Assembly (NCBI RefSeq): GCF_014489595.1
Contig: NZ_CP060790.1
Span: 434,001-498,000, forward strand
DNA from: Paenacidovorax monticola
Lineage (GTDB): Bacteria > Pseudomonadota > Gammaproteobacteria > Burkholderiales > Burkholderiaceae_C
Direction: 5' to 3'
DNA: 64,000 nt
Shown here in pieces: positions 1-64,000 of this stretch. The first letter of the stretch is position 1. The number at the start of each line of letters is the position of its first letter. Below the pieces are notes generated by a model. That model was given only the letters and a program-made list of their open reading frames with translations, was not told the DNA's origin and ran no database searches. The position numbers and the translations under genes were made by a program.

Positions 1-2
1 TG

Positions 3-332
3 GGCCGTGCCAAGGGACTGGACAAGGGCATGTACTTCTATGGGTATCTGAGCATTTCGGTGATACCCATGTCCATGGGCGTGATGCTCCTGCTCAAGCA
101 GCTGGCGGGCTCCAGCGCGGAGGAAGGCTGGCTGAAGAGAATCGCGCCGCTGACCCTGGGGGCCTATCTGGTGCACCCCATGTTTCTGGAGGCCATCCGG
201 GAATTCCTCTTCAAGCCGGAAAGCCAGCTTCCCCTGGTTTCCATTCCGCTTCTGTCGGTTCTCGTCTTTGGCGCATCCCTGGCGGTAGCCTTCATTTTCA
301 TGAAGCTGCCGGTTCTGAAGCGGACAATCTAG
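3..332 (+). CDS. Acyltransferase family 3 protein, C-terminal part (truncated by window edge)
   Basis: The frame is open from the left edge, so the true start lies outside. The visible 109 residues hold about three hydrophobic segments and the sequence LTLGAYLVHPMFLEAIR, which resembles the C-terminal part of membrane O-acyltransferases of family 3 (OafA/WecH type). Such proteins transfer acetyl or other acyl groups to exported sugars or lipids at the inner membrane. The family call rests on this short piece, so the substrate is unknown. The gene converges on fusA. Confidence 0.6.
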   Translation, partial: GRAKGLDKGMYFYGYLSISVIPMSMGVMLLLKQLAGSSAEEGWLKRIAPLTLGAYLVHPMFLEAIREFLFKPESQLPLVSIPLLSVLVFGASLAVAFIFMKLPVLKRTI

Positions 333-373
333 GGCCTGGGGCGGCAGAGCGCCGCGCGGGTGGTGCGCAGCGC

Positions 374-396
374 CTGCAGGGCGGGATGCCCTGCAG
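374..396. terminator. GC-rich hairpin between convergent genes
   Basis: A 9-bp inverted repeat, CTGCAGGGC / GCCCTGCAG with a 5-nt loop, lies between the converging acyltransferase and fusA genes. No T-run follows on either strand, so it is at best a weak or factor-assisted terminator. Confidence 0.35.
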
Positions 397-405
397 CCTG
401 CCGGC

Positions 406-2511
406 TTACTTGGTGGAGCGTGCGGCGACGATGGCCTCGGACACGTTGCGCGGAGCCTCGGCGTAGTGCTTGAACTCCATCGTGTACGTGGCGCGGCCCT
501 GCGTCATCGAGCGCAGCGACGTGGCGTAGCCGAACATCTCCGACAGCGGCACCTCGGCCTTGATGGCCTTGCCGCCACCCACCATGTCGTCCATGCCCTG
601 CACCATGCCGCGGCGGCTGGAGAGGTCGCCCATCACCGTGCCGGCGTAGTCTTCGGGCGTCTCCACTTCCACGGCCATCATCGGCTCCAGGATCACGGGG
701 TTGGCCTTCTTGCAGCCTTCCTTGAAGCCAAAGATGGCGGCCATCTTGAACGCCAGTTCGTTCGAGTCCACGTCGTGGTACGAGCCGAAGTGCAGCGTGA
801 CTTTCACGTCCACCACCGGGTAGTTGGCCAGCACGCCCTGCGTCACGGCTTCGTTGATGCCCTTTTCCACCGCCGGGATGAATTCGCGCGGCACCACGCC
901 GCCCTTGATCGCGTCGATGAATTCGATGCCCTTGCCGGGCTCGTTCGGCTCGATCTTGAGCACGACGTGGCCGTACTGGCCCTTGCCGCCCGACTGGCGC
1001 ACGAACTTGCCTTCGGCTTCTTCCACCGTCTTGCGGATGGTTTCGCGGTAGGCCACCTGGGGCTTGCCCACGTTGGCTTCCACGCCGAACTCGCGCTTCA
1101 TGCGGTCCACGATGATTTCCAGGTGCAGCTCGCCCATGCCACCGATGATGGTCTGGCCCGATTCTTCGTCGGTCTGCACGCGGAACGAGGGATCTTCGTT
1201 GGCCAGGCGGCCCAGCGCGATGCCCATCTTCTCCTGGTCGGCCTTGGACTTGGGCTCCACGGCCTGGCGGATCACGGGCTCGGGGAACACCATGCGCTCG
1301 AGCGTCACGACGGCGTCCGGATCGCACAGGGTTTCACCCGTGGTCACGTCCTTCAGGCCCACGCAGGCGGCGATGTCGCCGGCGCGGATCTCGTCCACTT
1401 CGATGCGCTCGTTGGCCATCATCTGCACGATACGGCCGATGCGCTCCTTCTTGCCGCGCACGGCGTTGTACACCGTCTCGCCCTTGGTCAGCACGCCCGA
1501 GTACACGCGCACGAAGGTCAGCTGGCCCACGAACGGGTCGGTCATCAGCTTGAACGCCAGCGCCGAGAACTTCTCGCCGTCGTCGGCCTTGCGGGTCGTT
1601 TCCTTCTCGTCCTCGTCCGTGCCGGCCACGGGGGGGATGTCCACGGGCGAGGGCAGGTAGTCGATCACGGCGTCCAGCATGCGCTGCACACCCTTGTTCT
1701 TGAACGCCGTGCCGCACAGCATGGGCTGGATCTCGGTGGCGATGGTGCGCACGCGCAGGCCCTGCTTGATCTCGGCCTCGGACAGGTCGCCCTCTTCGAG
1801 GTACTTGTTCATCAGCTCTTCGCTGGCCTCGGCTGCCGCCTCCACCATGTTCTCGCGCCACTTCTGCGCTTCGGCCTGCAGCTCGGCGGGGATGTCGGCG
1901 TAGTCGAACTTCATGCCCTGCGAGGCCTCGTCCCAGATGATGGCCTTCATCTTGAGCAGGTCCACCACGCCCTTGAAGCTGTCCTCGGCACCGATGGGGA
2001 TCACCACGGGCACGGGGTTGGCCTTCAGGCGCTCGATCATCATCTCGCGCACGCGAAAGAAGTCCGCCCCCACGCGGTCCATCTTGTTGACGAACGCGAG
2101 GCGGGGCACCTTGTACTTGTTGGCCTGGCGCCAGACGGTTTCCGACTGGGGCTGCACGCCGCCCACGGCGTCGTACACCATCACGGCGCCGTCCAGCACG
2201 CGCATGGAGCGCTCCACCTCGATGGTGAAGTCCACGTGGCCGGGGGTGTCGATGATGTTGAAGCGGTGCTCGGGGTAGGACAGGTCCATGCCCTTCCAGA
2301 AGCAGGTCACGGCGGCGGAGGTGATGGTGATGCCGCGCTCCTGCTCCTGCTCCATCCAGTCGGTGGTGGCGGCACCGTCGTGCACTTCGCCCAGCTTGTG
2401 GGTCACGCCCGTGTAGAACAGGATACGTTCGGTGGTCGTGGTCTTGCCAGCGTCGATGTGGGCCGAGATACCGATGTTGCGATAGCGTTCGATGGGCGTG
2501 AGGCGGGCCAT
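406..2511 (-). CDS. fusA: Translation elongation factor G (EF-G)
   Basis: 701 residues, the normal EF-G length. EF-G is the cytoplasmic GTPase that moves tRNA and mRNA through the ribosome after peptide bond formation and helps recycle ribosomes. G1 is AHIDAGKTT (residues 17-25), the effector region contains RGIT (59-62), G3 is DTPGH (88-92) and G4 is NKMD (about 142). Domains II to V follow without gaps. The gene is alone here, not in a rpsL-rpsG-fusA-tuf operon, so it may be a second EF-G copy. Its upstream region is shared with a divergent ArsR-type regulator. Confidence 0.97.
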
Positions 2512-2588
2512 GGTGGTGTCGCCGGGTCTGCGGGGCTTTCAGGCGAAGGCCTTGCGGGCGCCGGACTTGGTCAGGGTTGAAGGGAGTT

Positions 2589-2616
2589 TGATTGTACGAC
2601 TTTGTTCGTACTATCA
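2589..2616. promoter_or_regulatory. 28-bp dyad, likely operator between fusA and the ArsR-type gene
   Basis: TGAT-N-GTACGA, a 6-nt spacer, then TCGTAC-N-ATCA: both half sites are perfect mirror images. The dyad lies between the two divergent start codons (2511 and 2723), a normal place for an operator of the adjacent winged-helix regulator. Which protein binds is inference. Confidence 0.5.
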
Positions 2617-2722
2617 TCAATCATCGCTTCTTTGCCCCAGGCCGGTCCAGGGCACTGTGGCAAAGTAGCGCCCTTTTTACCGAAACCGTATGGCACCACC
2701 GTGAAGGTGCCTTGATGAAGAC

Positions 2723-3070
2723 ATGATCGCGAATCACCCGGACCGTGAACAGATTCGCCTGGAGAGCGTGCTCTCGGCCCTGGGCAACCCGCTGCGCCTG
2801 GCTGTGGTGCGGGCCCTGGCCGCCAGCGGCGAGCGTGCATGCGGCTCGCTGCTGCAGGGCCAGTCCAAGTCCACGATGACCCACCATTGGCATGTGCTGC
2901 GCGACAGTGGGGTGATATGGCAGCGGCCCTACGGCCGCGAGAACCTGCTCTCGCTGCGCCGCGAGGATCTGGATGCCCGTTTCCCCGGCATGCTGGACGC
3001 CGTCCTGTCGGCGGTGCAGCACGATCCCGCGACGCAGGAGGCGACTTCCCGGCACCTGCAGGGGACCTGA
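2723..3070 (+). CDS. ArsR/helix-turn-helix transcriptional regulator
   Basis: 115 residues forming a single winged-helix domain. The sequence LSALGNPLRLAVVRALA (about residues 18-34) is the usual ArsR first helices. STMTHHWHVLRDSGVIW (about 49-65) is the recognition helix, and the RPYGRENLLSLR wing follows. The N-terminal helix has no CxC metal site, so metal sensing of the ArsR/SmtB type is unlikely. It sits divergent to fusA across a strong dyad; autoregulation or control of fusA is possible but unproven. Confidence 0.75.
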   Translation: MIANHPDREQIRLESVLSALGNPLRLAVVRALAASGERACGSLLQGQSKSTMTHHWHVLRDSGVIWQRPYGRENLLSLRREDLDARFPGMLDAVLSAVQHDPATQEATSRHLQGT

Positions 3071-3076
3071 CCGCAG

Positions 3077-3516
3077 TCAGTGCCCGGGAGCGCGTTGGCG
3101 CAGCCGCAGGCCATCGCGGACGTTGAGCCCGATCAGTGCCAGGTTCGCCGCCCCCGCGACGAGTTCCAGCGCCTGCACGCCGTAGAAGACCGGGTCGAGC
3201 AGGCCCGCCCGCGCGCGCAGGGCCAGGAAGACAGCCGCTGGCGCGAGGACCAGCAGGCCGTTGGCCGCGATGTAGGGCATCCGCCGGCGCTTGGCCAGCA
3301 GCAGGGGATGCAGGCCCTTGCCCCCAGGGCGAACCCGCTGCCCGCCGTGAGCGCCATGGCCGGCACGAAGCCCAGCAGCGCATAGGCAATGCCCTGCTTG
3401 ACTCCCGCGATGCCCGCAGGGCCCAGGAACAGCTCGGCGACCACGGTGGACACCCAGAAGGTGGAGATAAACACCAGCGACAGCATGGCCATGGCGGCGT
3501 GGACCCTACGCTTCAT
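3077..3516 (-). CDS. Small four-helix membrane protein, frameshifted in this sequence
   Basis: The first half (MKRRVHAAMAMLSLVFISTFW onward) and the second half (KRRRMPYIAANGLLVLAPAAV region to the stop) lie in different frames. Adding one base to the C-run at 3321-3325 joins them into a 146-residue protein with about four hydrophobic helices. The start overlaps the end of the MarR gene by 11 bases, so the two are co-transcribed. No function can be assigned; a MarR-controlled small membrane protein is all the context says. The break is probably a sequencing deletion. Confidence 0.6.
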
Positions 3517-3978
3517 CGGTGCTCTCCGGTGCGCCCTCCGCTGTGGCGTGCAGGGCCAGCAGGGTGGCCAGCACCTGGGCGGTGGTGCGCAGCTCCTCGG
3601 CGCTGAACGCGGCGGCCAGCCCCTGGGCGCGTTCCTGCCAGCGCTGGGCGATGGCACCGTAGGTGCGCAGGCCTGGCACCGTGAGCGCATGCAGAGGCGA
3701 GCGCTTGTGCTGCGGATTGGCGCGGACTTCGATCAGGCCCGACTGCGCGAGCAGGTGGAGCTGCTTCTGTGCGCCCTGGCGGGAGACACCCATGCGTGCG
3801 CCGACCTGCGGGGCCGTGAGGGGCTGGCCCGCGAGCGCCAGGGCCCCAGCATCTGCCAGCGCGCGCTCGTGAGGCCTTCCGGGGCCACGAAGCCATCGCC
3901 CCAATCGACCAGGGCGCCGTTGAGCTGGAACAGCGTGAGGACCACATCGGTCAACTGATCGGCTTTCGTTTTTCTCAC
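3506..3978 (-). CDS. MarR-family transcriptional regulator, frameshifted in this sequence
   Basis: The N-terminal part (MRKTKADQLTDVV to ARWQMLG) and the rest (LALAGQPLTAPQVGARMGVS onward) are in different frames. One added base in the C-run at 3844-3847 gives a continuous 157-residue MarR protein, the normal length for the family. The winged helix with recognition helix GVSRQGAQKQLHLL and wing NPQHKRSPLHALT is clear. A near-perfect dyad (3996-4031) covers its promoter and fits autorepression. The downstream membrane protein overlaps it. Confidence 0.7.
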
Positions 3979-3995
3979 GGGGCTTTCTCCTTTAA

Positions 3996-4031
3996 TGACA
4001 ACCAGTTTCCATTATTGGAAACTGGTTGTCA
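3996..4031. promoter_or_regulatory. Perfect 16-bp-arm inverted repeat at the marR promoter
   Basis: Arms TGACAACCAGTTTCCA and TGGAAACTGGTTGTCA are separated by TTAT. The dyad starts 18 bases upstream of the MarR start codon. On the minus strand its outer edge contains TTGACA, a good -35 hexamer, so a bound dimer would block transcription. The exact symmetry suggests a high-affinity autorepression operator. Confidence 0.7.
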
Positions 4032-4128
4032 ATATGGCATGAATTGGATGGCATTCCATGGATGCGGCTGCACCCCTTCGGCGTTTGAGCGTAGATTGGA
4101 AGCCCCGCTGCTTGCCGGAGTCCCTGCC

Positions 4129-4707
4129 ATGGAGACGCCCCTGATGCCGCAGCCGCCGGCCGTGCCGGCCGGGTTGCGCGAGAACCTGTTCTTTGCCCTC
4201 CTGCTCGAGGGGCCGCAGGCCGATGCGGTGGCCAGCCTGGCCCTGCGGATGCGTGCGGCCCATGGCCTGCACGGCAAGCCGATGCGGACCGAGCGCCTGC
4301 ACATGACGCTGCTGTGGCTGGGTGCCTTCGCCGACGGGGTGCCCCAGGATGTGCGCGCCTGTGCGCTGGAGGCCGGAGCGCGGGTGGCGCAGCCCGCGTT
4401 CGGTGTGGAGCTCGACCGCGTGCTGAGCTTTGCCGCGCACCGGGAGAGGCCCCTGGTGCTGTGCGGCGCGGGCGATGGCGTGGCGGGGGCCGTGGCGCTG
4501 CACCGGGCCTTGTTCGAGGCGGTGTACCGGCGCCCCGCGCGGCCTGCGGATTTCACGCCCCATGTGACGCTGCTGCGCGACCGGCAGCCGGTGCCTGAGC
4601 ACCCGGTCGAGCCCATCCGCTGGCAGGTCCGGGCGTTCTCGCTGCTCCTCAACCAGGTGGGCCGCGGTGGCCCCTACGCGGAACTGGGACGCTGGCCGCT
4701 GCGTTGA
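4129..4707 (+). CDS. 2'-5' RNA ligase / cyclic phosphodiesterase family protein
   Basis: 192 residues from ATG 4129, chosen because GGAG lies about 10 bases upstream; the frame itself is open to 4015. The two HxT signatures of the 2H phosphoesterase superfamily are visible: HMTLLWLG (about residue 62) and HVTLLRD (about residue 145). The family (LigT/ThpR) hydrolyses 2',3'-cyclic nucleotides and can act on RNA 2'-5' bonds; the physiological substrate is not known. It faces away from the MarR gene and converges on putA. Confidence 0.8.
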   Translation: METPLMPQPPAVPAGLRENLFFALLLEGPQADAVASLALRMRAAHGLHGKPMRTERLHMTLLWLGAFADGVPQDVRACALEAGARVAQPAFGVELDRVLSFAAHRERPLVLCGAGDGVAGAVALHRALFEAVYRRPARPADFTPHVTLLRDRQPVPEHPVEPIRWQVRAFSLLLNQVGRGGPYAELGRWPLR

Positions 4708-4741
4708 ACCCGCTGGCCATTGCGCGGGCAGCCCCGGGCCC

Positions 4742-7700
4742 TCATGCCATCGTCATGAGGCTGGCATTGCCCCCTGCGGCAGCCGTGTTGACGCTCAGTG
4801 CGCGCTCGGTCAGCAGGCGCTCCAGCGGCACGCCGGTATCGCCCGGGCGCAGCGCCGTCACGCCCACGATGGGGCCTGGGCGCCGGGCCAGCGCCTGGCA
4901 CAGGGCGGGCAGGGCGTCGGCGCTGCCGTGGTGCAGCACCGCGTCCAGCGGCTGGCCAGGGGCCTGCCAGTCCGCCACGCAGGCAATGCGCTCCTGTACG
5001 GCGGCAGGCAGCCGCTCGCGCAGCGGCGCATGCTGCGCGGGCCACAGGGCCCGGCCGCCCACGGCCAGCACGGCGGCCAGCTGGGTCAGCAGATCGGCTT
5101 CGCTGGACGCAAGGCACAGCGTGTGCTCGCGTGGCAGCAGGGTGTAGGTGTTGCGCTCGCCCGTGGGGCCGGGCAGGGTGTGGGTGGTGCCGCTGGGTGA
5201 CTGGTCCGCCATCTGGCCGCAGACGCCCGCAAGCGCCTGCGGGCCTTGGGCGCGGGCCCAGTCGGCCAGTGCGCGCAGCGGGGCCTGCAGCGCGGTCCGC
5301 TGTGCATCGTCGGGCGGCGTGGCGGCGACGGCCTGCAGCGTGGGCGCCAGCGGTCCGGGGTGACGGGCCAGCAGGCGCAGCAGGTACAGCGGACCGCCCG
5401 CCTTGGGGCCGGTGCCCGACAGCCCCTCGCCGCCGAAGGGCTGCACGCCCACCACGGCGCCGACCATGTTGCGGTTGACGTAGACGTTGCCGGCATGGGC
5501 GCGGCGCACCACATGGTCGATGGTCTCGTCAATGCGCGTGTGCAGGCCTTGCGTGAGCCCGTAGCCCGTGGCGTTGATCTGGTCGAGCAGTGTGTCCAGC
5601 TCCTCGCGTTCGTAGCGCACCAGGTGCAGCACGGGGCCGAAGACCTCGCGCTCCAGCTCGGCGATGCTGTCCAGCTCGATCAGCGTGGGGGGCACGAAGG
5701 TGCCCTGGGCCGTGTCCGCGGCATCCGTCCAGCCGGCCGCGCCCTGGTGCACGCGGCGGCCGCGCGCGCGCAGTGCCTCGATGTGGCGCTGGATGTTGGC
5801 CTGGGCCTCGGCGTCGATGACCGGGCCCACGTCGGTGGCGAGCCGGGCGGGGTTGCCCAGGCGCAGCTCGCCCATGGCTCCCTGGAGCATGGCGACCACG
5901 CGGTCCGCGGCGTCCTTCTGCACGCACAGCACGCGCAGGGCCGAGCAGCGCTGGCCCGCGCTGTCGAAGGCCGAGGCGACGGCGTCGCCCACCACCTGTT
6001 CCACGAGCGCGGACGAGTCCACGATCATCGCGTTCTGCCCACCCGTCTCCGCGATCAGTGCCACGGGCTGCCCGTCGGGCCGCAGCCGGGAGGCCACGCT
6101 GCGCTGCAGCAGGCGTGCGACCTCGGTGGAGCCCGTGAACATCACCCCGGTCACGCGGGCGTCGGCCACCAGGCGCGCGCCCACGGTCTCGCCAGGGCCG
6201 GGCAGCAGCTGCAGCGCGCCGGCGGGCACGCCGGATGCGTGCAGCAGGCGCACGGCTTCGTGGGCGATCAGCGGGGTCTGCTCGGCGGGCTTGGCGAGCA
6301 CCACGTTGCCGGCCGCAAGCGCCGCCGCGATCTGGCCCATGAAGATGGCGAGCGGAAAGTTCCAGGGGCTGATGCAGACCACCGGGCCCAGCGGCACGTG
6401 CGTGGCGTTGGAGAAATCGCGCTGCACCTGGGCCGCGTAGTAGCGCAGGAAGTCCACGGCCTCGCGCACCTCGGCCACGGCATTGGCGGCGGTCTTGCCG
6501 GCCTCGCGCATCAGCAGGCCCATGAGCAGTGGCATGCGCGCCTCCAGCGCGTCGGCCGTGCGCTGCAGCGTGGCGGCGCGGTCCACGGGCGCGGTGGCGG
6601 ACCAGGCGGGCTGCATATCGGCCGCGCAGACCAGGGCCAGGTCCACGTCGGCCTCGGTGGCGTCCTGCACGTGGCCCACGGTGTCGCGCGCGTCGGCGGG
6701 GTTGCGCACGGGCCGAGCGGGGCCGGGCGCGGCGGCGCGGGCCAGCAGCGGCGCTGCGTGCCAGGGGACATGCGCGCTGTCCCCGAGCGCCGTGGCGAGG
6801 TCGGCCAGCACCTGTTCGCTGGCCAGATCCAGGCCCGCCGAGTTGCGGCGGACCGGCCCATAGAGCGAAGCGGGCGCCGGGATGCGCGGGTGGGGCAGGG
6901 CGCTGGCACCTTCGCGTGCCGCGGCTTCGTCCACGGCCGACACGGGCGGCGCCACCAGCGATTCGAGCGCGATGGAGCCGTCGGCGATGCGGTTCACGAA
7001 CGAGGTGTTGGCGCCGTTCTCCAGCAGGCGGCGCACGAGGTAGGCCAGCAGCGTCTCGTGCGTGCCCACGGGGGCGTACACGCGGCAGGGGCGGCCCAGG
7101 CGGCCCGCGCTGGTGGCGCCCACCACCTGCTCGTAGAGCGGCTCGCCCATGCCGTGCAGGCACTGGAATTCATACTGCCCGGCGTAGTAGTTGGGGCCCG
7201 CGAGCTGGTGGATGCTGGCCACGGTCTGCGCGTTGTGCGTGGCGAACTGCGGGTACACGGCCTCGGGCGCGGCCAGCAGCTTGCGTGCGCAGGCGATGTA
7301 CGAGACGTCGGTATGCGCCTTGCGCGTGTACACGGGGTAGTCGGCCAGGCCCTCCACCTGGGCGCGCTTGATCTCGCTGTCCCAGTAGGCGCCCTTGACG
7401 AGGCGCACCATGATGCGCCGGCCCGTGCGCCGCGCGAGATCGATCACGAAGTCGATCACGAAGGGGCAGCGCTTCTGGTAGGCCTGGATCACGAAGCCGA
7501 TGCCGCTCCAGCCTGCCAGCGCGGGCGCGTGGCACAGCTGTTCCAGCAGGTCGAGCGAGAGTTCGAGCCGGTCGGCTTCCTCGGCGTCGATGTTGAGGCC
7601 GATGTCGTAGTGGCGCGCGAGCTCGGCGAGCTGCTGCACGCGCGGGTACAGCTCGGCCATCACACGGTCCTGCTGCGCGCGGCTGTAGCGCGGGTGCAGG

Positions 7701-8563
7701 GCACTGAGCTTGATGGAGATGCCCGGTCCTTCGTAGATGCCGCGTCCGCCCGAGGCCTTGCCGATGGCGTGGATGGCCTGCACGTAGGACTCCATATAGC
7801 GGTCCGCGTCGTCGCTGGTGAGCGCGGCCTCGCCCAGCATGTCGTAGGAGTAGCGGAAGCCCTGGGCCTCCATGCGGCGCGCGTTGTCCAGGGCCTGGGC
7901 GATGGTCTCGCCGGTCACGAACTGCTCGCCCATCATGCGCATGGCCATGTCCACGCCCTTGCGCACCAGCGGTTCGCCGCCCCGGGCCGTGAGGCGGCGC
8001 AGGGCCGACGACAGACTGCCTTCGCTGTGCGTGGCCACGAGCTTGCCCGTGAGCAGCAGGCCCCAGGCGGCCGCGTTGACGAAGAGCGAAGGGCTCTTGC
8101 CCAGGTGGGCCTGCCAGTCGCCGCCTTCGATCTTGTCGCGGATCAGCGCGTCGCGCGTGGCTGCGTCGGGGATGCGCAGCAGCGCCTCGGCCAGGCACAT
8201 CAGGGCCACGCCCTCCTGCGACGAGAGCGAGAACTCCTGCAGCAGGCCTTGCACCAGGCCCACGCGGCCGCTGGCGGCCTTGCGTTCGCGCAGGCCGCGC
8301 GCCAGACGCAGGGCCAGTTCCTGCACCCGCTGCGCGAGTTCCTGCGGCAGGCGCGCCTGGGCCAGCAGCGGTGCCAGGGCCTCGGGCTCGGGGCGGCGGC
8401 AGGCGGCGGTGATGGCTTCGCGCAGGGCGCTGGCGGGGGCGGTTCGGGGGGCGAAGCGGGGTTGCTCGAAAGTGCCGGAGTCGGGCAGGTGGGGCGTCAG
8501 CATGGCGGCGATGAGGGCGGATGGATGGGGTTGCGGGCCGGGGCCCGGGCATGGCGCCATCAT
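4742..8563 (-). CDS. putA: Bifunctional proline dehydrogenase / delta-1-pyrroline-5-carboxylate dehydrogenase PutA
   Basis: Oxidises proline to glutamate in two steps, passing electrons to FAD and quinone and then to NAD+. The proline dehydrogenase barrel includes RLVKGAYWDSEIKRAQ. The aldehyde dehydrogenase part has ETGGQNA (general base) and the nucleophile in SAGQRCSALR (Cys codon 5945-5947). A C-terminal ALDH-like tail follows, as in long PutA types. No N-terminal ribbon-helix-helix is seen, so unlike E. coli PutA it should not repress its own gene; the divergent Lrp protein probably does. The frame is open to 8620 and starts at 8563, 8560 or 8503 are all possible. Confidence 0.95.
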   Translation of the reverse strand: MMAPCPGPGPQPHPSALIAAMLTPHLPDSGTFEQPRFAPRTAPASALREAITAACRRPEPEALAPLLAQARLPQELAQRVQELALRLARGLRERKAASGRVGLVQGLLQEFSLSSQEGVALMCLAEALLRIPDAATRDALIRDKIEGGDWQAHLGKSPSLFVNAAAWGLLLTGKLVATHSEGSLSSALRRLTARGGEPLVRKGVDMAMRMMGEQFVTGETIAQALDNARRMEAQGFRYSYDMLGEAALTSDDADRYMESYVQAIHAIGKASGGRGIYEGPGISIKLSALHPRYSRAQQDRVMAELYPRVQQLAELARHYDIGLNIDAEEADRLELSLDLLEQLCHAPALAGWSGIGFVIQAYQKRCPFVIDFVIDLARRTGRRIMVRLVKGAYWDSEIKRAQVEGLADYPVYTRKAHTDVSYIACARKLLAAPEAVYPQFATHNAQTVASIHQLAGPNYYAGQYEFQCLHGMGEPLYEQVVGATSAGRLGRPCRVYAPVGTHETLLAYLVRRLLENGANTSFVNRIADGSIALESLVAPPVSAVDEAAAREGASALPHPRIPAPASLYGPVRRNSAGLDLASEQVLADLATALGDSAHVPWHAAPLLARAAAPGPARPVRNPADARDTVGHVQDATEADVDLALVCAADMQPAWSATAPVDRAATLQRTADALEARMPLLMGLLMREAGKTAANAVAEVREAVDFLRYYAAQVQRDFSNATHVPLGPVVCISPWNFPLAIFMGQIAAALAAGNVVLAKPAEQTPLIAHEAVRLLHASGVPAGALQLLPGPGETVGARLVADARVTGVMFTGSTEVARLLQRSVASRLRPDGQPVALIAETGGQNAMIVDSSALVEQVVGDAVASAFDSAGQRCSALRVLCVQKDAADRVVAMLQGAMGELRLGNPARLATDVGPVIDAEAQANIQRHIEALRARGRRVHQGAAGWTDAADTAQGTFVPPTLIELDSIAELEREVFGPVLHLVRYEREELDTLLDQINATGYGLTQGLHTRIDETIDHVVRRAHAGNVYVNRNMVGAVVGVQPFGGEGLSGTGPKAGGPLYLLRLLARHPGPLAPTLQAVAATPPDDAQRTALQAPLRALADWARAQGPQALAGVCGQMADQSPSGTTHTLPGPTGERNTYTLLPREHTLCLASSEADLLTQLAAVLAVGGRALWPAQHAPLRERLPAAVQERIACVADWQAPGQPLDAVLHHGSADALPALCQALARRPGPIVGVTALRPGDTGVPLERLLTERALSVNTAAAGGNASLMTMA

Positions 8564-8607
8564 CGGCAATGCTTCGTTGAATGAATGTTCAAAAAAATGG
8601 TGATCCA

Positions 8608-9102
8608 ATGAATAATTCACTAATCATGAATCGCCTGGAAATCGATCTGGACCGCATCGACCGGAAAATTCTGTCGATCCTCCAGCAGGACGGCCGCATC
8701 GCCAACCTCAAGCTTGCAGAAAGCGTGGCGCTGTCGCCCACGGCCGTGCTCGCGCGCGTGCAGCGCCTCACGCGCGACGGCTACATCCTGGGCTACGAGG
8801 CGCGGCTGAACCCGCTCAAGCTCGGCGCGGGCATGCTGGTGTTCGTGGAGGTGCTGCTGGACCGCACCACGCCCAATGTGTTCGAGCAGTTCAAGGCCGC
8901 CGTGCAGGTGCGCCCCGAGATCATGGAATGCCACATGGTGGCGGGCGGCTTCGACTACCTGCTCAAGACCCGCCAGGCCGACATGAACGCCTACCGGGAG
9001 TTCGCGGGCGCGGTGCTCTGGCAATTGCCGGGCGTGCGCGAGACGCGCACCTACGCGGTCATGGAGGAGGTCAAGCATTCCACCCACCTCTACCTCGGGT
9101 GA
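8608..9102 (+). CDS. Lrp/AsnC-family regulator, probable activator of putA
   Basis: About 164 residues: helix-turn-helix (LDRIDRKILSILQQDGRI, then LAESVALSPTAVLARVQRL) and a C-terminal RAM ligand-binding domain (MECHMVAGGFDYLL). It is divergent from putA with overlapping AT-rich upstream DNA. Lrp-type proteins next to putA commonly respond to proline and switch on proline catabolism (PutR/BkdR style); the ligand here is inferred from position. In-frame ATGs at 8581, 8608 and 8626 make the start uncertain because none has a strong Shine-Dalgarno sequence. Confidence 0.88.
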   Translation: MNNSLIMNRLEIDLDRIDRKILSILQQDGRIANLKLAESVALSPTAVLARVQRLTRDGYILGYEARLNPLKLGAGMLVFVEVLLDRTTPNVFEQFKAAVQVRPEIMECHMVAGGFDYLLKTRQADMNAYREFAGAVLWQLPGVRETRTYAVMEEVKHSTHLYLG

Positions 9103-9170
9103 GGCCGGCGGCGCTGGCGCGCGCGAGACTCCCCGCGATAATCGCCGGCACGAGGACAAAGGAGAGGAAG

Positions 9171-9488
9171 ATGAAGAAAGTGAATGCACTGCGATTCGCC
9201 GCGCCCGTCGCCATGGCGCTGGCAGCCGGCCTGTCCGGCCAGGGCGCGCTTGCGGCCTGCTACGTGGTCTATGGCCCGGACGAGGAGGTGGCCTACCGCT
9301 CGCCGCTGCCGCCCGTGGACCTGTCGCGCAACCTGCATGAGACGCTGCCTGCCATCGCGCCGGGGGGCAAGCTCGTGTTCTGGCAGGGCAACTACGGCTG
9401 CGAGAACGAGATAAACCGCCTGCCGCTGGCGGCGCCAGCCCCCGCCGCCGCGCCGCAGGCGCCGGCCGCCCGCGCAGGGCGCGGCTGA
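9171..9488 (+). CDS. Small secreted protein of unknown function
   Basis: 105 residues with a clean signal peptide (MKKVNALRF, hydrophobic core, cleavage near QGALAACY) and a Pro/Ala-rich tail. The mature part has Cys just after the signal and a second Cys in NYGCENE, so one disulfide is possible. The start is set by AGGAGAG just upstream. I recognise no family; similar short secreted proteins occur next to metabolic genes in related genomes. It sits between the Lrp gene and rlmD. Confidence 0.7.
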   Translation: MKKVNALRFAAPVAMALAAGLSGQGALAACYVVYGPDEEVAYRSPLPPVDLSRNLHETLPAIAPGGKLVFWQGNYGCENEINRLPLAAPAPAAAPQAPAARAGRG

Positions 9489-9538
9489 GCCTTGCCCCCG
9501 GCCCGATCCGCGCGGCGGGGCTCTGAGACAATCGGGGG

Positions 9539-11011
9539 ATGAGTGATCTGAGTGACAACGATATCCTGGCCCTCCCCACGGGCACCCCTGCCGAGGCGCC
9601 GGCCTCTTCGCTGCCCGAGGGCTGGCTCGACGTGCTGTCCATGGACATGGATGCCCAGGGCGTGGCCCGCAAGCCCGATGGCAAGGTGGTCTTCATCGAC
9701 GGCGCGCTGCCCACCGAGTGGGTCAGCGCCAACACCCACCGCAAGAAGAACAACTGGGAGCAGGCCAGCCTCGTGGCCATCCACCGCGAGTCGTCCCAGC
9801 GCGTGCGCCCTGGCTGCCCGCATTTCGGCCTGCACGCGGGCGCCTGCGGCGGCTGCAAGATGCAACATCTGCACGTGGGGGCCCAAGTGGCCGTCAAGCA
9901 GCGCGTGCTGGAGGACAACCTCTGGCACCTGGGCAAGGTCAAGGCCGAGACCATCCTGCGCCCCATCGAGGGCCCGGCCTGGGGCTACCGCTACCGCGCG
10001 CGCCTGTCGGTGCGCTACGTGCCCAAGAAGGACAAGGTGCTGGTGGGCTTCCACGAGCGCAAGAGCCGCTACATCGCCGACATGGAGACCTGCAAGATCC
10101 TGCCGCCGCATGTGGACGCCATGCTGATGCCGCTGCGGGCGCTGATCGGCTCGCTGCAGGCGCGCGACACCTGCCCGCAGATCGAGCTGGCCTGTGGCGA
10201 CGAGGTGACGGCCCTGGTGCTGCGCCACCTGGAGCCGCTGTCCGACGGAGACCTCTCCAAGCTGCGCGCCTTTGCGGTGGAGCACGGTGTGCAATGGTGG
10301 CTGCAGCCCAAGGGGCCCGACACGGTGCACCTGCTCGACCAGGGCGGCCCGCAGCTCGCCTATGGCCTGCCCGACTTCGGCATCACCATGCCGTTCAAGC
10401 CCACCGATTTCACCCAGGTCAACCCGCACATCAACCGCGTGCTGGTCACGCGTGCGCTGCGCCTGCTCGACGCGCAAAAGACCGAGCGCGTGATCGACTG
10501 GTTCTGCGGCCTGGGCAACTTCACGCTGCCCATCGCCACGCAGGCGCGCGAGGTGCTGGGCATCGAGGGCAGCGAGGCCCTGGTGGCCCGCTCGCGCGAA
10601 AACTACAAATCAAATCAGGCTCAGGCGGTGGCTGGTAGAGCGCTGGTAGCTACTCATTTTGTAGCGCGCAACCTGTTCGAGATGACCCCCGAAATGCTCG
10701 TGGCCGACGGCCGCGCCGACAAGTGGCTGGTCGATCCGCCGCGCGAAGGCGCCTTCGCGCTTTCCAAGGCGCTGGCCGACATCCACCAGGCGCGCATCGG
10801 CGCCGAGGACGCGCCGGCGCTGCCTGCGGGGGCTGAAGGCTGGGAGCCGCCTTCGCGCATCGTCTACGTGAGCTGTAACCCGGCCACGCTCGCGCGCGAT
10901 GCGGGCCTGCTGGTCCACCAGGGGGGCTACCGCTGCGTGGCGGCGGGGGTGGTGAACATGTTCCCGCACACGGCCCACGTGGAGAGCATGGCAGTGTTCG
11001 AACGGGCCTGA
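9539..11011 (+). CDS. rlmD: 23S rRNA (uracil-5-)-methyltransferase RlmD/RumA
   Basis: 490 residues. It transfers a methyl group from SAM to a 23S rRNA uridine (U1939 in E. coli). An iron-sulfur site is formed by [14 protein letters not shown] plus the later ETCKI. The SAM motif is [12 protein letters not shown], and the nucleophile is C446 in [11 protein letters not shown] dispersed repeat-like segment (10605-10665) is inserted in frame near residues 356-376 ([16 protein letters not shown]), just after the SAM-binding region, where other family members have no such stretch as far as I recall. Confidence 0.93.
10605..10665 (-). repeat. Dispersed short repeat, copy inside rlmD
   Basis: Read on the minus strand it begins GCTACAAAATGAGTAGCTAC and continues to CAGCGCT. 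It shares the pattern gctac-(A/T-rich)-tag(c/t)tgctagcgc with copies at 12791, 31850 and 33250. It keeps the rlmD frame open, adding about 20 residues. Confidence 0.5.
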
Positions 11012-11030
11012 GGCCCGCAGGGGAGGGGCG

Positions 11031-11399
11031 TCAGCTGCGGTCGCGCCGGCCGCTGCTCTCCTCGCCGGCTTCCGCATCGCCTGAGCGGCCGCGCGCAGGC
11101 TTGGGCTCCAGCTTGCCCAGGACCGAGGGCGTGCCTTCGAGCTTGTTCTCGCGCATGTAGGCGTCCATGTCTTTCCAGCCGGCGAACACGGCCGCCTTGG
11201 CGGCCTTGGGGTTCAGGGTGAAGCAGTCCTCCAGCCCGCGCAGCGCATGGCGGCACGCGCCGCCGATGGCCTTGGCTTCGGCCTCGCGCTGGACCACGCG
11301 CGGATCGGGGCCCAGCCCGGGGATTTCGCAGCCCGTCAGCAGCAGGAGCAGGGGCGCGGCAAGAAGGTAGGGCCGCATGGAGGGGGCTTTCATGGACAT
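11031..11399 (-). CDS. Small lipoprotein of unknown function
   Basis: 122 residues. The signal peptide ends in a lipobox (LLLLLTGC), so the protein should be lipidated at this Cys and anchored in a membrane. Two further Cys occur in GGACRHALRGLEDCF, and the C-terminus is charged and low complexity. The start at 11399 is chosen for the GGAGACAG just upstream. It converges on rlmD and follows the YccA-type gene on the same strand. No family recognised. Confidence 0.7.
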   Translation of the reverse strand: MSMKAPSMRPYLLAAPLLLLLTGCEIPGLGPDPRVVQREAEAKAIGGACRHALRGLEDCFTLNPKAAKAAVFAGWKDMDAYMRENKLEGTPSVLGKLEPKPARGRSGDAEAGEESSGRRDRS

Positions 11400-11465
11400 G
11401 TTGCTGTCTCCATTATCGGCAGGCTGGCCCCATGGTTGAGGGTTGTGTGTTGCGCCCAGGCAAGA

Positions 11466-11489
11466 AAAAGGGCCCCGAGGGGCCCTTTT
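11466..11489 (-). terminator. Rho-independent terminator after the YccA-type gene
   Basis: Stem AAAAGGGCCCC / GGGGCCCTTTT with a minimal loop. Read on the minus strand it ends in a T-run just after the stop of the Bax inhibitor-1/YccA gene. Confidence 0.8.
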
Positions 11490-11508
11490 CGCGGTGCGGA
11501 GCACGGGT

Positions 11509-12198
11509 TCAGTCGCGCTCGCCGCCCATGATGCCCAGCAGGGCCAGCAGGCTCTGGAACACGTTGAAGATGTCCAGGTACAGGGCCAGCGTGGCGCTGA
11601 TGTAGTTGGTCTCGCCGCCGTCCAGGATCTGCTTCAGGTCGTACAGCATGTAGGCGCTGAAGATGCCGATGGCCGCGACCGAGATGGCCATCATGCCGGC
11701 CGACGAGCCCACGAACACGTTGATGATGCTGCCGACCATGAGCACCATGGCGCCCACGAACAGCCACTTGCCCATGCCCGAGAGGTCGCGCTTGATGACG
11801 CTGGCCAGGCTGGCCATCACGAAGAACACGCCGGCCGTGCCCGCGAAGGCGGTCATGATGAGGTCGGAGCCGTTCTTGAAGCCCAGCACCATGCCGATCA
11901 GGCGCGACAGCATGAGGCCCATGAAGAACGTGAAGGCCAGCAGAACGGGCACGCCAGCGGCCGAGTGCTTGGTCTTCTCGATGGCGAACATGAACGCGAA
12001 CGCGCCGCCCATGAACACGATCAGACCCACGCCGCCGCGCAGCGACTGGGTGATGCCCGTGGCCACGCCGAGCCAGGCGCCCAGCACGGTGGGCAGCAGG
12101 CTCAGCGCCAGCAGCCAGTAGGTGTTGCGCAGCGCCTTGTGGCGCTGCTCTTGGGATACGGCATAACCCGCGCCCAGGGGAGTGACTTCGGTGTTCAT
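11509..12198 (-). CDS. Bax inhibitor-1/YccA family membrane protein
   Basis: 229 residues from ATG 12198 (AGGAGAG Shine-Dalgarno just upstream) with seven predicted membrane helices. The family-typical region AIGIFSAYMLYDLKQILDGGETNYISATLALYLDIFN, quoted here only by its ends (AIGIFSAYML to LALYLDIFN), includes the conserved acidic residues of the BI-1 pore. In E. coli YccA interacts with the FtsH protease and protects the Sec translocon; calcium or proton leak has been shown for BsYetJ. It is transcribed away from the GlcG gene. Confidence 0.9.
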   Translation of the reverse strand: MNTEVTPLGAGYAVSQEQRHKALRNTYWLLALSLLPTVLGAWLGVATGITQSLRGGVGLIVFMGGAFAFMFAIEKTKHSAAGVPVLLAFTFFMGLMLSRLIGMVLGFKNGSDLIMTAFAGTAGVFFVMASLASVIKRDLSGMGKWLFVGAMVLMVGSIINVFVGSSAGMMAISVAAIGIFSAYMLYDLKQILDGGETNYISATLALYLDIFNVFQSLLALLGIMGGERD

Positions 12199-12380
12199 CT
12201 TCTCTTTCTCTCCTTGGTGGCCTGCCCAGGTGGCAGGTCCGCGCATTCTAGGTGGAGGTTTTTCCGGCACCTGCAATACCCGGACGCACAGCGGCAGTTT
12301 TGGGTTGGATTGTTTTGCGCGCTGCAACATGGATGGAATCGGTATGCTCAAAGGTTTATCACTCCCTGAATGATCCGCAT

Positions 12381-12788
12381 ATGAAGACCAAGCCCGAACT
12401 CGAACTCGCCGACGTCAAGAAGATCGCCGCCGCCGCCGAAGCCGAGGCGCTGAAGAACCAGTGGGCCGTGACCATTGCGATCGTGGACGATGGCGGCCAC
12501 CTGCTGTGGCTGCAGCGCCTGGACGGCGCCGCGCCCGTGTCCTCGCACATTGCCCCCTCCAAGGCCCGCACGGCGGCCCTGGGCCGCCGCGAGAGCAAGG
12601 TCTATGAGGACATCGTCAATGGCGGCCGCACCTCGTTCCTGTCGGCCCCTACGATCGATGGCCTGCTCGAAGGCGGTGTGCCGATCATGAAGGACGGCCA
12701 GTGCCTGGGCGCTGTGGGCGTGAGCGGCGTGAAGTCCACCGAGGACGCGCAGATCGCGCGCGCTGGCATTGCGGCCATTGGCCTGTGA
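12381..12788 (+). CDS. GlcG/HbpS family haem-binding-like protein
   Basis: 135 residues, a single GlcG/HbpS domain. Family hallmarks are AVTIAIVDDGGHLLWLQRLDGA near the N-terminus (quoted by its core VDDGGHLL), SKARTAALGR and GVPIMKDGQCLGAVGVSG. HbpS-type proteins bind haem or sense redox; GlcG is linked to glycolate use; the role of free-standing copies is unclear. Start ATG 12381; no strong Shine-Dalgarno. A strong hairpin terminator follows at 12849-12890. Confidence 0.85.
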   Translation: MKTKPELELADVKKIAAAAEAEALKNQWAVTIAIVDDGGHLLWLQRLDGAAPVSSHIAPSKARTAALGRRESKVYEDIVNGGRTSFLSAPTIDGLLEGGVPIMKDGQCLGAVGVSGVKSTEDAQIARAGIAAIGL

Positions 12789-12790
12789 TA

Positions 12791-12838
12791 CTTCTGATTT
12801 GATAGCGGCTGGCGCTTGCCTGATGGGCGCCAGGCCGC
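12791..12838 (+). repeat. Dispersed short repeat, intergenic copy
   Basis: Starts TTCTGATTTGATAGCGGCTG and continues GGCGCTTGCC, matching the tagctgctagcgc core of the other copies. It lies directly after the GlcG stop and before the terminator. Confidence 0.5.
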
Positions 12839-12848
12839 GAAATCGCAC

Positions 12849-12890
12849 CCAATGAAAAACCGGCCCATGAGGCCGGTTTTTCATTGGGGG
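12849..12890. terminator. Strong bidirectional terminator
   Basis: Inverted repeat CCAATGAAAAACCGGCC / GGCCGGTTTTTCATTGG with loop CATGA. It has A- and T-runs on the two sides and can end transcription from both directions, after GlcG on the plus strand and hemP on the minus strand. Confidence 0.85.
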
Positions 12891-12994
12891 AGATGGCAGG
12901 GAAAAAGAGCCTGGCTACCAGGAGGGAGACCCCCTTTGGCTGGCAAATACGACCCTTTGGCCTGCATAGGCCTGGAGTCGCCCCACGATGAAAC

Positions 12995-13210
12995 CTATTT
13001 CGTCAGAATCAGCTTGCCCAGCTTGGTGGCCTGCAGGCGGTAGAGCGAGCCGTTGTGCACGATGGTCACGGCCTTCTGGCCCTTGAGCAGTTCGTTGCTG
13101 TCCACCGCACCCGCGGGCATCTCGCCTTGCTGCGCCGGTTCCTGGCGTTGCGCCGGGCCGTCGAAGCTGGCCGGGGCGAAGAAGGAGGTGGCGGTGAGGC
13201 TGGCTTGCAT
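12995..13210 (-). CDS. hemP: Hemin uptake protein HemP
   Basis: 71 residues from ATG 13210 (GAGGGA just upstream). The C-terminal half, ELLKGQKAVTIVHNGSLYR then LQATKLGKLILTK, is the HemP signature. HemP is a small protein made under iron limitation; in some bacteria it activates haem uptake genes. The longer TTG start at 13258 is rejected because it would overlap the Fur box. It lies downstream of exbD on the same strand but has its own Fur-controlled promoter. Confidence 0.9.
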   Translation of the reverse strand: MQASLTATSFFAPASFDGPAQRQEPAQQGEMPAGAVDSNELLKGQKAVTIVHNGSLYRLQATKLGKLILTK

Positions 13211-13237
13211 GGAATGTCCCTCGGTGCGATCTGATTT

Positions 13238-13256
13238 GTTAATGATAACCATTCGC
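13238..13256. promoter_or_regulatory. Fur box upstream of hemP
   Basis: GTTAATGATAACCATTCGC matches 15 of 19 positions of the consensus GATAATGATAATCATTATC. It is 28 bases upstream of the hemP start, so iron repression is expected. Confidence 0.75.
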
Positions 13257-13315
13257 AATTAAAAGGCAAGACATGGAGTCGTTATTTTTTGTAATCCATG
13301 CCTGGAAAGGGGTGG

Positions 13316-13337
13316 TGGAAGCCCCGACGGGCTTCCA
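13316..13337 (-). terminator. Hairpin after exbD
   Basis: 9-bp stem TGGAAGCCC / GGGCTTCCA with a 4-nt loop, 42 bases after the exbD stop. The downstream T content is low, so termination may be partial. Confidence 0.5.
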
Positions 13338-13378
13338 CAGCGGGCTCCACCTAGGAACCCGCCAGGTTGCACTGGGAG

Positions 13379-13786
13379 CTACTGCGGATCGGTCACGAAG
13401 CCGATCTTGCGCACCCCGGCGCGCTGGGCGGCCGCCATGGCCTGGGCCACGCGCTCGTAGCGCACGCTCTTGTCGCCGCGGATGTGCAGGTCGGGCTGCG
13501 GCTCCTTGGCGGCCTCGGCCTGCAGGCGCGGAGCGAGTTCCTCGTCGGTGATCGCGAACTCGTTCCAGTGGTACTTGCCCTCGGCGTCCACGGAAAGGCG
13601 CACGGTCTCGGGCTTCATGTCCTCGGGCTGGTTCACGGCCTTGGGCAGGTCCACGTTGACCGAGTGCTTCATGACGGGCACCGTGATGATGAAGATGATG
13701 AGCAGCACCAGCATGACGTCGACCAGCGGCGTCATGTTGATCTCGTTCATCACCTCGTCGGAGTCGTCCTGGGTTCCGAAAGCCAT
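13379..13786 (-). CDS. exbD: Biopolymer transport protein ExbD
   Basis: 135 residues: one N-terminal membrane helix (PLVDVMLVLLIIFIITVPV, with the proton-pathway aspartate D23) and a periplasmic domain. ExbD works with ExbB to use proton motive force to energise TonB for outer-membrane uptake of siderophores and haem. It lies 3 bases after exbB in a tonB-exbB-exbD operon. Confidence 0.95.
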   Translation of the reverse strand: MAFGTQDDSDEVMNEINMTPLVDVMLVLLIIFIITVPVMKHSVNVDLPKAVNQPEDMKPETVRLSVDAEGKYHWNEFAITDEELAPRLQAEAAKEPQPDLHIRGDKSVRYERVAQAMAAAQRAGVRKIGFVTDPQ

Positions 13787-13789
13787 GGC

Positions 13790-14506
13790 TCAGGCGCCTT
13801 TCTTGAGGGGCAGCACCTTGCTCTCGCCCGCGGCGGAGACGCGCGCACCGGTCACGAAGTAGGCGTGCAGGTCGTGGGCGAAGCTGTTGAGGCGGTTCAG
13901 GATGGACTTGTTGCCGCGCACCAGGGCGTTGTAGCCCAGCACGGCGGGGATGGCCACGGCCAGGCCCAGCGCGGTCATGATGAGCGCCTCGCCGATGGGG
14001 CCGGCCACCTTGTCGATGGTGGACTGGCCCGATGCGCCGATGGCCACGAGTGCATGGTAGATGCCCCACACGGTGCCGAACAGGCCGATGAACGGGGCCG
14101 TGGAGCCCACCGAGGCCAGGATGGCCAGGCCCGACTGCAGGCGCGCGGTGAATTCGTCGATGCAGTTGCGCAGGCAGCGCGTGACCCAGTCGCTCACGTC
14201 CAGCGTGTCGTGCAGGTGAGCCTTGGTGTTGCGGTGGTGGGCCGTGGCTTCACGGCCTTCGAGCGCCAGGTGGCGGAAGGGGTTGGCCGGGTCGTTGCCG
14301 AGCTTGGACAGGCCCGCCGCGAAGTCTTCGCTGTGCCAGAAGTCCTGCGCACCACGGGCGTGCTTCTTGAACTTCATGATGTCCAGCGCCTTGATGAGGA
14401 TCACGATCCACGAGGCCAGCGACATGGCGAGCAGGATCACTGCCACCGCGCGGGTCACAAAGTCGCCTTGGGTCCAGACGCTGGCGATGCCGAAATGCGT
14501 ATCCAT
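13790..14506 (-). CDS. exbB: Biopolymer transport protein ExbB
   Basis: 238 residues with three membrane helices and the MotA/TolQ/ExbB core (GSTAPFIGLFGTVWGIYHAL and AIPAVLGYNALVRGNK). It forms the pentameric proton channel that holds the ExbD dimer in the inner membrane and drives TonB. It is between tonB and exbD, with 15 bases to tonB. Confidence 0.95.
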   Translation of the reverse strand: MDTHFGIASVWTQGDFVTRAVAVILLAMSLASWIVILIKALDIMKFKKHARGAQDFWHSEDFAAGLSKLGNDPANPFRHLALEGREATAHHRNTKAHLHDTLDVSDWVTRCLRNCIDEFTARLQSGLAILASVGSTAPFIGLFGTVWGIYHALVAIGASGQSTIDKVAGPIGEALIMTALGLAVAIPAVLGYNALVRGNKSILNRLNSFAHDLHAYFVTGARVSAAGESKVLPLKKGA

Positions 14507-14521
14507 GAGAACTCCTGAAAA

Positions 14522-15204
14522 TTATTCGAGAACAAAATTGATCGGAACGATGTTCCACATGGCCTCGGGCACGCCGTTGCGCTTGCCGGGCACGAAGCGC
14601 CAGCGGCGCACGGCCTCCAGGGCCTGCTGGTCCAGGCGTTCGTAGCCGCTGGACTTGTTGATTTCGAGTTTCTGGGGCACGCCTTCGGCATCGATGAACA
14701 CGCGCAGCACCACCTTGCCCTGTTCGCCCAGGCGCTTGCTCATGGAGGGGTAGCCGGGCTTGGGGTTGTTCAGGTAGGCCGCATTGCTGGAGGGCAGCTC
14801 GATCTTTGGCGGCGCGGGGGGCGCCGGCGGAGCGGGCGGCGCCGGGGGTGCGGGGGGGCCTCGGCCACGGGGGCCGGTGCCGGAGCGGGCTCGATCACGC
14901 CCGTGGGCGCATTGGGCGCCGGCGCGGGGCTGGGCACGGCCAGCGGCATGGGGGCCTTGCGCTGGACCGGCGTGCGGGGCGCGGGCTTGGGCGGGGGAGG
15001 CGGCGGCGGTGGCTTGACCTCGGGGGCGGGCGGCGCGAGGAACTCGGCCAGCACTTCGGCGGGCACCACGATCTCGGCGGCCCGGCGCAGCAGGCCCGTC
15101 TGCAGGGCCCACAGGCCTGCAACGTGCAGCAGCACCACGGAACCCGCGATGACGGCATTGCGGCTCAGGCCCGATGCCGGGGCGAAACGGTCGGTAGGGG
15201 ACAT
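14522..15204 (-). CDS. tonB: Energy transducer TonB, frameshifted in this sequence
   Basis: The N-terminal membrane anchor (RNAVIAGSVVLLHVAGLWAL) and proline-rich linker are in one frame. The C-terminal TonB domain (GYPSMSKRLGEQGKVVLRV, RWRFVPGKRNG) is in another. One added base in the seven-G run at 14852-14858 gives a continuous 227-residue TonB with a PPAPPAPPAPP linker. TonB spans the periplasm and transmits energy to outer-membrane receptors such as the one at 17583-19822. The start at 15204 is preferred over 15237. The break lies in a homopolymer and is probably a sequencing error. Confidence 0.88.
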
Positions 15205-15265
15205 AGGGATGAAGGGCGTCAGGCGCTCGCGTGGCAAGCGCCCGCACCCACAGAAGCCAGATTGT

Positions 15266-15340
15266 TTACTTGCGGAAGATCCACCAGGCCGAGCCTACGA
15301 CCAGGATCAGGCTGCCTGCAAGGGTTGAGAGCAGTTCCAT
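15266..15340 (-). CDS. Candidate 24-residue membrane microprotein
   Basis: ATG 15340 to TAA 15266 encodes MELLSTLAGSLILVVG followed by SAWWIFRK: one hydrophobic helix with a basic C-terminal end, the usual shape of single-pass bacterial microproteins. It overlaps the end of bfd by 34 bases in another frame and lies directly upstream of tonB. The Shine-Dalgarno is weak, so translation is uncertain. A role in the Ton complex would be speculation. Confidence 0.4.
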   Translation of the reverse strand: MELLSTLAGSLILVVGSAWWIFRK

Positions 15341-15579
15341 GCTTTGCTGTCCAGGATGGATTTGGCAAGCTGGATCGTCTGCGGCGCGGCCTCGTTGTGC
15401 AGGGCGGCGACCGGGTGCGATGCGCTGCACTGGGCCACCACGTCACGTGCGCAGCTCTCGCAGCGCCCGCACTGGGTGGCCACGCCGAGCTCGAACTGGA
15501 TTTCGTCGAAGCTCATGCCCGCGCGTGCGTGGCGTGCGATCTCGCGGTCAGAAACCCGGCGGCAAACACAGACGATCAT
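15307..15579 (-). CDS. bfd: Bacterioferritin-associated ferredoxin
   Basis: 90 residues. The [2Fe-2S] ligands C4, C6, C37 and C40 fit the Bfd pattern CxC-x30-CxxC. Bfd reduces bacterioferritin to release stored iron. It is the first gene of the bfd-tonB-exbB-exbD group, with an iron-type inverted repeat upstream (15626-15646). The C-terminal extension after residue 60 is longer than in E. coli Bfd (64 residues). Confidence 0.9.
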   Translation of the reverse strand: MIVCVCRRVSDREIARHARAGMSFDEIQFELGVATQCGRCESCARDVVAQCSASHPVAALHNEAAPQTIQLAKSILDSKAWNCSQPLQAA

Positions 15580-15625
15580 GGCAGCAGACAGTGGTAGCTG
15601 GCTATTGAAGGGATGGAATGATTAT

Positions 15626-15646
15626 AAATGCGAATTCATCGCATTT
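15626..15646. promoter_or_regulatory. Inverted repeat upstream of bfd, Fur-like
   Basis: AAATGCGA-ATTCA-TCGCATTT, a perfect 8-bp-arm dyad in AT-rich DNA 47 bases upstream of the bfd start. The flanking ATGATTATAAAT also resembles Fur half sites. Assignment to Fur is by context. Confidence 0.5.
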
Positions 15647-15706
15647 GCAATTCAATGTTGCCCCCAGGGTCTGCCGGGCGCGGGTGGCGTGCCACGCCGT
15701 GGGGGC

Positions 15707-16840
15707 TCAGCCGGCCGCTGGGTCCACCAGCACGGAAGAGGCCTGGTCCAGCGTCTGGCAGCCCGTCAGCGCCATGGCGATCTCCAGCTCGTCGCGCAGC
15801 AGCCGCAGCACATGGGCCACGCCCGCGGCGCCTGCGTTGGCCAGGCCCCAGAGCACGGGGCGCCCGACCAGCACGGCGTTGGCGCCCAGGGCCATGGCCT
15901 TGAGCACATCGGTGCCGCGGCGGATGCCGCCGTCCACGAGCACCGGCACGGCCCCGTCCACGGCCCGCGCAATGCGCGGCAGCACGGCGGCGGTGGCGGG
16001 GCTGGTGTCCAGCGTGCGGCCGCCGTGGTTGGACACGATGAGGCCCGCTGCGCCCACCGACAGGGCCTGGCGGGCATCATCGGGGTGCATGATGCCCTTG
16101 AGCAGCACGGGCAGCCGTGTGATGGAGCGCAGCCAGGCCACGTCGTCCCAGGTGGGGGCGTGGTGCAACAGACCGTCGAAGAGTGCGCTCTGCCCGGGCC
16201 GCAGCTCCACGGGCGGCGGCGTGGTCATGCCCACGAGGTTCACGGCGCTGATGCCTGCCGGCAGGCGGAACTGGGCGCGGCGCTCGCGGTTCCGCGCGCC
16301 GTTGACGGGGGCGTCCACGGTGAGCACCAGGGCTTCGTAGCCCGCATCCTCCACCTGGCGTACCAGCGCGCGGGTGAAGCCCCGGTCCGGCTGCAGGTAG
16401 AGCTGGAACCACAGCGGCCCCCGGCCGGGCTGGTCCCGCGTGGCCTGTGCGATGGGCGCCAAGGGCTGGCTGGCCTGGGTGCTGAGCACGTAGCCCGCGC
16501 CCAGGGCCGCGGCCGCGTAGGCGGCAGCCAGTTCGCCGTCGGGGTGCGCCATGGCCTGGAAGGCCATGGGGGCCACCAGCAAGGGGCACTCCAGCTCGCG
16601 GCCCAGCAGGCGCACCCGGGTATGCCCGCCGGCCAGGGGGCGCAGCACGCGGGGCCAGAGCTGCAGCGCGTTCCAGGCGTCGCGGTTGGCCCGCAGCGTG
16701 AATTCGTCGGCGGCGCCGCCGCTGAAATAGGCCCAGGCGTTGTCGTCGAGCAGCGTGCGGGCGTGGCTTTCGTGGTCGGCCAGACTGGCCAGCCCGGGGG
16801 GCAACGGGTGAAGGGCGGGGGATGCGGGGAGGGCGCTCAT
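15707..16840 (-). CDS. FMN-dependent alpha-hydroxy-acid oxidase/dehydrogenase (LldD-like)
   Basis: 377 residues forming a TIM barrel of the lactate/glycolate oxidase family. Visible are PLLVAPMAFQAMAHPDGE (flavin phosphate side), LLKGIMHPDDA (catalytic Lys region) and the catalytic SNHGGRTLDTSPA, followed by VLVDGGIRRGTDVLKAMALGA. It oxidises a 2-hydroxy acid (often L-lactate) to the 2-oxo acid. It lies 19 bases after piuC on the same strand, so it may be part of an iron-regulated unit; the substrate is not fixed by the sequence. Confidence 0.88.
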   Translation of the reverse strand: MSALPASPALHPLPPGLASLADHESHARTLLDDNAWAYFSGGAADEFTLRANRDAWNALQLWPRVLRPLAGGHTRVRLLGRELECPLLVAPMAFQAMAHPDGELAAAYAAAALGAGYVLSTQASQPLAPIAQATRDQPGRGPLWFQLYLQPDRGFTRALVRQVEDAGYEALVLTVDAPVNGARNRERRAQFRLPAGISAVNLVGMTTPPPVELRPGQSALFDGLLHHAPTWDDVAWLRSITRLPVLLKGIMHPDDARQALSVGAAGLIVSNHGGRTLDTSPATAAVLPRIARAVDGAVPVLVDGGIRRGTDVLKAMALGANAVLVGRPVLWGLANAGAAGVAHVLRLLRDELEIAMALTGCQTLDQASSVLVDPAAG

Positions 16841-16859
16841 GTGGCGTTCCGGACCCCGT

Positions 16860-17551
16860 TCAGACGTCGCCCCACATGCGCAGGAGGTTGTGGTACGTGC
16901 CCGTGAGTGCGATCAGCGACGGGTGCCGCTCGCCGAACTCATGGCGCAGCTGCAGCAGCGACATGTCCATATCGAAGAGCAGCCTGCGCTGCTCCAGGCT
17001 GCGCACCATGCTCTCGATCCACATGATCGAGCAGACCCGGTGGCCGCGCGTCACGGGGCGCACCTGGTGCACGGTGCTGCTGGGGTAGAGGATGGCGTCG
17101 CCCGCAGGTAGCTTGATCTGGTGCGTCTGGCCGAGGGTTTCGGTGATGGTCAGCTCTCCGCCGTCGTAGTCCTGCGGATCGGTCAGGAACACGGTGCAGC
17201 TCAGGTCGCCCCGCACCCACTGCCGGTCGGCGGCGGAAAAGAGCATGCCGCTGTCCACATGGTCGCCATAGTGGTTGGCGTCGCCGCCGTAGCGGTTGAA
17301 CAGCGGGTTGAAGAAGCGGCGGGGCAGTGCCGCGGAGAAGAACAGCGGGTTGCGCTGCAGGGCTGTCTTGATGAGGCCCTGCAGGCGCTGCGATGCCTCG
17401 CTGCCCTGTGCCAGCTGCTGGTTATTCTTCTGGTGCACGGCCTGGCCCCCGCGCTGCCCGCACCGTCCACCCAGGGCGCCTGCGCACCGAGCAGGCTTTG
17501 GCACAGGGCCAGTTCTTCCGCGGTGAGTACGTTCTTGAGGTGGAGGTGCAT
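16860..17551 (-). CDS. piuC: PKHD-type Fe(II)/2-oxoglutarate hydroxylase PiuC, frameshifted in this sequence
   Basis: The first 30 residues (MHLHLKNVLTAEELALCQSL...) and the rest (GQAVHQKNNQQLAQGSEA onward) are in different frames. One added base in the C-run at 17446-17450 gives 230 residues, the PiuC length. The iron ligands HVD (in HYGDHVDSGM) and the distal His in STVHQVRPVTRGHR are intact. PiuC genes typically follow a catecholate siderophore receptor, as here; the role of the hydroxylase is not known in detail. Confidence 0.85.
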
Positions 17552-17582
17552 GGGGCGGGTGTTCAGGCCGAAGCGTTGCGGA

Positions 17583-19822
17583 TCAGAAGCGCGTTTTCAG
17601 CGTCAGCTGCACCGTGCGGGGTGCGCCGGGCGCGTAGAAGCCACGGTACAGAGTATCCGCGTACAGCTTGTCCTTGAGGTTGAACACGCTCAACTTCAGC
17701 GAGGTTTTCTCGTCGAAGCTGTACTCCGCCATCGCGTCGATCGTGGCAAAGCCGGCTGCCGTCATGTTGCGGGCGCCGTCGGGGTTCTGCTTGCCACGGT
17801 AGGTCAGGCCACCGCCCACGCGCAGCTTGCTGGTGAGGGCGTAGGTGGTCCAGAGGCTGCCGCTGTGCTTGGGCGTGAGGGCCGGGCGGTCGCCCTGCAC
17901 CTGCGCGCCACCGCCGTTGGCTGCGAGCGCGACATTGCTCTTGTCGATCTTGGCGTTGGGAATCCAGGTGTGGTTCCAGAAGACTTCCCAGCCCGGCACG
18001 ATGCGGCCCGCCAGGTTGAACTCCATGCCCGCGGCGTGGCGCTTGCCCGACAGCAGTTCCTGCTGGGCCGCGACGTCGGGGTCGGTGTTGCGTTCGTTGT
18101 ACTTCTCGCTGTAGAAGGCGGCCACGCCCAGCAGCGCGCGGCGCTCGAACAGCTCCCACTTGGCGCCGATCTCGAAGTTGCGGCTCTTCTCGGGGTCGGT
18201 CTTGGCCGCGCGGTTCGTGTTGTTGTTGACGTTGACGCCGAACTGGTAGGTGTCGCCCGAGGTGTTGTACGAGGAGCCGTAGGACACGTAGTAGGAGCTC
18301 AGTTCATCGGGCTGGAAGATGGCGCCGATGCGGGGGCTCCACAGTCCGTCGGAACGCTCGTTGGACAGGCTGCCGTCGACGTTGCGGTAGGAGGCCTTGA
18401 AGCGGTCGTAGCGCAGGCCGCCGACCAGCTTCACCGTGGAGGTCAGCGACATCACGTCCTGCACGTACAGGCCGATGTTCTGTGCCTTGAAGGTGTTGAA
18501 CTGCACGGGCGAGCGGGCATCGGGCACCGAGGTACCGCTGTCGGGGTTGCCGACGATGGTGCCGGGCTGCGTGCCCACGTTCGGGTAGTTGGAGTTGCGC
18601 TTGGCGTCGTCGTGGTAGTAATCGAGGCCGGCGATGAGGTCGTGCTTCTTGCCGCCCAGGTCGAACGAGTTGGTGTAGTCGCTCTGCAACTGGGTCATTT
18701 CGCTCTCGCCGATGCGGCCCTTGGAGGTGCGCGACAACGGGGTGTTGCCGTTGATCTGGCTCAGCGAGGTGATGGGCGAGCTGAAACGGATGACGCTGGC
18801 GAGCAGGTCGCGCTCGTACTGGCCATGGCGCAGGCGGGTCTGCAGTTCGCCGCCATCGTCGAAGCGGTGGATGTGGCCCAGCGTGACGTACTTCGACGAG
18901 GTGTTGAGGTGGTCGCTGTCCAGGCCGTAGTAGTTCTTGGCCGGCAGGGTCGGCGTGATCTTGCCGTTGTTGTTGATCCAGGGGTGGTTGTAGAGCGGGC
19001 GGCCCTTGATGTCGAGGTAGTACAGGCCGACGGAGAACTCGTCGCGCGTGCCGATGCCCCAGGCGAACGTCGGCGCGATGCCGCGCTTGTCCTGCTTGGC
19101 GCCGTGGTTGTCGTATTCCTGCGCCATGGCGTTCAGGCGCAGTGCGGCGTTCTCGCCGGTCACGAAGTTGAAGTCGCCGGTCAGGCGGTGGTACTTGCCC
19201 GTGCCGAGGGTGTAGGCGGCCTCATGCTGGTCGATCAGCAGCGGGGCCTTGTTGACCTGGTTCACGACGCCGCCGGTGGAGCCCTTGCCGAACAGCATGG
19301 ACGCGGAGCCCTTGAGCACTTCCACGCGGTCGTTGTTGAAGGTGTCGCGCTCGATCAGCGGGGCGTCCTTCATGCCGTCGTTGTAGATGTCGCCGGCCTG
19401 GCCGAGCGAGAAGCCGCGCAGGCGCACGTCCTCTTCGCCGGTTTCTCCGGCCTGGAACGTCACGCCGGCGGTCGTGCGCAGCACTTCGCGCAGGTCGTCC
19501 TGGTTGCGGTCGGCCATCAGCTTTTCGGTGAAGATGGTGACCGATTGCGGAATGTCCTTGATGTCCTGTTTGCCCTTGCCGACCGTGGTCTTCTTGATGA
19601 GCAGGGTGTCCTTGCTCTGGATTTCGGCGCTCTCCTTGACGGTCACGGTGCCAAGGGTGGCTTCCGGCGCATTCTGGGCCCAACTGCTCACGGAGGCGGC
19701 CAGCATGAGGGCGCCCAGCGGCAGCAGGGCCTTGCTGTCGGCAACACTGGTGGCGGGAGCAATGGAAGAAGTCTGCGGCTGACGCAGGGGGAACTGTGGC
19801 GCTGAGCGCGTTTCTTTGCCAA
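17583..19822 (-). CDS. TonB-dependent siderophore receptor (Fiu/PiuA-like), frameshifted near its start
   Basis: Outer-membrane 22-strand barrel with plug. KDIPQSVTIFTEKLM and RGFSLGQAGDIYNDG are plug motifs; the C-terminus ends in Phe (VQLTLKTRF). The longest ATG frame starts at 19706 and cuts the signal peptide. A TTG at 19820-19822, preceded by GGAGG at ideal spacing, reads MAKKRAQRHSSP. One extra base in the G-run at 19787-19791 joins it to LRQPQTSSIAPA, SKALLPLGALMLAASVSSWAQ (split here) and the receptor, giving 746 residues. piuC follows. Catecholate uptake is inferred from that neighbour. Confidence 0.88.
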
Positions 19823-19944
19823 TCTGGCCTCCGAATCGGGAAAAAGAGCGGTGCAGGTAGCGCGCGAGGGCGCGCCAGAGCAGGCGAGAGGCAGTGGCTG
19901 GTGAGAACGTGGCTGTGCTTCGTCGGCGGCGGCGGAATGTTACA

Positions 19945-19969
19945 GCAAATGATGCTTGTTCTCATTTGC
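19945..19969. promoter_or_regulatory. Fur-type dyad upstream of the siderophore receptor
   Basis: GCAAATGA, 9 bases, TCATTTGC: perfect 8-bp arms with the AATGA/TCATT spacing of Fur boxes. It is about 125 bases upstream of the TTG start; iron repression of receptor, piuC and the oxidase is likely. Confidence 0.65.
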
Positions 19970-20008
19970 GTTGATGTTTCGCTACCACAGGCGCCTGAAG
20001 CAGGCATG

Positions 20009-20032
20009 AAAAAAGCCGGCGGGTGCCGGCTT
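20009..20032 (-). terminator. Terminator after the SWIB gene
   Basis: Stem AAGCCGGC / GCCGGCTT followed on the minus strand by a run of six T, 24 bases after the SWIB stop. Confidence 0.8.
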
Positions 20033-20055
20033 CTTTCTGCAGAAGGACGAAGACC

Positions 20056-20361
20056 TTACTTGACGTGCTTGCCGATCAGGCCGGCCATCTCGAACATCGA
20101 GACCTGGGCCTTGCCGAACACTTCCTTGAGCTTGGCGTCCGCGTTGATCATGCGCTTGTTCGCGCTGTCCTGCAGCTTGTGGGCCTTGATGTACGTCCAC
20201 AGCTTGCTGATGATCTCGGTGCGGGGCAGCGGGGTTGAGCCCACGACGGCCGCCAGCGCGGGGCTGGGGGTCAGGGGCTTCATGAAGGCTGCATTCGGGG
20301 TGCGCTTCTTCGCGGGAGCCGCGGTCTTGGCTGCGGGGGCCTTCTTTGCTGCAGTTGCCAT
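20056..20361 (-). CDS. SWIB/MDM2-domain protein
   Basis: 101 residues: a Lys/Ala/Pro-rich tail (about 1-25) that could bind DNA, then a SWIB fold (LTPSPALAAVVG, TEIISKLWTYIKAHKLQD, NADAKLKEVFG). SWIB domains are best known from eukaryotic chromatin remodelling; short bacterial versions occur in Chlamydiae, where one is fused to topoisomerase, and in many proteobacteria. A nucleoid-related role is plausible but not shown. It has its own terminator. Confidence 0.88.
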   Translation of the reverse strand: MATAAKKAPAAKTAAPAKKRTPNAAFMKPLTPSPALAAVVGSTPLPRTEIISKLWTYIKAHKLQDSANKRMINADAKLKEVFGKAQVSMFEMAGLIGKHVK

Positions 20362-20507
20362 GTTGGTTTTTCCTTCTTGGGAGTAAGTTTTTCACCAGCG
20401 AAAACTACTTCTCTCCACTGGCAGGCCGATGCTACTGGGAAAAAAACCGCTTTCCAAGCGGCGCACATGCTTTTTTGCCTCGAATTGTTGCGCCTCGGCA
20501 CCGAGGG

Positions 20508-21439
20508 CTAACCCCGATCCGGCCTGCGCCGCGCCAGCAAAATGGTGAGCACGGCCAGCAGGATCACGCCGCAGGCCACCCATTCGCCCTGGGTGACGGC
20601 CTCCCCGCCCAGCGCGCTGCCCAGCAGCAGCGCGATGAGCGGATTGACGAATGCGTAGCTGGAGGCCAGTGCCGGACTGGCGTGCGCCAGCAGGTACATG
20701 TAGGCGCTGAAGGCCACGAGCGAGCCCATGGCCACGAGGTACAGCCAGGCCGCCACGGCCATGGGCGCGGGCGGCCAGGCGGGGCGCTCTCCCAGCCCCA
20801 GCGAGACGGCCATGAGCACGGCGCCGCCGCACAGCATCTCGCTGGCGAAGCCGCTGGCGCCCGGAGCGAGGGGCGTGCGCGTGGTGGACAGCACCGAGCC
20901 GAGCGACCACGCTGCCGTGGCCGCCAGGATGCAGGCCATGCTGGCCGGCGAGGCCGCGAAGCTGGCGCCGCGCACCAGCAGCAGCACGCCCGCCAGGCCC
21001 AGCAGCATGCCCGCCACTTCGCCCCCGAGGGGCAGCGGCCCCAGAGCAGCCCCCAGCCGCAGATCATCATGGGCACGACGGCCACGCAGGCGGCGATGAG
21101 CCCCGAGCCGATGTGCACGCTGGCCGTGGCCGTCAGGCCCATGCCGCCTCCCAGCATCAGCGTGCCGACGATGCCGGCGTGCAGCCATTGCCGCGGCGTC
21201 GGCAAGGCGGGTACCTGTGGCCCGCCGCGCCGGGCGCGCCATAGCACCCAGGCCATGAGCAGCGCCCCGGCTACGAGGAAGCGCGTGCCCATCTGGAAGA
21301 ACGGCGGAAAGCTCGCCAGAGCCACGCGGATCGCGAAGTACGTGGAGCCCCACACCACGTAGCACGCCAGCAGGGCAAGGAGCACCAGGGCCCCCAGCCG
21401 GAGGGTGGAGGCGGGCAGGGAAGCGGACAGGGTGCGCAT
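20508..21439 (-). CDS. EamA/DMT-family exporter, frameshifted in this sequence
   Basis: About ten membrane helices in two EamA repeats. The first part (ACYVVWGSTYFAIRVALASFP to MMICGWGLLWG) and second part (LPLGGEVAGMLLGLAGVLLL to ARRRPDRG) are in different frames. One base added in the C-run at 21039-21042 gives 310 residues, normal for the family. EamA proteins export amino acids and other small metabolites. It is divergent from an Lrp-type regulator, as is common for amino-acid exporters, so Lrp control is likely. Confidence 0.8.
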
Positions 21440-21532
21440 GGCCGGAATGCTATCGGTGCCGTGCATTTCGATCCATGTGCATTGCAAGGTAATTGGCGCT
21501 TGCAGCCTTGCAATCGATGGTTAAATGCGTGG

Positions 21533-22024
21533 ATGGCCGAAGATTTGATGCTCGATGCGCACGACAGCCGCATTCTCATGGAGCTGCAGCAGGATGCCCG
21601 CATCAGCATGGCGGAGCTCGGGCGGCGTGTGCACTTGAGCCAGCCCGCCGTGACCGAGCGCGTGCGCAAGCTGGAGGCGTCGGGCGTCATCCAGGGCTAT
21701 GGCGCGCGCGTGGACTATGCCCGGCTGGGCTACGGCATCCGCGCCATCATCCGGGTCGGCCGTGCCGAATATGCGCGCGTGGTGCAGCTTATCGCGCAGA
21801 CGCCCGAGGTCATCCACGCCTACAACGTGACGGGCGACGACAACTGGGTGCTCGAGATCGCGGTGATCGACGTGAGCCACCTCGATGCGGTGGTCACGAG
21901 CTTCTGCCTGCTCGCGCAGACCTCGACCTGCATCGTGCTCAACGTGCCGCGCGAGAATGCGCCGGTGCTGCCCGCGCGGCGCGACAACATCAAACCTCCC
22001 ATACGGAAAGTGACTGGCACATGA
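21533..22024 (+). CDS. Lrp/AsnC-family transcriptional regulator
   Basis: 163 residues from ATG 21533: winged helix (DSRILMELQQDARI, LSQPAVTERVRKLEASG) and RAM domain (AYNVTGDDNWVLEIAV). It is divergent from the EamA exporter and overlaps the start of the RraA-like gene (ATGA), so it is co-transcribed with that gene. It probably senses an amino acid and controls the exporter. Confidence 0.88.
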   Translation: MAEDLMLDAHDSRILMELQQDARISMAELGRRVHLSQPAVTERVRKLEASGVIQGYGARVDYARLGYGIRAIIRVGRAEYARVVQLIAQTPEVIHAYNVTGDDNWVLEIAVIDVSHLDAVVTSFCLLAQTSTCIVLNVPRENAPVLPARRDNIKPPIRKVTGT

Positions 22025-22530
22025 CGACTGCGGCTACTCCTGCTTCCTTCAGCACCTGCGACTTCTGCGATGAACACAAGGGGGACGACAGCGGCGCGTT
22101 CCGCGTGCTGCCCCCGGTGTTCCACAGCTACGGCGGCGTGGTGGCGTTCCACGGGCCCGTGAGCACCGTCAAGTGCTTCGAGGACAACACCCTGGTGAAG
22201 GCCGCAGTGGAGTCCGCGGGGGAGGGGCGCGTGCTCGTGGTGGATGGCGGCGCCTCGCTGCGCCGCGCGCTCGTGGGCGGCAACCTGGCCGCGGCCGCCG
22301 CCCGCAACGGCTGGGCCGGCCTGGTGGTCAACGGCTGCGTGCGCGACGTGGCCGAGCTGGGGGCGGCGGCCGTGGGCATCCGCGCGCTGGCGCTGGTGCC
22401 GCTGCCCACCGAGCGGCGCGGCGAGGGCCTGAGCGACGGCGCCGTGCAGATCCAGGGCGTGTGGGTGCGCCCTGGCGACTGGCTCTATGCCGATGCCGAC
22501 GGCATCGTGGTGAGCAGCCGTCCGCTATGA
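22021..22530 (+). CDS. RraA-family protein (ribonuclease regulator / HMG aldolase type)
   Basis: 169 residues. RraA fold signatures are VVDGGASLRRALVGGNLAA, NGWAGLVVNGCVRDVAEL (the G-x20-R-D aldolase-like site) and YADADGIVVS. Family members are either inhibitors of RNase E (RraA) or 4-hydroxy-4-methyl-2-oxoglutarate aldolases, and the conserved Arg-Asp is present for the latter. Length and the CDFCDEHKGD N-terminus fit the RraA type better. It starts within the stop of the Lrp gene. Confidence 0.88.
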   Translation: MTTAATPASFSTCDFCDEHKGDDSGAFRVLPPVFHSYGGVVAFHGPVSTVKCFEDNTLVKAAVESAGEGRVLVVDGGASLRRALVGGNLAAAAARNGWAGLVVNGCVRDVAELGAAAVGIRALALVPLPTERRGEGLSDGAVQIQGVWVRPGDWLYADADGIVVSSRPL

Positions 22531-23490
22531 GCCCACGCGCCGGGCCAGGCGCGAGGGCAGGGTGGCCAGCAGCACGCTGGCCAGCGCGATGGCGAAGGCC
22601 ACGAGCTGCATGCCGTTGAGCGACTCGCCCAGCACCAGCACGCCCACCAGCGCGGCGCTCACGGGCAGCAGCACGGTGAAGATGCCGCCCTGTGCCGCAG
22701 GCACGACCTTGAGTCCCGTCATCCACAGCCACACGGTCCACATGCAGGCCGCAAGGGCATAGAACAGCAGCAGCAGCCAGGTGTTCCAGCCCACGGCACC
22801 GAAGTCGAAGCGCAGTGCAAGGTACACGCCCATGGGCGTGGACAGCGCGAAGCCCCAGAGATTGATGAGCGAGGTGATGCGCTTGGGGCCCAGCGTGCCC
22901 GTGAGCTTCTTGCCAATCACGGAGTAGGCGGCCTCGCAGATCACGGCGCCCACGAGCAGCAGGTGCCCGAGCCAGGCGAGGTCCTGGGTGCTTTGGCCAT
23001 CCGGCGCAGTGGCGGCGTGCGCGGATTGCTCTGGTTTCGATAGCGCGAACAGGCCGATGCCGATCACCGCCAGCGCCACCGCGACCCAGGTGCGCGTGGC
23101 GATGCGCTCCTTGAGGAAGAACCAGCTCATCACCGCCACCGCCGCAGGGATGGCCGCCATGATGACGCCGGCCGACACGGCGCTCGTGAGGCTCACGCCC
23201 GAGATCATGCAGATGGTGAATAGGAAGTTGCCCAGGAACGACTCGAGAAACAGCAGCCGCCGTGTCTGCGGAGACAGCGGCGGCTCGTCGGCCGGCTTGC
23301 GCAGCCAGTGCGCCATGGCGATGGCGCCGATGCCAAAGCGCAGCCAGGCCAGCAGGAACACGGGGATAGCTGCCGCCAGCGGCTTGGACAAGGCCACGTA
23401 GCTGCCCACCAGCGACATGCTGAGGGCGAGGCACAGGTATGCGATGGTGCGGCTGGGAGGGTTCACTAGACTCGGTGGCAGTGGATACAA
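22525..23490 (-). CDS. EamA/DMT-family transporter
   Basis: 321 residues, ten predicted helices, two EamA repeats (SMSLVGSYVALSKPLAAAIP; GGIFTVLLPVSAALVGVLVL in the second repeat). The frame is intact. The substrate is unknown. It converges on the RraA gene (6-base overlap of the ends) and is divergent from the GGCT-like gene. Confidence 0.85.
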   Translation of the reverse strand: MYPLPPSLVNPPSRTIAYLCLALSMSLVGSYVALSKPLAAAIPVFLLAWLRFGIGAIAMAHWLRKPADEPPLSPQTRRLLFLESFLGNFLFTICMISGVSLTSAVSAGVIMAAIPAAVAVMSWFFLKERIATRTWVAVALAVIGIGLFALSKPEQSAHAATAPDGQSTQDLAWLGHLLLVGAVICEAAYSVIGKKLTGTLGPKRITSLINLWGFALSTPMGVYLALRFDFGAVGWNTWLLLLFYALAACMWTVWLWMTGLKVVPAAQGGIFTVLLPVSAALVGVLVLGESLNGMQLVAFAIALASVLLATLPSRLARRVGS

Positions 23491-23502
23491 GGATTGCGCA
23501 TC

Positions 23503-23940
23503 ATGCCCGACGAATCGCCCCTACCGGCACCGCAGCGCCATGTCTTCGTGTACGGAACCCTGCGGCGCGGCGGCAGCAATGACATCACGCGGCTGTCTCC
23601 GCCTGCGCGCTTCGTGGGGCGGGCCAGCGTGCCGGGACGCCTGTTCCATCTGGGGGCCTACCCCGGCCTGAGGCTGGGAGGCTGCGAGCCAGTGTGGGGC
23701 GAGGTCTATGCCATCGCGCCCGCGCTGGAGCCCTGCCTCGATGCCATCGAGGGGCTGCTGCCCGAGCCTAACGGCGAGTACGCCAAGCAAGAGGTCGATG
23801 TGCGCGTGGCGGGGCAGGTCCTGCGCTGCCTGGTGTACGAGATCGCGCCCGCGTGGGTGGGGGATGCGCGCCGCATTGCGCACGGAGACTGGCTGCGTGC
23901 GGTGGCCGAGGAGCACGGCTTCTCGCAGGGTGAAAATTGA
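23503..23940 (+). CDS. Gamma-glutamylcyclotransferase-like (AIG2/YtfP) protein
   Basis: 145 residues with the GGCT fold: VFVYGTLRRGGSN at the N-terminus, LGAYPGLRLGG, and EVYAI...LDAIEG with the acidic catalytic residue of the family. The family acts on gamma-glutamyl compounds, but bacterial YtfP-type proteins have no settled substrate. An in-frame ATG at 23494 gives three more residues. Confidence 0.85.
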   Translation: MPDESPLPAPQRHVFVYGTLRRGGSNDITRLSPPARFVGRASVPGRLFHLGAYPGLRLGGCEPVWGEVYAIAPALEPCLDAIEGLLPEPNGEYAKQEVDVRVAGQVLRCLVYEIAPAWVGDARRIAHGDWLRAVAEEHGFSQGEN

Positions 23941-24060
23941 TTTTCACAATGTGGCATTTGTGAATGCTGCACTGCAGAAATATTTCTCAATCTGAGAAAA
24001 TTGATTTCACATTGAAATAATTTACCTATATGGTGTTGATTTCAAAGGGAAAATTTTGTC

Positions 24061-24103
24061 TCTTGTATAAGACATAAGAGCTTGCCTTGGTCTTATAGAA
24101 GAC
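24061..24103. promoter_or_regulatory. Twin TCTT-N4-AAGA operators upstream of aceA
   Basis: TCTTGTATAAGA at 24061 and TCTTATAGAAGA at 24091 are two copies of the same palindrome exactly 30 bases apart, close to three helical turns. They are in the AT-rich leader 67-109 bases ahead of the aceA start. A dimeric repressor or activator binding cooperatively is the obvious reading; the protein is unknown. Confidence 0.5.
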
Positions 24104-24169
24104 TTACAGTTGTCTCCAAGGGCGGCAACTTCCGCCCGGCGTTCTCAACCTACCCGATGGAGTGACCAC

Positions 24170-25501
24170 ATGCCGCAATCCCTGACCGAACAACTGAGCC
24201 GCGAACAACAGATCGCCGCCCTCGAAAAAGACTGGGCCCAGAACCCCCGCTGGAAGGGTGTGAAGCGTGGCTACTCTGCCGCCGACGTGGTGCGCCTGCG
24301 CGGCAGCCTGCAGCCCGAGCACACGCTGGCTAAGCGCGGTGCCGAGAAGCTGTGGGAGAAGATCAACGGCGGCGCCAAGAAGGGCTACGTGAACGCGTTC
24401 GGCGCCATCTCCGCCGGCCAGGCCATGCAGCAGGCCAAGGCAGGCCTGGAGGCCGTGTACCTGTCGGGCTGGCAGGTGGCTGCCGACGGCAACACCAGCG
24501 AAACCATGTACCCCGACCAGTCGCTGTACGCCTACGACTCGGTGCCCACGATGGTCCGCCGCATCAACAACACCTTCAAGCGCGCCGATGAAATCCAGTG
24601 GGGCCGCGGCATCAACCCCGGCGACAAGGAATTCATCGACTACTTCCTGCCCATCGTGGCCGACGCGGAAGCCGGCTTCGGCGGCGTGCTCAACGCCTTC
24701 GAACTCATGAAGAACATGATCGCGGCCGGTGCTGCTGGCGTGCACTTCGAAGACCAGCTGGCCGCCGTGAAGAAGTGCGGCCACATGGGCGGCAAGGTGC
24801 TCGTGCCCACGCAGGAAGCCATCGAGAAGCTGATCGCCGCGCGCTTCGCCGCCGACGTGATGGGCGTGTCCACCATCGTGCTGGCCCGCACCGACGCAGA
24901 GGCCGCCAACCTGATCACCAGCGATCACGACGCCAACGACAAGCCCTTCCTGACCGGCGAGCGCACGCAGGAAGGCTTCTACCGCGTCAAGAACGGCCTG
25001 GAGCAGGCCATCAGCCGTGGCGTGGCCTACGCTCCCTACGCCGACCTGGTGTGGTGCGAAACCGGCGTGCCCGACATCGGCTTCGCCCGCGAATTCGCGC
25101 AGGCCGTGCATGCCGCCTGCCCCGGCAAGCTGCTGTCGTACAACTGCTCGCCCTCGTTCAACTGGAAGAAGAACCTGGACGACAAGCAGATCGCCGCATT
25201 CCAGGACGACCTGTCGGCCCTGGGCTACAAGTACCAGTTCATCACGCTGGCCGGCATCCACGTCAACTGGTTCAACACCTTCCAGTTCGCCCACGCATAC
25301 GCTCGCGGCGAAGGCATGAAGCACTACGTGAACATGGTGCAGGAGCCCGAGTTCGCCGCACGCGAGAAGGGCTACACCTTCGTGTCGCACCAGCAGGAAG
25401 TGGGCGCGGGCTACTTCGACGACGTGACCACCGTGATCCAGGGCGGTTCTTCCAGCGTGAAGGCCCTGACCGGCTCCACCGAAGAAGAGCAGTTCCACTG
25501 A
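24170..25501 (+). CDS. aceA: Isocitrate lyase
   Basis: 443 residues. It splits isocitrate into glyoxylate and succinate, the first step of the glyoxylate shunt used during growth on acetate and fatty acids. The catalytic KKCGHMGGK loop is present (Cys203), as are [19 protein letters not shown] (substrate/Mg site) and the SPSFNWK loop, complete to a normal C-terminus. GGAG precedes ATG 24170; the longer frame from 24110 is not needed. It is monocistronic, with operators before and a strong terminator after. Confidence 0.97.
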
Positions 25502-25540
25502 TCTCCGGGGCGCCTGCAAAGGCGCCTGGGCGTTGCACGG

Positions 25541-25572
25541 AAAGCCACCCCGCGGGGTGGCTTTCTTTCTTT
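25541..25572 (+). terminator. Rho-independent terminator of aceA
   Basis: 11-bp stem AAAGCCACCCC / GGGGTGGCTTT followed by CTTTCTTT, 40 bases after the stop. Confidence 0.9.
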
Positions 25573-25655
25573 GGGCATTGGAGCCCGGTGGTCCCGTTGG
25601 CTGCGTGGCGGTGACGCCGGGCGGATGCCGGCGATGGTTTCATTACCATTGCCGC

Positions 25656-26033
25656 ATGAACACGAAAACCGACACCCCCAACCAAGACATTCAGCGCATC
25701 GGCATGGCGGCCCGCTACAGCGAAGCCGCGATTTTCAATGGCATCGTGTACCTAGCCGGCATGGTGCCGGAGCGGGGAGACACCGATATCCGGGGCCAGA
25801 CCGAGGACGTTCTGGCACAGGTGGAGCAGCGCCTGAAAGAGGCCGGAAGCGACAAGTCGCGCATTCTGCGCACGCAGATCTACCTGACCGACATCCGCGA
25901 GATCGGTGCCATGAACGAAGTGTGGGATGCCTGGGTCGTTCCTGGCTCGGCACCCCCGCGCGCCACGGTGCAGGCGCCTTTGGCCGATCCAGGCTATCGC
26001 ATCGAGATAGTGGTGACTGCCGCGCAGGCTTGA
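25656..26033 (+). CDS. RidA-family protein
   Basis: 125 residues in the YjgF/YER057c/UK114 fold (IFNGIVYLAGMVPE, ILRTQIYLTDIREI, PPRATVQAPL, YRIEIVVTAA). RidA hydrolyses reactive enamine/imine intermediates; the Arg of PRATVQ, the key residue in active RidA, is present. The N-terminal extension of about 15 residues and divergence from the core suggest a paralogue group, so the exact substrate is open. Confidence 0.9.
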   Translation: MNTKTDTPNQDIQRIGMAARYSEAAIFNGIVYLAGMVPERGDTDIRGQTEDVLAQVEQRLKEAGSDKSRILRTQIYLTDIREIGAMNEVWDAWVVPGSAPPRATVQAPLADPGYRIEIVVTAAQA

Positions 26034-26042
26034 GTACGCCGG

Positions 26043-27935
26043 CTATGGCGCTGCCTTTGGTGTATCCACCGAGGGCCGGGCTATGGCCGAAACGTCGCAG
26101 TCGAGCGGTCCGAGCGTTGAGGAAATCCGGCTGGTACGGCTGCCGGGCGCAGGGGCCAGCATCCATTCAACGTCGTAGTAGATGGACCCCAGGTACCACG
26201 CATGGGTGGACGCGAATGGCTGGAGGGGCTGTGCGCCATCGACCTTCCATTGCGCGGCGTCCTCGATGGGATAGTTCTTTCCGCAGCGAAAGGCAACGCG
26301 CACGATGGTGGCGGAGGTGACGTCCAATTCGATGTCCAGCCCGTGGTCCAGTCGCGCTGGTGCAAAAGTCATGTAGTCCAGTTTGTGCGCGGAAAGGATG
26401 TTGTTGGCCGGTGTGCCATTGATGCGCAGGTTCGCATCAGGCGCTGCGTACACCGCGCTCGCGCCAACGGTGAGCAGGGGCGAGAGCCTGCGGGTGAAGC
26501 CAAACCGTTGCCCATCGTTGCCGAAGGCCATGAAATAGCGCATTCGTGGCTGGCCAGCCGCAGTGGTCTCCGAGGGGGCGCACTTCCCGCCGAGCGGCGT
26601 TCGGTTGGTGACATTGCCTATCACCAGTTTCTCCAGGCCTGTCAGCTGGTCTTCGCAGATGCCCTGCGAGGCCAGGCCATGGCGCAGCGCCTGCAATTGA
26701 TGGTAGGCGTAGGTGGGAATCTTGTGCTCGGGCAGATCCAGCCGGGGAAAGAACAGCAGTGCTGCGAGGAGGTCGTACTTGCCTTCCTGCTTGAGCTGCG
26801 TGTAGAGCATCATGTGGCCGGCCAGCACCATTGCGAATGCCGAGAGCGCGAAGGTGTTCGCCAGCACGGTGGGGCATCTGAACTTGTCTCCTGTGCGGGT
26901 CAAGCCATAGGCCGAGAGCAGTGCGAGCCATGGGTGGATGACGTCCAGGTGCCAGAACGCTCCCCGGTCCAGAAAGGCCATGGACATCACGAACCACAAC
27001 GCGGTGAGAGCCCATACCCAGCGAATGCCGCGGTTGCGGGCGCCCAAGGCCAGGCTCAGCAGCAATCCCACTGCCATGAGTGCAAGGAGGCCTGCCGCGA
27101 TGGCCTGCAAGACAGGTACAGCGGGCGTAATGCTCTCGATCACGCTGTACGGCATGAGAATGACGTCGCGCCATTTGCCGAGGTCCATGAGCCTGGTCAG
27201 CCAGCCGCCATGCGATGGTGCACCGGACGGCGATGCCGTGGATGCCAGCTTGGCGAATGCGCCGGATTGGACCAGCCACACGGATATCGCTCCCACGATG
27301 GCTGCCAGAGTGGCCAGGGCCTTGCGGTTCAACGCGGCGCGATGGTCAACCAGGGCAAACAGCGCAAGCCCGCACAGCAGCGGCACGGCGGAGGGGTGAA
27401 CCTGCAGCAGCAGGAGCGCTGCCACGGGAAGCGCCACGCCCCCATGCTGTTGGTCGTGAACAAGGCGGATGAACAGGCCCAGCACCACATTGCTGAAAGT
27501 CATCACCAGGGCCGGATTCCACGCGCTGTGGGTGTAGATGGATGAGAACAGCGGAAATGCCAGCACGGCGTACACCAGGGCGCAACGGGAGCCGAAGCAA
27601 TGGCTGATGGAGCGCCACAGGAACCAGACCGACAGGGCGAACAGGAGGCCGAAAACAATGAAGACGGCAGACTCCGTGTCCTGGATCAGCAGCGGAAGGG
27701 CCAGCAGGTAATAGAAGCCCGGCGGCAGGTGAAAGCGCTCACCGAACAACGGGGGGCCGTTGAGAGGCCAGTCGTGTTGGTGGATCAGGCGGCGGGCGAC
27801 TTCCATGTCTCGGATCTGGTCCGGCCCATGGAAGGTGACGTCATGGAAATAGACCTGGAGCCCGCCCAGCACCACGATGACCAGCAGTGCAATCCAGTGG
27901 CTGGCGGAGGTTTTGGCGGATGTGGGTGTCTGCAT
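26043..27935 (-). CDS. Polytopic glycosyltransferase-like membrane protein (GT39/ArnT or Gtr type)
   Basis: 630 residues with about ten membrane helices in the first 400 and a soluble C-terminal part. The first periplasmic loop, VTFHGPDQIRDMEVARRL, carries an acidic residue in the position typical of GT-C transferases that use polyprenyl-phosphate sugars. It is the last of three genes after a GtrB-type transferase and a GtrA flippase. In such clusters the third gene adds the flipped sugar to O-antigen or another surface glycan. The acceptor is unknown. Confidence 0.65.
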   Translation of the reverse strand: MQTPTSAKTSASHWIALLVIVVLGGLQVYFHDVTFHGPDQIRDMEVARRLIHQHDWPLNGPPLFGERFHLPPGFYYLLALPLLIQDTESAVFIVFGLLFALSVWFLWRSISHCFGSRCALVYAVLAFPLFSSIYTHSAWNPALVMTFSNVVLGLFIRLVHDQQHGGVALPVAALLLLQVHPSAVPLLCGLALFALVDHRAALNRKALATLAAIVGAISVWLVQSGAFAKLASTASPSGAPSHGGWLTRLMDLGKWRDVILMPYSVIESITPAVPVLQAIAAGLLALMAVGLLLSLALGARNRGIRWVWALTALWFVMSMAFLDRGAFWHLDVIHPWLALLSAYGLTRTGDKFRCPTVLANTFALSAFAMVLAGHMMLYTQLKQEGKYDLLAALLFFPRLDLPEHKIPTYAYHQLQALRHGLASQGICEDQLTGLEKLVIGNVTNRTPLGGKCAPSETTAAGQPRMRYFMAFGNDGQRFGFTRRLSPLLTVGASAVYAAPDANLRINGTPANNILSAHKLDYMTFAPARLDHGLDIELDVTSATIVRVAFRCGKNYPIEDAAQWKVDGAQPLQPFASTHAWYLGSIYYDVEWMLAPAPGSRTSRISSTLGPLDCDVSAIARPSVDTPKAAP

Positions 27936-27993
27936 GGAGTGAACTGTGGCGGCCGCCGACTGGATTGCAGGCGACAGCCTGCCCGGGAGGCCG

Positions 27994-28392
27994 TCAGGGT
28001 GACGGGCTGGAGGTGCGGTGGCTGAAGGTCCAGAGGTTGTTCAGCACGAAATTATTCAGGGCGACGGCCACCACGGCGGCAAAGGCTCCCCATCCATACC
28101 AGAGGCCCAGAACGTCCGTGCACAGTTTGATGATGAGGATGTTGAGGCCCAGGCCGATGAAGGAAACGATGCCGTACCTGGCCATGGAGGACCAGTAACT
28201 TCCCTTGTAGCCAAAGGTCCACAGCCTGTTGATCCAGTAGGAGGTGATCAGCGCAAGCAAAAAGCCTATCGTGGTGGCCACCACGGGTGTCGCCACATGG
28301 AGCTCCACCAGCAGGAACAGCGTGCTCATGTGCGTCACCGCGCCGATGATGCCGACTACGCCATAGCGGAATAGCTTGGTCAGGGCGGGCAT
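27994..28392 (-). CDS. GtrA-family membrane protein (polyprenyl-sugar flippase)
   Basis: 132 residues with four helices. The family hallmarks are FRYGVVGIIGAVTHMSTLFL and SYWINRLWTF, repeated later as NNFVLNNLWTFSH. GtrA proteins move undecaprenyl-phosphate-linked sugar across the inner membrane. It lies between the GtrB-type and GT39-like genes. Confidence 0.9.
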   Translation of the reverse strand: MPALTKLFRYGVVGIIGAVTHMSTLFLLVELHVATPVVATTIGFLLALITSYWINRLWTFGYKGSYWSSMARYGIVSFIGLGLNILIIKLCTDVLGLWYGWGAFAAVVAVALNNFVLNNLWTFSHRTSSPSP

Positions 28393-28464
28393 CGTTACCG
28401 GGAGAGTCTGGCTGCGGCCTCGTGGAAGGCCAGGGGCTGATCGGGCATCGTAATCGGGCGGGGG

Positions 28465-29399
28465 CTATGGTTTTTTGGAGGGGAATTCCTGGGACACGAT
28501 GTACCGGGGGCGGTGTTTGACTTCGTCGTAGATGCGGGCCAGGTACTCGCCAATGATGCCAAGGCCGATCATCAGGGAACTGCCGATGATAAGCAGCAGC
28601 AGGATGACGGTCGTGAACCCGGTGATCGCCATGCCCGTCCATTTCATGTAGAGCGTATGCGCGCCGAGCAGTACCGAGAACCCGAAGAAGATCACGCCGA
28701 AGATCGTGATGAAGTGCAGGGGGCGGTGCTGAAACTGGTCACGGCCACCACGGCCAGGCGGATCAGGCCGAATACGGACCAGCCTGAATCTCCCGCTACC
28801 CGGGGCTCTACATGGAACGGGACCCGTGTCGTGCGAAAGCCCATCCAACTGACCATGCCGCGAAAGAACACATTGCGTTCCTGCATGGTCCGGTATGCCG
28901 CGATCACGCGCTGGTCCAGCAGTTTGTAGTCCGAGGCGCCGCTGAGGTCGTGGCCCGAGAAGGTGCGCAAGATCGTGTAGAAGAGCTTCGCGCGCAGGGC
29001 GGAGAGCCGGGACTCATCGCCCCGGCTGGACTTGACGGCCTCCACGATATCGAACTCTCCGGTGCGCCAGGTTTCGATCAGGGTGGGCAGGAGGGCTGGC
29101 GGGTGCTGCATGTCGCCATCCATGAGGATGACGGCCTGGCCTTGTGCGGCCTCCAGCCCGGCGGACACGGCGGCTTCCTTGCCGAAATTGCGGCTCAGGC
29201 GCAGTGCACGCAACTGCGGGACCTGCTGCGCATGCGACGTGATGCGGTTCCAGGAACCATCGCTGGAGCCATCGTCAACCACCACGATCTCCCAACTGGA
29301 CGCGGCCATGCGGAGATGTTTCTCCACCTCTCGCAGTGTGAGTTCAATTCCCTTTTCTTCGCAATAGACGGGAATCACCACCGAAATCTCTGGGGGCAT
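28465..29399 (-). CDS. GtrB-type polyprenyl-phosphate glycosyltransferase, frameshifted in this sequence
   Basis: GT2 domain (ISVVIPVYCEEKGIE, VVVDDGSSDGSW, LSRNFGKEAAVSAGL, MDGDMQHPP) followed by two C-terminal membrane helices (FITIFGVIFFGFSVLLGAH; TVILLLLIIGSSLMIGLGII) in another frame. One base added in the G-run at 28719-28723 gives 311 residues, as in GtrB/ArnC/DPM-like enzymes. It loads a sugar from UDP-sugar onto undecaprenyl phosphate for GtrA to flip. Confidence 0.85.
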
Positions 29400-29707
29400 A
29401 AAAAACTCTCGAACAATCAAGGAGAGCCCGACGGTGACTGCACCGAGGCTCGCATGCGGCGGCCGGGCCCTGAGGGCATGGGGTCTTACCCCCTTGGATG
29501 TCCTGAAGCGCGGCTCCGTCGGGCAGGCATCCGGCCGGCTGGCACAGCGACCGTACTGTCTCACATTTTGACCATGCTTCCTGGGCCCATGTGGGCCTGG
29601 TGGCCGCAGGAAAACGGGCGGGGGCACGCTGTGCCGCTGCTCGCGGTGTCGATCGGCTAAAATGGTCTCATCATCACTGAACAAGAGCGAGAAAGGCAAA
29701 TCTGGTT
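29400..29707. other. Intergenic region between the gtr cluster and thrS leader
   Basis: About 300 bases without a gene. It must hold the promoters for the divergent GtrB gene and the thrS leader; TAAAAT at 29658-29663 is a fair -10 for the latter. No other structure recognised. Confidence 0.5.
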
Positions 29708-29749
29708 ATGACACCGCGAACTACGACGGAAATGTCCACCGGCCGCTGA
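29708..29749 (+). CDS. Threonine-rich leader peptide for thrS attenuation
   Basis: ATG 29708 to TGA 29747-29749 encodes [13 protein letters not shown]: five Thr in 13 codons (ACA, ACT, ACG, ACG, ACC), three of them consecutive. AAAGG lies about 11 bases upstream. A strong terminator hairpin follows 43 bases after the stop and thrS begins 57 bases after that. The 7-bp pairing of 29759-29765 with 29798-29804 could act as antiterminator. This is the classical layout of amino-acid attenuators: with scarce charged tRNA-Thr the ribosome stalls and thrS is read. Confidence 0.75.
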
Positions 29750-29792
29750 GGCTGGCTGTTCGCGCCTGTACGAGATTCACCTTTTCTCCTTC

Positions 29793-29822
29793 AAAAAGCG
29801 CGGACGTTGTTCCGCGCTTTTT
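29793..29822 (+). terminator. Attenuator terminator upstream of thrS
   Basis: Perfect 12-bp stem AAAAAGCGCGGA / TCCGCGCTTTTT, loop CGTTGT. It lies between the leader peptide and thrS, so it would stop most thrS transcription unless an alternative structure forms. Confidence 0.85.
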
Positions 29823-29879
29823 GCTTTCACGGGCCTAGAGCGCGCACCGTACCCCAAAAGTTTGACAAGGATTCCTCCC

Positions 29880-31811
29880 ATGATTCACATCACGCTTCCC
29901 GATGGTTCCCAGCGCGAGTTCCCCGGCCCTGTCACGGTGGCCGAGGTGGCCGCATCGATCGGCTCCGGCCTGGCCAAGGCGGCCCTTGCGGGCAAGATCG
30001 GCACGGGCGATGCCGCCAAAGTCGTGGACACCAGCTACCGCATCGAGCAGGACAGTCCGCTGTCCATCGTCACGGCCAAGGATGCCGATGGCCTGGAGGT
30101 GATCCGCCACTCCACGGCCCACCTGCTGGCCTATGCGGTCAAGGAGCTGTTTCCCGAGGCGCAGGTCACGATCGGTCCCGTGATCGAAAACGGCTTCTAC
30201 TACGATTTCGCGTACAAGCGCCCCTTCACGCCCGAAGACCTCGCGGCCATCGAAAAGCGCATGGCCGAACTGGCCGCCAAGGATGAGCCCGTGGTGCGCC
30301 GCGTGCTGCCGCGCGACGAGGCCGTGGCCTACTTCAAGGGACTGGGCGAGAACTACAAGGCCGAGATCATCGCCAGCATTCCGAGCAATGAGGACGTGAG
30401 CCTGTACCGCGAAGGCAGCTTCGAGGACCTGTGCCGCGGCCCCCACGTGCCCAGCACGGGCAAGCTCAAGCACTTCAAGCTCATGAAGGTGGCGGGTGCC
30501 TACTGGCGCGGCGACCACCGCAATGAGATGCTGCAGCGCGTGTATGGCACGGCCTGGGCGACGAAGGAAGACCTGCAGCAGTACCTCACGATGCTGGAGG
30601 AGGCCGAGAAGCGCGACCACCGCAAGCTCGGGCGCGAGCTGGACCTGTTCCACCTGGACGAGCATTCGCCGGGCACGGTGTTCTGGCACCCCAAGGGCTG
30701 GGCGCTGTGGCAGGAAGTGGAGCAGTACATGCGCCGCGTGTACCGCGACAATGGTTACCAGGAGGTCAAAGGTCCGCAGATCCTCGACAAGAGCCTGTGG
30801 GAGAAGACGGGCCATTGGGACAAGTACCGCGAGAACATGTTCACGACCGAGTCGGAGAAGCGCGACTACGCGCTCAAGCCGATGAACTGCCCGGGCCACA
30901 TCCTGATCTTCAAGCAGGGCATCAAGAGCTACCGCGACCTGCCGCTGCGCTATGGCGAGTTCGGCGCCTGCCACCGCAACGAGCCCACGGGCGGCCTGCA
31001 CGGCATCATGCGCGTGCGCGGCTTCACGCAGGACGACGGGCACATCTTCTGCACCGAGGAGCAGGTGCAGGAAGAGTGCGCCAACTACACGGCCCTGGTG
31101 CAGAAGGTCTACCAGGACTTCGGCTTCACCGACATCATCTACAAGGTGGCGACGCGGCCTGAGCAGCGCATCGGTTCGGACGAGGCCTGGGACCGGGCCG
31201 AGCAGGCGCTGATGGACGGCCTGCGCCGTTCGGGCTGCGAGTTCGAGATCGCCGAGGGTGAAGGGGCCTTCTACGGCCCCAAGATCGAGTACACGCTCAA
31301 GGACGCGCTGGGCCGTCAGTGGCAATGCGGCACGATGCAGATCGACCCGAACCTGCCCGAGCGCCTGGATGCGGAATACGTGGCCGAGGACGGCAGCCGC
31401 AAGCGCCCCTTGATGCTGCACCGCGCCACCGTGGGCAGCATGGAGCGCTTCATCGGCATGCTGATCGAGCACTATGCCGGGGCCTTCCCGGTCTGGCTGG
31501 CGCCGGTGCAGGTCGCGGTGCTCAACATCACCGATGCACAGGCCGACTACTGTCGCGAAATTGTCGCAAAGCTGCAAAAAGCACTGCCGAATCAAGACCT
31601 TAGGGTGGTGACCGATCTGCGTAACGAAAAGATTACGTATAAAATACGGGAGCATGCATTGCAAAAGCTGCCCTACATCCTCGTCGCAGGCGACAAGGAG
31701 AAGGCGGCTGGCGCTGTTGCAGTGCGCGCCCGAGGGAACAAAGACCTCGGCGCGATGTCCGTCGATGCCTTTGTCGACCTGATCGCGCGGGACATCGCCT
31801 CTAAAGCCTGA
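29880..31811 (+). CDS. thrS: Threonyl-tRNA synthetase
   Basis: 643 residues. It charges tRNA-Thr with threonine and edits mischarged Ser-tRNA. TGS domain at 1-60 ([18 protein letters not shown]), editing domain with [16 protein letters not shown], class II core with zinc ligand C337 in MNCPGH, motif 2 [15 protein letters not shown], and a C-terminal anticodon-binding domain. Start 29880 is chosen by family alignment and AAGGA upstream; 29862 would add six residues. It heads the thrS-infC-rpmI-rplT-pheS-pheT-ihfA group and follows a leader peptide and attenuator. Confidence 0.97.
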
Positions 31812-31849
31812 TTTTTGAAATCATTGCATGCTTTGGTGCGCGCGGATCG

Positions 31850-31884
31850 TGCGTTAGCAGCTACGCTTTTCGTAGCATTTTGAT
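31850..31884 (-). repeat. Dispersed short repeat with hairpin upstream of infC
   Basis: On the minus strand it reads ATCAAAATGCTACGAAAAGC then GTAGCTGCTAACGCA, matching the other copies. GCTACG / CGTAGC (31860-31876) forms a small hairpin ending 9 bases before the infC Shine-Dalgarno, so it may affect infC translation. Confidence 0.5.
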
Positions 31885-31898
31885 TGAAGGTGAAAGCC

Positions 31899-32501
31899 AT
31901 AGCTACTGAATTTCGTGATCGTCGCCAGCGCGAGGAGCGCAAGCACCGCCTGAACCGTGAAATCATGGCGCCCGAAGTGCGCCTGTCTGGCCCGGACAAC
32001 GAGCCCCTGGGCATCGTGAGCCTGGCCGAGGCCCTGCGCATGGCGGGCGAGCTGGACGTGGACCTGGTGGAGATTGCCGCCACGGCCAACCCGCCGGTCT
32101 GCCGCCTGATGGACTACGGCAAGTTCAAGTACCAGGAGCAGAAGAAGGCGGCGGAAGCCAAGGCCAAGCAGACGGTCATCGAGATCAAGGAAGTCAAGTT
32201 CCGTCCCGGGACGGACGATGGCGACTACAACATCAAGCTGCGCAACATCCGCCGCTTTCTGGCCGATGGCGACAAGTGCAAGATCACGCTGCGCTTCCGT
32301 GGCCGCGAGATCACGCACCAGGAACTGGGGCTGGCGCTGCTCAACCGCATCCGTGATGACCTCGCGGACACGATCCTGGTGGAGCAGTTTCCCAAGCTCG
32401 AAGGCCGGCAGATGATCATGATGATCGCGCCGGCCAAGAAGAAGCCTGCTGCCGGCAAGCCGGCAGCGGAAGGCGTGGCGGCTGCCGGTTCGGCGGCCTG
32501 A
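31899..32501 (+). CDS. infC: Translation initiation factor IF-3, ATA start
   Basis: 200 residues. IF-3 keeps 30S subunits free and checks the initiator tRNA-start codon pair. [16 protein letters not shown], then [20 protein letters not shown] (N domain) and the C domain ([14 protein letters not shown]) are complete. The start is decided by GAAGG at 31886-31890: the only start-like codon at proper distance is ATA at 31899 (IATEFRDRR). TTG 31884 and GTG 31890 overlap the Shine-Dalgarno. A rare start would let IF-3 repress its own translation, as AUU does in E. coli. Confidence 0.93.
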
Positions 32502-32649
32502 CGCGCGGCAAGAAATTGACCGGCGCTGCCGCAAGGCGGCACCGGAAGATCGGCGGGGCTTGCCCCGCCGCAAAAGTGGCTCGGGGCCAAAACAAGGTTG
32601 CACACTGGTGTGCAAACGCCTCGCGAGCACAACCATAAGGAGCATTCAC
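32502..32649 (+). promoter_or_regulatory. Structured infC-rpmI spacer, possible L20 leader
   Basis: Three consecutive hairpins: GCCGCAAGGCGGC region (32528-32540), CGGCGGGGC/GCCCCGCCG (32551-32570) and TTGCACA/TGTGCAA (32596-32613). In E. coli ribosomal protein L20 binds mRNA structure in this same spacer to repress rpmI-rplT. By position these hairpins could do the same. Confidence 0.4.
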
Positions 32650-32853
32650 ATGCCCAAAATGAAGACCAAGAGCAGCGCGAAGAAGCGTTTTCGCGTTCGT
32701 CCGGGTGGTACCGTCAAGCGCGGTCAAGCCTTCAAGCGTCACATCCTGACCAAGAAGACCACCAAGAACAAGCGCCACCTGCGCGGTGCGGTTGCTGTGC
32801 ATGAGACCAACATGGGTCACATGGCACAAATGCTGCCCAAGGCCGGCCTGTAA
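32650..32853 (+). CDS. rpmI: 50S ribosomal protein L35
   Basis: 67 basic residues starting [14 protein letters not shown], the invariant L35 N-terminus. AAGGAG lies 8 bases upstream. Located between infC and rplT as in nearly all bacteria. Confidence 0.97.
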
Positions 32854-32880
32854 TTCACTGACGAACAAGGAGTACACACA

Positions 32881-33239
32881 TGCCTCGCGTCAAACGTGGT
32901 GTAACGGCTCGCGCCCGCCATAAGAAAGTTCTGGCCCTTGCCAAGGGTTTCCGCGGCCGCCGCGGCAATGTCTTCCGCATCGCCAAGCAGGCGGTGATGA
33001 AGGCTGGGCAATATGCCTACCGTGATCGTCGCAACAAGAAGCGCGTGTTCCGCCAGCTGTGGATCGCCCGTATCAACGCCGCTGCCCGTGAACTGGGCCT
33101 GACCTACAGCCAGTTCGCCAACGGCCTGAAGAAGGCATCCATCGAGATCGACCGCAAGATGCTGGCCGACCTCGCCGTGCACGACAAGGCTGCCTTTGGC
33201 AGCATCGTGGAGCAAGTCAAGGCCAAGCTGGCTGCTTGA
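32881..33239 (+). CDS. rplT: 50S ribosomal protein L20
   Basis: 119 residues, starting [18 protein letters not shown], with the conserved RNA-binding tail region and [20 protein letters not shown]. It binds 23S rRNA early in 50S assembly and, in E. coli, represses its own operon. It follows rpmI by 27 bases with AAGGAG upstream. A hairpin terminator follows at 33288. Confidence 0.97.
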
Positions 33240-33249
33240 GTACACGATC

Positions 33250-33297
33250 GACAGCTATCATTTTGATAGTTGTCAGCGCACTAACAGCAAGGGCTAG
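33250..33297 (+). repeat. Dispersed short repeat between rplT and pheS
   Basis: Starts GACAGCTATCATTTTGATAG and continues TTGTCAGCGC; same core as the copies in rlmD and near GlcG. Its right part forms the left arm of the terminator at 33288-33321. Confidence 0.5.
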
Positions 33298-33330
33298 GGC
33301 TTGAAAAGGCACTAGCCCTTGTTTATTTTC
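33288..33330 (+). terminator. Terminator or attenuator between rplT and pheS
   Basis: Perfect 10-bp inverted repeat CAAGGGCTAG / CTAGCCCTTG with a 14-nt loop, followed by TTTATTTTC. It is 22 bases before the pheS start, so it ends the upstream unit or tunes pheST. No Phe-rich leader peptide is present. Confidence 0.7.
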
Positions 33331-33351
33331 AAGAGTCGAAGAAGAGTCGGT

Positions 33352-34404
33352 ATGAACGAGTTGGATTCCCTGGTCGAAGGCGCGCGGCAGCTGTTCGCGC
33401 AAGCCGCCACCCCCGCAGAGCTGGAAAACGCCAAGGCCCAGTTTCTGGGCAAGTCGGGCCGTCTGACCGAGCTCATGAAGGGCATGGCCCAGCTGTCGGT
33501 CGAGGAAAAGAAGTCCCGCGGCGCAGCCATCAACGTGGCCAAGCAGGCCATCGAGGCCGCACTGAATGCCCGCCGTCAGGCGCTGGCCGACGAAGAGCTG
33601 CAGGCCCAGCTCAAGGCCGAGGCGCTGGACGTGAGCCTGCCGGGCCGCCAGCAGGGCCAGGGCGGTCTGCACCCCGTGTCGCTCACGCTCGAGCGCATAG
33701 AGCGCATCTTCGGCTCCATGGGTTTCGATGTGGCCCAAGGGCCCGAGATCGAGTCCGACTGGTTCAACTTCACCGCGCTGAACACGCCCGAGGACCACCC
33801 CGCGCGCTCGATGCACGACACCTTCTATGTGGAAGGCGGCACGCCCGAGGCGCCCAATCTGCTGCGCACGCACACCAGCCCCATGCAGATCCGCCATGCC
33901 GTGCAGCATGTGAAGAAGCACCGCGCGCTGCTGGACGCGGGCCAGAGCATGCCCGAGATCCGCGTGATCGCGCCGGGCCGCACCTACCGCGTCGACAGCG
34001 ATGCGACCCACTCGCCCATGTTCCACCAGTGTGAAGGCCTGTGGATCGGCGAGAACGTGAGCTTCAAGGACCTCAAGGTCGTGTTCACGGACTTCTGCCG
34101 CACCTTCTTCGAGAGCGACGACCTGGTGCTGCGCTTCCGCCCCAGCTTCTTCCCGTTCACCGAGCCCAGCGCCGAGATCGACATCCAGTTCCAGACCGGT
34201 CCGCTGGCCGGCCGCTGGCTGGAGGTGGCCGGCTCGGGCCAGGTGCACCCCAACGTGGTGCGCAACATGGGGCTGGACCCTGAAAAATACATCGGCTTCG
34301 CCTTCGGCATGGGGCCGGACCGCCTGACCATGCTGCGCTACGGCGTGAACGACCTGCGCCTGTTCTTCGACGGCGACATCCGCTTCCTGGCGCAGTTCCG
34401 CTGA
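33352..34404 (+). CDS. pheS: Phenylalanyl-tRNA synthetase alpha subunit
   Basis: 350 residues. The N-terminal coiled coil is followed by the class II catalytic core ([82 protein letters not shown]). With PheT it forms the alpha2-beta2 enzyme that charges tRNA-Phe. Start ATG 33352 rather than the TTG at 33319, which is inside the terminator. Confidence 0.97.
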
Positions 34405-34501
34405 AGGTTCTTCGCCCGCCCGTACCGCCCCCTGTTGAGAGGCCGCGCGATTGCCCGCATCGGGCGCGCGGCCTTCATGAGAGAAGATCAAGAGTCCGAC
34501 T

Positions 34502-36949
34502 ATGCAATTCCCAGAATCCTGGTTGCGCGAGTTCTGCAACCCCGCCCTGTCCACCGCCGAGCTGGCCGAGACCCTCACCATGGCCGGCCTGGAGGTCGAG
34601 GAGCTGCAGCCCGTGGCCCCGCCGTTCACGAAGATCGTCGTGGGCGAGATCAAGGAGGCCCAGCAGCACCCCAACGCCGACCGCCTGCGCGTGTGCCAGG
34701 TGGACGTGGGGCAGGGCGCGCTGCTGAACATCGTGTGCGGTGCGCCGAACGCGCGCGTAGGCATCAAGGTGCCCTGTGCGCTCGTGGGCGCAGAACTGCC
34801 GCCCGGTGACGACGGCAAGCCCTTTCTCATCAAGGTAGGCCAGTTGCGCGGCGTGGAGAGCCAGGGCATGCTGTGCTCGGCGCGCGAACTCAAGCTCTCC
34901 GAGGACCATGGAGGCCTGCTGGAGCTGCCGCTCGATGCGCCGCTGGGCCAGGACATTCGCCAGTACCTTCAGCTCGACGACACGCTGTTCACGCTCAAGC
35001 TCACGCCCAACCTGGCGCATTGCCTGAGCGTCTACGGCATCGCGCGCGAGGTGGCGGCCCTCACGGGCGCGCCGCTCAAGGCGCCGAGCTTCCCGGCCGT
35101 GCCCGTGGGCCATGCCGACACGCTGCCCGTGAAGATCAGCGCGCCCGACCTGTGCGGCCGCTTCTCGGGCCGCATCGTGCGCAACGTCAACACCCAGGCC
35201 AAGACGCCGCAGTGGATGGTCGACCGCCTCGCGCGCTGCGGCCAGCGCAGCGTGGCGCCGCTGGTGGACATCTCCAACTATGTGATGTTTGAGCTGGGCC
35301 GTCCCTCGCACATCTTCGATCTCGACAAGATCCACGGCAGCCTGGACGTGCGCTGGGGCCGCGCCGGCGAGCAGCTCAAGCTGCTCAACGGCAACACCGT
35401 CACGGTGGACGAGAAGGTGGGGGTGATCGCCGACGACCGCGAAATCGAATCGCTGGCCGGCATCATGGGTGGCGATGCCACCGCCGTGTCGGACGACACG
35501 AAGAACATCTACATCGAAGCCGCGTTCTGGTGGCCCAAGTCGATCGCGGGCCGCTCGCGCCGCTACAACTTCTCGACCGATGCGGGCCACCGCTTCGAGC
35601 GCGGCGTGGACCCCCAACTCACCGTGGAGCATATCGAGCGCATCACGCAGCTCGTCATCGATATCTGCGGCACGCCCGAGACCGTATGCGGCCCCATGGA
35701 CGACCAGATCGCCAACGTGCCCCAGCCACAGCCCGTCACGCTGCGCGTGGCACGCGCGGCCAAGGTCATCGGCATGCCGCTCACGCAGCAGCAGTGCGTG
35801 GACGCGCTGCAGCGCCTGGGCCTGCCCGTGACCGAGGGCGACGGCGTGGTCACCGTGCTGCCGCCCTCGTACCGTTTCGACCTCGTGATCGAGGAAGACC
35901 TCATCGAGGAAGTAGCGCGCATGGTGGGCTACAACCAACTGCCCACCACGCCGCCGCTCGCGCCCATCACGGCCAAGCTGCCGCTCGAATCCACACGCAG
36001 CCCCTTCGCCGTGCGCCGCGAACTCGCGGGCCTGGGCTATCAGGAAACCATCAACTTCAGTTTCGTCGAGGAGCGCTGGGAGCATGAGCTGGCCGGCAAT
36101 CCCAACCCGATCAAGCTGCTGAACCCGATCGCGAGCCAGATGAGCGTGATGCGCTCGTCGCTGCTGGGTTCGCTGCTGCAGGTGCTCAAGTTCAACCTGG
36201 ACCGCAAGGCCGAGCGCGTGCGCGTGTTCGAGCTGGGCCGCGTGTTCCTGCGCGACGCCAGCGTGAAGAGCTCCGACACCACCGTGGAGGGCTTCCATCA
36301 GCCCATGCGCGTGGCCGGCATGGCCTACGGCGCGGCAGACCAGCTGCAGTGGGGGCGCAAGGAGCAGGGCGTGGACTTCTTCGACGTGAAGGGGGACGTC
36401 GAGGCGCTGCTCGCGCCCGTGCAGGCCACCTTCGAGCCGGGCAATCACCCCGCCATGCACCCGGGCCGCTGCGCGCGCGTGCTGGTCGCGGGCCGCGAGA
36501 TCGGCCATGTGGGCGAGCTGCACCCGCGCTGGCGCCAGGCCTGGGATCTGCCGCAGGCTCCGGTGATGTTCGAGCTCGAACTCGACGCCGTGCTGCAGCG
36601 CCCGGTGCCCCAGTTCCGCCCCGTGGCCAAGCACCAGGCCGTGGAGCGCGACCTGGCCGTGGTCGTGGCCGAGAAGGTGACCCATGCCGAGCTCATGTCC
36701 GCGATCGAATCCGCCGTGCCAGCCGCCACGCTGCGGGGCGCCGTGCTCTTCGACGTGTACCGGCCGAAGGCCCTGCGCGCCGGCGAGACTGCACCTGCCG
36801 GTGGACTGGCCGCGGGCGAGAAGAGCCTGGCCGTGCGCCTTACGCTGGGCAGCGACACGGCCACGCTGACCGAGGCCGAGATCGAGTCCGCCGTGCAGGC
36901 GGTGGTGGCGCAGCTCACGGCCCGCACGGGCGCAAGGCTGCGCGTGTGA
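34502..36949 (+). CDS. pheT: Phenylalanyl-tRNA synthetase beta subunit
   Basis: 815 residues. N-terminal OB-fold EMAP-like domain ([21 protein letters not shown]), B3/B4 editing domain ([19 protein letters not shown]), B5 domain, catalytic-like core and C-terminal anticodon-binding domain. It binds and edits with PheS. It ends in an ATGA overlap with the first possible start of ihfA, so the two are translationally linked. Confidence 0.97.
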
Positions 36950-37299
36950 TGCTCACCAATCCAAGGAGTCCCGACGTGATCGAATTTGCGGTGGAGAGCC
37001 TGGAGACGCCTGCGCTGACCAAGGCGCAGCTGGCCGATTTGCTGTTCGACCAGATCGGCCTGAACAAGCGCGAGTCCAAGGACATGATCGATGCCTTCTT
37101 CGATCTGATCTCGCAGAGCCTCGTGGACGGCAAGGATGTGAAGCTCTCGGGCTTCGGCAACTTCCAGATCCGCATCAAGGCCCCGCGGCCCGGGCGCAAC
37201 CCGCGCACGGGCGAGGCCATTCCGATCCAGGCACGCCGCGTGGTCACGTTCCACGCGAGCAGCAAGCTCAAAGAGCAGATCCAGAACGCGGCAGTGTGA
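36949..37299 (+). CDS. ihfA: Integration host factor alpha subunit
   Basis: HU/IHF fold: [63 protein letters not shown] bends DNA at specific sites for transcription, recombination and replication. Two starts are possible: ATG 36949, overlapping the pheT stop, or GTG 36976 with AAGGAG 8 bases upstream. The GTG start gives 107 residues and fits the family better; the longer form gives 116. Confidence 0.95.
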
Positions 37300-37408
37300 A
37301 CTAATGTGAATTTTTTGCAGCATGACCGGCCACTTTGTGCCCAGGTGGCTGGCGCTGTCGGCATGACTGCAGTACGCTAGTCAGCTTTCCCGTTCGCGAT
37401 TGCGCTCC

Positions 37409-37837
37409 ATGGGCACTATGCTTCCTTCCATTCCCGCCAAGCGTTACTTCACCATCGGTGAAGTGGCGGAGCTGTGTGGCGTGAAGCCGCATGTCCTGCG
37501 CTATTGGGAGCAGGAGTTCACGCAGCTGCGGCCCATGAAACGGCGCGGCAACCGCCGCTACTACCAGCACCATGAGGTGCTGATGATCCGCCGCATCCGT
37601 GATCTGCTCTACGACCAGGGCTTCACGATCAGCGGCGCGCGCAACCGACTGCAGGAGCTCGCGCAGGCCGCGCGCGAAGGGCAGCACGCCGATGCTGCGG
37701 CCGGCGCCGATGTGCCCGCTGCACCCTTGGTGGCGCTGGACTCCATGGCCTTCGAGGTGGACGGCGAAGGCCGTGTCATCGATGCGCAGGCTGTCCGCCA
37801 AGAATTATTTGAGATTCGGGCCCTTCTTTCCTTTTAG
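37409..37837 (+). CDS. MerR-family transcriptional regulator
   Basis: 142 residues. N-terminal MerR helix-turn-helix (YFTIGEVAELCGVKPHVLRY, then WEQEFTQLRPMKRRGNRRYY) and a linker helix, with no Cys metal site at the C-terminus. A MerR gene after ihfA is a constant of this gene order in beta- and gammaproteobacteria; its role is not well known. ATG 37418 is an alternative start. Confidence 0.9.
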   Translation: MGTMLPSIPAKRYFTIGEVAELCGVKPHVLRYWEQEFTQLRPMKRRGNRRYYQHHEVLMIRRIRDLLYDQGFTISGARNRLQELAQAAREGQHADAAAGADVPAAPLVALDSMAFEVDGEGRVIDAQAVRQELFEIRALLSF

Positions 37838-37869
37838 ACCCAAAAATGTGTATATAATCTAAGTCTTGT

Positions 37870-37946
37870 CGGCGTGTAGCGCAGCCTGGTAGCGCACTTG
37901 CATGGGGTGCAAGGGGTCGCGAGTTCGAATCCCGCCACGCCGACCA
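37870..37946 (+). tRNA. tRNA-Pro (GGG anticodon)
   Basis: 77 nt, full cloverleaf: acceptor CGGCGTG / CACGCCG, D arm with AGCCTGGTAGC, anticodon arm CTTGC-ATGGGGT-GCAAG (anticodon GGG, reads CCC), T arm GCGAG-TTCGAAT-CCCGC (first pair G-C mismatches aside), encoded CCA at 37944-37946. Followed by a strong terminator. Confidence 0.97.
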
Positions 37947-37960
37947 TTTATACGAAATCA

Positions 37961-37995
37961 ACGGGTTACAGCAGAAATGCTGTAACCCGTTTTTC
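37961..37995 (+). terminator. Terminator of tRNA-Pro
   Basis: Perfect 13-bp stem ACGGGTTACAGCA / TGCTGTAACCCGT with a GAAA tetraloop and a T-run (TTTTTC). Confidence 0.95.
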
Positions 37996-38041
37996 TTTGG
38001 CGCGCACCCTGCGCGCGCATGTGGTGTGCATGGCCTTGGCG

Positions 38042-39930
38042 CTATGCGCCCGCGGCGGCTCTGCGGGCGGGAAGCTCCAGCGTGAAGCGTGCCCCTTTGT
38101 CCGCGCCATCGCTGAATGCCGACAGCGATCCCCCCATCTCCTGGGCCGCGATGACCGCGCTGTGCAGGCCAAAGCCGTGTCCGTCCGGCTTGGTGGTGAA
38201 GCCGTGGGAAAAGATGCGCGCCATGTGCTGCGCCGTGATGCCCACGCCGTTGTCGGTCACGCTGATGCGCAGGAGGTTGCCTTCCGCCAGCCCCACCGAC
38301 AGCCTCACGGTGTGGGGGCGGTCGGTCACGCCCCCGTAGGCCTGCTTGGCATTGCTGATCAGGTTGACCAGGATCTGCATGATGCGGCTGCGGTCCAGCA
38401 GCAACTCGGGTGTGGCGGCGTAATCCTTCTCGACCACGATGCGGTGGCGCGAGAGCGAGTCGGCGCTGATGCGCAGCGCGTCTTCCACGAGTTCCTCGGG
38501 GTGTATAGCCACCGTTACGCTGCCCGCGCCCGCGTAGGCCTGCTGCATCGCGATGACGTCCTTGATGTGCTCCACGCTGCGCATGAGACCGCCCAGTTCC
38601 TCCAGGAGGTCGTTGCGCTCCGTGTCCAGGGCCTGGGCCAGCTGCTGCAGGTAGCCGGGCAGCATCTTGCCCCGTGGGTCTTCACTCATGAAGGTGCCGA
38701 GCCGGTCTTCGTGTTCCTTGAGCAATTGGGCCGTGCGGGCCACGCCGGCCAGCTTGGAGGCCCGGGCCTTGTCGATCGTGATCTGGGTCGACACATTGAG
38801 GCTGTTGAGCACATTGCCCACGTTGTGCAGGATGTTGGTGGCGATTTCCGCCATCCCGGCCTGCCGGGCCGAGGCCGCCACGACGACCTGGGCCTGCTCC
38901 AGTTCGCGGGTCCGCTTGCGCACCCGGTGTTCCAGCCCCTCGTTCATGGCCTGCAGCGCGCGGTTGACCCGGTTGACCTCGGCATGGCCGCGCACCACAT
39001 GCACGACGGCATAGATGAAGAGCGCGATCAGCACGCCGGAGAAGCCGAGCATGTAGAGGCGGTATTGCTGTACATGCTCCGCGGTGCGGCGCTGCTCTTC
39101 ATTCAGCGTGGTCGTGATTTCGTCGATGTACTTGTCGGTGGGGGTCGCGGCAATTTGTTCGAGCAGATCGTGCACAGTGATCTGCTCCTTGAGCATCGTG
39201 TGCACCAGGTCCACGAAGCTGGTCAGCCGTGCGCGCTGGGCGGTCGACAGAAGCTGGGTCTCCTCGCTGGCCAGCAGGAAGGTGAACTCGGCGCTCAGCG
39301 CCAGCGCCTGCGCGGACGATGCGCCTTGGCTGTAGGCGGTCGTGCGGGCGAAGAGCCGGTTGGTTTCCGCCAGCGTGCTGGCGGGGGCGGCGGCCGGGGC
39401 GGCGGTGCGGTCGGACAGCGCCATCTGCAGTTCCTGCATCGCGATCGGTACACGCTCCATGGCATCGCGCAGCCGCGTGTGGTGTTCCGCGAATTGCCCG
39501 ATCAGCGCGGACTTGCTCTGCACCGCGGCCTGCAGGGCGGTGCTGGCGGCTCCCAGCAGGCGTCGGTTGTCCCCATCCATGAGTTCCAACTGGGCCTGCA
39601 GCGTCTGGAGGTGGTCCTGGACCTTGCGTTGGGCAGCGCCGAAGGCGTCGTAGCCTTGCACGATGCCGATCTGGGTCTTAAGGACCTCCAGCTCCCACTC
39701 ATCGTCCAGTTGCTTGATCTGGGCCAGGACCGCCGTGTTCTCGAAATAGTGGGACTTGCCATTGCTGCGCGTCTGGGCCAGCAGGGCCCCGAAGATGACC
39801 AATAGCACCAGCGCCAGCACCGCGATGCGCCAGTGCGGCGAACGCCAGCGTGCCGGAGATTGTTCCGGCGCAGGAGGCTCGGCAGTGTGCGGGGGCGGAA
39901 ATTCGGAGTCCTGGGGCAGGGCTGCGGTGT

Positions 39931-39934
<4 letters not shown>
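38042..39934 (-). CDS. Membrane sensor histidine kinase
   Basis: 630 residues. One membrane helix near residue 45 (IAVLALVLLVIFGALLAQT), a helical periplasmic sensor (about 65-300), a second helix (YMLGFSGVLIALFIYAVVHV), a coiled coil, then a kinase core with H370 in ATNILHNVGNVLNSLNVS and ATPase motifs NLISNAKQA (N box) and DNGVGI. It is the last gene of a four-gene signalling operon and overlaps the preceding kinase (ATGA). The H-box is of the HNVGN type, not the standard HEIRTP. Confidence 0.9.
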
Positions 39935-41340
<1,406 letters not shown>

Positions 41341-41364
41341 GGTGTGGTTCCTTTGCGGCGGTGA

Positions 41365-41904
41365 CTACATGCCCCTAGGGGGCAGCACTTCGCCGTGGGG
41401 GCCAAGCTCGACCTGGGTGATGCCTGGCTCCATCGCCTCCAGGCGCCTGCGCTCCGCCTCGGCGGCGCTGATCTCTCCGAACTGCACACGGGCGATGTCC
41501 GCCAGTTCGCGCTCCCGCTGTGCCTCTTCCGCCTTGCCGAGCGCCTGCCGGAACTGGTCGGCCAGCTCGCTGTCCACCCAGGGCTTGATGAGGTAGCGGA
41601 ACACTTCCACCTCGTTGAGCGCGTGCACGATGGTGCCGGAATCCGACGAGGCACTGAGGATCATGCGGACGGCATGGGGCTGGATGGCGCGCACAAGGCC
41701 CAGGAACTCGCTGCCCGTCATGAGCGGCATGCGGAAATCGGAGACCACCACGTCGAAAGCGGTCTCGCGCAGCCGGCCCAGTGCGATCTCGGGGTCCACC
41801 GTGGTCTCGACGGTGACGCGCGAGGGAAGGGCCGAGCGCAGGGTGCGCTGGAGCGCGCTCAGCACGCTGGCCTCGTCGTCAAGAAGCAGAATGCGCTGTG
41901 GCAT
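41365..41904 (-). CDS. Single-domain response regulator with C-terminal helix
   Basis: 179 residues: receiver (ILLLDDEASVLSAL, DVVVSDFRMPLMTG, LSASSD, YLIKPWVDSEL), the RpfG-like subtype with KPW, then a charged helical tail without a known output domain. It probably passes phosphate or acts by protein contact within the operon. Confidence 0.9.
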   Translation of the reverse strand: MPQRILLLDDEASVLSALQRTLRSALPSRVTVETTVDPEIALGRLRETAFDVVVSDFRMPLMTGSEFLGLVRAIQPHAVRMILSASSDSGTIVHALNEVEVFRYLIKPWVDSELADQFRQALGKAEEAQRERELADIARVQFGEISAAEAERRRLEAMEPGITQVELGPHGEVLPPRGM

Positions 41905-41911
41905 GGGGTCC

Positions 41912-43219
41912 TCACGAAGCTCGGATGGGGAGTTGGAGCGGGGCTTCTTCGCGCGCTTCGCGCAACTGGATGCGGCGGATCAGCTCGGCCGTCAGGACAT
42001 GCCCGGCTGCCAGGAGCACCACCCCCTCGCTGGACTGGAAGTCCCGCGCGAGGACCATGCCAGGCCGCAGGTCCGCCGGCGCGGTGGGGATGGGTGGAGC
42101 CTCGGGCATGGGGGCCGCCTTCAGCAGCAGCTGCAGGAAGGCGTCTACGACTTCGGGGTCGAACTGCTTGCCCCGGCCATGCGCGATCATCGTGCGTGCA
42201 TCCGCAGGGCTCAGGGGGCTGCTGCTCAGGTGCCCGATCTGGAGGTCGTCATAGGTGTCCGCGACGGCGAGAATCCGCGCGCCGATCGGAATGGCTTCTC
42301 CGCTGAGCCCGTCGGGGTAGCCGCTGCCATCGAAGTGTTCGTGGTGGGAGCGCACCAGGGTTGCCACGGCATGGGCGTCGTCGATGGCCAGGAGCAGTTG
42401 TTCCCCCTGGCTGGTGTGCTGGCGGTACTTGCCGAGTTCCTCGGGGCTGAGGCGCGGTACGGGCCTGGCCAGCATGCCGTCGGGCAGGGTGATGTGTCCG
42501 ATGTCGTGGATCAAGGCGGCAACGAAGGCGTCCTGCTGGTCGGATTCGCTCAGTCCCATGACCTTCGCCGTGCGGCGGGTCAGGTCTGCCACGCGGCGTG
42601 AATGGCCCGCCAGCGGTCCGCCGCGCCATTCGAGCAGATTGGAGAACATGCGGATGCAGGCCACGTAGCTCTTCTTGAGCTTCTGGTGGGCTTCTGAAAG
42701 CTCGGCCGTGCGTTCGAGCACCTTGTGTTCCAGGGTTGCATTCAGCTGGGCCAACTCCTGGTTCTGTGCACGCGTCAGCGCTTCGAGCCGTTCCTTTTCG
42801 CGCTGCAGGGTCTGGTAGTCGGAGATCTGCTGCACCACGGTCAGCAGTTCCTGGTCGTCCCATGGCTTGGTGAGGTAGCGGTAGACATGGGCCGCATTGA
42901 TCGCCGCGATGGTGGACTGCAGATCGGCGTAGCCGGTCAGCAGCACCCGGGCGACAGCCGGCCAGCGGTCGCGTACCCGGGCGAGCAACTGCGCACCATC
43001 CATACCGGGCATGCGCATGTCCGAGATGACCAGGTCGGCGGATTCGGCCTCCAGCAACGCCAGCGCCTCCTCGCCGCTGCCCGCCACGCGCACGGCATGG
43101 CCTGCGCCTCGCAGCAGTCTCCGCAGTGCCGCGGCGATATGCGGTTCATCGTCCACGCACAGAATGCGCGCGGACGGCGGGGGGAAAACACCTGCGGGCA
43201 CTGCCTCGGCAACGGCCAT
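41912..43219 (-). CDS. HD-GYP response regulator (cyclic di-GMP phosphodiesterase)
   Basis: 435 residues from ATG 43219 (AAGGAAG upstream). Receiver (ILCVDDEPHIAAAL, DLVISDMRMPGMDG, KPWDD), coiled coil (about 130-180), then an HD-GYP domain with AALIHDIGHITLPD, HHEHFDGSGYPDGL and ARILAVADTYDDL: the metal ligands and GYP motif are intact, so it should hydrolyse c-di-GMP. A C-terminal extension of about 60 residues follows (RPGMVLARDFQSSEGVVLL). It is the first gene of the four-gene operon. Confidence 0.93.
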   Translation of the reverse strand: MAVAEAVPAGVFPPPSARILCVDDEPHIAAALRRLLRGAGHAVRVAGSGEEALALLEAESADLVISDMRMPGMDGAQLLARVRDRWPAVARVLLTGYADLQSTIAAINAAHVYRYLTKPWDDQELLTVVQQISDYQTLQREKERLEALTRAQNQELAQLNATLEHKVLERTAELSEAHQKLKKSYVACIRMFSNLLEWRGGPLAGHSRRVADLTRRTAKVMGLSESDQQDAFVAALIHDIGHITLPDGMLARPVPRLSPEELGKYRQHTSQGEQLLLAIDDAHAVATLVRSHHEHFDGSGYPDGLSGEAIPIGARILAVADTYDDLQIGHLSSSPLSPADARTMIAHGRGKQFDPEVVDAFLQLLLKAAPMPEAPPIPTAPADLRPGMVLARDFQSSEGVVLLAAGHVLTAELIRRIQLREAREEAPLQLPIRAS

Positions 43220-43582
43220 CCGTATCTTCCTTCTGTGTTGAATGGAATTCACAGGCGCCAAGACCCGGCATGGAAAGAACTGCCTGTGGGCGCTTGCTCA
43301 ATCCAGGTATTTTTGCGCCAATATTATTTTCTTTCGCTGTGGTCTGGCCTTCGCACAGTTTCCATTCGCGGATTTTGATTCATGATAAGGAGATGCGGGC
43401 ACGGGCGTCAATAAGCCATGACCGCGTGCAAATCAGCCTTCAGCCAGTGGCTGGGCCGAAGGCTCACACCCGCTCACAAGCCTGGCCTGCAAAGGGATTG
43501 CAAAATCCGCACAGCCATTTATGTTGGTGGAGATGGGCCCGCGCAGATGGCTGCATATGGACTGGGAGACCGGAGAAGGATT
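43220..43582. other. Intergenic region with the promoter of the signalling operon
   Basis: No gene. An AT-rich stretch (43310-43390) probably holds the promoter for the HD-GYP operon on the minus strand. GCCTTCAGCC...GGCCGAAGGC (about 43436-43462) can form a hairpin, possibly a weak terminator for a transcript from the right. Confidence 0.4.
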
Positions 43583-43978
43583 TCAGCCGGCGAGGTTGAT
43601 CTGCCAGGAAACGCCGAACCGATCGTTCAGCCATGCAAATCGCTGGCTGAAGCCATAGTTATTCAACGGCATGAGGATTTTCCCTTCGACGGCAAGCGTG
43701 CTGAATACACGTTCCAGCAAGTCAGCCGTTTCGCATTCCACAAAGATGGAGTTGGCTGGCGTAAAGGGAAACGCCTGCTTGACCGGGCTGTCGCAGCACA
43801 TGAATTCGCGGCCACACAGCGTGAATATCCCGGCCTTGATGCTGCCTGCAGGGCCCAGTTCGTTGGGGGCATAGCGGTCGGCGCGCACGATGCGGGAGTC
43901 CGGGAACAGGGAGACATAAAGATCCATCGCAGCTTGTGCCGTGCCTGCGAACATGAGGAATGGGGTGGCTGATGTCAT
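43583..43978 (-). CDS. VOC-family (PhnB-like) protein
   Basis: 131 residues with the glyoxalase/bleomycin-resistance fold of the PhnB/3-demethylubiquinone-methyltransferase-like group (TPFLMFAGTAQAAMDLYVSL, FPDSRI, NSIFVECETADLLERVF, WLNDRFGVSWQIN). The last motif is highly typical. The activity of these proteins is unknown in most cases. It stands alone. Confidence 0.88.
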   Translation of the reverse strand: MTSATPFLMFAGTAQAAMDLYVSLFPDSRIVRADRYAPNELGPAGSIKAGIFTLCGREFMCCDSPVKQAFPFTPANSIFVECETADLLERVFSTLAVEGKILMPLNNYGFSQRFAWLNDRFGVSWQINLAG

Positions 43979-44256
43979 GGGATGCTTTGATGCCGCAGGG
44001 CCGCCAGAAGGTGTGGGATCAGTCCAGCCAGGCCACCGATTTCAGCGGTGCACCAACATGAATGCCCTGGAGTTGGTTGCCATGAATGGAACATGCAGGA
44101 GCCCATGCCATGGCTTCATTGTGTTTCCCATGCATGGGCCCTGCCGGCATCCCCGCATGCCTTGTCCTCCACGCGCGGATGGGTGGGGCAGGGCCTGGGC
44201 GTGGTGCGGCAAGGCTGCAACCATTGTTTCACCGGATGTGCCGATTTCACGTGCCT
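43979..44256. other. Intergenic region, nothing recognised
   Basis: About 280 bases between the VOC gene (start side) and the LysR gene (end side). Promoter of the VOC gene expected near 44000; CATGGGCCCTGCCGG region shows only short repeats. No gene seen. Confidence 0.4.
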
Positions 44257-45141
44257 TCACGGCAATGCAATGGCCTGCGCCAGATGGCCATAGACGGCCG
44301 ACACCCGCCGCAGGTGGCGCGATTCCGTGTGTGTGAGCAGCCACAGGTCGGTCTGGCAGGCCTCGATAGGTTCGCCGAGCGCCAGCAGGTCGCTGCGCGC
44401 CTGTGCCAGGAACAGAGGCAGCAGGCCGATGCCCAGGCCCCGGGCCACGAGTTCGGCCACAGTGAGGATGCTGTTGACGCGGCAGACGGGGACCACGCGG
44501 GGCAGGTGGCGCTTGCGCCAGACCACCGTGGGATGGTCCGGCAGCGCGTCGTCGGGGGCGATCCAGGGAGCCTGGTCGAGCGCGAGCTTCGCATGCCTGC
44601 GGCCCGCTGCGCTGCGTGCCGTGTAGAGCGCCACCCGGATGGGGCCCAGGTGCCGGCCCACCAGATGGGGGGGCGGGCGGCGCGTGGCGCGCACGGCGAT
44701 GTCGGCGTCGCGGCGCGTGAGGTTGGCCACCTCGTTGCCGGCGTGCAACTCCAGTTCGATCAGCGGATGCTCGGCCCGCAGCGTGGCCAGGGCCGGGGCC
44801 ACGAGTCCATGGAGGATGGTGTCGGTCGTGGTGATGCGCACGCGGCCCGCCACCTGTTCGGGCAGCGTCTGCGCCGCCGCGCGCGCCGATTCCAGCGCCA
44901 GTTCCAGCTGTTCCGCATGTTCGGCGATGGACTGGGCCAGCTCACCGGGCTGGTACCCGGCGCGCGAGCGCTGGAACAGCGGCTGCCCCAGGCCGCGTTC
45001 GATGCGCTGCACCGAGCGGAAGACGGTGGACGCGTCCTGCCCCAGCCGCTCACCGGCGCCCGCCAGGGTGTGGGCGCGCACGAGCGCCAGCACGGTCAGA
45101 AGATCGGATGCTTCCAGCTGGTATTGCGTTCTTGCAAGCAT
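44257..45141 (-). CDS. LysR-family regulator, divergent from the GST genes
   Basis: 294 residues: LysR winged helix (LLTVLALVRAHTLAGAGERL, DASTVFRSVQRIERGLG) and a substrate-binding domain (GRVRITTTDTILHGLVAPAL). It is divergent from the two-GST operon with 88 bases between starts, the usual arrangement for LysR control of a neighbour. The inducer is unknown. Confidence 0.92.
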   Translation of the reverse strand: MLARTQYQLEASDLLTVLALVRAHTLAGAGERLGQDASTVFRSVQRIERGLGQPLFQRSRAGYQPGELAQSIAEHAEQLELALESARAAAQTLPEQVAGRVRITTTDTILHGLVAPALATLRAEHPLIELELHAGNEVANLTRRDADIAVRATRRPPPHLVGRHLGPIRVALYTARSAAGRRHAKLALDQAPWIAPDDALPDHPTVVWRKRHLPRVVPVCRVNSILTVAELVARGLGIGLLPLFLAQARSDLLALGEPIEACQTDLWLLTHTESRHLRRVSAVYGHLAQAIALP

Positions 45142-45229
45142 GAAATGCCTTTCTGCTTATTTCCATGGCGATGGTGCAATCCTACAGTGTGTCCTTCTTT
45201 CATCACCTGAACCTGGAAAGGACCACCCC

Positions 45230-45847
45230 ATGGCCATGAAGCTCTACTACGCCAGCGGCGCCTGCTCGCTGGCGGTCCATATCGCCCTGCGTGAAGTCGG
45301 CGCCGATTTCGAAGCGGTGGCGGTCGATCTGGCGCGGCACACCTTGCCCGACGGGTCGAGCTACCTCGACCTGGCGCCGCGCGGCTATGTGCCGCTGCTG
45401 GCGCTGGAGGACGGCAGCCACCGCAGCGAAGTGGCTGCGCTGCTGCAGCATGTGGCCGGCCTCGATGCCACGCAGACGCTGATCGGCGCACCCGGCTCCG
45501 CGCGGCGCGCCGCCGTGCTCGAGTGGGTCGCATTCGTCGCCACGGAGTTGCACAAGGTCTTCAGCCCGTGGCTGTGGCACAAGGAAACCGCCGAGTCCAC
45601 GCGCCAGGCCGTGAAGGACAAGCTGGCCGCGCGCTTCGCTGAACTCGACGCGCTGCTCGCGCGGCGCCAGTTCCTGGCCGATGGCGGCTACAGCGTGGCC
45701 GATGCCTATGCGTTCACGATCCTGAACTGGACCCGGTTCCTGGGCCTGCCGCTCACGGCCTACCCGCACCTGCAGGCCTATCTGGCGCGTGTCGCGCAGC
45801 GGCCCGCGGTGCAGGCCGCGCTGAGCGCCGAGGGGCTTGCCGTATGA
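45230..45847 (+). CDS. Glutathione S-transferase
   Basis: 205 residues: thioredoxin-like N domain starting MAMKLYYASGACSLAVHIAL, as in beta-class GSTs with the catalytic Cys (SGACS), and helical C domain (DGGYSVADAYAFTILNW). Beta-class GSTs detoxify electrophiles using glutathione. GGAAAGG precedes the start. Overlaps the next GST by 4 bases. Confidence 0.93.
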   Translation: MAMKLYYASGACSLAVHIALREVGADFEAVAVDLARHTLPDGSSYLDLAPRGYVPLLALEDGSHRSEVAALLQHVAGLDATQTLIGAPGSARRAAVLEWVAFVATELHKVFSPWLWHKETAESTRQAVKDKLAARFAELDALLARRQFLADGGYSVADAYAFTILNWTRFLGLPLTAYPHLQAYLARVAQRPAVQAALSAEGLAV

Positions 45848-46584
45848 GCGCCGCATCGCCCACCGAAGCCCCCGCCCTGGCCCAGCAGCCCCTGGTGCTG
45901 GTATCGCATGCGCTGTGCCCCTATGTGCAGCGCGTGGCCATCGCGCTGCATGAGAAGGGCCTGGCCTTCGAACGGCGCGACGTGGACCTGGCCCACAAGC
46001 CGGCGTGGTTCCTGGCGCTGTCGCCGCTGGGGCGCACGCCGGTGTTGCTGGCGCAGGGCCAGGCCTTGTTCGAATCGGCCGTGATCTGCGACTATCTCGA
46101 CGAGGCGCATGGGCCGCGCCTGCATCCCGACACGGCCCTGCAGAAGGCACGCGAGCGGGGCTGGGTGGAGTTCGCGTCGGCGGTGCTGCAATCCATCGCC
46201 GTGCTCTACAACGCGGCGGACGAGGCGGCACTCGAAGCCGCGCGGCAGGCGCTGCGTGCGCGCTTCGAGCATGTGGAGGCCGCGCTGGGGCAGGGGCCTT
46301 ACTTCGCCGGAAGCCGGTTCGGCATGGTGGATGCGGCCTTTGCGCCGGTATTTCGCTACTTCGACGTGTTCGATCCGGCTGGCGAGGCGGCCTTGCTGCA
46401 AAGCCTGCCGAGCATCGCGGCCTGGCGGCTGGCCCTGGCGCAGCGCGCCTCGGTGCGCGCGGCGGCGGCTGGCGACTACGCCGAACGCCTGGAAGAATTC
46501 CTGGTGCGGCGCCCCTCCGCCTTGGGGCGCCGCATGGCCGCGAAGCGTGGCGACACCGTGATCGCGCGGGCCGAGGTAGTGTGA
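45844..46584 (+). CDS. Glutathione S-transferase, second gene of the pair
   Basis: 246 residues. N domain VLVSHALCPYVQRVAIALHE has the CPYVQR motif of omega-like GSTs, and LGRTPVLL and ESAVICDYLDE are the glutathione-binding parts. The C domain is longer than in the neighbour. ATGA overlap with the preceding gene shows translational coupling. The two GST classes side by side suggest a detoxification or maleylpyruvate-type step, but no substrate is indicated. Confidence 0.92.
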   Translation: MSAASPTEAPALAQQPLVLVSHALCPYVQRVAIALHEKGLAFERRDVDLAHKPAWFLALSPLGRTPVLLAQGQALFESAVICDYLDEAHGPRLHPDTALQKARERGWVEFASAVLQSIAVLYNAADEAALEAARQALRARFEHVEAALGQGPYFAGSRFGMVDAAFAPVFRYFDVFDPAGEAALLQSLPSIAAWRLALAQRASVRAAAAGDYAERLEEFLVRRPSALGRRMAAKRGDTVIARAEVV

Positions 46585-46586
46585 AC

Positions 46587-46991
46587 TTACCGGCGAGCAG
46601 GCGCGCGCAGGCCGCACTTGGGCGTATCGTTGGCGCGCCGCAGATAGGCGATGAGGTCGGCGCGGTCCTGGGGATCGGGCACGCCGTCGTAGGTCATCGT
46701 GGTGCCTGGCACGGTCTTCAGCGGCTGGGCCAGGAACCGGTCGAGCATGGCCTCGTCCCAGGTGATGCGCGAGTCCTTCATGGCCTGGGAGTAGGCGAAT
46801 CCCGGCACGCTGCCTGCGCGCCGTCCCAGCAGGCCGCAGTGGCGCGGCCCCACCCGGTCGTAGGCGAGCGCGTGGCAGGCCAGGCAGCGTGCGTAGACCT
46901 GCTCGCCGTGCAGGGCATCGGGCGCGGCCTGTGCAGCCTCCATGGCCGCCAGGGCCAGCGCGCCCGCCAGCCAGCGACGCAGGCCCGTCAT
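46587..46991 (-). CDS. Class I c-type cytochrome
   Basis: 134 residues with signal peptide (GLRRWLAGALALAAMEAAQA), haem motif CLACH, and a Met ligand in PGTTMTYDGVPD, resembling cytochrome c2/c-type electron carriers. The spacing of haem motif to Met and the C-terminal AYLRR helix fit a mitochondrial-type class I fold. Two extra Cys (GPRHCGLLG and PKCGL) are unusual. It overlaps the ferritin-like gene (ATGA) and is likely its electron partner. Confidence 0.9.
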   Translation of the reverse strand: MTGLRRWLAGALALAAMEAAQAAPDALHGEQVYARCLACHALAYDRVGPRHCGLLGRRAGSVPGFAYSQAMKDSRITWDEAMLDRFLAQPLKTVPGTTMTYDGVPDPQDRADLIAYLRRANDTPKCGLRAPARR

Positions 46992-47557
46992 GACATGAAG
47001 GCCGAGGGCACGGGCACTTCGCCCAGGGCCTGGCGCAGGATGGCCCAGTGCATGGCCTCGTCGCCCAGAATGCTGGCGGCGGCCTTGGCCAGATCGCGGT
47101 GGCCGAACAGGGGCACGGCACCCAGGTAGGCACTCACCGCGCCTTGCTCCAGCTGGGCCGCGAAGCGCAGCACATCGGCCTGCGACTTCAACTGGTCCAC
47201 GGGGAAGTTGTGGCGGGACGGAGCGAGCGCAGGCTTGCCGCCGAGCTTCTCCACGGTCTTGGCCAGCAGGTCGGCGTGTTCCTTGTGGTGCCCCTGGAAG
47301 GTCACGGCGATGTCCAGCACGGGCTTTTGCAGCAGTTGGCTTTCTGCTCCCAACTGGTAGGCCGCAATGGCTTCCAGCTCGGCGCCGAGCGCGGTGTTGA
47401 GGATTTGGATGTCGTGGGCGACACCGCCGCCGGCTTGCGCGGCCAGCGCATCCTGGCCGGCCAGCAGGGCGACCGCAGTACCGGAAAGCGCCAGGCCGGA
47501 CTGGCTGAGAAAGAGGCGGCGGGCCGTCGCGGGGTGGGGCATCTGCAGGAAGGACAT
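46988..47557 (-). CDS. Tat-exported ferritin-like (diiron?) protein
   Basis: 189 residues. Twin-arginine signal (ARRLFLSQSGLALSG, cleavage near DALAAQ), then a four-helix bundle with ELEAIAAY, HHKEHADLL, LEQGAVSAY and DEAMHWAIL. The Glu and ExxH residues have the order of a ferritin-like diiron centre. Folded export by Tat fits a cofactor protein. It is translationally coupled to the cytochrome c, so a periplasmic redox pair is likely. GGAG precedes ATG 47557. Exact reaction unknown (DUF4439-type). Confidence 0.8.
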   Translation of the reverse strand: MSFLQMPHPATARRLFLSQSGLALSGTAVALLAGQDALAAQAGGGVAHDIQILNTALGAELEAIAAYQLGAESQLLQKPVLDIAVTFQGHHKEHADLLAKTVEKLGGKPALAPSRHNFPVDQLKSQADVLRFAAQLEQGAVSAYLGAVPLFGHRDLAKAAASILGDEAMHWAILRQALGEVPVPSAFMS

Positions 47558-47724
47558 GGCAATCTCCGGTGGGGTTTGGGGGAGGAGCCACCACCGCGCC
47601 CGGACCATGGGTCCGGCCCGCGCTGCGAGCGACTCTGCCCATTGGATGGAGTGCCTGTTTGCCACGTTCCAGCGCAGCAGGGGCGAGGCTTTCGCGTGGC
47701 TTGTCCCGCCGCGCTATGGGGCCG

Positions 47725-49080
47725 CTAGGCCCAGTGCAGCAACAAGGATATGCAACTGCGCAACTCGTTGCTCAGCAGCGACCGCTCGGAGGACATGGCG
47801 CGCAGTGCGGAGAGGGTGACCCATGCCCCGGAGTTGCCCAGCTGCTCGGCTGCCTCCGTGGGCAGTTCCACGATCTCGTAGCGTGCCACGGAGTCCTTGA
47901 AGCGTCCCCCTTCGTCCGATTGGCGCACGGAGAGGTGGGCCCGCGCGCCGCAGGCGTCGATCGCCGCGACCAGGGCGTCGGGGTTCGCATGGCCGAGCCC
48001 GGTCAGCAGCGACGGGCCGAACTGGGCACGCTCGGTAAACCCGGGCTCCACGCTGGGATGGAGCAGGAACTGCAGCACACCATCGCGCCGGGTGCAGACC
48101 AGCACGGCGCGGCCTTCCGCGCGATTGGTCAGCAAGGGCTGGCACCAGTGCCTGACTTCGCGGTCCGCACTGTGCACCCGAAAGGGCCGGACCACGGGAT
48201 CGGTTCGGGGCTGCTCGCATTCAATCGCCCAGTCGTTGCATTGCCAGCCTGGCAGTGCCTGCAAGGGAACTGCGGACACCTGCAACGCGCAGGTTTCACG
48301 AACTTCAATCAGCTTCGCCACGGCCGCTGCATGGCCTGATGCCGGCAAGGACACTTCGAAGGACTGGAGCAACTGCTCGCCAAACCCGCCCTGGTGGCGC
48401 CAGACCGCAAACGGCCCTGCACCATCGGCGTCGCACAGCAGGGTCCAGTCCGCGCAGCACAGTACCGAGCGGGCGTCGGTATTGAACATGAAATCCTGGG
48501 CCAGGGCCTGGCGCACCTCGCCGGCCTGGAACCACTGCCACGCGTCTTGGACCGGGGCTTTGAACTGGGGCGGCACCTCGACAACCATGTTGCGGTTGTA
48601 TTTGCCCAGAAAGCGGTCCCCTTGTTCGGACTGTTCCACATCGGCTATGCGCCGGCCCATGCCTGCGCCATCGGTGAACAGCTCGATCATCTCGGTCGGT
48701 CGCCCCCCATGCACGCGCAGGTAGTTGCTCTGTGTGGCCTGCACCGAGGGGCCGATCTGCGTGCCGCCGATGTTGCCGGGCTCGGTCTTGGCCTGCAGCA
48801 GCCATTCCCATCCCGCCTTGCCGCGCCTGACGACGAAGCCCAGGATGCCAATTTCAGGCTGATCGATGATGGGCAACGCCAGCCCTTTCAGGTGGGGTGG
48901 GCCATCATCACAGTGCAGGCCCACGACGGAGAAGAACCTTCCGGTCGAGTGCTGGAGGACGCCATCGACGAAAGACCATTCCAGGCACTGGCTGAAGGGG
49001 ATGTGTTCGACCACGAGCCCGCTGTGTTCCCGGCATCGGGCGAGCCAGCGAGCGATGGCGTTCGCGGATGGCTCAGGCAT
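47725..49080 (-). CDS. NDP-hexose 2,3-dehydratase family protein
   Basis: 451 residues made of two related halves. The signature is clear: RFFSVVGL, WEWLLQAKTEPGNIGGTQIG, PSVQATQSNYLRVHGG; the second half repeats the pattern (WCQPLLTNRAEGRAVLVC, LHPSVEPGFTERAQFGPSLL). Family members (EvaA, TylX3, SpnO type) remove water from NDP-4-keto-6-deoxyhexose in making 2,6-dideoxysugars of antibiotics. The second half is more diverged from the PTVQAT core. It overlaps a glycosyltransferase gene by 8 bases; no other deoxysugar genes are nearby. Confidence 0.85.
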   Translation of the reverse strand: MPEPSANAIARWLARCREHSGLVVEHIPFSQCLEWSFVDGVLQHSTGRFFSVVGLHCDDGPPHLKGLALPIIDQPEIGILGFVVRRGKAGWEWLLQAKTEPGNIGGTQIGPSVQATQSNYLRVHGGRPTEMIELFTDGAGMGRRIADVEQSEQGDRFLGKYNRNMVVEVPPQFKAPVQDAWQWFQAGEVRQALAQDFMFNTDARSVLCCADWTLLCDADGAGPFAVWRHQGGFGEQLLQSFEVSLPASGHAAAVAKLIEVRETCALQVSAVPLQALPGWQCNDWAIECEQPRTDPVVRPFRVHSADREVRHWCQPLLTNRAEGRAVLVCTRRDGVLQFLLHPSVEPGFTERAQFGPSLLTGLGHANPDALVAAIDACGARAHLSVRQSDEGGRFKDSVARYEIVELPTEAAEQLGNSGAWVTLSALRAMSSERSLLSNELRSCISLLLHWA

Positions 49081-50140
49081 CGTCGCTCCAGCCTTGTTCG
49101 CGCAGGGCCTGCGCCACGTGTTGTGTGACCTGCTGGACCCTGGGCGGGGTGAGGTTCTCCTCGCCCGTGCGATGCTTCAGCGCCCAGTGCCAGCGCATGC
49201 CCCTGACCAGCCCCAGTTCGGCGCAAAGCCATGCATACGAGTCCAGGCCGGTCTTCAGAAAGTAGGCCGCGTTGCTGGGGGATACCAGAAGCTTGCTCAG
49301 CCGCTGCACATCAGGGTGTGTAATGGGGGCGACGTCCAGATCCATGCGGTGTCCCACGGCCCCCGGCTTGGCGAGGAGCGTGGACAGCTGGGCAGACAGT
49401 TCCTGCAGGCGCACCGGGTTCGAGATGGCCTGAAGCACCGCCTCCTGCGGCAAGGCCGATGTGTCGTATCTCCGCTGGGGAGACTGCTGCGACCATTGGT
49501 TCTCGAACTTGATGCTGGTAACGCCGATTCCCGTGAGCAGCCGGGCTCCCGCGCGGCAGGCACGCAGGACCCAGTCCTGGATGGGCGGGCGAAACAGTTC
49601 CGCCGAACTGCGCCAGGGCCCCACTTTCTCCGCCAGTTTGCGCGTGATGACCCACGCGCTCACGGGCTCGACGCAGTGGAAGCCCGATAGGAAGACCTTG
49701 TTGAAGTTGAGCGAGGGTGGCGACACCGTGGCGATCGGCGGTAGCGTGTCCAGGCTGGAGGTTCCCTCCCACACCCAGGCCGATCGTCCAATGAAGAAGT
49801 CGGCCCCGTTCTTGTCGAGCTCCCGGCATGCGGCTTCCAGGTGCGAGGGAAGCCACAGGTCGTCGTGGTTCAGGAACGCAATGCGCTCGGTTTGCGCACA
49901 GGCCATGCCTGCGGAATTCGGCTGCGCCTGCTCGCCGCAACGCCATGGCAGATTGACATAGCGGATGCGTGGATCGCTGAGGAAAGGTGCCATCGCGGCG
50001 GCGGTTTCATCGCCGCATCCATCACCGATGACCAGCAGCCGCCAGTGCGGCATGGTTTGCAGCAGAACCGACTGGACCGCACAGGCGAGCGTTCCGGGGC
50101 GGCCATAGGTGGCCAGCACTACCGTGACAGCGGGTTTCAA
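49073..50140 (-). CDS. Family 2 glycosyltransferase
   Basis: 355 residues. GT-A fold: VTVVLATYGRPGTLACAVQS, VIGDGCGDETAAAMA, FLNHDDLWLPSHL (DxD-like DD), and an extra C-terminal region. It adds a sugar to an unknown acceptor and precedes the 2,3-dehydratase in a two-gene operon. It probably uses or works with the sugar made by that enzyme. A candidate FNR-type site is at 50183. Confidence 0.85.
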   Translation of the reverse strand: MKPAVTVVLATYGRPGTLACAVQSVLLQTMPHWRLLVIGDGCGDETAAAMAPFLSDPRIRYVNLPWRCGEQAQPNSAGMACAQTERIAFLNHDDLWLPSHLEAACRELDKNGADFFIGRSAWVWEGTSSLDTLPPIATVSPPSLNFNKVFLSGFHCVEPVSAWVITRKLAEKVGPWRSSAELFRPPIQDWVLRACRAGARLLTGIGVTSIKFENQWSQQSPQRRYDTSALPQEAVLQAISNPVRLQELSAQLSTLLAKPGAVGHRMDLDVAPITHPDVQRLSKLLVSPSNAAYFLKTGLDSYAWLCAELGLVRGMRWHWALKHRTGEENLTPPRVQQVTQHVAQALREQGWSDDA

Positions 50141-50431
50141 GTAAATCCTCGTGGGGCTTGGTATTGTTTTTTGAGTGTTTCATTTGATCCAGGTCAATGC
50201 AATGGGATGAAAACCCCTGGTGCGATGCCCGGAATTCCCCGTGCCGGGGAGGCGCCGGAAACGCTCCGTCTGGGAGCGCAGGAGCGCCTGGTGCAAGGGC
50301 CGGCATGGACGGCCTGAATGCACGCTGCGCATTGTGTTGGGGGAGGGGCCGAACGGCGTGCGGCATAGTTCACGGATCCGTCGGCCGGAATGTATCAAAA
50401 TGTACGGGCGTTCACGCCCGCGAAGGCCCGT
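50141..50431. other. Intergenic region before the glycosyltransferase operon
   Basis: About 290 bases. It contains the promoter of the glycosyltransferase-dehydratase operon (AT-rich part at 50160-50200) and the end of the LysR gene at 50432. No gene seen. Confidence 0.4.
50183..50196. promoter_or_regulatory. FNR/Anr-like box upstream of the glycosyltransferase
   Basis: TTGATCCAGGTCAA matches the FNR consensus TTGAT-N4-ATCAA at 9 of 10 positions. It is 43 bases upstream of the start codon on the minus strand. A chance match is possible. Confidence 0.4.
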
Positions 50432-51316
50432 CTACCTTGCCCGTACCATCGCCATCAGCAACTGGGTCAAGCGCTGCTGCATCCACAGCGCCGTGGGATG
50501 CAGCGCCGGGCCCTGTTGCCACAGCATGCGTACCGTGAGCGGCGATAGCGCCAGTTCCTCGCACACCAGCGGCTGCAGGTGGGGACCCAGGTCGCCGTAT
50601 TCGGCGATGTTCACGGGCAGGATGGCCCAGCCCAGTCCGTCGGCCACCATTTCCGCGATCACGTAGAAGCTGTCCGAGCGCCAGACGCTGGGGCTGAGCA
50701 CGGTGTCCTCCACCCCCTCGATGTGCATCAGCAGCTGGCGGTGCTCCGCCAGCGCCTTGCGCGTGACGGGCTTGCCCTGCGCCAGCACGTGGTCCTTGGC
50801 CACGCACACGATCTGGGGCACGCTGCCGATGTGGTGCTGTGCGAAATGGGCCGCCGCCGGGCCGCGGTCGAACTGGAAGGCGATCTGCGCGCGCTGCTGG
50901 GCCACATGCTCGGCCACCTCCGAGGCCGTACCATTGAGCACGGTGAGTTCCAGTGCCGGGGCGCGTGCGGCGAGTTCCTTGAGCAGCTGCGCCAGCGGCA
51001 CGTAGGGCAGCGCCTCATCGAGCCCGACGGCCAGCTTGGCCGTCTGACCGCCCGACAGCGCGCGGGCGCGGTATTCGAGGGCCTGGGCCTGGCGCAGCAG
51101 TTCGCGGGCCTCCAGCAGCATCACCTCGCCCTCTGCGGTCAAGCGTACGTTGCGCCCCGAGCGGTCGAAGAGCTCCAGCCCCAGATCCGCCTCCAGCAGG
51201 GCGACGGCGGTGCTCACGGCCGACTGCGCGCGTCCCAGCCGGCGTGCGGCCTCGGTCATCGACCCCGCCTCCGCAGTCGCCACAAAATGCTTCAAGCGCT
51301 CGATGGTCCATTCCAT
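50432..51316 (-). CDS. LysR-family regulator
   Basis: 294 residues: winged helix (RLKHFVATAEAGSMTEAARR, LGRAQSAVSTAVALLEADLG) and inducer domain (KLAVGLDEALPYVPLAQLL). The upstream DNA has a 9-bp-arm inverted repeat with TnA character (51328-51357), but the region divergent from it holds no clear gene, so its target may be lost or remote. Confidence 0.9.
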   Translation of the reverse strand: MEWTIERLKHFVATAEAGSMTEAARRLGRAQSAVSTAVALLEADLGLELFDRSGRNVRLTAEGEVMLLEARELLRQAQALEYRARALSGGQTAKLAVGLDEALPYVPLAQLLKELAARAPALELTVLNGTASEVAEHVAQQRAQIAFQFDRGPAAAHFAQHHIGSVPQIVCVAKDHVLAQGKPVTRKALAEHRQLLMHIEGVEDTVLSPSVWRSDSFYVIAEMVADGLGWAILPVNIAEYGDLGPHLQPLVCEELALSPLTVRMLWQQGPALHPTALWMQQRLTQLLMAMVRAR

Positions 51317-51327
51317 ATATCAATATT

Positions 51328-51357
51328 ATTGATTTAATTGGAATTTTTTAAATCAAT
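51328..51357. promoter_or_regulatory. LysR-type operator candidate
   Basis: ATTGATTTA, 12 bases, TAAATCAAT: perfect 9-bp arms in AT-rich DNA just upstream of the LysR start. Fits a LysR recognition site. Confidence 0.55.
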
Positions 51358-51370
51358 AAATAGATTAATC

Positions 51371-51578
51371 ATGGGGTTTATCGCCACCGAGTCCACCCTG
51401 GCGAAGGTGCCGATCCATGCTCCGCCGGCATTCCACGCCATCGGCATGACGGTGTTCTGCGCGGCCTTGCCACTGAAGGCGGCCGACTGCGCTGCCCGTG
51501 GCCGTGGCCCTGTGGGGGCTGCGGCTGGGGCGTGCCCGCCAGGCCTGGGGCCTGCAGCGGGCGCCGCGGCTGGGCGGA
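51371..51578. other. Spacer with a possible gene remnant
   Basis: From ATG 51371 the plus-strand frame reads MGFIATESTLAKVPIHAPPA and then drifts into low-complexity GC-rich translation that overlaps the end of the RND gene. It is placed where a LysR-controlled gene should begin. It may be the 5' remnant of a lost gene, but I cannot identify it. Confidence 0.25.
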
Positions 51579-54500
51579 CTAGGGGCGGGCGGTGCTGGGC
51601 GACAGGTGGCCTGCACGTTGCCGCTGCCGGCGAGGCTGCAGGGGGAACACCCTGCCGACGGCCACGAAGAACAGCGGCACGAAGAAGATCGCAAGCACCG
51701 TCGCCGTGATGATCCCGCCCAGGACGCCGGTGCCGATGGCGTTCTGTGCGCCCGAGGCGGCCCCCGAGGCAAAGGCCAGCGGGAGCACGCCCACGCCGAA
51801 TGCCAGCGAGGTCATCACGATGGGCCGCAGCCGCAGCCGGGCCGCCTCCGTGGCGGCTTCCAGCAGGGACAGGCCTTCGGCGTGCAGGTCCTTGGCCACT
51901 TCGACGATCAGGATCGCGTTCTTTGCCGAGAGGCCGATCGTGGTGATGAGCCCGACCTTGAGGTAGATGTCGTTGGGCATGCCGCGCAGCGTCACCCCGA
52001 GCGCGGCGCCAAGCAGTCCCAGGGGCACGACCAGCAGGACCGCCAGCGGGATCGACCAGCTCTCATAGAGCGCGGCCAGCGCCAGGAACACGACGAGCAC
52101 CGTGAGCGCGAACAGCATGGGGGCCTGTGCACCCGACTGGCGCTCTTCCAGCGACTGCCCGGACCACGCGTGGCCCACGCCGGCCGGCAGCGTGGCTGCG
52201 ATGCGCTCCATGGCGCCCATGGCCTCGCCACTGCTGTGGCCGGGGGCGGCCGAGCCATTGATGGTGAACGACGGGAACCCGTTGTAGCGGGTGAGCTGGG
52301 GCGGCCCCAGCGACCAGTGCAGCCGGGCGAAGGCGGACAGGGGCACCATGCCGCCCTCGGCGTTGCGCACATGCAGCTTCGTCACGTCCTGCGGGTCAAG
52401 CCGGTGGCGGCCGTCGGCCTGCACGATCACGCGGCGCACCTGCGCGCCGTGCATGAAGTCGCCCACGTAGTCGGAGCCGAACATGACAGCCAGGGTGGCG
52501 TTGATCTCGCCCATGGATACGCCCAGGGCCGAGGCCTTCGCGCGGTCGATGTCGAGCTTGAGGTGCGGAGCGTCCTGCGCGCCGGCGAACATCAGTTCCG
52601 CGAGCGCAGGACTCTTGAGCCCTTCGGCCAGCAGCTTCTCGCGCGCGGCGGCGAAGGCCGCATGGCCCATGCCGCCGCGGTCCTGCAGCCGGAAGTCGAA
52701 CCCGCCCGTCGAGCCCAGGTCGGGCAGGGCGGGGGAGTTCATGGCGAACACCGTGGTGTTCGGCGTGTCCGCGAAGCGCGCGTTGATGCGCGCGATGATC
52801 GCCTGCACCTGGTCCTGCGTGCCCTTGCGCTGGCCCCAGTCCCGCAGGGTGATGTAGATCATGCCCCCGTTGGCGCCCTCGCCATGCAGGTTGTAGCCGC
52901 CCAGCGCGAAGGTGTAGGCCGATGGCTCTTCCTGCCGGATGTACTCCTCGACCTGGCGCACGCTTTCCATGGTTTCGGCCAGGGGCGTGCCCTGCGGTCG
53001 GATCACCATCGCCATGAAGTTGCCCTGGTCCTCGTCCGGCAGGAACGCCGTGGGCAGCCGCGCGAGCAGCAGCACGGCGATCGCGCTCAATGCGCCGTAG
53101 ATGGCCAGCCAGCGCAGGGGCCTGGCCAGTACCGTGCCGACGCGGCCCGTGTAGCGCTGCGTGGTGCGGGCGACGAACCGGTTGAACGCGCCGAAGAAGC
53201 CGCGCTTCTCGTGGTGATCGTCCGCCACGGGGCGCAGCAGCGTGGCGCACAGCGCGGGCGTGAGCGACAGCGCCAGAAAGGCCGAGAAGCCGATCGAGAC
53301 CGCCAGCGTGAGGGCGAACTGCCGGTAGATGTTGCCGACCGCGCCGCCAAAGAGCGCCATGGGCACGAACACCGAGGTCAGCACGACCGTGATGCCGATG
53401 ATGGCGCCACTGATCTGGCCCATGGCCTTGATGGTGGCGCGGTAGGGTGAGAGCCGCTCCTCGACCATGAGGCGCTCCACGTTCTCCACGACCACGATGG
53501 CGTCGTCCACCAGGATGCCGATCGCCAGCACCATGCCGAACATCGTCAGCACGTTGATCGAGAAGCCGGCGGCAAGCATCACGCCGAAGGTGCCCAGCAG
53601 CGCCACGGGCACCACCAGCGTGGGGATCAGCGTGGCGCGCAGGTTCTGCATGAACAGGAACATCACGATGAAGACCAGCGCTCCAGCCTCGGCCAGCGTG
53701 GTCAGCACCTTCTGGATGGACACGCGCACGAACGACGAGGTCTCGTACGGAATCTGGTAAGCCACCCCCGCGGGAAAGAACTTCGCGAGGTCGTCCATCG
53801 TCTGGCGCACGCGCTGCTCGGTGGCCACCGCGTTCGAGCCGGGCGCGAGCTTGATGCCCATGCCGGTTGCGGTCTTGCCGTTCACGTACGACGGGTAGTT
53901 GTAGTCGTTGCCGCCGAACTCGACGCGCGCGACATCGCGCAGGAGCAGCGTGGCGCCGTCGGCGCGCGCGCGCAGCGCGATGGCGCCGAAGTCGGCGGGT
54001 GTCTGTAGCGGCGCGTCGGCCAGCACGGAGGCCGCGATGGGGGCACTGTCGGGCACGGCGCTGCGGCCGATGTCGCCCACGGTCACGCGCGCGTTGTGGG
54101 CGCGCACGGCCGAGACGATGTCGGAGGCCGTGAGCCCCTGTCCGGCCATCTTGACCGGATCGGGCCAGATGCGCATGGCGTGTTCCGCGCCCCAGAACTG
54201 CACCTTGCCCACGCCCTCCACGCGCCTCAGAGCCTGCACCACGTTGGCCGACGCGTACTCGCCGAGCTGCACTGCGTTGAGGCGGCCGTCCTCGGAGGTG
54301 AGCGAGACCACGAGCTGGATGTTGTCTGCGGCCTTTTCGACCGAGATGCCGTCGCGCCGCACGGGCTCGGGCAGGCGCGCCTCGACGGTCTTGAGGCGGT
54401 TCTGCACCTCGACCGCGGCCAGGTCGGCGTTGATGCCCTGCCTGAAGGTGAGCGCGAGCGATGCCGAGCCGGTGCTGCTGGTCGCCGAGGTGTACATCAG

Positions 54501-54722
54501 GCCGGGCGCGCCGTTCATCTCGCGCTCGATGATGGCGGTGACGGATTCCTCGACGACCTTCGCCGAGGCGCCCGGATACGCCGCATAGATGCTGACAACG
54601 GGCGGCGCGATGTCCGGATACTGGGCCACCGGCAGCGCGCGGATGGCGAAGGCACCGCCCAGCATGATGAGCAGCGAGATCACCCAGGCGAAGACCGGGC
54701 GATCGATGAAGAAACGGGCCAT
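51579..54722 (-). CDS. RND multidrug efflux transporter, inner-membrane pump (HAE1/AcrB family)
   Basis: 1047 residues. N-terminus MARFFIDRPVFAWVISLLIM is classical HAE1. Twelve helices in two halves; the proton relay residues occur in GMVLAIGILVDDAIVVVENV (adjacent Asp pair) with the matching Lys in the second half (GLSAKNAILIVEVA). It exports drugs or toxic compounds using proton influx, as a trimer. It follows the fusion protein gene by 13 bases. No outer-membrane channel or regulator gene is adjacent. Confidence 0.95.
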   Translation of the reverse strand: MARFFIDRPVFAWVISLLIMLGGAFAIRALPVAQYPDIAPPVVSIYAAYPGASAKVVEESVTAIIEREMNGAPGLMYTSATSSTGSASLALTFRQGINADLAAVEVQNRLKTVEARLPEPVRRDGISVEKAADNIQLVVSLTSEDGRLNAVQLGEYASANVVQALRRVEGVGKVQFWGAEHAMRIWPDPVKMAGQGLTASDIVSAVRAHNARVTVGDIGRSAVPDSAPIAASVLADAPLQTPADFGAIALRARADGATLLLRDVARVEFGGNDYNYPSYVNGKTATGMGIKLAPGSNAVATEQRVRQTMDDLAKFFPAGVAYQIPYETSSFVRVSIQKVLTTLAEAGALVFIVMFLFMQNLRATLIPTLVVPVALLGTFGVMLAAGFSINVLTMFGMVLAIGILVDDAIVVVENVERLMVEERLSPYRATIKAMGQISGAIIGITVVLTSVFVPMALFGGAVGNIYRQFALTLAVSIGFSAFLALSLTPALCATLLRPVADDHHEKRGFFGAFNRFVARTTQRYTGRVGTVLARPLRWLAIYGALSAIAVLLLARLPTAFLPDEDQGNFMAMVIRPQGTPLAETMESVRQVEEYIRQEEPSAYTFALGGYNLHGEGANGGMIYITLRDWGQRKGTQDQVQAIIARINARFADTPNTTVFAMNSPALPDLGSTGGFDFRLQDRGGMGHAAFAAAREKLLAEGLKSPALAELMFAGAQDAPHLKLDIDRAKASALGVSMGEINATLAVMFGSDYVGDFMHGAQVRRVIVQADGRHRLDPQDVTKLHVRNAEGGMVPLSAFARLHWSLGPPQLTRYNGFPSFTINGSAAPGHSSGEAMGAMERIAATLPAGVGHAWSGQSLEERQSGAQAPMLFALTVLVVFLALAALYESWSIPLAVLLVVPLGLLGAALGVTLRGMPNDIYLKVGLITTIGLSAKNAILIVEVAKDLHAEGLSLLEAATEAARLRLRPIVMTSLAFGVGVLPLAFASGAASGAQNAIGTGVLGGIITATVLAIFFVPLFFVAVGRVFPLQPRRQRQRAGHLSPSTARP

Positions 54723-54735
54723 GGGATTCGGTGTG

Positions 54736-55890
54736 TCAGGATTTCGGAGCCGAGGGGGCGGCAGCGGACGCTGCCGCAGGCTCGACCGCCTTGACGGCGG
54801 CGCCTTCCTCGAACTGGGCCGGGTTGTGGGTCACGACGCGCTCGCCGCCTTGCAGCCCGTGGGTGACCTGCCAGTCGCGCCCCCGCATGTCGCGGGTCTC
54901 GACGGCCACGTCGCGGATCTTGCCGTCGTCGCCCACCACCTTCACGATCGCGCGGTCGGCCGTGCGCAGCACGGTGTCGCGTGGCACGAGGATGGCGCTG
55001 CGTTCGACTGCGTGCCGCAGGCCGATGCGCACGTAGGCTCCGGGCAGCAGATCGTGCCCGGGGTTGGGGAACACCGCGCGCATCGCCACGGTGTCGGTGG
55101 CGGGATCGACGGCCAGGTCGGCGAACAGCAGCTTGCCCTTGTGCGGGTAGGGCGTGCCGTCCGCTCGCAGCAGGGTGACTTCCACGTCTTCCCTCGCCAG
55201 GCGCGAGGCGCGCCCGGTCTGCACGGCGCGGCCCAGGGCCTCGACGTCGGCCGCAGGCTGCGAGAAGTTCACATAGATGGGGTCGATCTGCTCCACGGAC
55301 GTGAGGGGCGTGGCCTGGTCCTGTCCGACCAGGGCGCCTTCGGTGACGAGGGCCCGGCGTGCGCGTCCCTGGATGGGCGCCGTGACCGTGGTGTAGCCCA
55401 GTTGGAGTTCGGCTCGGGCCAGTTCCGCCCGCGCGGACTGCACGGCCGCACGGGTCTGCTGCTCCTCGGCGACGGCCTGGAGGTGCTCGCGCCGGCTCAC
55501 GGCATCGGTCTCGACCAGGGTCTCGTAGCGCGTCCGCTTGTCGGCGGCGGCCAGCAGTGCGGCCTGGGCCTGGGCCAGGGCTCCGGCGGCGGCATCGCGC
55601 GCGGCCCTGAGGGGCGCCGGGTCGATGCGGAACAGCACGGCACCCTGGCGCACTTCCTGGCCCTCGTCGTAGGTGCGCGCCGTGACGATGCCGGACACGC
55701 GTGCGCGCACCTCGGCCCGGCGGTAGGCCTCGAGCCGGCCGGGCAGTTCGACCGCCAGCGGCAGGGACTGCGCGCGCACGGTGGTCACCACGGCATCGCG
55801 CGGCTGCACGGCGGCTTCGGTGGGTGCCTTGTCCGTGCAGCCTGCGAGGAGCAGGGCTGCAAAGAGCATCGGGGCAGGAGGGCGGGGCAC
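54736..55890 (-). CDS. RND efflux periplasmic adaptor (AcrA-type lipoprotein)
   Basis: 384 residues. Lipobox FAALLLAGC, then the barrel-sandwich domain (ELPGRLEAYRRAEVRARVSG), a coiled-coil hairpin (about 100-160), and beta-barrel and membrane-proximal domains (IDPIYVNFSQPAADVEALGR, PNPGHDLLPGAYVRIGL). It bridges the inner-membrane pump to an outer-membrane channel and is encoded directly before it. Confidence 0.94.
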   Translation of the reverse strand: MPRPPAPMLFAALLLAGCTDKAPTEAAVQPRDAVVTTVRAQSLPLAVELPGRLEAYRRAEVRARVSGIVTARTYDEGQEVRQGAVLFRIDPAPLRAARDAAAGALAQAQAALLAAADKRTRYETLVETDAVSRREHLQAVAEEQQTRAAVQSARAELARAELQLGYTTVTAPIQGRARRALVTEGALVGQDQATPLTSVEQIDPIYVNFSQPAADVEALGRAVQTGRASRLAREDVEVTLLRADGTPYPHKGKLLFADLAVDPATDTVAMRAVFPNPGHDLLPGAYVRIGLRHAVERSAILVPRDTVLRTADRAIVKVVGDDGKIRDVAVETRDMRGRDWQVTHGLQGGERVVTHNPAQFEEGAAVKAVEPAAASAAAPSAPKS

Positions 55891-56387
55891 TCAAAGGCCC
55901 GGTTTCTGTGCGTCATAAGTGGCGTGTCGACTGGTGTGGAGACGGCGCGTTTCGCGTCCTGGCTTGCGGTACGGCGAGACAGCATGGCCATGACCGGTCC
56001 CTCGTGCATGGGCTGGAGCGCGGGCCTGGAGCGGAGGGATCGGGGGCCCGTGCGCCATCCAGGCTCTGCGCGGGCTGGTGCTCATGTGGGGGCGCTGCTC
56101 AGCGGCCGGATGGGGACGGGGCCTCGGGTGGCTGGCCGCCGGCCTGGGGGCAGGCGGCCTGGCTGGGGAGGCAAGACAGGTCTTGCGGACATTCTCCGCG
56201 GATCACCGCGCGGACCGAAGTTGGATTCGATCCAGAGAATAGATGGATGGCCTGCGTCGCGACGGTGGTGGGCCTCGCGGGCGCATGTACCGCCGGTGGC
56301 ACGCCGTGCGCTCTGCACCGGCGGTGCCTTGCTGCATGATGCCAAGGGAGTTTGGCCCGTTCTCGTCCTCTTTCTCGGCTGTCCGTC
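55891..56387. other. Intergenic region, no gene recognised
   Basis: About 500 bases between the divergent efflux operon and the histidine kinase. All frames give only low-complexity GC translations and none shows a helix-turn-helix, although a TetR or MarR repressor is often found here. It holds the two divergent promoters. Confidence 0.5.
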
Positions 56388-58465
56388 ATGCACAACGAAT
56401 CACGAACACTCACACCTTCCGCACGCCTGCAGTGGACGGCGTTCGCGGGCTTCTTCGCCTGGGTGCTCGCATCGCTCGGACTGGTGGCGTTCTTTGTGCT
56501 CAGCCCTGCCGTGTTCTCGCTGCCAGGGCCGGGGCTGCGGCTGGGCACCGACTGGCCCCAGCAGATGCTGGTGGACCCCGAGGGGCGCCTGACGGTGGAG
56601 GAGGTGGCCGCATTGCCCGACGCCGCGTTCACCGTGCTGCACGGTCCATTGAATGGAGGCTACAACCGCAGCGTGTACTGGCTGCGCGCCAGCGCCCCTC
56701 GCATCGAACCCCGGCCGGGCGACCCCCTGTGGCTGGAGATCACTCCCTCATACCTGGACCGGGTCACGCTCTACCAGCCGGGCGTGCACGGGTGGCAGGA
56801 GCAGCACAGCGGCGACACCGTTCCAATGGCGCAGCGCGTGCAGGTGCGCCAGCTGGTGTTTCCGCTGGCCGAGGCGCAGCCGCTCATCCTGCGCGTCGAT
56901 ACCAGCAGTTCCGTGCAGGTGTACGGCGCGGTGTGGCGCGGCTCGGAGCTGATGGCCCGGCTGTCCAGCGTGGAGTGGGCATCGGGCGTGCACCAGGGCA
57001 TCAACCTGCTGCTGGCGCTGTTGATTGGCGGCGCGGCCCTCGCGCTGCGCATGCGCAGCCTCACGGCCATGGCCGTGCTGTCCGCCGTGGTGCTGGTGCA
57101 TGGCGCCAACGTGCGGGGCTATGCGCAGGTCTGGCTGCCCAGCCAGCTGGCGCCATGGGGTGACCTGCTGGTCAGCGTGGGGGTCTTCGTCCTGCCGGCG
57201 GCCTTCGCCTGGCAGGTGCGCGAGCTGCTGACCCGCGGCACGCGCTGGCACCGCATTGACAAGGTGCTGCTCGCATTGATCGTGGCGCCCCTGTTGGCCA
57301 TTGCCAGCATTCCGCTGGGGCGCTTTCACCAGTGGGCCACGCTGGCGGTTTCGGTGCCGTGGGCCGTCAGCGCGCTGGGCTCCTGGGTGGCCTGGAGCAA
57401 TCTGCGACGCGAGGGACCGTCGATCGTGGGCGTGCTCATGGTCGTTCCCTACTCGCTGCATGCGGCGCTGGGCCTGCATGTCGCGGCCGCGTATTCGGGG
57501 TGGGTGACCTCCACCGTGGAGGTGGGCGTCTTCTGGCAGCTGGAGGCCCTGCTGCTCAACATCCTGATCGCGGTCGCCGTGGGCCTGAGCCTGGTGGAGC
57601 AGTTCCGCGCCTCGGTCGCGCGCCAGGCGCAACTGGTGGACTCACTCGCCCGGTCCGAGCAGGCCCTGGAAGAGCGCGTGCGCCTGCGCACCACGGAGCT
57701 GCTCCAGGCGCAGAACGCGCTGCAGGCGGCCCTGCACAGCGAACGCGAGATGCGGGTGGAGCAGCGCCATTTCTTCAACATGATCAACCACGAGTTCCGC
57801 ACGCCGCTGGCGGTGGTGGACAGCGCGGCCACCGAGTTGTGGACCTTCCCCTCGCCAGATCTCGACACCCAGGTCGAGCGGGCGGCGCAGATCCGCCGTG
57901 CGTGCCGGCGCCTGACGACCCTGGTGGACAACTGCCTGGTGAGCGACCGGCTGGAAGCGCCGGGTTTCCGGCTGCGGCCCAGCCCCGTGTCCCTTGCGGA
58001 ACTGGCGGACGAGGTGGCCCAGATCGTGGCCTGGTCGCCGCGCCACCGCCTGGCGCTGTCGATCGAGGACTCGGTGAGCGAGTGGGTGTGCGACCCGATA
58101 CTGGTGCACATCGCGCTGTCCAATCTCGTGGACAACGCGGTGAAGTATGCGCAGGCGGGTGAGATCCGCATTGCCGCGTGGCTGGAGGCGCCGGGCGTGC
58201 TGGGCCTGTCGGTGGCCGACGAAGGGCCGGGGCTGGCGCCGGAAGCGGCTCAGCGCATCTTCGAGCGCGGGGAGCGCGGCGAACGTTCGGACCAGGCCCG
58301 GGGCTTCGGCCTGGGGCTGTGGGTGGCGCGGCGCATTGCCCGGTTGCATGGCGGGGACGCGCGGGTTGCTCCGTCCGGGCTGGGGGGACCTGCTTCACGC
58401 TCACCCTGTCCGCGGTCGCGGAGGGCGTGGATGTGCCCCGGCTGGCGGTCGACGAAACCCCGTGA
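56388..58465 (+). CDS. 7TMR-DISM sensor histidine kinase, frameshifted at its C-terminus
   Basis: 692 residues after repair. N-terminal helix, periplasmic 7TMR-DISM sensor (about 60-190), seven helices (GINLLLALLIGGAALALRM to LEALLLNILIAVAVGLSLVE), coiled coil, HisKA with FFNMINHEFRTPLAVVDSA, and HATPase (NLVDNAVKYA, DEGPGL, GFGLGLWVARRIARLHGG). The last strand is in another frame: one base added to the G-run at 58382-58387 yields TCFTLTLSAV and a stop at 58465. No response regulator gene is adjacent. An IS element begins 70 bases after. Confidence 0.88.
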
Positions 58466-58598
58466 ATGGCGCGCCGGCCGGTCGCCTTTGGCACACGCCA
58501 TGAAAAAAGCCCTGACTCTTGCGAATCTTTTTTTTTGAAGTCCCCTCGAAAACCTGAACCACCCGGAAGTAGAGAATTCCCCCGGCAGGAGTCTCTAC

Positions 58599-58865
58599 GT
58601 GAAGAAATCCAGATTCAGCGAAGCCCAGATAGTGGGCATCCTCAAAGAAGTCGAGATGGGTGCCAAGGTCGGTGAGACGTGCAGAAAGCACGGCATCAGC
58701 GAGCCGACGTACTACAAATGGAAGAGCCAGTTCTCGGGCATGACGGTCTCTCACCTGGCGCAGCTTCGCCAACTGCAGGACGAGAACGCCAAGCTTAAGC
58801 GCATGTACGCCGACCTGGCGCTGATGCACCACGCGCTCAAGGATGTCGTTGATCGAAAGCTCTGA
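58599..58865 (+). CDS. IS3-family transposase OrfA
   Basis: 88 residues: helix-turn-helix ([36 protein letters not shown]) and a leucine-zipper-like helix. It binds the IS ends. Near its stop, A_AAG at 58856-58859 is a -1 slip site leading into orfB. Confidence 0.93.
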
Positions 58866-59695
58866 CCCCGGAGCGTCGCGAGATGGTCGTTCAAACCCTC
58901 GTGGACGAGCACGGCATGAGCGAGCGACGTGCCTGCCAGGCCAGCGGCATCGCCCGCTCCACGCTGCGCTACCGGCCCGTTGCACGCGACGACTCCGGGG
59001 GCATCACCTTCATTCAGGCCTACATGGCACTGAACCCGCGTCACGGCTTTGGCCTGCTGTACGACAGTGCCCGTCACCAAGGCCAGCCCTGGGGCAAGAC
59101 GGTGCTCTGGCGCGTGTACTGCGAACTGCGGTTGAACCTGCCACGGCGTGGCAAGAAGCGGTTGCCCGCGCGCATCAAACAGCCACTACAGGCCGCTGGC
59201 CAACCCAACCAGGGCTGGAGCTGCGACTTCATGGCCGATGCGCTGTGGTCGGGACGGCGCTTCAGGACCTTCAACGTCATCGACGAATTCAACCGCGAGG
59301 GCCTGCGTATTGAAGTCGATACCAGCCTGCCTGCTGCTCGCGTCATCCGGGCTCTCAGTGAGTTGGTGGAGGTGCGCGGTGCACCGCTGTCGATTCGCCT
59401 GGACAACGGGCCCGAGTTCATTGCCGATGCGCTGGCGAAATGGGCGCAGTCCAAGGGCATTGCCCTTAACCATATCCAGCCTGGCAAGCCTACGCAGAAC
59501 GCCTATGTCGAACGATTCAACAAGACCTACCGCACCGAGGTGCTGGACTGCTACGTCTTCGATTCACTGCAGGAGGTGCGTGACATGACGGCCGACTGGC
59601 TACACCGATACAACCACCATCGACCCCATGAAGCCCTCGGCCGAATCCCACCGGTCGAGTACCGTGTCAAACTGTTCCCCAACCTCTACTTCTGA
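58859..59695 (+). CDS. IS3-family transposase OrfB, catalytic part made by -1 frameshift
   Basis: The frame continues from the slip as [19 protein letters not shown]; the first ATG alone is at 58883. Retroviral-type DDE integrase core: first Asp in [11 protein letters not shown], second in [13 protein letters not shown], Glu in [17 protein letters not shown], all present, so the enzyme looks active. OrfAB fusion by frameshift is normal for IS3 elements. Confidence 0.9.
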
Positions 59696-59748
59696 GTGGC
59701 TCAGGTATTTGAGGGGACTTCATAAGCGCTCAATCAGAGAGGCATTTC

Positions 59749-62628
59749 GTGGTAAGTTCCGCCGAAAGCAGCATCCCGTTCGCGCATACCGCGCACCACG
59801 CAAAGTACTTTGCATGGGAACTCACACGTCGCCGCGCGGCATCTGAAGAAGACCGCCTGGCGCAATCGCTGTTCGATGCCAGCGTTGACCTGAATCCGCA
59901 CCAGATTGACGCTGCGCTTTTCGCGCTCAATAACCCGCTCAGTAAAGGCGTGGTGCTGGCCGACGAAGTCGGTCTGGGCAAGACCATTGAAGCCGCGCTG
60001 GTGCTGTGCCAGTTGTGGGCCGAGCGACGGCTCCGCCTTCTGGTGATCTGTCCGGCGGCCTTGCGCAAGCAATGGGCGCAGGAACTGGCCGACAAGTTCA
60101 ACCTGCCCGCCGAAGTGCTCGATGCACGCACCTGGCACCGGCTACGTGAAAGCGGCATCTACGACCCTCTGGACCGTGACGTCATCAGCGTCATGTCCAT
60201 CCATTTCGCCGCCCGCATGGAAACCCAGCTGGCGGCCGTGCCGTGGGATGTGGTCGTCATTGATGAAGCCCACAAGCTGCGCAACGCCCATCGCAAGAGC
60301 CATGAAACCGGGCAGGCGCTCAAGCGCGCTTTGGCCGGGCGCAAGAAGCTGCTGCTGACCGCCACACCCCTGCAGAACTCCTTGATGGAGCTGTATGGCC
60401 TCACCTCGCTCATTGACGAAGAAATCTTCGGAGACGAGCGCAGCTTCCGTTCACAGTACAGCAGCATCGATGGCGACATTCAGTCTTTGCGCCGCCGCCT
60501 GCAACCTTTCATCAAGCGCACTTTGCGGCGTGATGTGTTGGAGTACGTGCCGTATACCCAGCGTCATGCGCTCACCACGCCGTTTTCCCCCTCAGAGGAG
60601 GAAGTTCAGTTCTACGAGCTGATCTCTGCCTACCTGCAACGCGACTTCAGCTACGGTTTCCCTAGCCGGCAGAAGCACCTGGTCGGGCTCATCTTGCGCA
60701 AGCTGCTGGCCTCGTCCACCGAAGCCGTAGTGGCCACCCTGGACGCCATTCGCACCCGGCTGCAGCGCTTGCTGGACAAGCAGACAATCGACGAAGAGTG
60801 GATTCAACAGCTGATTGAAGAAGAAGACCTCGACGAAGAACTGCTGGAAGAGGACGACCCGGTTGCCCCACACGCCGACGGCACGCCGCCGGTGGACTAT
60901 GCCCTGGTGCGCGAGGAACTGGCCGAGCTGGACGAATACCTGCGTCTGGCCCGCAACATCCGTGAAGACCAGAAGTCCCACGCGCTGTTGTCGGCGCTGC
61001 AGCAAGGCTTTGAGCGCATGGGTGCCATGGGCGCGGCCCGCAAGGCGGTGATCTTCACGGAGTCCCGTCGCACGCAAGACTATCTGGCCCGCTACCTTGA
61101 AGCCCACGGCTACGCAGGCAAGGTCACGATGTTCAGCGGTGGCAACCAAGGCCCCGCGTCCACGGGCATCTACCAGCGCTGGCTGGCCCAATACACCGGC
61201 AGTGACCGCGTGACCGGTTCCCCAGCCATTGACCGCCGCACAGCGCTCATCGACCACTTCCGCCAAGAGTCGGAAATCCTCATTGCCACCGAAGCCGCGG
61301 CCGAGGGTGTCAATCTGCAGTTCTGTTCCCTCGTCGTCAACTACGACCTGCCCTGGAACCCGCAGCGTGTGGAGCAACGCATCGGCCGCTGCCACCGCTA
61401 CGGCCAGCGGTTCGATGTGGTGGTCATCAACTTTCTGAACCAGCGCAATGCGGCCGATCAGCGCGTGCTGGAGCTGCTGCAAGACAAGTTTCACCTGTTC
61501 GACGGCGTGTTCGGCGCATCTGACCAGGTGCTGGGCCAGATCGAAAGCGGCATCGACTTTGAAAAGCGCATTGCCGAGATTTACGACCGGTGCCGCACCC
61601 CGGCCGACATCGACGCCGCCTTTGCGCAGCTCCGCACCGAGCTCGACGCCGACATCCAGGCCCGCATGCAAGAGACCGAAAAGCTCTTGTTGGAGCACTT
61701 CGACGCCGACATCCACGACCTCCTTCGCAGCCAGAAAGAGCGAGCCGAAAGCCAGCTCGACCGCATCACCCGGTTTTTCTGGTGGCTCACGCAGTACGTG
61801 CTGGCCGGGCAAGCCCGATTTGACAACACCAAGCTGGGCTTCGACCTGCAGGTGCCCCCTGTGTTGCAGGCACCCACCGGCGCCTACCAGCTCATCCGCA
61901 AAGGCGAAACACCGCCCGAACACGCCCGCGTCTACCGGTTGACCCATCCACTGGGCCAATACGTGCTCGACACCGGGCGCCACCTGCAAGCGCCCCTGCA
62001 GAGCCTGACCTTTCACTACGGCAGCCACAAGCCCCGCATCAGCATGGTGGAGCGCCTGGTGGGGCAGAGCGGCTGGATGCAGCTCAGCCTGCTGGAGCTC
62101 GACAGCTTTCAGCACGAAGAACACCTGGTGTTCACCGCCCTCACCGACACCGGGGAAGTGCTGGACCAGGAAAGCTGCGAGAAGCTCTTCTACCTGCTGG
62201 CCACCACCACCGACCTGCAAACCAGCCCGCCCATGGAGCTGCAGGCCAACGCCCAGCGTCAGCTCGAAGCCACCCTCAGCCGCGCGCTGGAGCTCAACGA
62301 CCAGTTCTTCCAGCAGGAGCGCGACAAGCTCGAAGCCTGGGCCGAAGACCGCATCGTCTCCGCCGAGCAGGCCCTTAAAGACACCAAGCTCAAGCTCAAA
62401 GGCCTGAAACGCCAAGCCCGCATGGCGCTCAGCATGGAAAACGCCCAGCGCCTCCAGCAAGACATCCGCAAGACCGAAACCGAGCAGCGCCGCCAGCGGC
62501 AAGACATCTTTGCGGTGGAGGACGAAATCGAAGCCCGGCGCGACGCACTCATTGCCGCCCTGCAGAAACGCTTGCACCGCGCCAGCCGCAACCAGAGTTT
62601 GTTTGTGGTGCGTTGGAGCGTGGTTTAA
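59749..62628 (+). CDS. SNF2/RapA-type DEAD/DEAH helicase, likely defence-associated
   Basis: 959 residues, GTG start with AGAGAGG upstream. SNF2 ATPase: Walker A DEVGLGKT (residues 72-79), DEAH (172-175), LLLTATPLQNS; helicase C with ILIATEAAAEGVNLQFC and EQRIGRCHRYGQ. An acidic insert (about 345-375, EEEDLDEELLEEDD) and a long C-terminal coiled coil (about 860-940) follow. Such helicases are common beside modification methylases and in defence islands (for example drmD of DISARM). It is the first gene of the final operon; the IS lies 26 bases before its start. Confidence 0.85.
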   Translation: MVSSAESSIPFAHTAHHAKYFAWELTRRRAASEEDRLAQSLFDASVDLNPHQIDAALFALNNPLSKGVVLADEVGLGKTIEAALVLCQLWAERRLRLLVICPAALRKQWAQELADKFNLPAEVLDARTWHRLRESGIYDPLDRDVISVMSIHFAARMETQLAAVPWDVVVIDEAHKLRNAHRKSHETGQALKRALAGRKKLLLTATPLQNSLMELYGLTSLIDEEIFGDERSFRSQYSSIDGDIQSLRRRLQPFIKRTLRRDVLEYVPYTQRHALTTPFSPSEEEVQFYELISAYLQRDFSYGFPSRQKHLVGLILRKLLASSTEAVVATLDAIRTRLQRLLDKQTIDEEWIQQLIEEEDLDEELLEEDDPVAPHADGTPPVDYALVREELAELDEYLRLARNIREDQKSHALLSALQQGFERMGAMGAARKAVIFTESRRTQDYLARYLEAHGYAGKVTMFSGGNQGPASTGIYQRWLAQYTGSDRVTGSPAIDRRTALIDHFRQESEILIATEAAAEGVNLQFCSLVVNYDLPWNPQRVEQRIGRCHRYGQRFDVVVINFLNQRNAADQRVLELLQDKFHLFDGVFGASDQVLGQIESGIDFEKRIAEIYDRCRTPADIDAAFAQLRTELDADIQARMQETEKLLLEHFDADIHDLLRSQKERAESQLDRITRFFWWLTQYVLAGQARFDNTKLGFDLQVPPVLQAPTGAYQLIRKGETPPEHARVYRLTHPLGQYVLDTGRHLQAPLQSLTFHYGSHKPRISMVERLVGQSGWMQLSLLELDSFQHEEHLVFTALTDTGEVLDQESCEKLFYLLATTTDLQTSPPMELQANAQRQLEATLSRALELNDQFFQQERDKLEAWAEDRIVSAEQALKDTKLKLKGLKRQARMALSMENAQRLQQDIRKTETEQRRQRQDIFAVEDEIEARRDALIAALQKRLHRASRNQSLFVVRWSVV

Positions 62629-62650
62629 TGTTCTTGAAATTACATTTTGA

Positions 62651-62777
62651 CGACATGTTTTGAAATTCGTGTCGTCAAGAACGACACGAATTCAGAACAT
62701 GTCGCCGTTTTTCTGAAACAAGAACATGTTTTGTTGACGTGTCGTCGGTGGCGACATAAGCTGCTCATCTGTCGCCA
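62651..62777. promoter_or_regulatory. Nested palindrome array upstream of fic
   Basis: Outer arms CGACATGTT (62651) and AACATGTCG (62696) enclose an inner perfect dyad AATTCGTGTCGT-CAAGA-ACGACACGAATT (62664-62692). A second dyad TGGCGACA / TGTCGCCA lies at 62749-62777, and GAACATGTTTTG and GACGTGTCGTC lie between. The word TGTCG/CGACA occurs at least seven times in 130 bases. It separates the helicase stop from the fic start, so it is an operator array or a recombination/structured RNA element. Confidence 0.6.
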
Positions 62778-62795
62778 AAAAACGCTTTTTGCATC

Positions 62796-63914
62796 ATGAC
62801 CGACGCCACCCTTGCCTGGCACCCCGAGCAGCCCCACAACCAGCTGCCTGCGCTGCCCCCGGCGCACGAGCTGGAGACCCGGGCCGTGCTCAAGGCCTGC
62901 ATCGAGGCCCGCGCTGCGCTGGCCGAGCTCAAGCAGGCCGCCGAGCTGATCCCCAACCAGGCGATGCTGATCAACACCATCCCGCTGCTGGAAGCCAAAG
63001 ACAGCTCGGAAATCGAAAACATCGTCACCACGACCGACCAGCTGTTCCAGTACGCACAAGGCCACGACAACGCCGACCCAGCCACCAAAGAAGCCCTGCG
63101 CTACCGCACCGCGCTGCACCAAGGCTTTCAGTCGCTCAAGGCCCGGCCGCTGTGCACCGCCACCGCCGTAGACGTGTGCCGCACCCTCAAAGGGGTGGAC
63201 ATGGACATCCGCCGCACCCCGGGCACCCAGCTCGCCAACGACCGCACCGGCGAGGTGGTCTACACCCCGCCCGAAGGTGAGGCCCGCCTGCGCGACATGT
63301 TGGCCAACTGGGAGCGCTTTCTGCATAACCAGACCGAGCTGGACCCCTTGATCCGCATGGCTGTGGGCCACTACCAGTTCGAAGCCATCCACCCGTTCAC
63401 CGACGGCAACGGCCGCACCGGCCGCGTGCTCAACATCCTCTACCTCATTCAGGAAGAGCTGTTGAATCTGCCCATCCTGTACCTCAGCCGCCATGTGATC
63501 GCCCACAAGGCTGATTACTACCGCCTGCTGCTCAGCGTCACGCGCGACGGCGCTTGGGAGCCCTGGCTGCTCTTCATGCTGCAGGCCGTGGCCGACACCT
63601 CCAAATGGACCACCGGCAAGATCGCCGCCATCCGCGCGCTGGCCGAACACACCACCGAACACATGCGCACCCGCCTGCCCAAGATCTACACCCGCGAGCT
63701 GGTGGACGTGATCTTTGAGCAGCCTTGCTGTCGCATCGGCAACCTGGTGGACAAAGGCATAGCCCAACGCCAGGCTGCCTCACGCTACCTGCACGACCTT
63801 GCCGCCCTGGGCGTGCTGCGCGAAATGCCATTCGGCAAAGAAAAACTATTCATTCACCCCAAGCTGATGCAACTGCTCAGCCGGGACAACAATCAATTCC
63901 AGCCTTACGCCTGA
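62796..63914 (+). CDS. Fic-family protein (AMPylase type) with C-terminal winged helix
   Basis: 372 residues. Fic motif [12 protein letters not shown] starts at H199, all catalytic residues present, so it should transfer AMP (or another NMP) to a protein. An N-terminal inhibitory motif of the class II form [S/T]xxxE[N/G] is at S70-E74-N75 (SEIEN). Residues about 300-360 ([20 protein letters not shown]) look like a winged helix, which suggests DNA binding and possible autoregulation at the palindromes just upstream. It lies between the helicase and a further gene starting 11 bases after its stop. Confidence 0.9.
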
Positions 63915-63925
63915 CAGCCCCACCC

Positions 63926-64000
63926 ATGAGCACCACCAACGACAACAAGCGCCAGCAGCTCATCAGCAAGCTCCGAGAGATGTTCCAGATGGACCAGGCA
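63926..64000 (+). CDS. Next gene of the operon, N-terminus only (possible DNA methyltransferase)
   Basis: 25 codons, MSTTNDNKRQQLISKLREMF then QMDQA, cut by the window edge. From memory this start resembles a group of adenine-specific modification methylases found next to SNF2 helicases, but 25 residues cannot prove it. It starts 11 bases after the fic stop, so it is in the same operon. Confidence 0.4.
   Translation, partial: MSTTNDNKRQQLISKLREMFQMDQA

Follow-up and report, generated by a model that had tools for sequence, protein, structure and literature searches.

An operon that begins at the end of the analysed stretch of Paenacidovorax monticola DNA (contig NZ_CP060790.1; 64,000 nucleotides, hereafter the window) is, judged by its sequence, a type III-like restriction-modification unit with an extra SNF2 helicase and an embedded SoFic-family Fic AMPylase. 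Continued past the end of the window, the gene order is SNF2 helicase, SoFic-family Fic, type III-like Mod, AAA ATPase and Res. We lean slightly towards reading the whole as a restriction operon with a built-in, self-regulated SoFic that would serve as both controller and second-line effector. The sequence directly shows gene order, protein families, catalytic motifs, recurrence in relatives, and the lattice of half-sites and its link to SoFic. The arrangement is a variant of the toxin-in-restriction-operon theme rather than an entirely new kind of system, because toxins in restriction operons (PrrC, DarTG2 and Doc) are already described in the accessible parts of PMC3710099 and PMC12255303.

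Gene content and extent of the operon

An earlier note on the window had described three genes running in one direction, an SNF2 helicase, a Fic protein and the start of a probable methylase, and all three were recovered on the forward strand (59749-62628, 62796-63914 and 63926 onward). The first (59749..62628, GTG start) encodes a complete, DrmD-like SNF2-family helicase of 959 aa, assigned with Pfam, NCBIfam and PADLOC. Profile searches returned the SNF2 domain at 121.8 bits and Helicase_C at 67.8 bits, with GLGKT at residue 75 and DEAH at 172. The second (62796..63914) encodes a class II Fic AMPylase of 372 aa that scored 650.5 bits against the NCBIfam SoFic model NF046030 (cut-off 550) and 406 bits against PADLOC family PDLC03963, and matched structures of Shewanella oneidensis SoFic with E values from 3e-161 to 9e-164. 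Its proposed inhibitory and winged helices were both borne out: the class II inhibitory motif SSEIEN occupies residues 70-75, the catalytic motif HPFTDGNGR begins at H199, and the C-terminal winged-helix-type domain is the SoFic-type PF21248 (112.9 bits).

Only the first 25 codons of the third gene lie inside the window (63926..64000), starting 11 bp past the Fic stop. When the sequence was extended, the gene (63926..C1:501093, forward strand; equal to L002:5927-9094) proved to encode a modification methylase as suggested, a type III-like N6-adenine Mod of 1055 aa with DPPY at 513 ahead of FAGSGS at 806 and a 702-bit match to PDLC03646. It matched EcoP15I Mod (PDB 4zcf) at E 3.8e-44 and has the type III order of DPPY before FxGSG, while the EcoP15I chain is 644 aa, making the operon's Mod about 400 aa longer. 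Mod is followed by a frame-broken AAA ATPase (L002:9096-10633) and then by the type III restriction subunit that had been sought beyond position 64000, a Res of 1079 aa (L002:10633-13872; 667 bits against PDLC03654). Res carries a Walker A GSGKT motif at 166, DEAH at 271 and PDF...DPK from 968, as expected of an SF2 helicase joined to a PD-(D/E)xK nuclease, and matched no solved structure at E 0.1. Of 16 long Res proteins in relatives, 3 showed DEAH and 6 the nuclease motif under strict patterns. Successive genes from fic through mod, AAA and res are separated by at most 11 bp. Motifs of both restriction partners are thus present, with SNF2, Fic and AAA added to the two-gene plan of type III systems such as EcoP15I Mod/Res.

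An IS3-family element, present in three full copies in the genome, brackets the operon with two of them, in inverted orientation to each other. Copy 1 (58536..59722, forward strand, 1187 bp; NCBIfam transpos_IS3), with transposase genes at 58599-58865 and 58883-59695, ends 26 bp ahead of the SNF2 start, the distance given earlier; copy 2 lies in reverse orientation behind Res (C1:505910-507096). A composite transposon gained no support: inverted IS copies flank the operon, but comparison of the flanks by eye revealed no matching target duplication. The P. monticola copy of the operon may be impaired, given the frame-broken AAA gene and the IS element directly ahead of SNF2, and both features count against a working SoFic controller in this strain.

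The earlier claim that the operon lies outside standard DISARM, BREX and restriction types held in part: it is not DISARM and, going by the matches listed, not BREX, but it is a type III-like restriction-modification unit with SNF2 and an embedded SoFic. Its likeness to class 1 DISARM is that the helicase belongs to the DrmD superfamily (641 bits), yet the protein fell under the DrmD cut-offs (641 vs 950 and 273.6 vs 610 bits). DrmA, DrmB and DrmC were absent among the profile matches of Mod and Res (full lists) and of SNF2 and the AAA pieces (matches listed); SNF2 itself matched one DrmA model weakly, at 135 bits against 630 for DrmD, among the matches listed. SNF2 also matched BrxH at 237 bits, with no PglZ, BrxC, BrxL or other BREX gene among the operon-gene matches listed. 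Filing under Hma was not adopted either: the HmaA match of SNF2 (190 bits) was lower than that to DrmD among the matches listed and HmaB was absent among the 24 families matched by Mod, while an HmaC match of the AAA pieces may lie beyond the matches listed. The PADLOC label HEC stands for 'Hma embedded candidates' in the accessible text of PMC10855318.

A predicted operator lattice ahead of fic

The interval between SNF2 and fic (62629..62795, forward strand) holds TGTCG/CGACA half-sites at 62651, 62670, 62682, 62700, 62740, 62752 and 62770. These seven compare with a shuffle mean of 1.05, and none of 500 shuffles reached seven, which confirms the palindromes pointed out earlier; the interval is also the densest 150-bp cluster of the 5-mer across the 78 kb scanned. 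Two palindromes, at 62670 and 62740, have an exact 7-bp gap, and the 17-bp-gap partners are degenerate by eye. Across loci, the gap from TGTCG to CGACA was 7 (27 pairs), 17 (34) or 47 bp (40) in 101 of 116 pairs no more than 60 bp apart.

At least three half-sites were present upstream of SoFic in all 35 loci counted, compared to none of 26 more distant Fics with three. The 35 comprise the window, 14 SNF2-linked loci, 10 from other genomes and 10 named records; L021 (SNF2 frame split, sites present in its gap) and L015 (a different Fic) were left out, the annotation of L099 marks a frameshift and L067 is cut by its contig end. They are not fully independent, with L011, L012 and L020 near-identical in the gap and L102 and L106 likewise. 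Among 43 Fic places outside the window, 40 were taken in (G046:C165, G056:C6 and G004:C7 were omitted), and upstream counts were obtained for 37, the gene caller having given no Fic frame for L069, L074 and L095. Lattice-bearing SoFic genes are found within type I and type III operons as well as alone, and span alpha-, beta- and gammaproteobacteria; a recognition-helix region of the form R-[QE]-x-x-S-x-YLK accompanies the lattice. Where a different Fic fills the slot (L015), TGTCG sites remain solely in the part closer to SNF2; where SNF2 is not followed by SoFic, in L004 and L007, 3 and 4 half-sites are retained, and in L069 the lattice precedes a frame-broken SoFic. This comparison strongly supports the earlier suggestion that Fic regulates through the palindromes. 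Most likely, as far as sequence can indicate, the SoFic winged helix binds the lattice and represses fic-mod-AAA-res.

A promoter-like element, TTGACG-N17-TAAGCT (62734..62762, forward strand), has as its spacer exactly the TGTCG-N7-CGACA palindrome at 62740-62756, an overlap also found in L005, L006, L016, L018 and L060. Several observations weigh against SoFic as controller. The -10 of this element is weak, and a strict sigma-70 consensus and terminator scan of 62500-62900 returned nothing; in Pseudomonas-type loci a terminator-like hairpin, identified by eye, separates lattice from fic. Lattice-like sites that have no Fic match inside 3 kb occur in G082, G314:C66, G140 and G212, while L068, whose SoFic is under the cut-off with its N-terminus cut off, has no lattice.

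Recurrence in relatives and alternative explanations

The co-occurrence of helicase, Fic and third gene was tabulated as the earlier note had proposed. Of the 18 relatives whose sequence extends beyond SNF2, 15 carry SoFic after it, each with Mod behind SoFic; in L006 and L021 only the Mod start is present (a broken stub in L021). The Fic-Mod gap measured 10-21 bp in all but one of 14 loci, L008, where it is longer; for L005 it was measured from the ATG matching its relatives. Gene calling leaves all five frames open in L008 and in L014. Hosts include several Burkholderiales and Pseudomonas-type bacteria. Wider SNF2 relatives (21 further places, G163 left out) retain Mod/Res and fill the Fic slot with HipA, GmrSD, AIPR, Schlafen, AAA_13 or other Fics.

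SoFic could instead be a stand-alone defence gene that landed with its own operator between SNF2 and Mod, repressing only itself, with no functional link to restriction. The same lattice precedes SoFic in all 10 named records, where the annotation within 8 kb shows no mod, res or hsd gene (the gene tables of plasmids are incomplete); in one of these records, L099, a phosphorothioate-dependent restriction endonuclease lies at a distance of about 5 kb. In a 369-genome sample, SoFic exceeded its cut-off in 11 genomes and SNF2 was found in 22; only the window's genome has the two next to each other. Among SoFic loci not belonging to the SNF2 group, only 3 of 20 had an N6_Mtase within 8 kb, which also tells against the controller reading. 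We nevertheless consider independent insertion unlikely, since the SNF2-SoFic-Mod order with its tight Fic-Mod spacing recurs in 15 relatives of varied hosts and the slot is otherwise filled by effector-like genes.

Less probable still is that contact with Mod, Res or SNF2 silences Fic, which would be freed when a phage disables restriction, as with PrrC, the lattice providing only dosage control. PrrC and the Doc toxins near restriction genes, described in the accessible text of PMC3710099, offer precedents, and the effector-like genes in the slot fit this model. A Fic-family gene and an N6_Mtase were also no more than 8 kb apart in 10 of 43 places, where about 0.6 would be expected; in three of the 10 the Fic is a SoFic that exceeds the cut-off. 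However, SoFic has its own inhibitory helix and is also found without such genes, and there is little sign of co-evolution, with Mod partners at 40-76% and Fic at 77-93% identity to the window's proteins in SNF2-SoFic loci. That another regulator binds the lattice and SoFic merely lies behind it would suit the four Fic-less places but is very improbable, as one fixed-gap lattice accompanies SoFic in hosts and contexts that are unrelated, and the 26 sister Fics lack it.

Proposed mechanism and comparison with known systems

For the favoured reading, a self-regulated SoFic within the restriction operon, we infer the binding protein, the direction of regulation, the toxicity and the trigger. By analogy with their families, Mod would methylate host DNA, and Res, perhaps with SNF2 help, would cut unmethylated DNA. 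SoFic dimers would bind the half-site lattice through the winged helix and repress fic. The fic promoter probably also drives mod, AAA and res, because these follow so closely, which would make Fic the controller of the restriction unit. If phage attack or loss of a complex relieved repression or the inhibitory helix, Fic would AMPylate host proteins and provide a second, abortive layer of defence. A role as toxic fail-safe arm is plausible because SoFic is a published toxic anti-phage protein in the accessible text of PMC12249575.

A bolder version, which we hold only tentatively, is that SoFic is repressor and suicide effector in one, and that SNF2-Mod-Res is a chassis with an exchangeable effector slot. 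Lattice-bound SoFic would keep fic-mod-res low, and pulling it off the DNA would yield both more restriction and free, active AMPylase.

In the literature searched, partly seen and without most subscription papers and preprints, we recognised no SoFic operator and no SNF2-Fic-type III operon. The SoFic gene of S. oneidensis presumably neighbours type I restriction genes. Embedded Fic genes may be listed in a 2024 preprint by Payne et al. on embedded defences that PMC12255303 cites. As a single-gene anti-phage system (PDB 3eqx, 3zcn, 9vjc; PMC12249575), SoFic shares its class II inhibitory helix, HPFxDGNGR and C-terminal domain with the operon's Fic, a full-length family member, which differs in sitting within SNF2-Mod-AAA-Res; the accessible text of that paper mentions no operator, and that of PMC10628234 states that DNA binding by SoFic had not been demonstrated. 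The closest regulatory likeness is to CccR of Yersinia pseudotuberculosis, a Fic with a C-terminal HTH that represses its own promoter by palindrome binding, according to the accessible text of PMC9755527. There, CccR is 29% identical to SoFic at 45% coverage, its operator is a single inverted repeat whose halves stand 26 bp apart and whose sequence differs from the TGTCG lattice, and its gene adjoins a secretion-system effector cluster, unlike the operon's SoFic.

PrrC, embedded alongside a type Ic enzyme, and Doc, found near RloC (PMC3710099), together with DarTG2, embedded in a type I operon (PMC12255303), resemble the operon's Fic, in the portions of those papers available, as toxin-like effectors inside or beside restriction operons. 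All three are other effectors; PrrC and DarTG2 belong to type I systems, whereas the operon here is type III-like, and the DarTG2 island has a separate repressor, RptR, while in this operon a single protein would be both repressor and effector. A variable-slot SNF2-Mod-Res operon would extend the PrrC idea, that a toxin backs restriction, beyond type I to include type III-like systems, and its slot genes supply candidate effectors. How SoFic, a known toxin, is controlled is little understood, and the rigid, portable operator ahead of it makes the role of the winged helix open to in vitro test. Phage records yielded a single Fic, a distant one (40.8%).

Operon content and flanking elements

Following the one-contig genome of 4.68 Mb past the window (C1:434001-498000) to C1:531000, we found the order IS3-family copy 1, SNF2 helicase, Fic, Mod, AAA, Res, reversed IS3-family copy 2, and tRNA-Thr(CGT) (L002:15168-15243, L002 being a stretch of the same contig). 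The helicase (959 aa) is DrmD-like, though its score falls below DISARM cut-offs, while the Fic (372 aa) belongs to the SoFic family (650.5 bits against a cut-off of 550). The earlier note had placed a probable methylase third, and the genes beyond 64000 bore this out: against the type III models of PADLOC, Mod (1055 aa) scored 702 bits and Res (1079 aa) 667 bits, with an AAA gene (L002:9096-10633; AAA_21 and AAA_15 matches) between them. The operon is best classed as a type III-like restriction-modification system with an SNF2 helicase and an embedded SoFic. Its genes are closely spaced, with 167 bp between SNF2 and Fic, 11 bp between Fic and Mod, 1 bp between Mod and AAA, and a 1-bp overlap of AAA and Res. 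The AAA gene is split by a frame change 3' of its Walker A part, adjoining a short G run, that could be a sequencing error; an open copy is present in L008, a related locus.

The 1187-bp IS3-family element occurs in three full copies (window 58536-59722, C1:505910-507096 and C1:3998320-3999506), two of which flank the operon, inverted relative to each other. The IS also supplies the stop codon of the long frame of an upstream sensor kinase gene (window 56352-58538). An overlapping frame with a stop near 58465 resembles a natural kinase end, and this gene is possibly frame-broken. By eye, genes resembling an RND efflux pump and its adaptor lie on the minus strand at window 51579-55890.

Recurrence and exchange of operon parts

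A contig scan with the window SNF2 as the query returned 20 loci, of which L022 and L023 were set aside as their SNF2 match stops <400 bp from a contig end. SNF2 is followed by SoFic in 15 of the remaining 18 (including Rubrivivax, Dechloromonas, Aquabacterium, Piscinibacter, and several Pseudomonas), by a different Fic with 32% identity to that of the window in L015, and by no Fic in L004 (Acidovorax) and L007 (Rhodoferax). Mod lies downstream of SoFic in 15/15, although the available DNA of L005 and L006 covers only its start and L021 has a broken stub, and Res was seen in 12; the helicase, Fic, and third gene co-occur in other genomes, a point that the earlier note had proposed to check. 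Of 369 genomes sampled across the class, 22 contained SNF2 (E ≤ 1e-100) and 43 contained SoFic (E ≤ 1e-60), 11 with a score over the SoFic cut-off.

Among 20 further SNF2 loci (39-64% identity), none carried SoFic, one had another Fic (L043), and 16 had a Mod match, with the contig ending in three of the other four. SNF2-Mod-Res also occurs without an adjoining SoFic in the four plasmid loci viewed. SNF2-Mod-Res is therefore the constant part. Other genes fill the SNF2-Mod interval in the wider relatives. A family scan of ten proteins (nine genes from this position, a subset, and one Res) identified subtilase and AAA (L044), GmrSD with DUF5655 (L045), AIPR (L047), AAA_13 (L049), a family that includes PrrC-like proteins, Schlafen AlbA_2 (L053), KilA-N (L042), and HipA (L038), with no family match for L048. 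The Fics of L015 and L043 have Fic_N and Fic domains, the former with an additional weak SoFic-like C-terminus below its cut-off. Between Mod and Res there is AAA in the window, L008, and L014, AAA_21 with DUF4276 in L024, and nothing in L009, L016, and others.

Sequence similarity indicates that operon parts are swapped between loci. DNA of L005, L016, and L018 is 83-84% like the window from SNF2 through Fic to ~160 Mod codons, after which similarity is lost, and the 89-90% match of L004 and L007 extends only as far as the stop codon of SNF2. In L014, similarity spans the operon from SNF2 to Res, apart from the SNF2-Fic gap and AAA. Protein identities to the window are 94% (SNF2), 93% (Fic), 47% (Mod), and 50% (Res) for L016, and 76%, 83%, 76%, and 84% for L014.

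A half-site lattice upstream of SoFic

The strongest part of the earlier note was its suggestion that Fic may act as a regulator through palindromes. The SNF2-Fic gap (window 62629-62795) contains seven TGTCG/CGACA half-sites. The window and 14 SNF2-linked relatives have 3 to 9 upstream of SoFic, compared to shuffle means of 0.5-1.3 (highest P = 0.024, L011). Ten SoFic loci without SNF2 (L058-L067) have 4 to 7, and ten more records (two E. coli chromosomes, Pantoea, Cedecea, and six Rhizobiales plasmids) have 4 to 8. At least three half-sites are present in 35/35 loci, against 3.1% of random 200-bp pieces from the same loci. TGTCG/CGACA ranks first among all 5-mers, and the runner-up, which overlaps it, occurs in 24/35 loci. 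Upstream of 26 more distant Fics (L070-L097), there are 0 to 2.

Spacing is mostly fixed: TGTCG-to-CGACA gaps of 7 (27), 17 (34), or 47 (40) account for 101 of 116 pairs ≤60 bp apart, and CGACA-to-TGTCG gaps are 13 or 14 in 57/99. The half-site consensus is AYRTGTCG, followed mostly by A/C, T/C, and R (186 sites). In the window, one palindrome with the 7-bp gap occupies the whole 17-bp spacer of a promoter-like TTGACG...TAAGCT, an arrangement shared by L005, L006, L016, L018, and the unlinked L060; a strict promoter scan of 62500-62900 did not call this element. The recognition-helix region reads R[QE]xxSxYLK in Fics with the lattice versus mostly R.TA..YL in those without. L004 and L007, with no SoFic behind SNF2, retain three and four half-sites, and the Fic-near part of the L015 gap is a different sequence. 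Other repeats (GCGTATTG, CGATAC) were seen in the L015 gap (L015:12848-13060), perhaps the operator of that Fic itself. In Pseudomonas-type loci (L009, L010, L011, L012, L017, L019, L020), the stretch from the lattice to fic contains, by eye, a GC-rich hairpin that ends in a short T-rich tail, a possible attenuator.

We searched the 369 genomes for exact lattice pieces, with the reversed pattern as a control. For the 17-bp form there were 24 matches, spread over 16 genomes (control, 4 in 3): upstream of SoFic in six (G256, G119, G145, G077, G201, G001), of broken SoFic in two (G167, G136), at a distant Fic in G250, and lattice-like with no Fic match within 3 kb in G082, G314, G140, and G212; those in the three remaining genomes look like chance occurrences. 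With the 7-bp form, 23 genomes yielded a total of 33 matches (control, 9 in 9), many of which are chance. Lattice-like TGTCG sites with no Fic match in 3 kb (L137, L142, L154, L157) neighbor ADP-ribosylglycohydrolase, AbiEi-like, HipA, and Nmad2-SNF2 genes, and may be relics or another regulator's sites.

Proposed role of the embedded SoFic

The embedded SoFic is probably self-repressed. CccR, a Fic with a C-terminal HTH, represses itself by binding palindromes (PMC9755527), CbFic2 binds DNA, which alters its activity (PMC10628234), and EcSofic toxicity depends on dimerization and its C-terminal domain (PMC12249575); PMC10628234 states that SoFic DNA binding had not been shown. These precedents suggest that SoFic could be a repressor of its own gene and, by gene position, of mod-AAA-res, and would act as an AMPylase toxin on release. 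Of these steps, repression has the strongest support, and coupling to the restriction genes has less. Unlike E. coli SoFic, for which a 47-residue downstream antitoxin gene is described (PMC12249575), the window SoFic has no antitoxin gene at that place, since Mod starts 11 bp after it.

Toxins within restriction operons, such as PrrC and DarTG2, are an established theme (PMC3710099, PMC12255303). Fic-family genes lie ≤8 kb from N6_Mtase at 10/43 places compared to about 0.6 expected, a rough figure that disregards broken contigs, and SoFic over its cut-off accounts for three of the ten. Outside the SNF2 group, no restriction genes are seen close to most of the SoFic genes viewed. On Rhizobiales plasmids (L101, L102, L103, L105, L107), stand-alone SoFic has repABC or toxin-antitoxin genes in its neighborhood, a setting like that of a plasmid maintenance gene.
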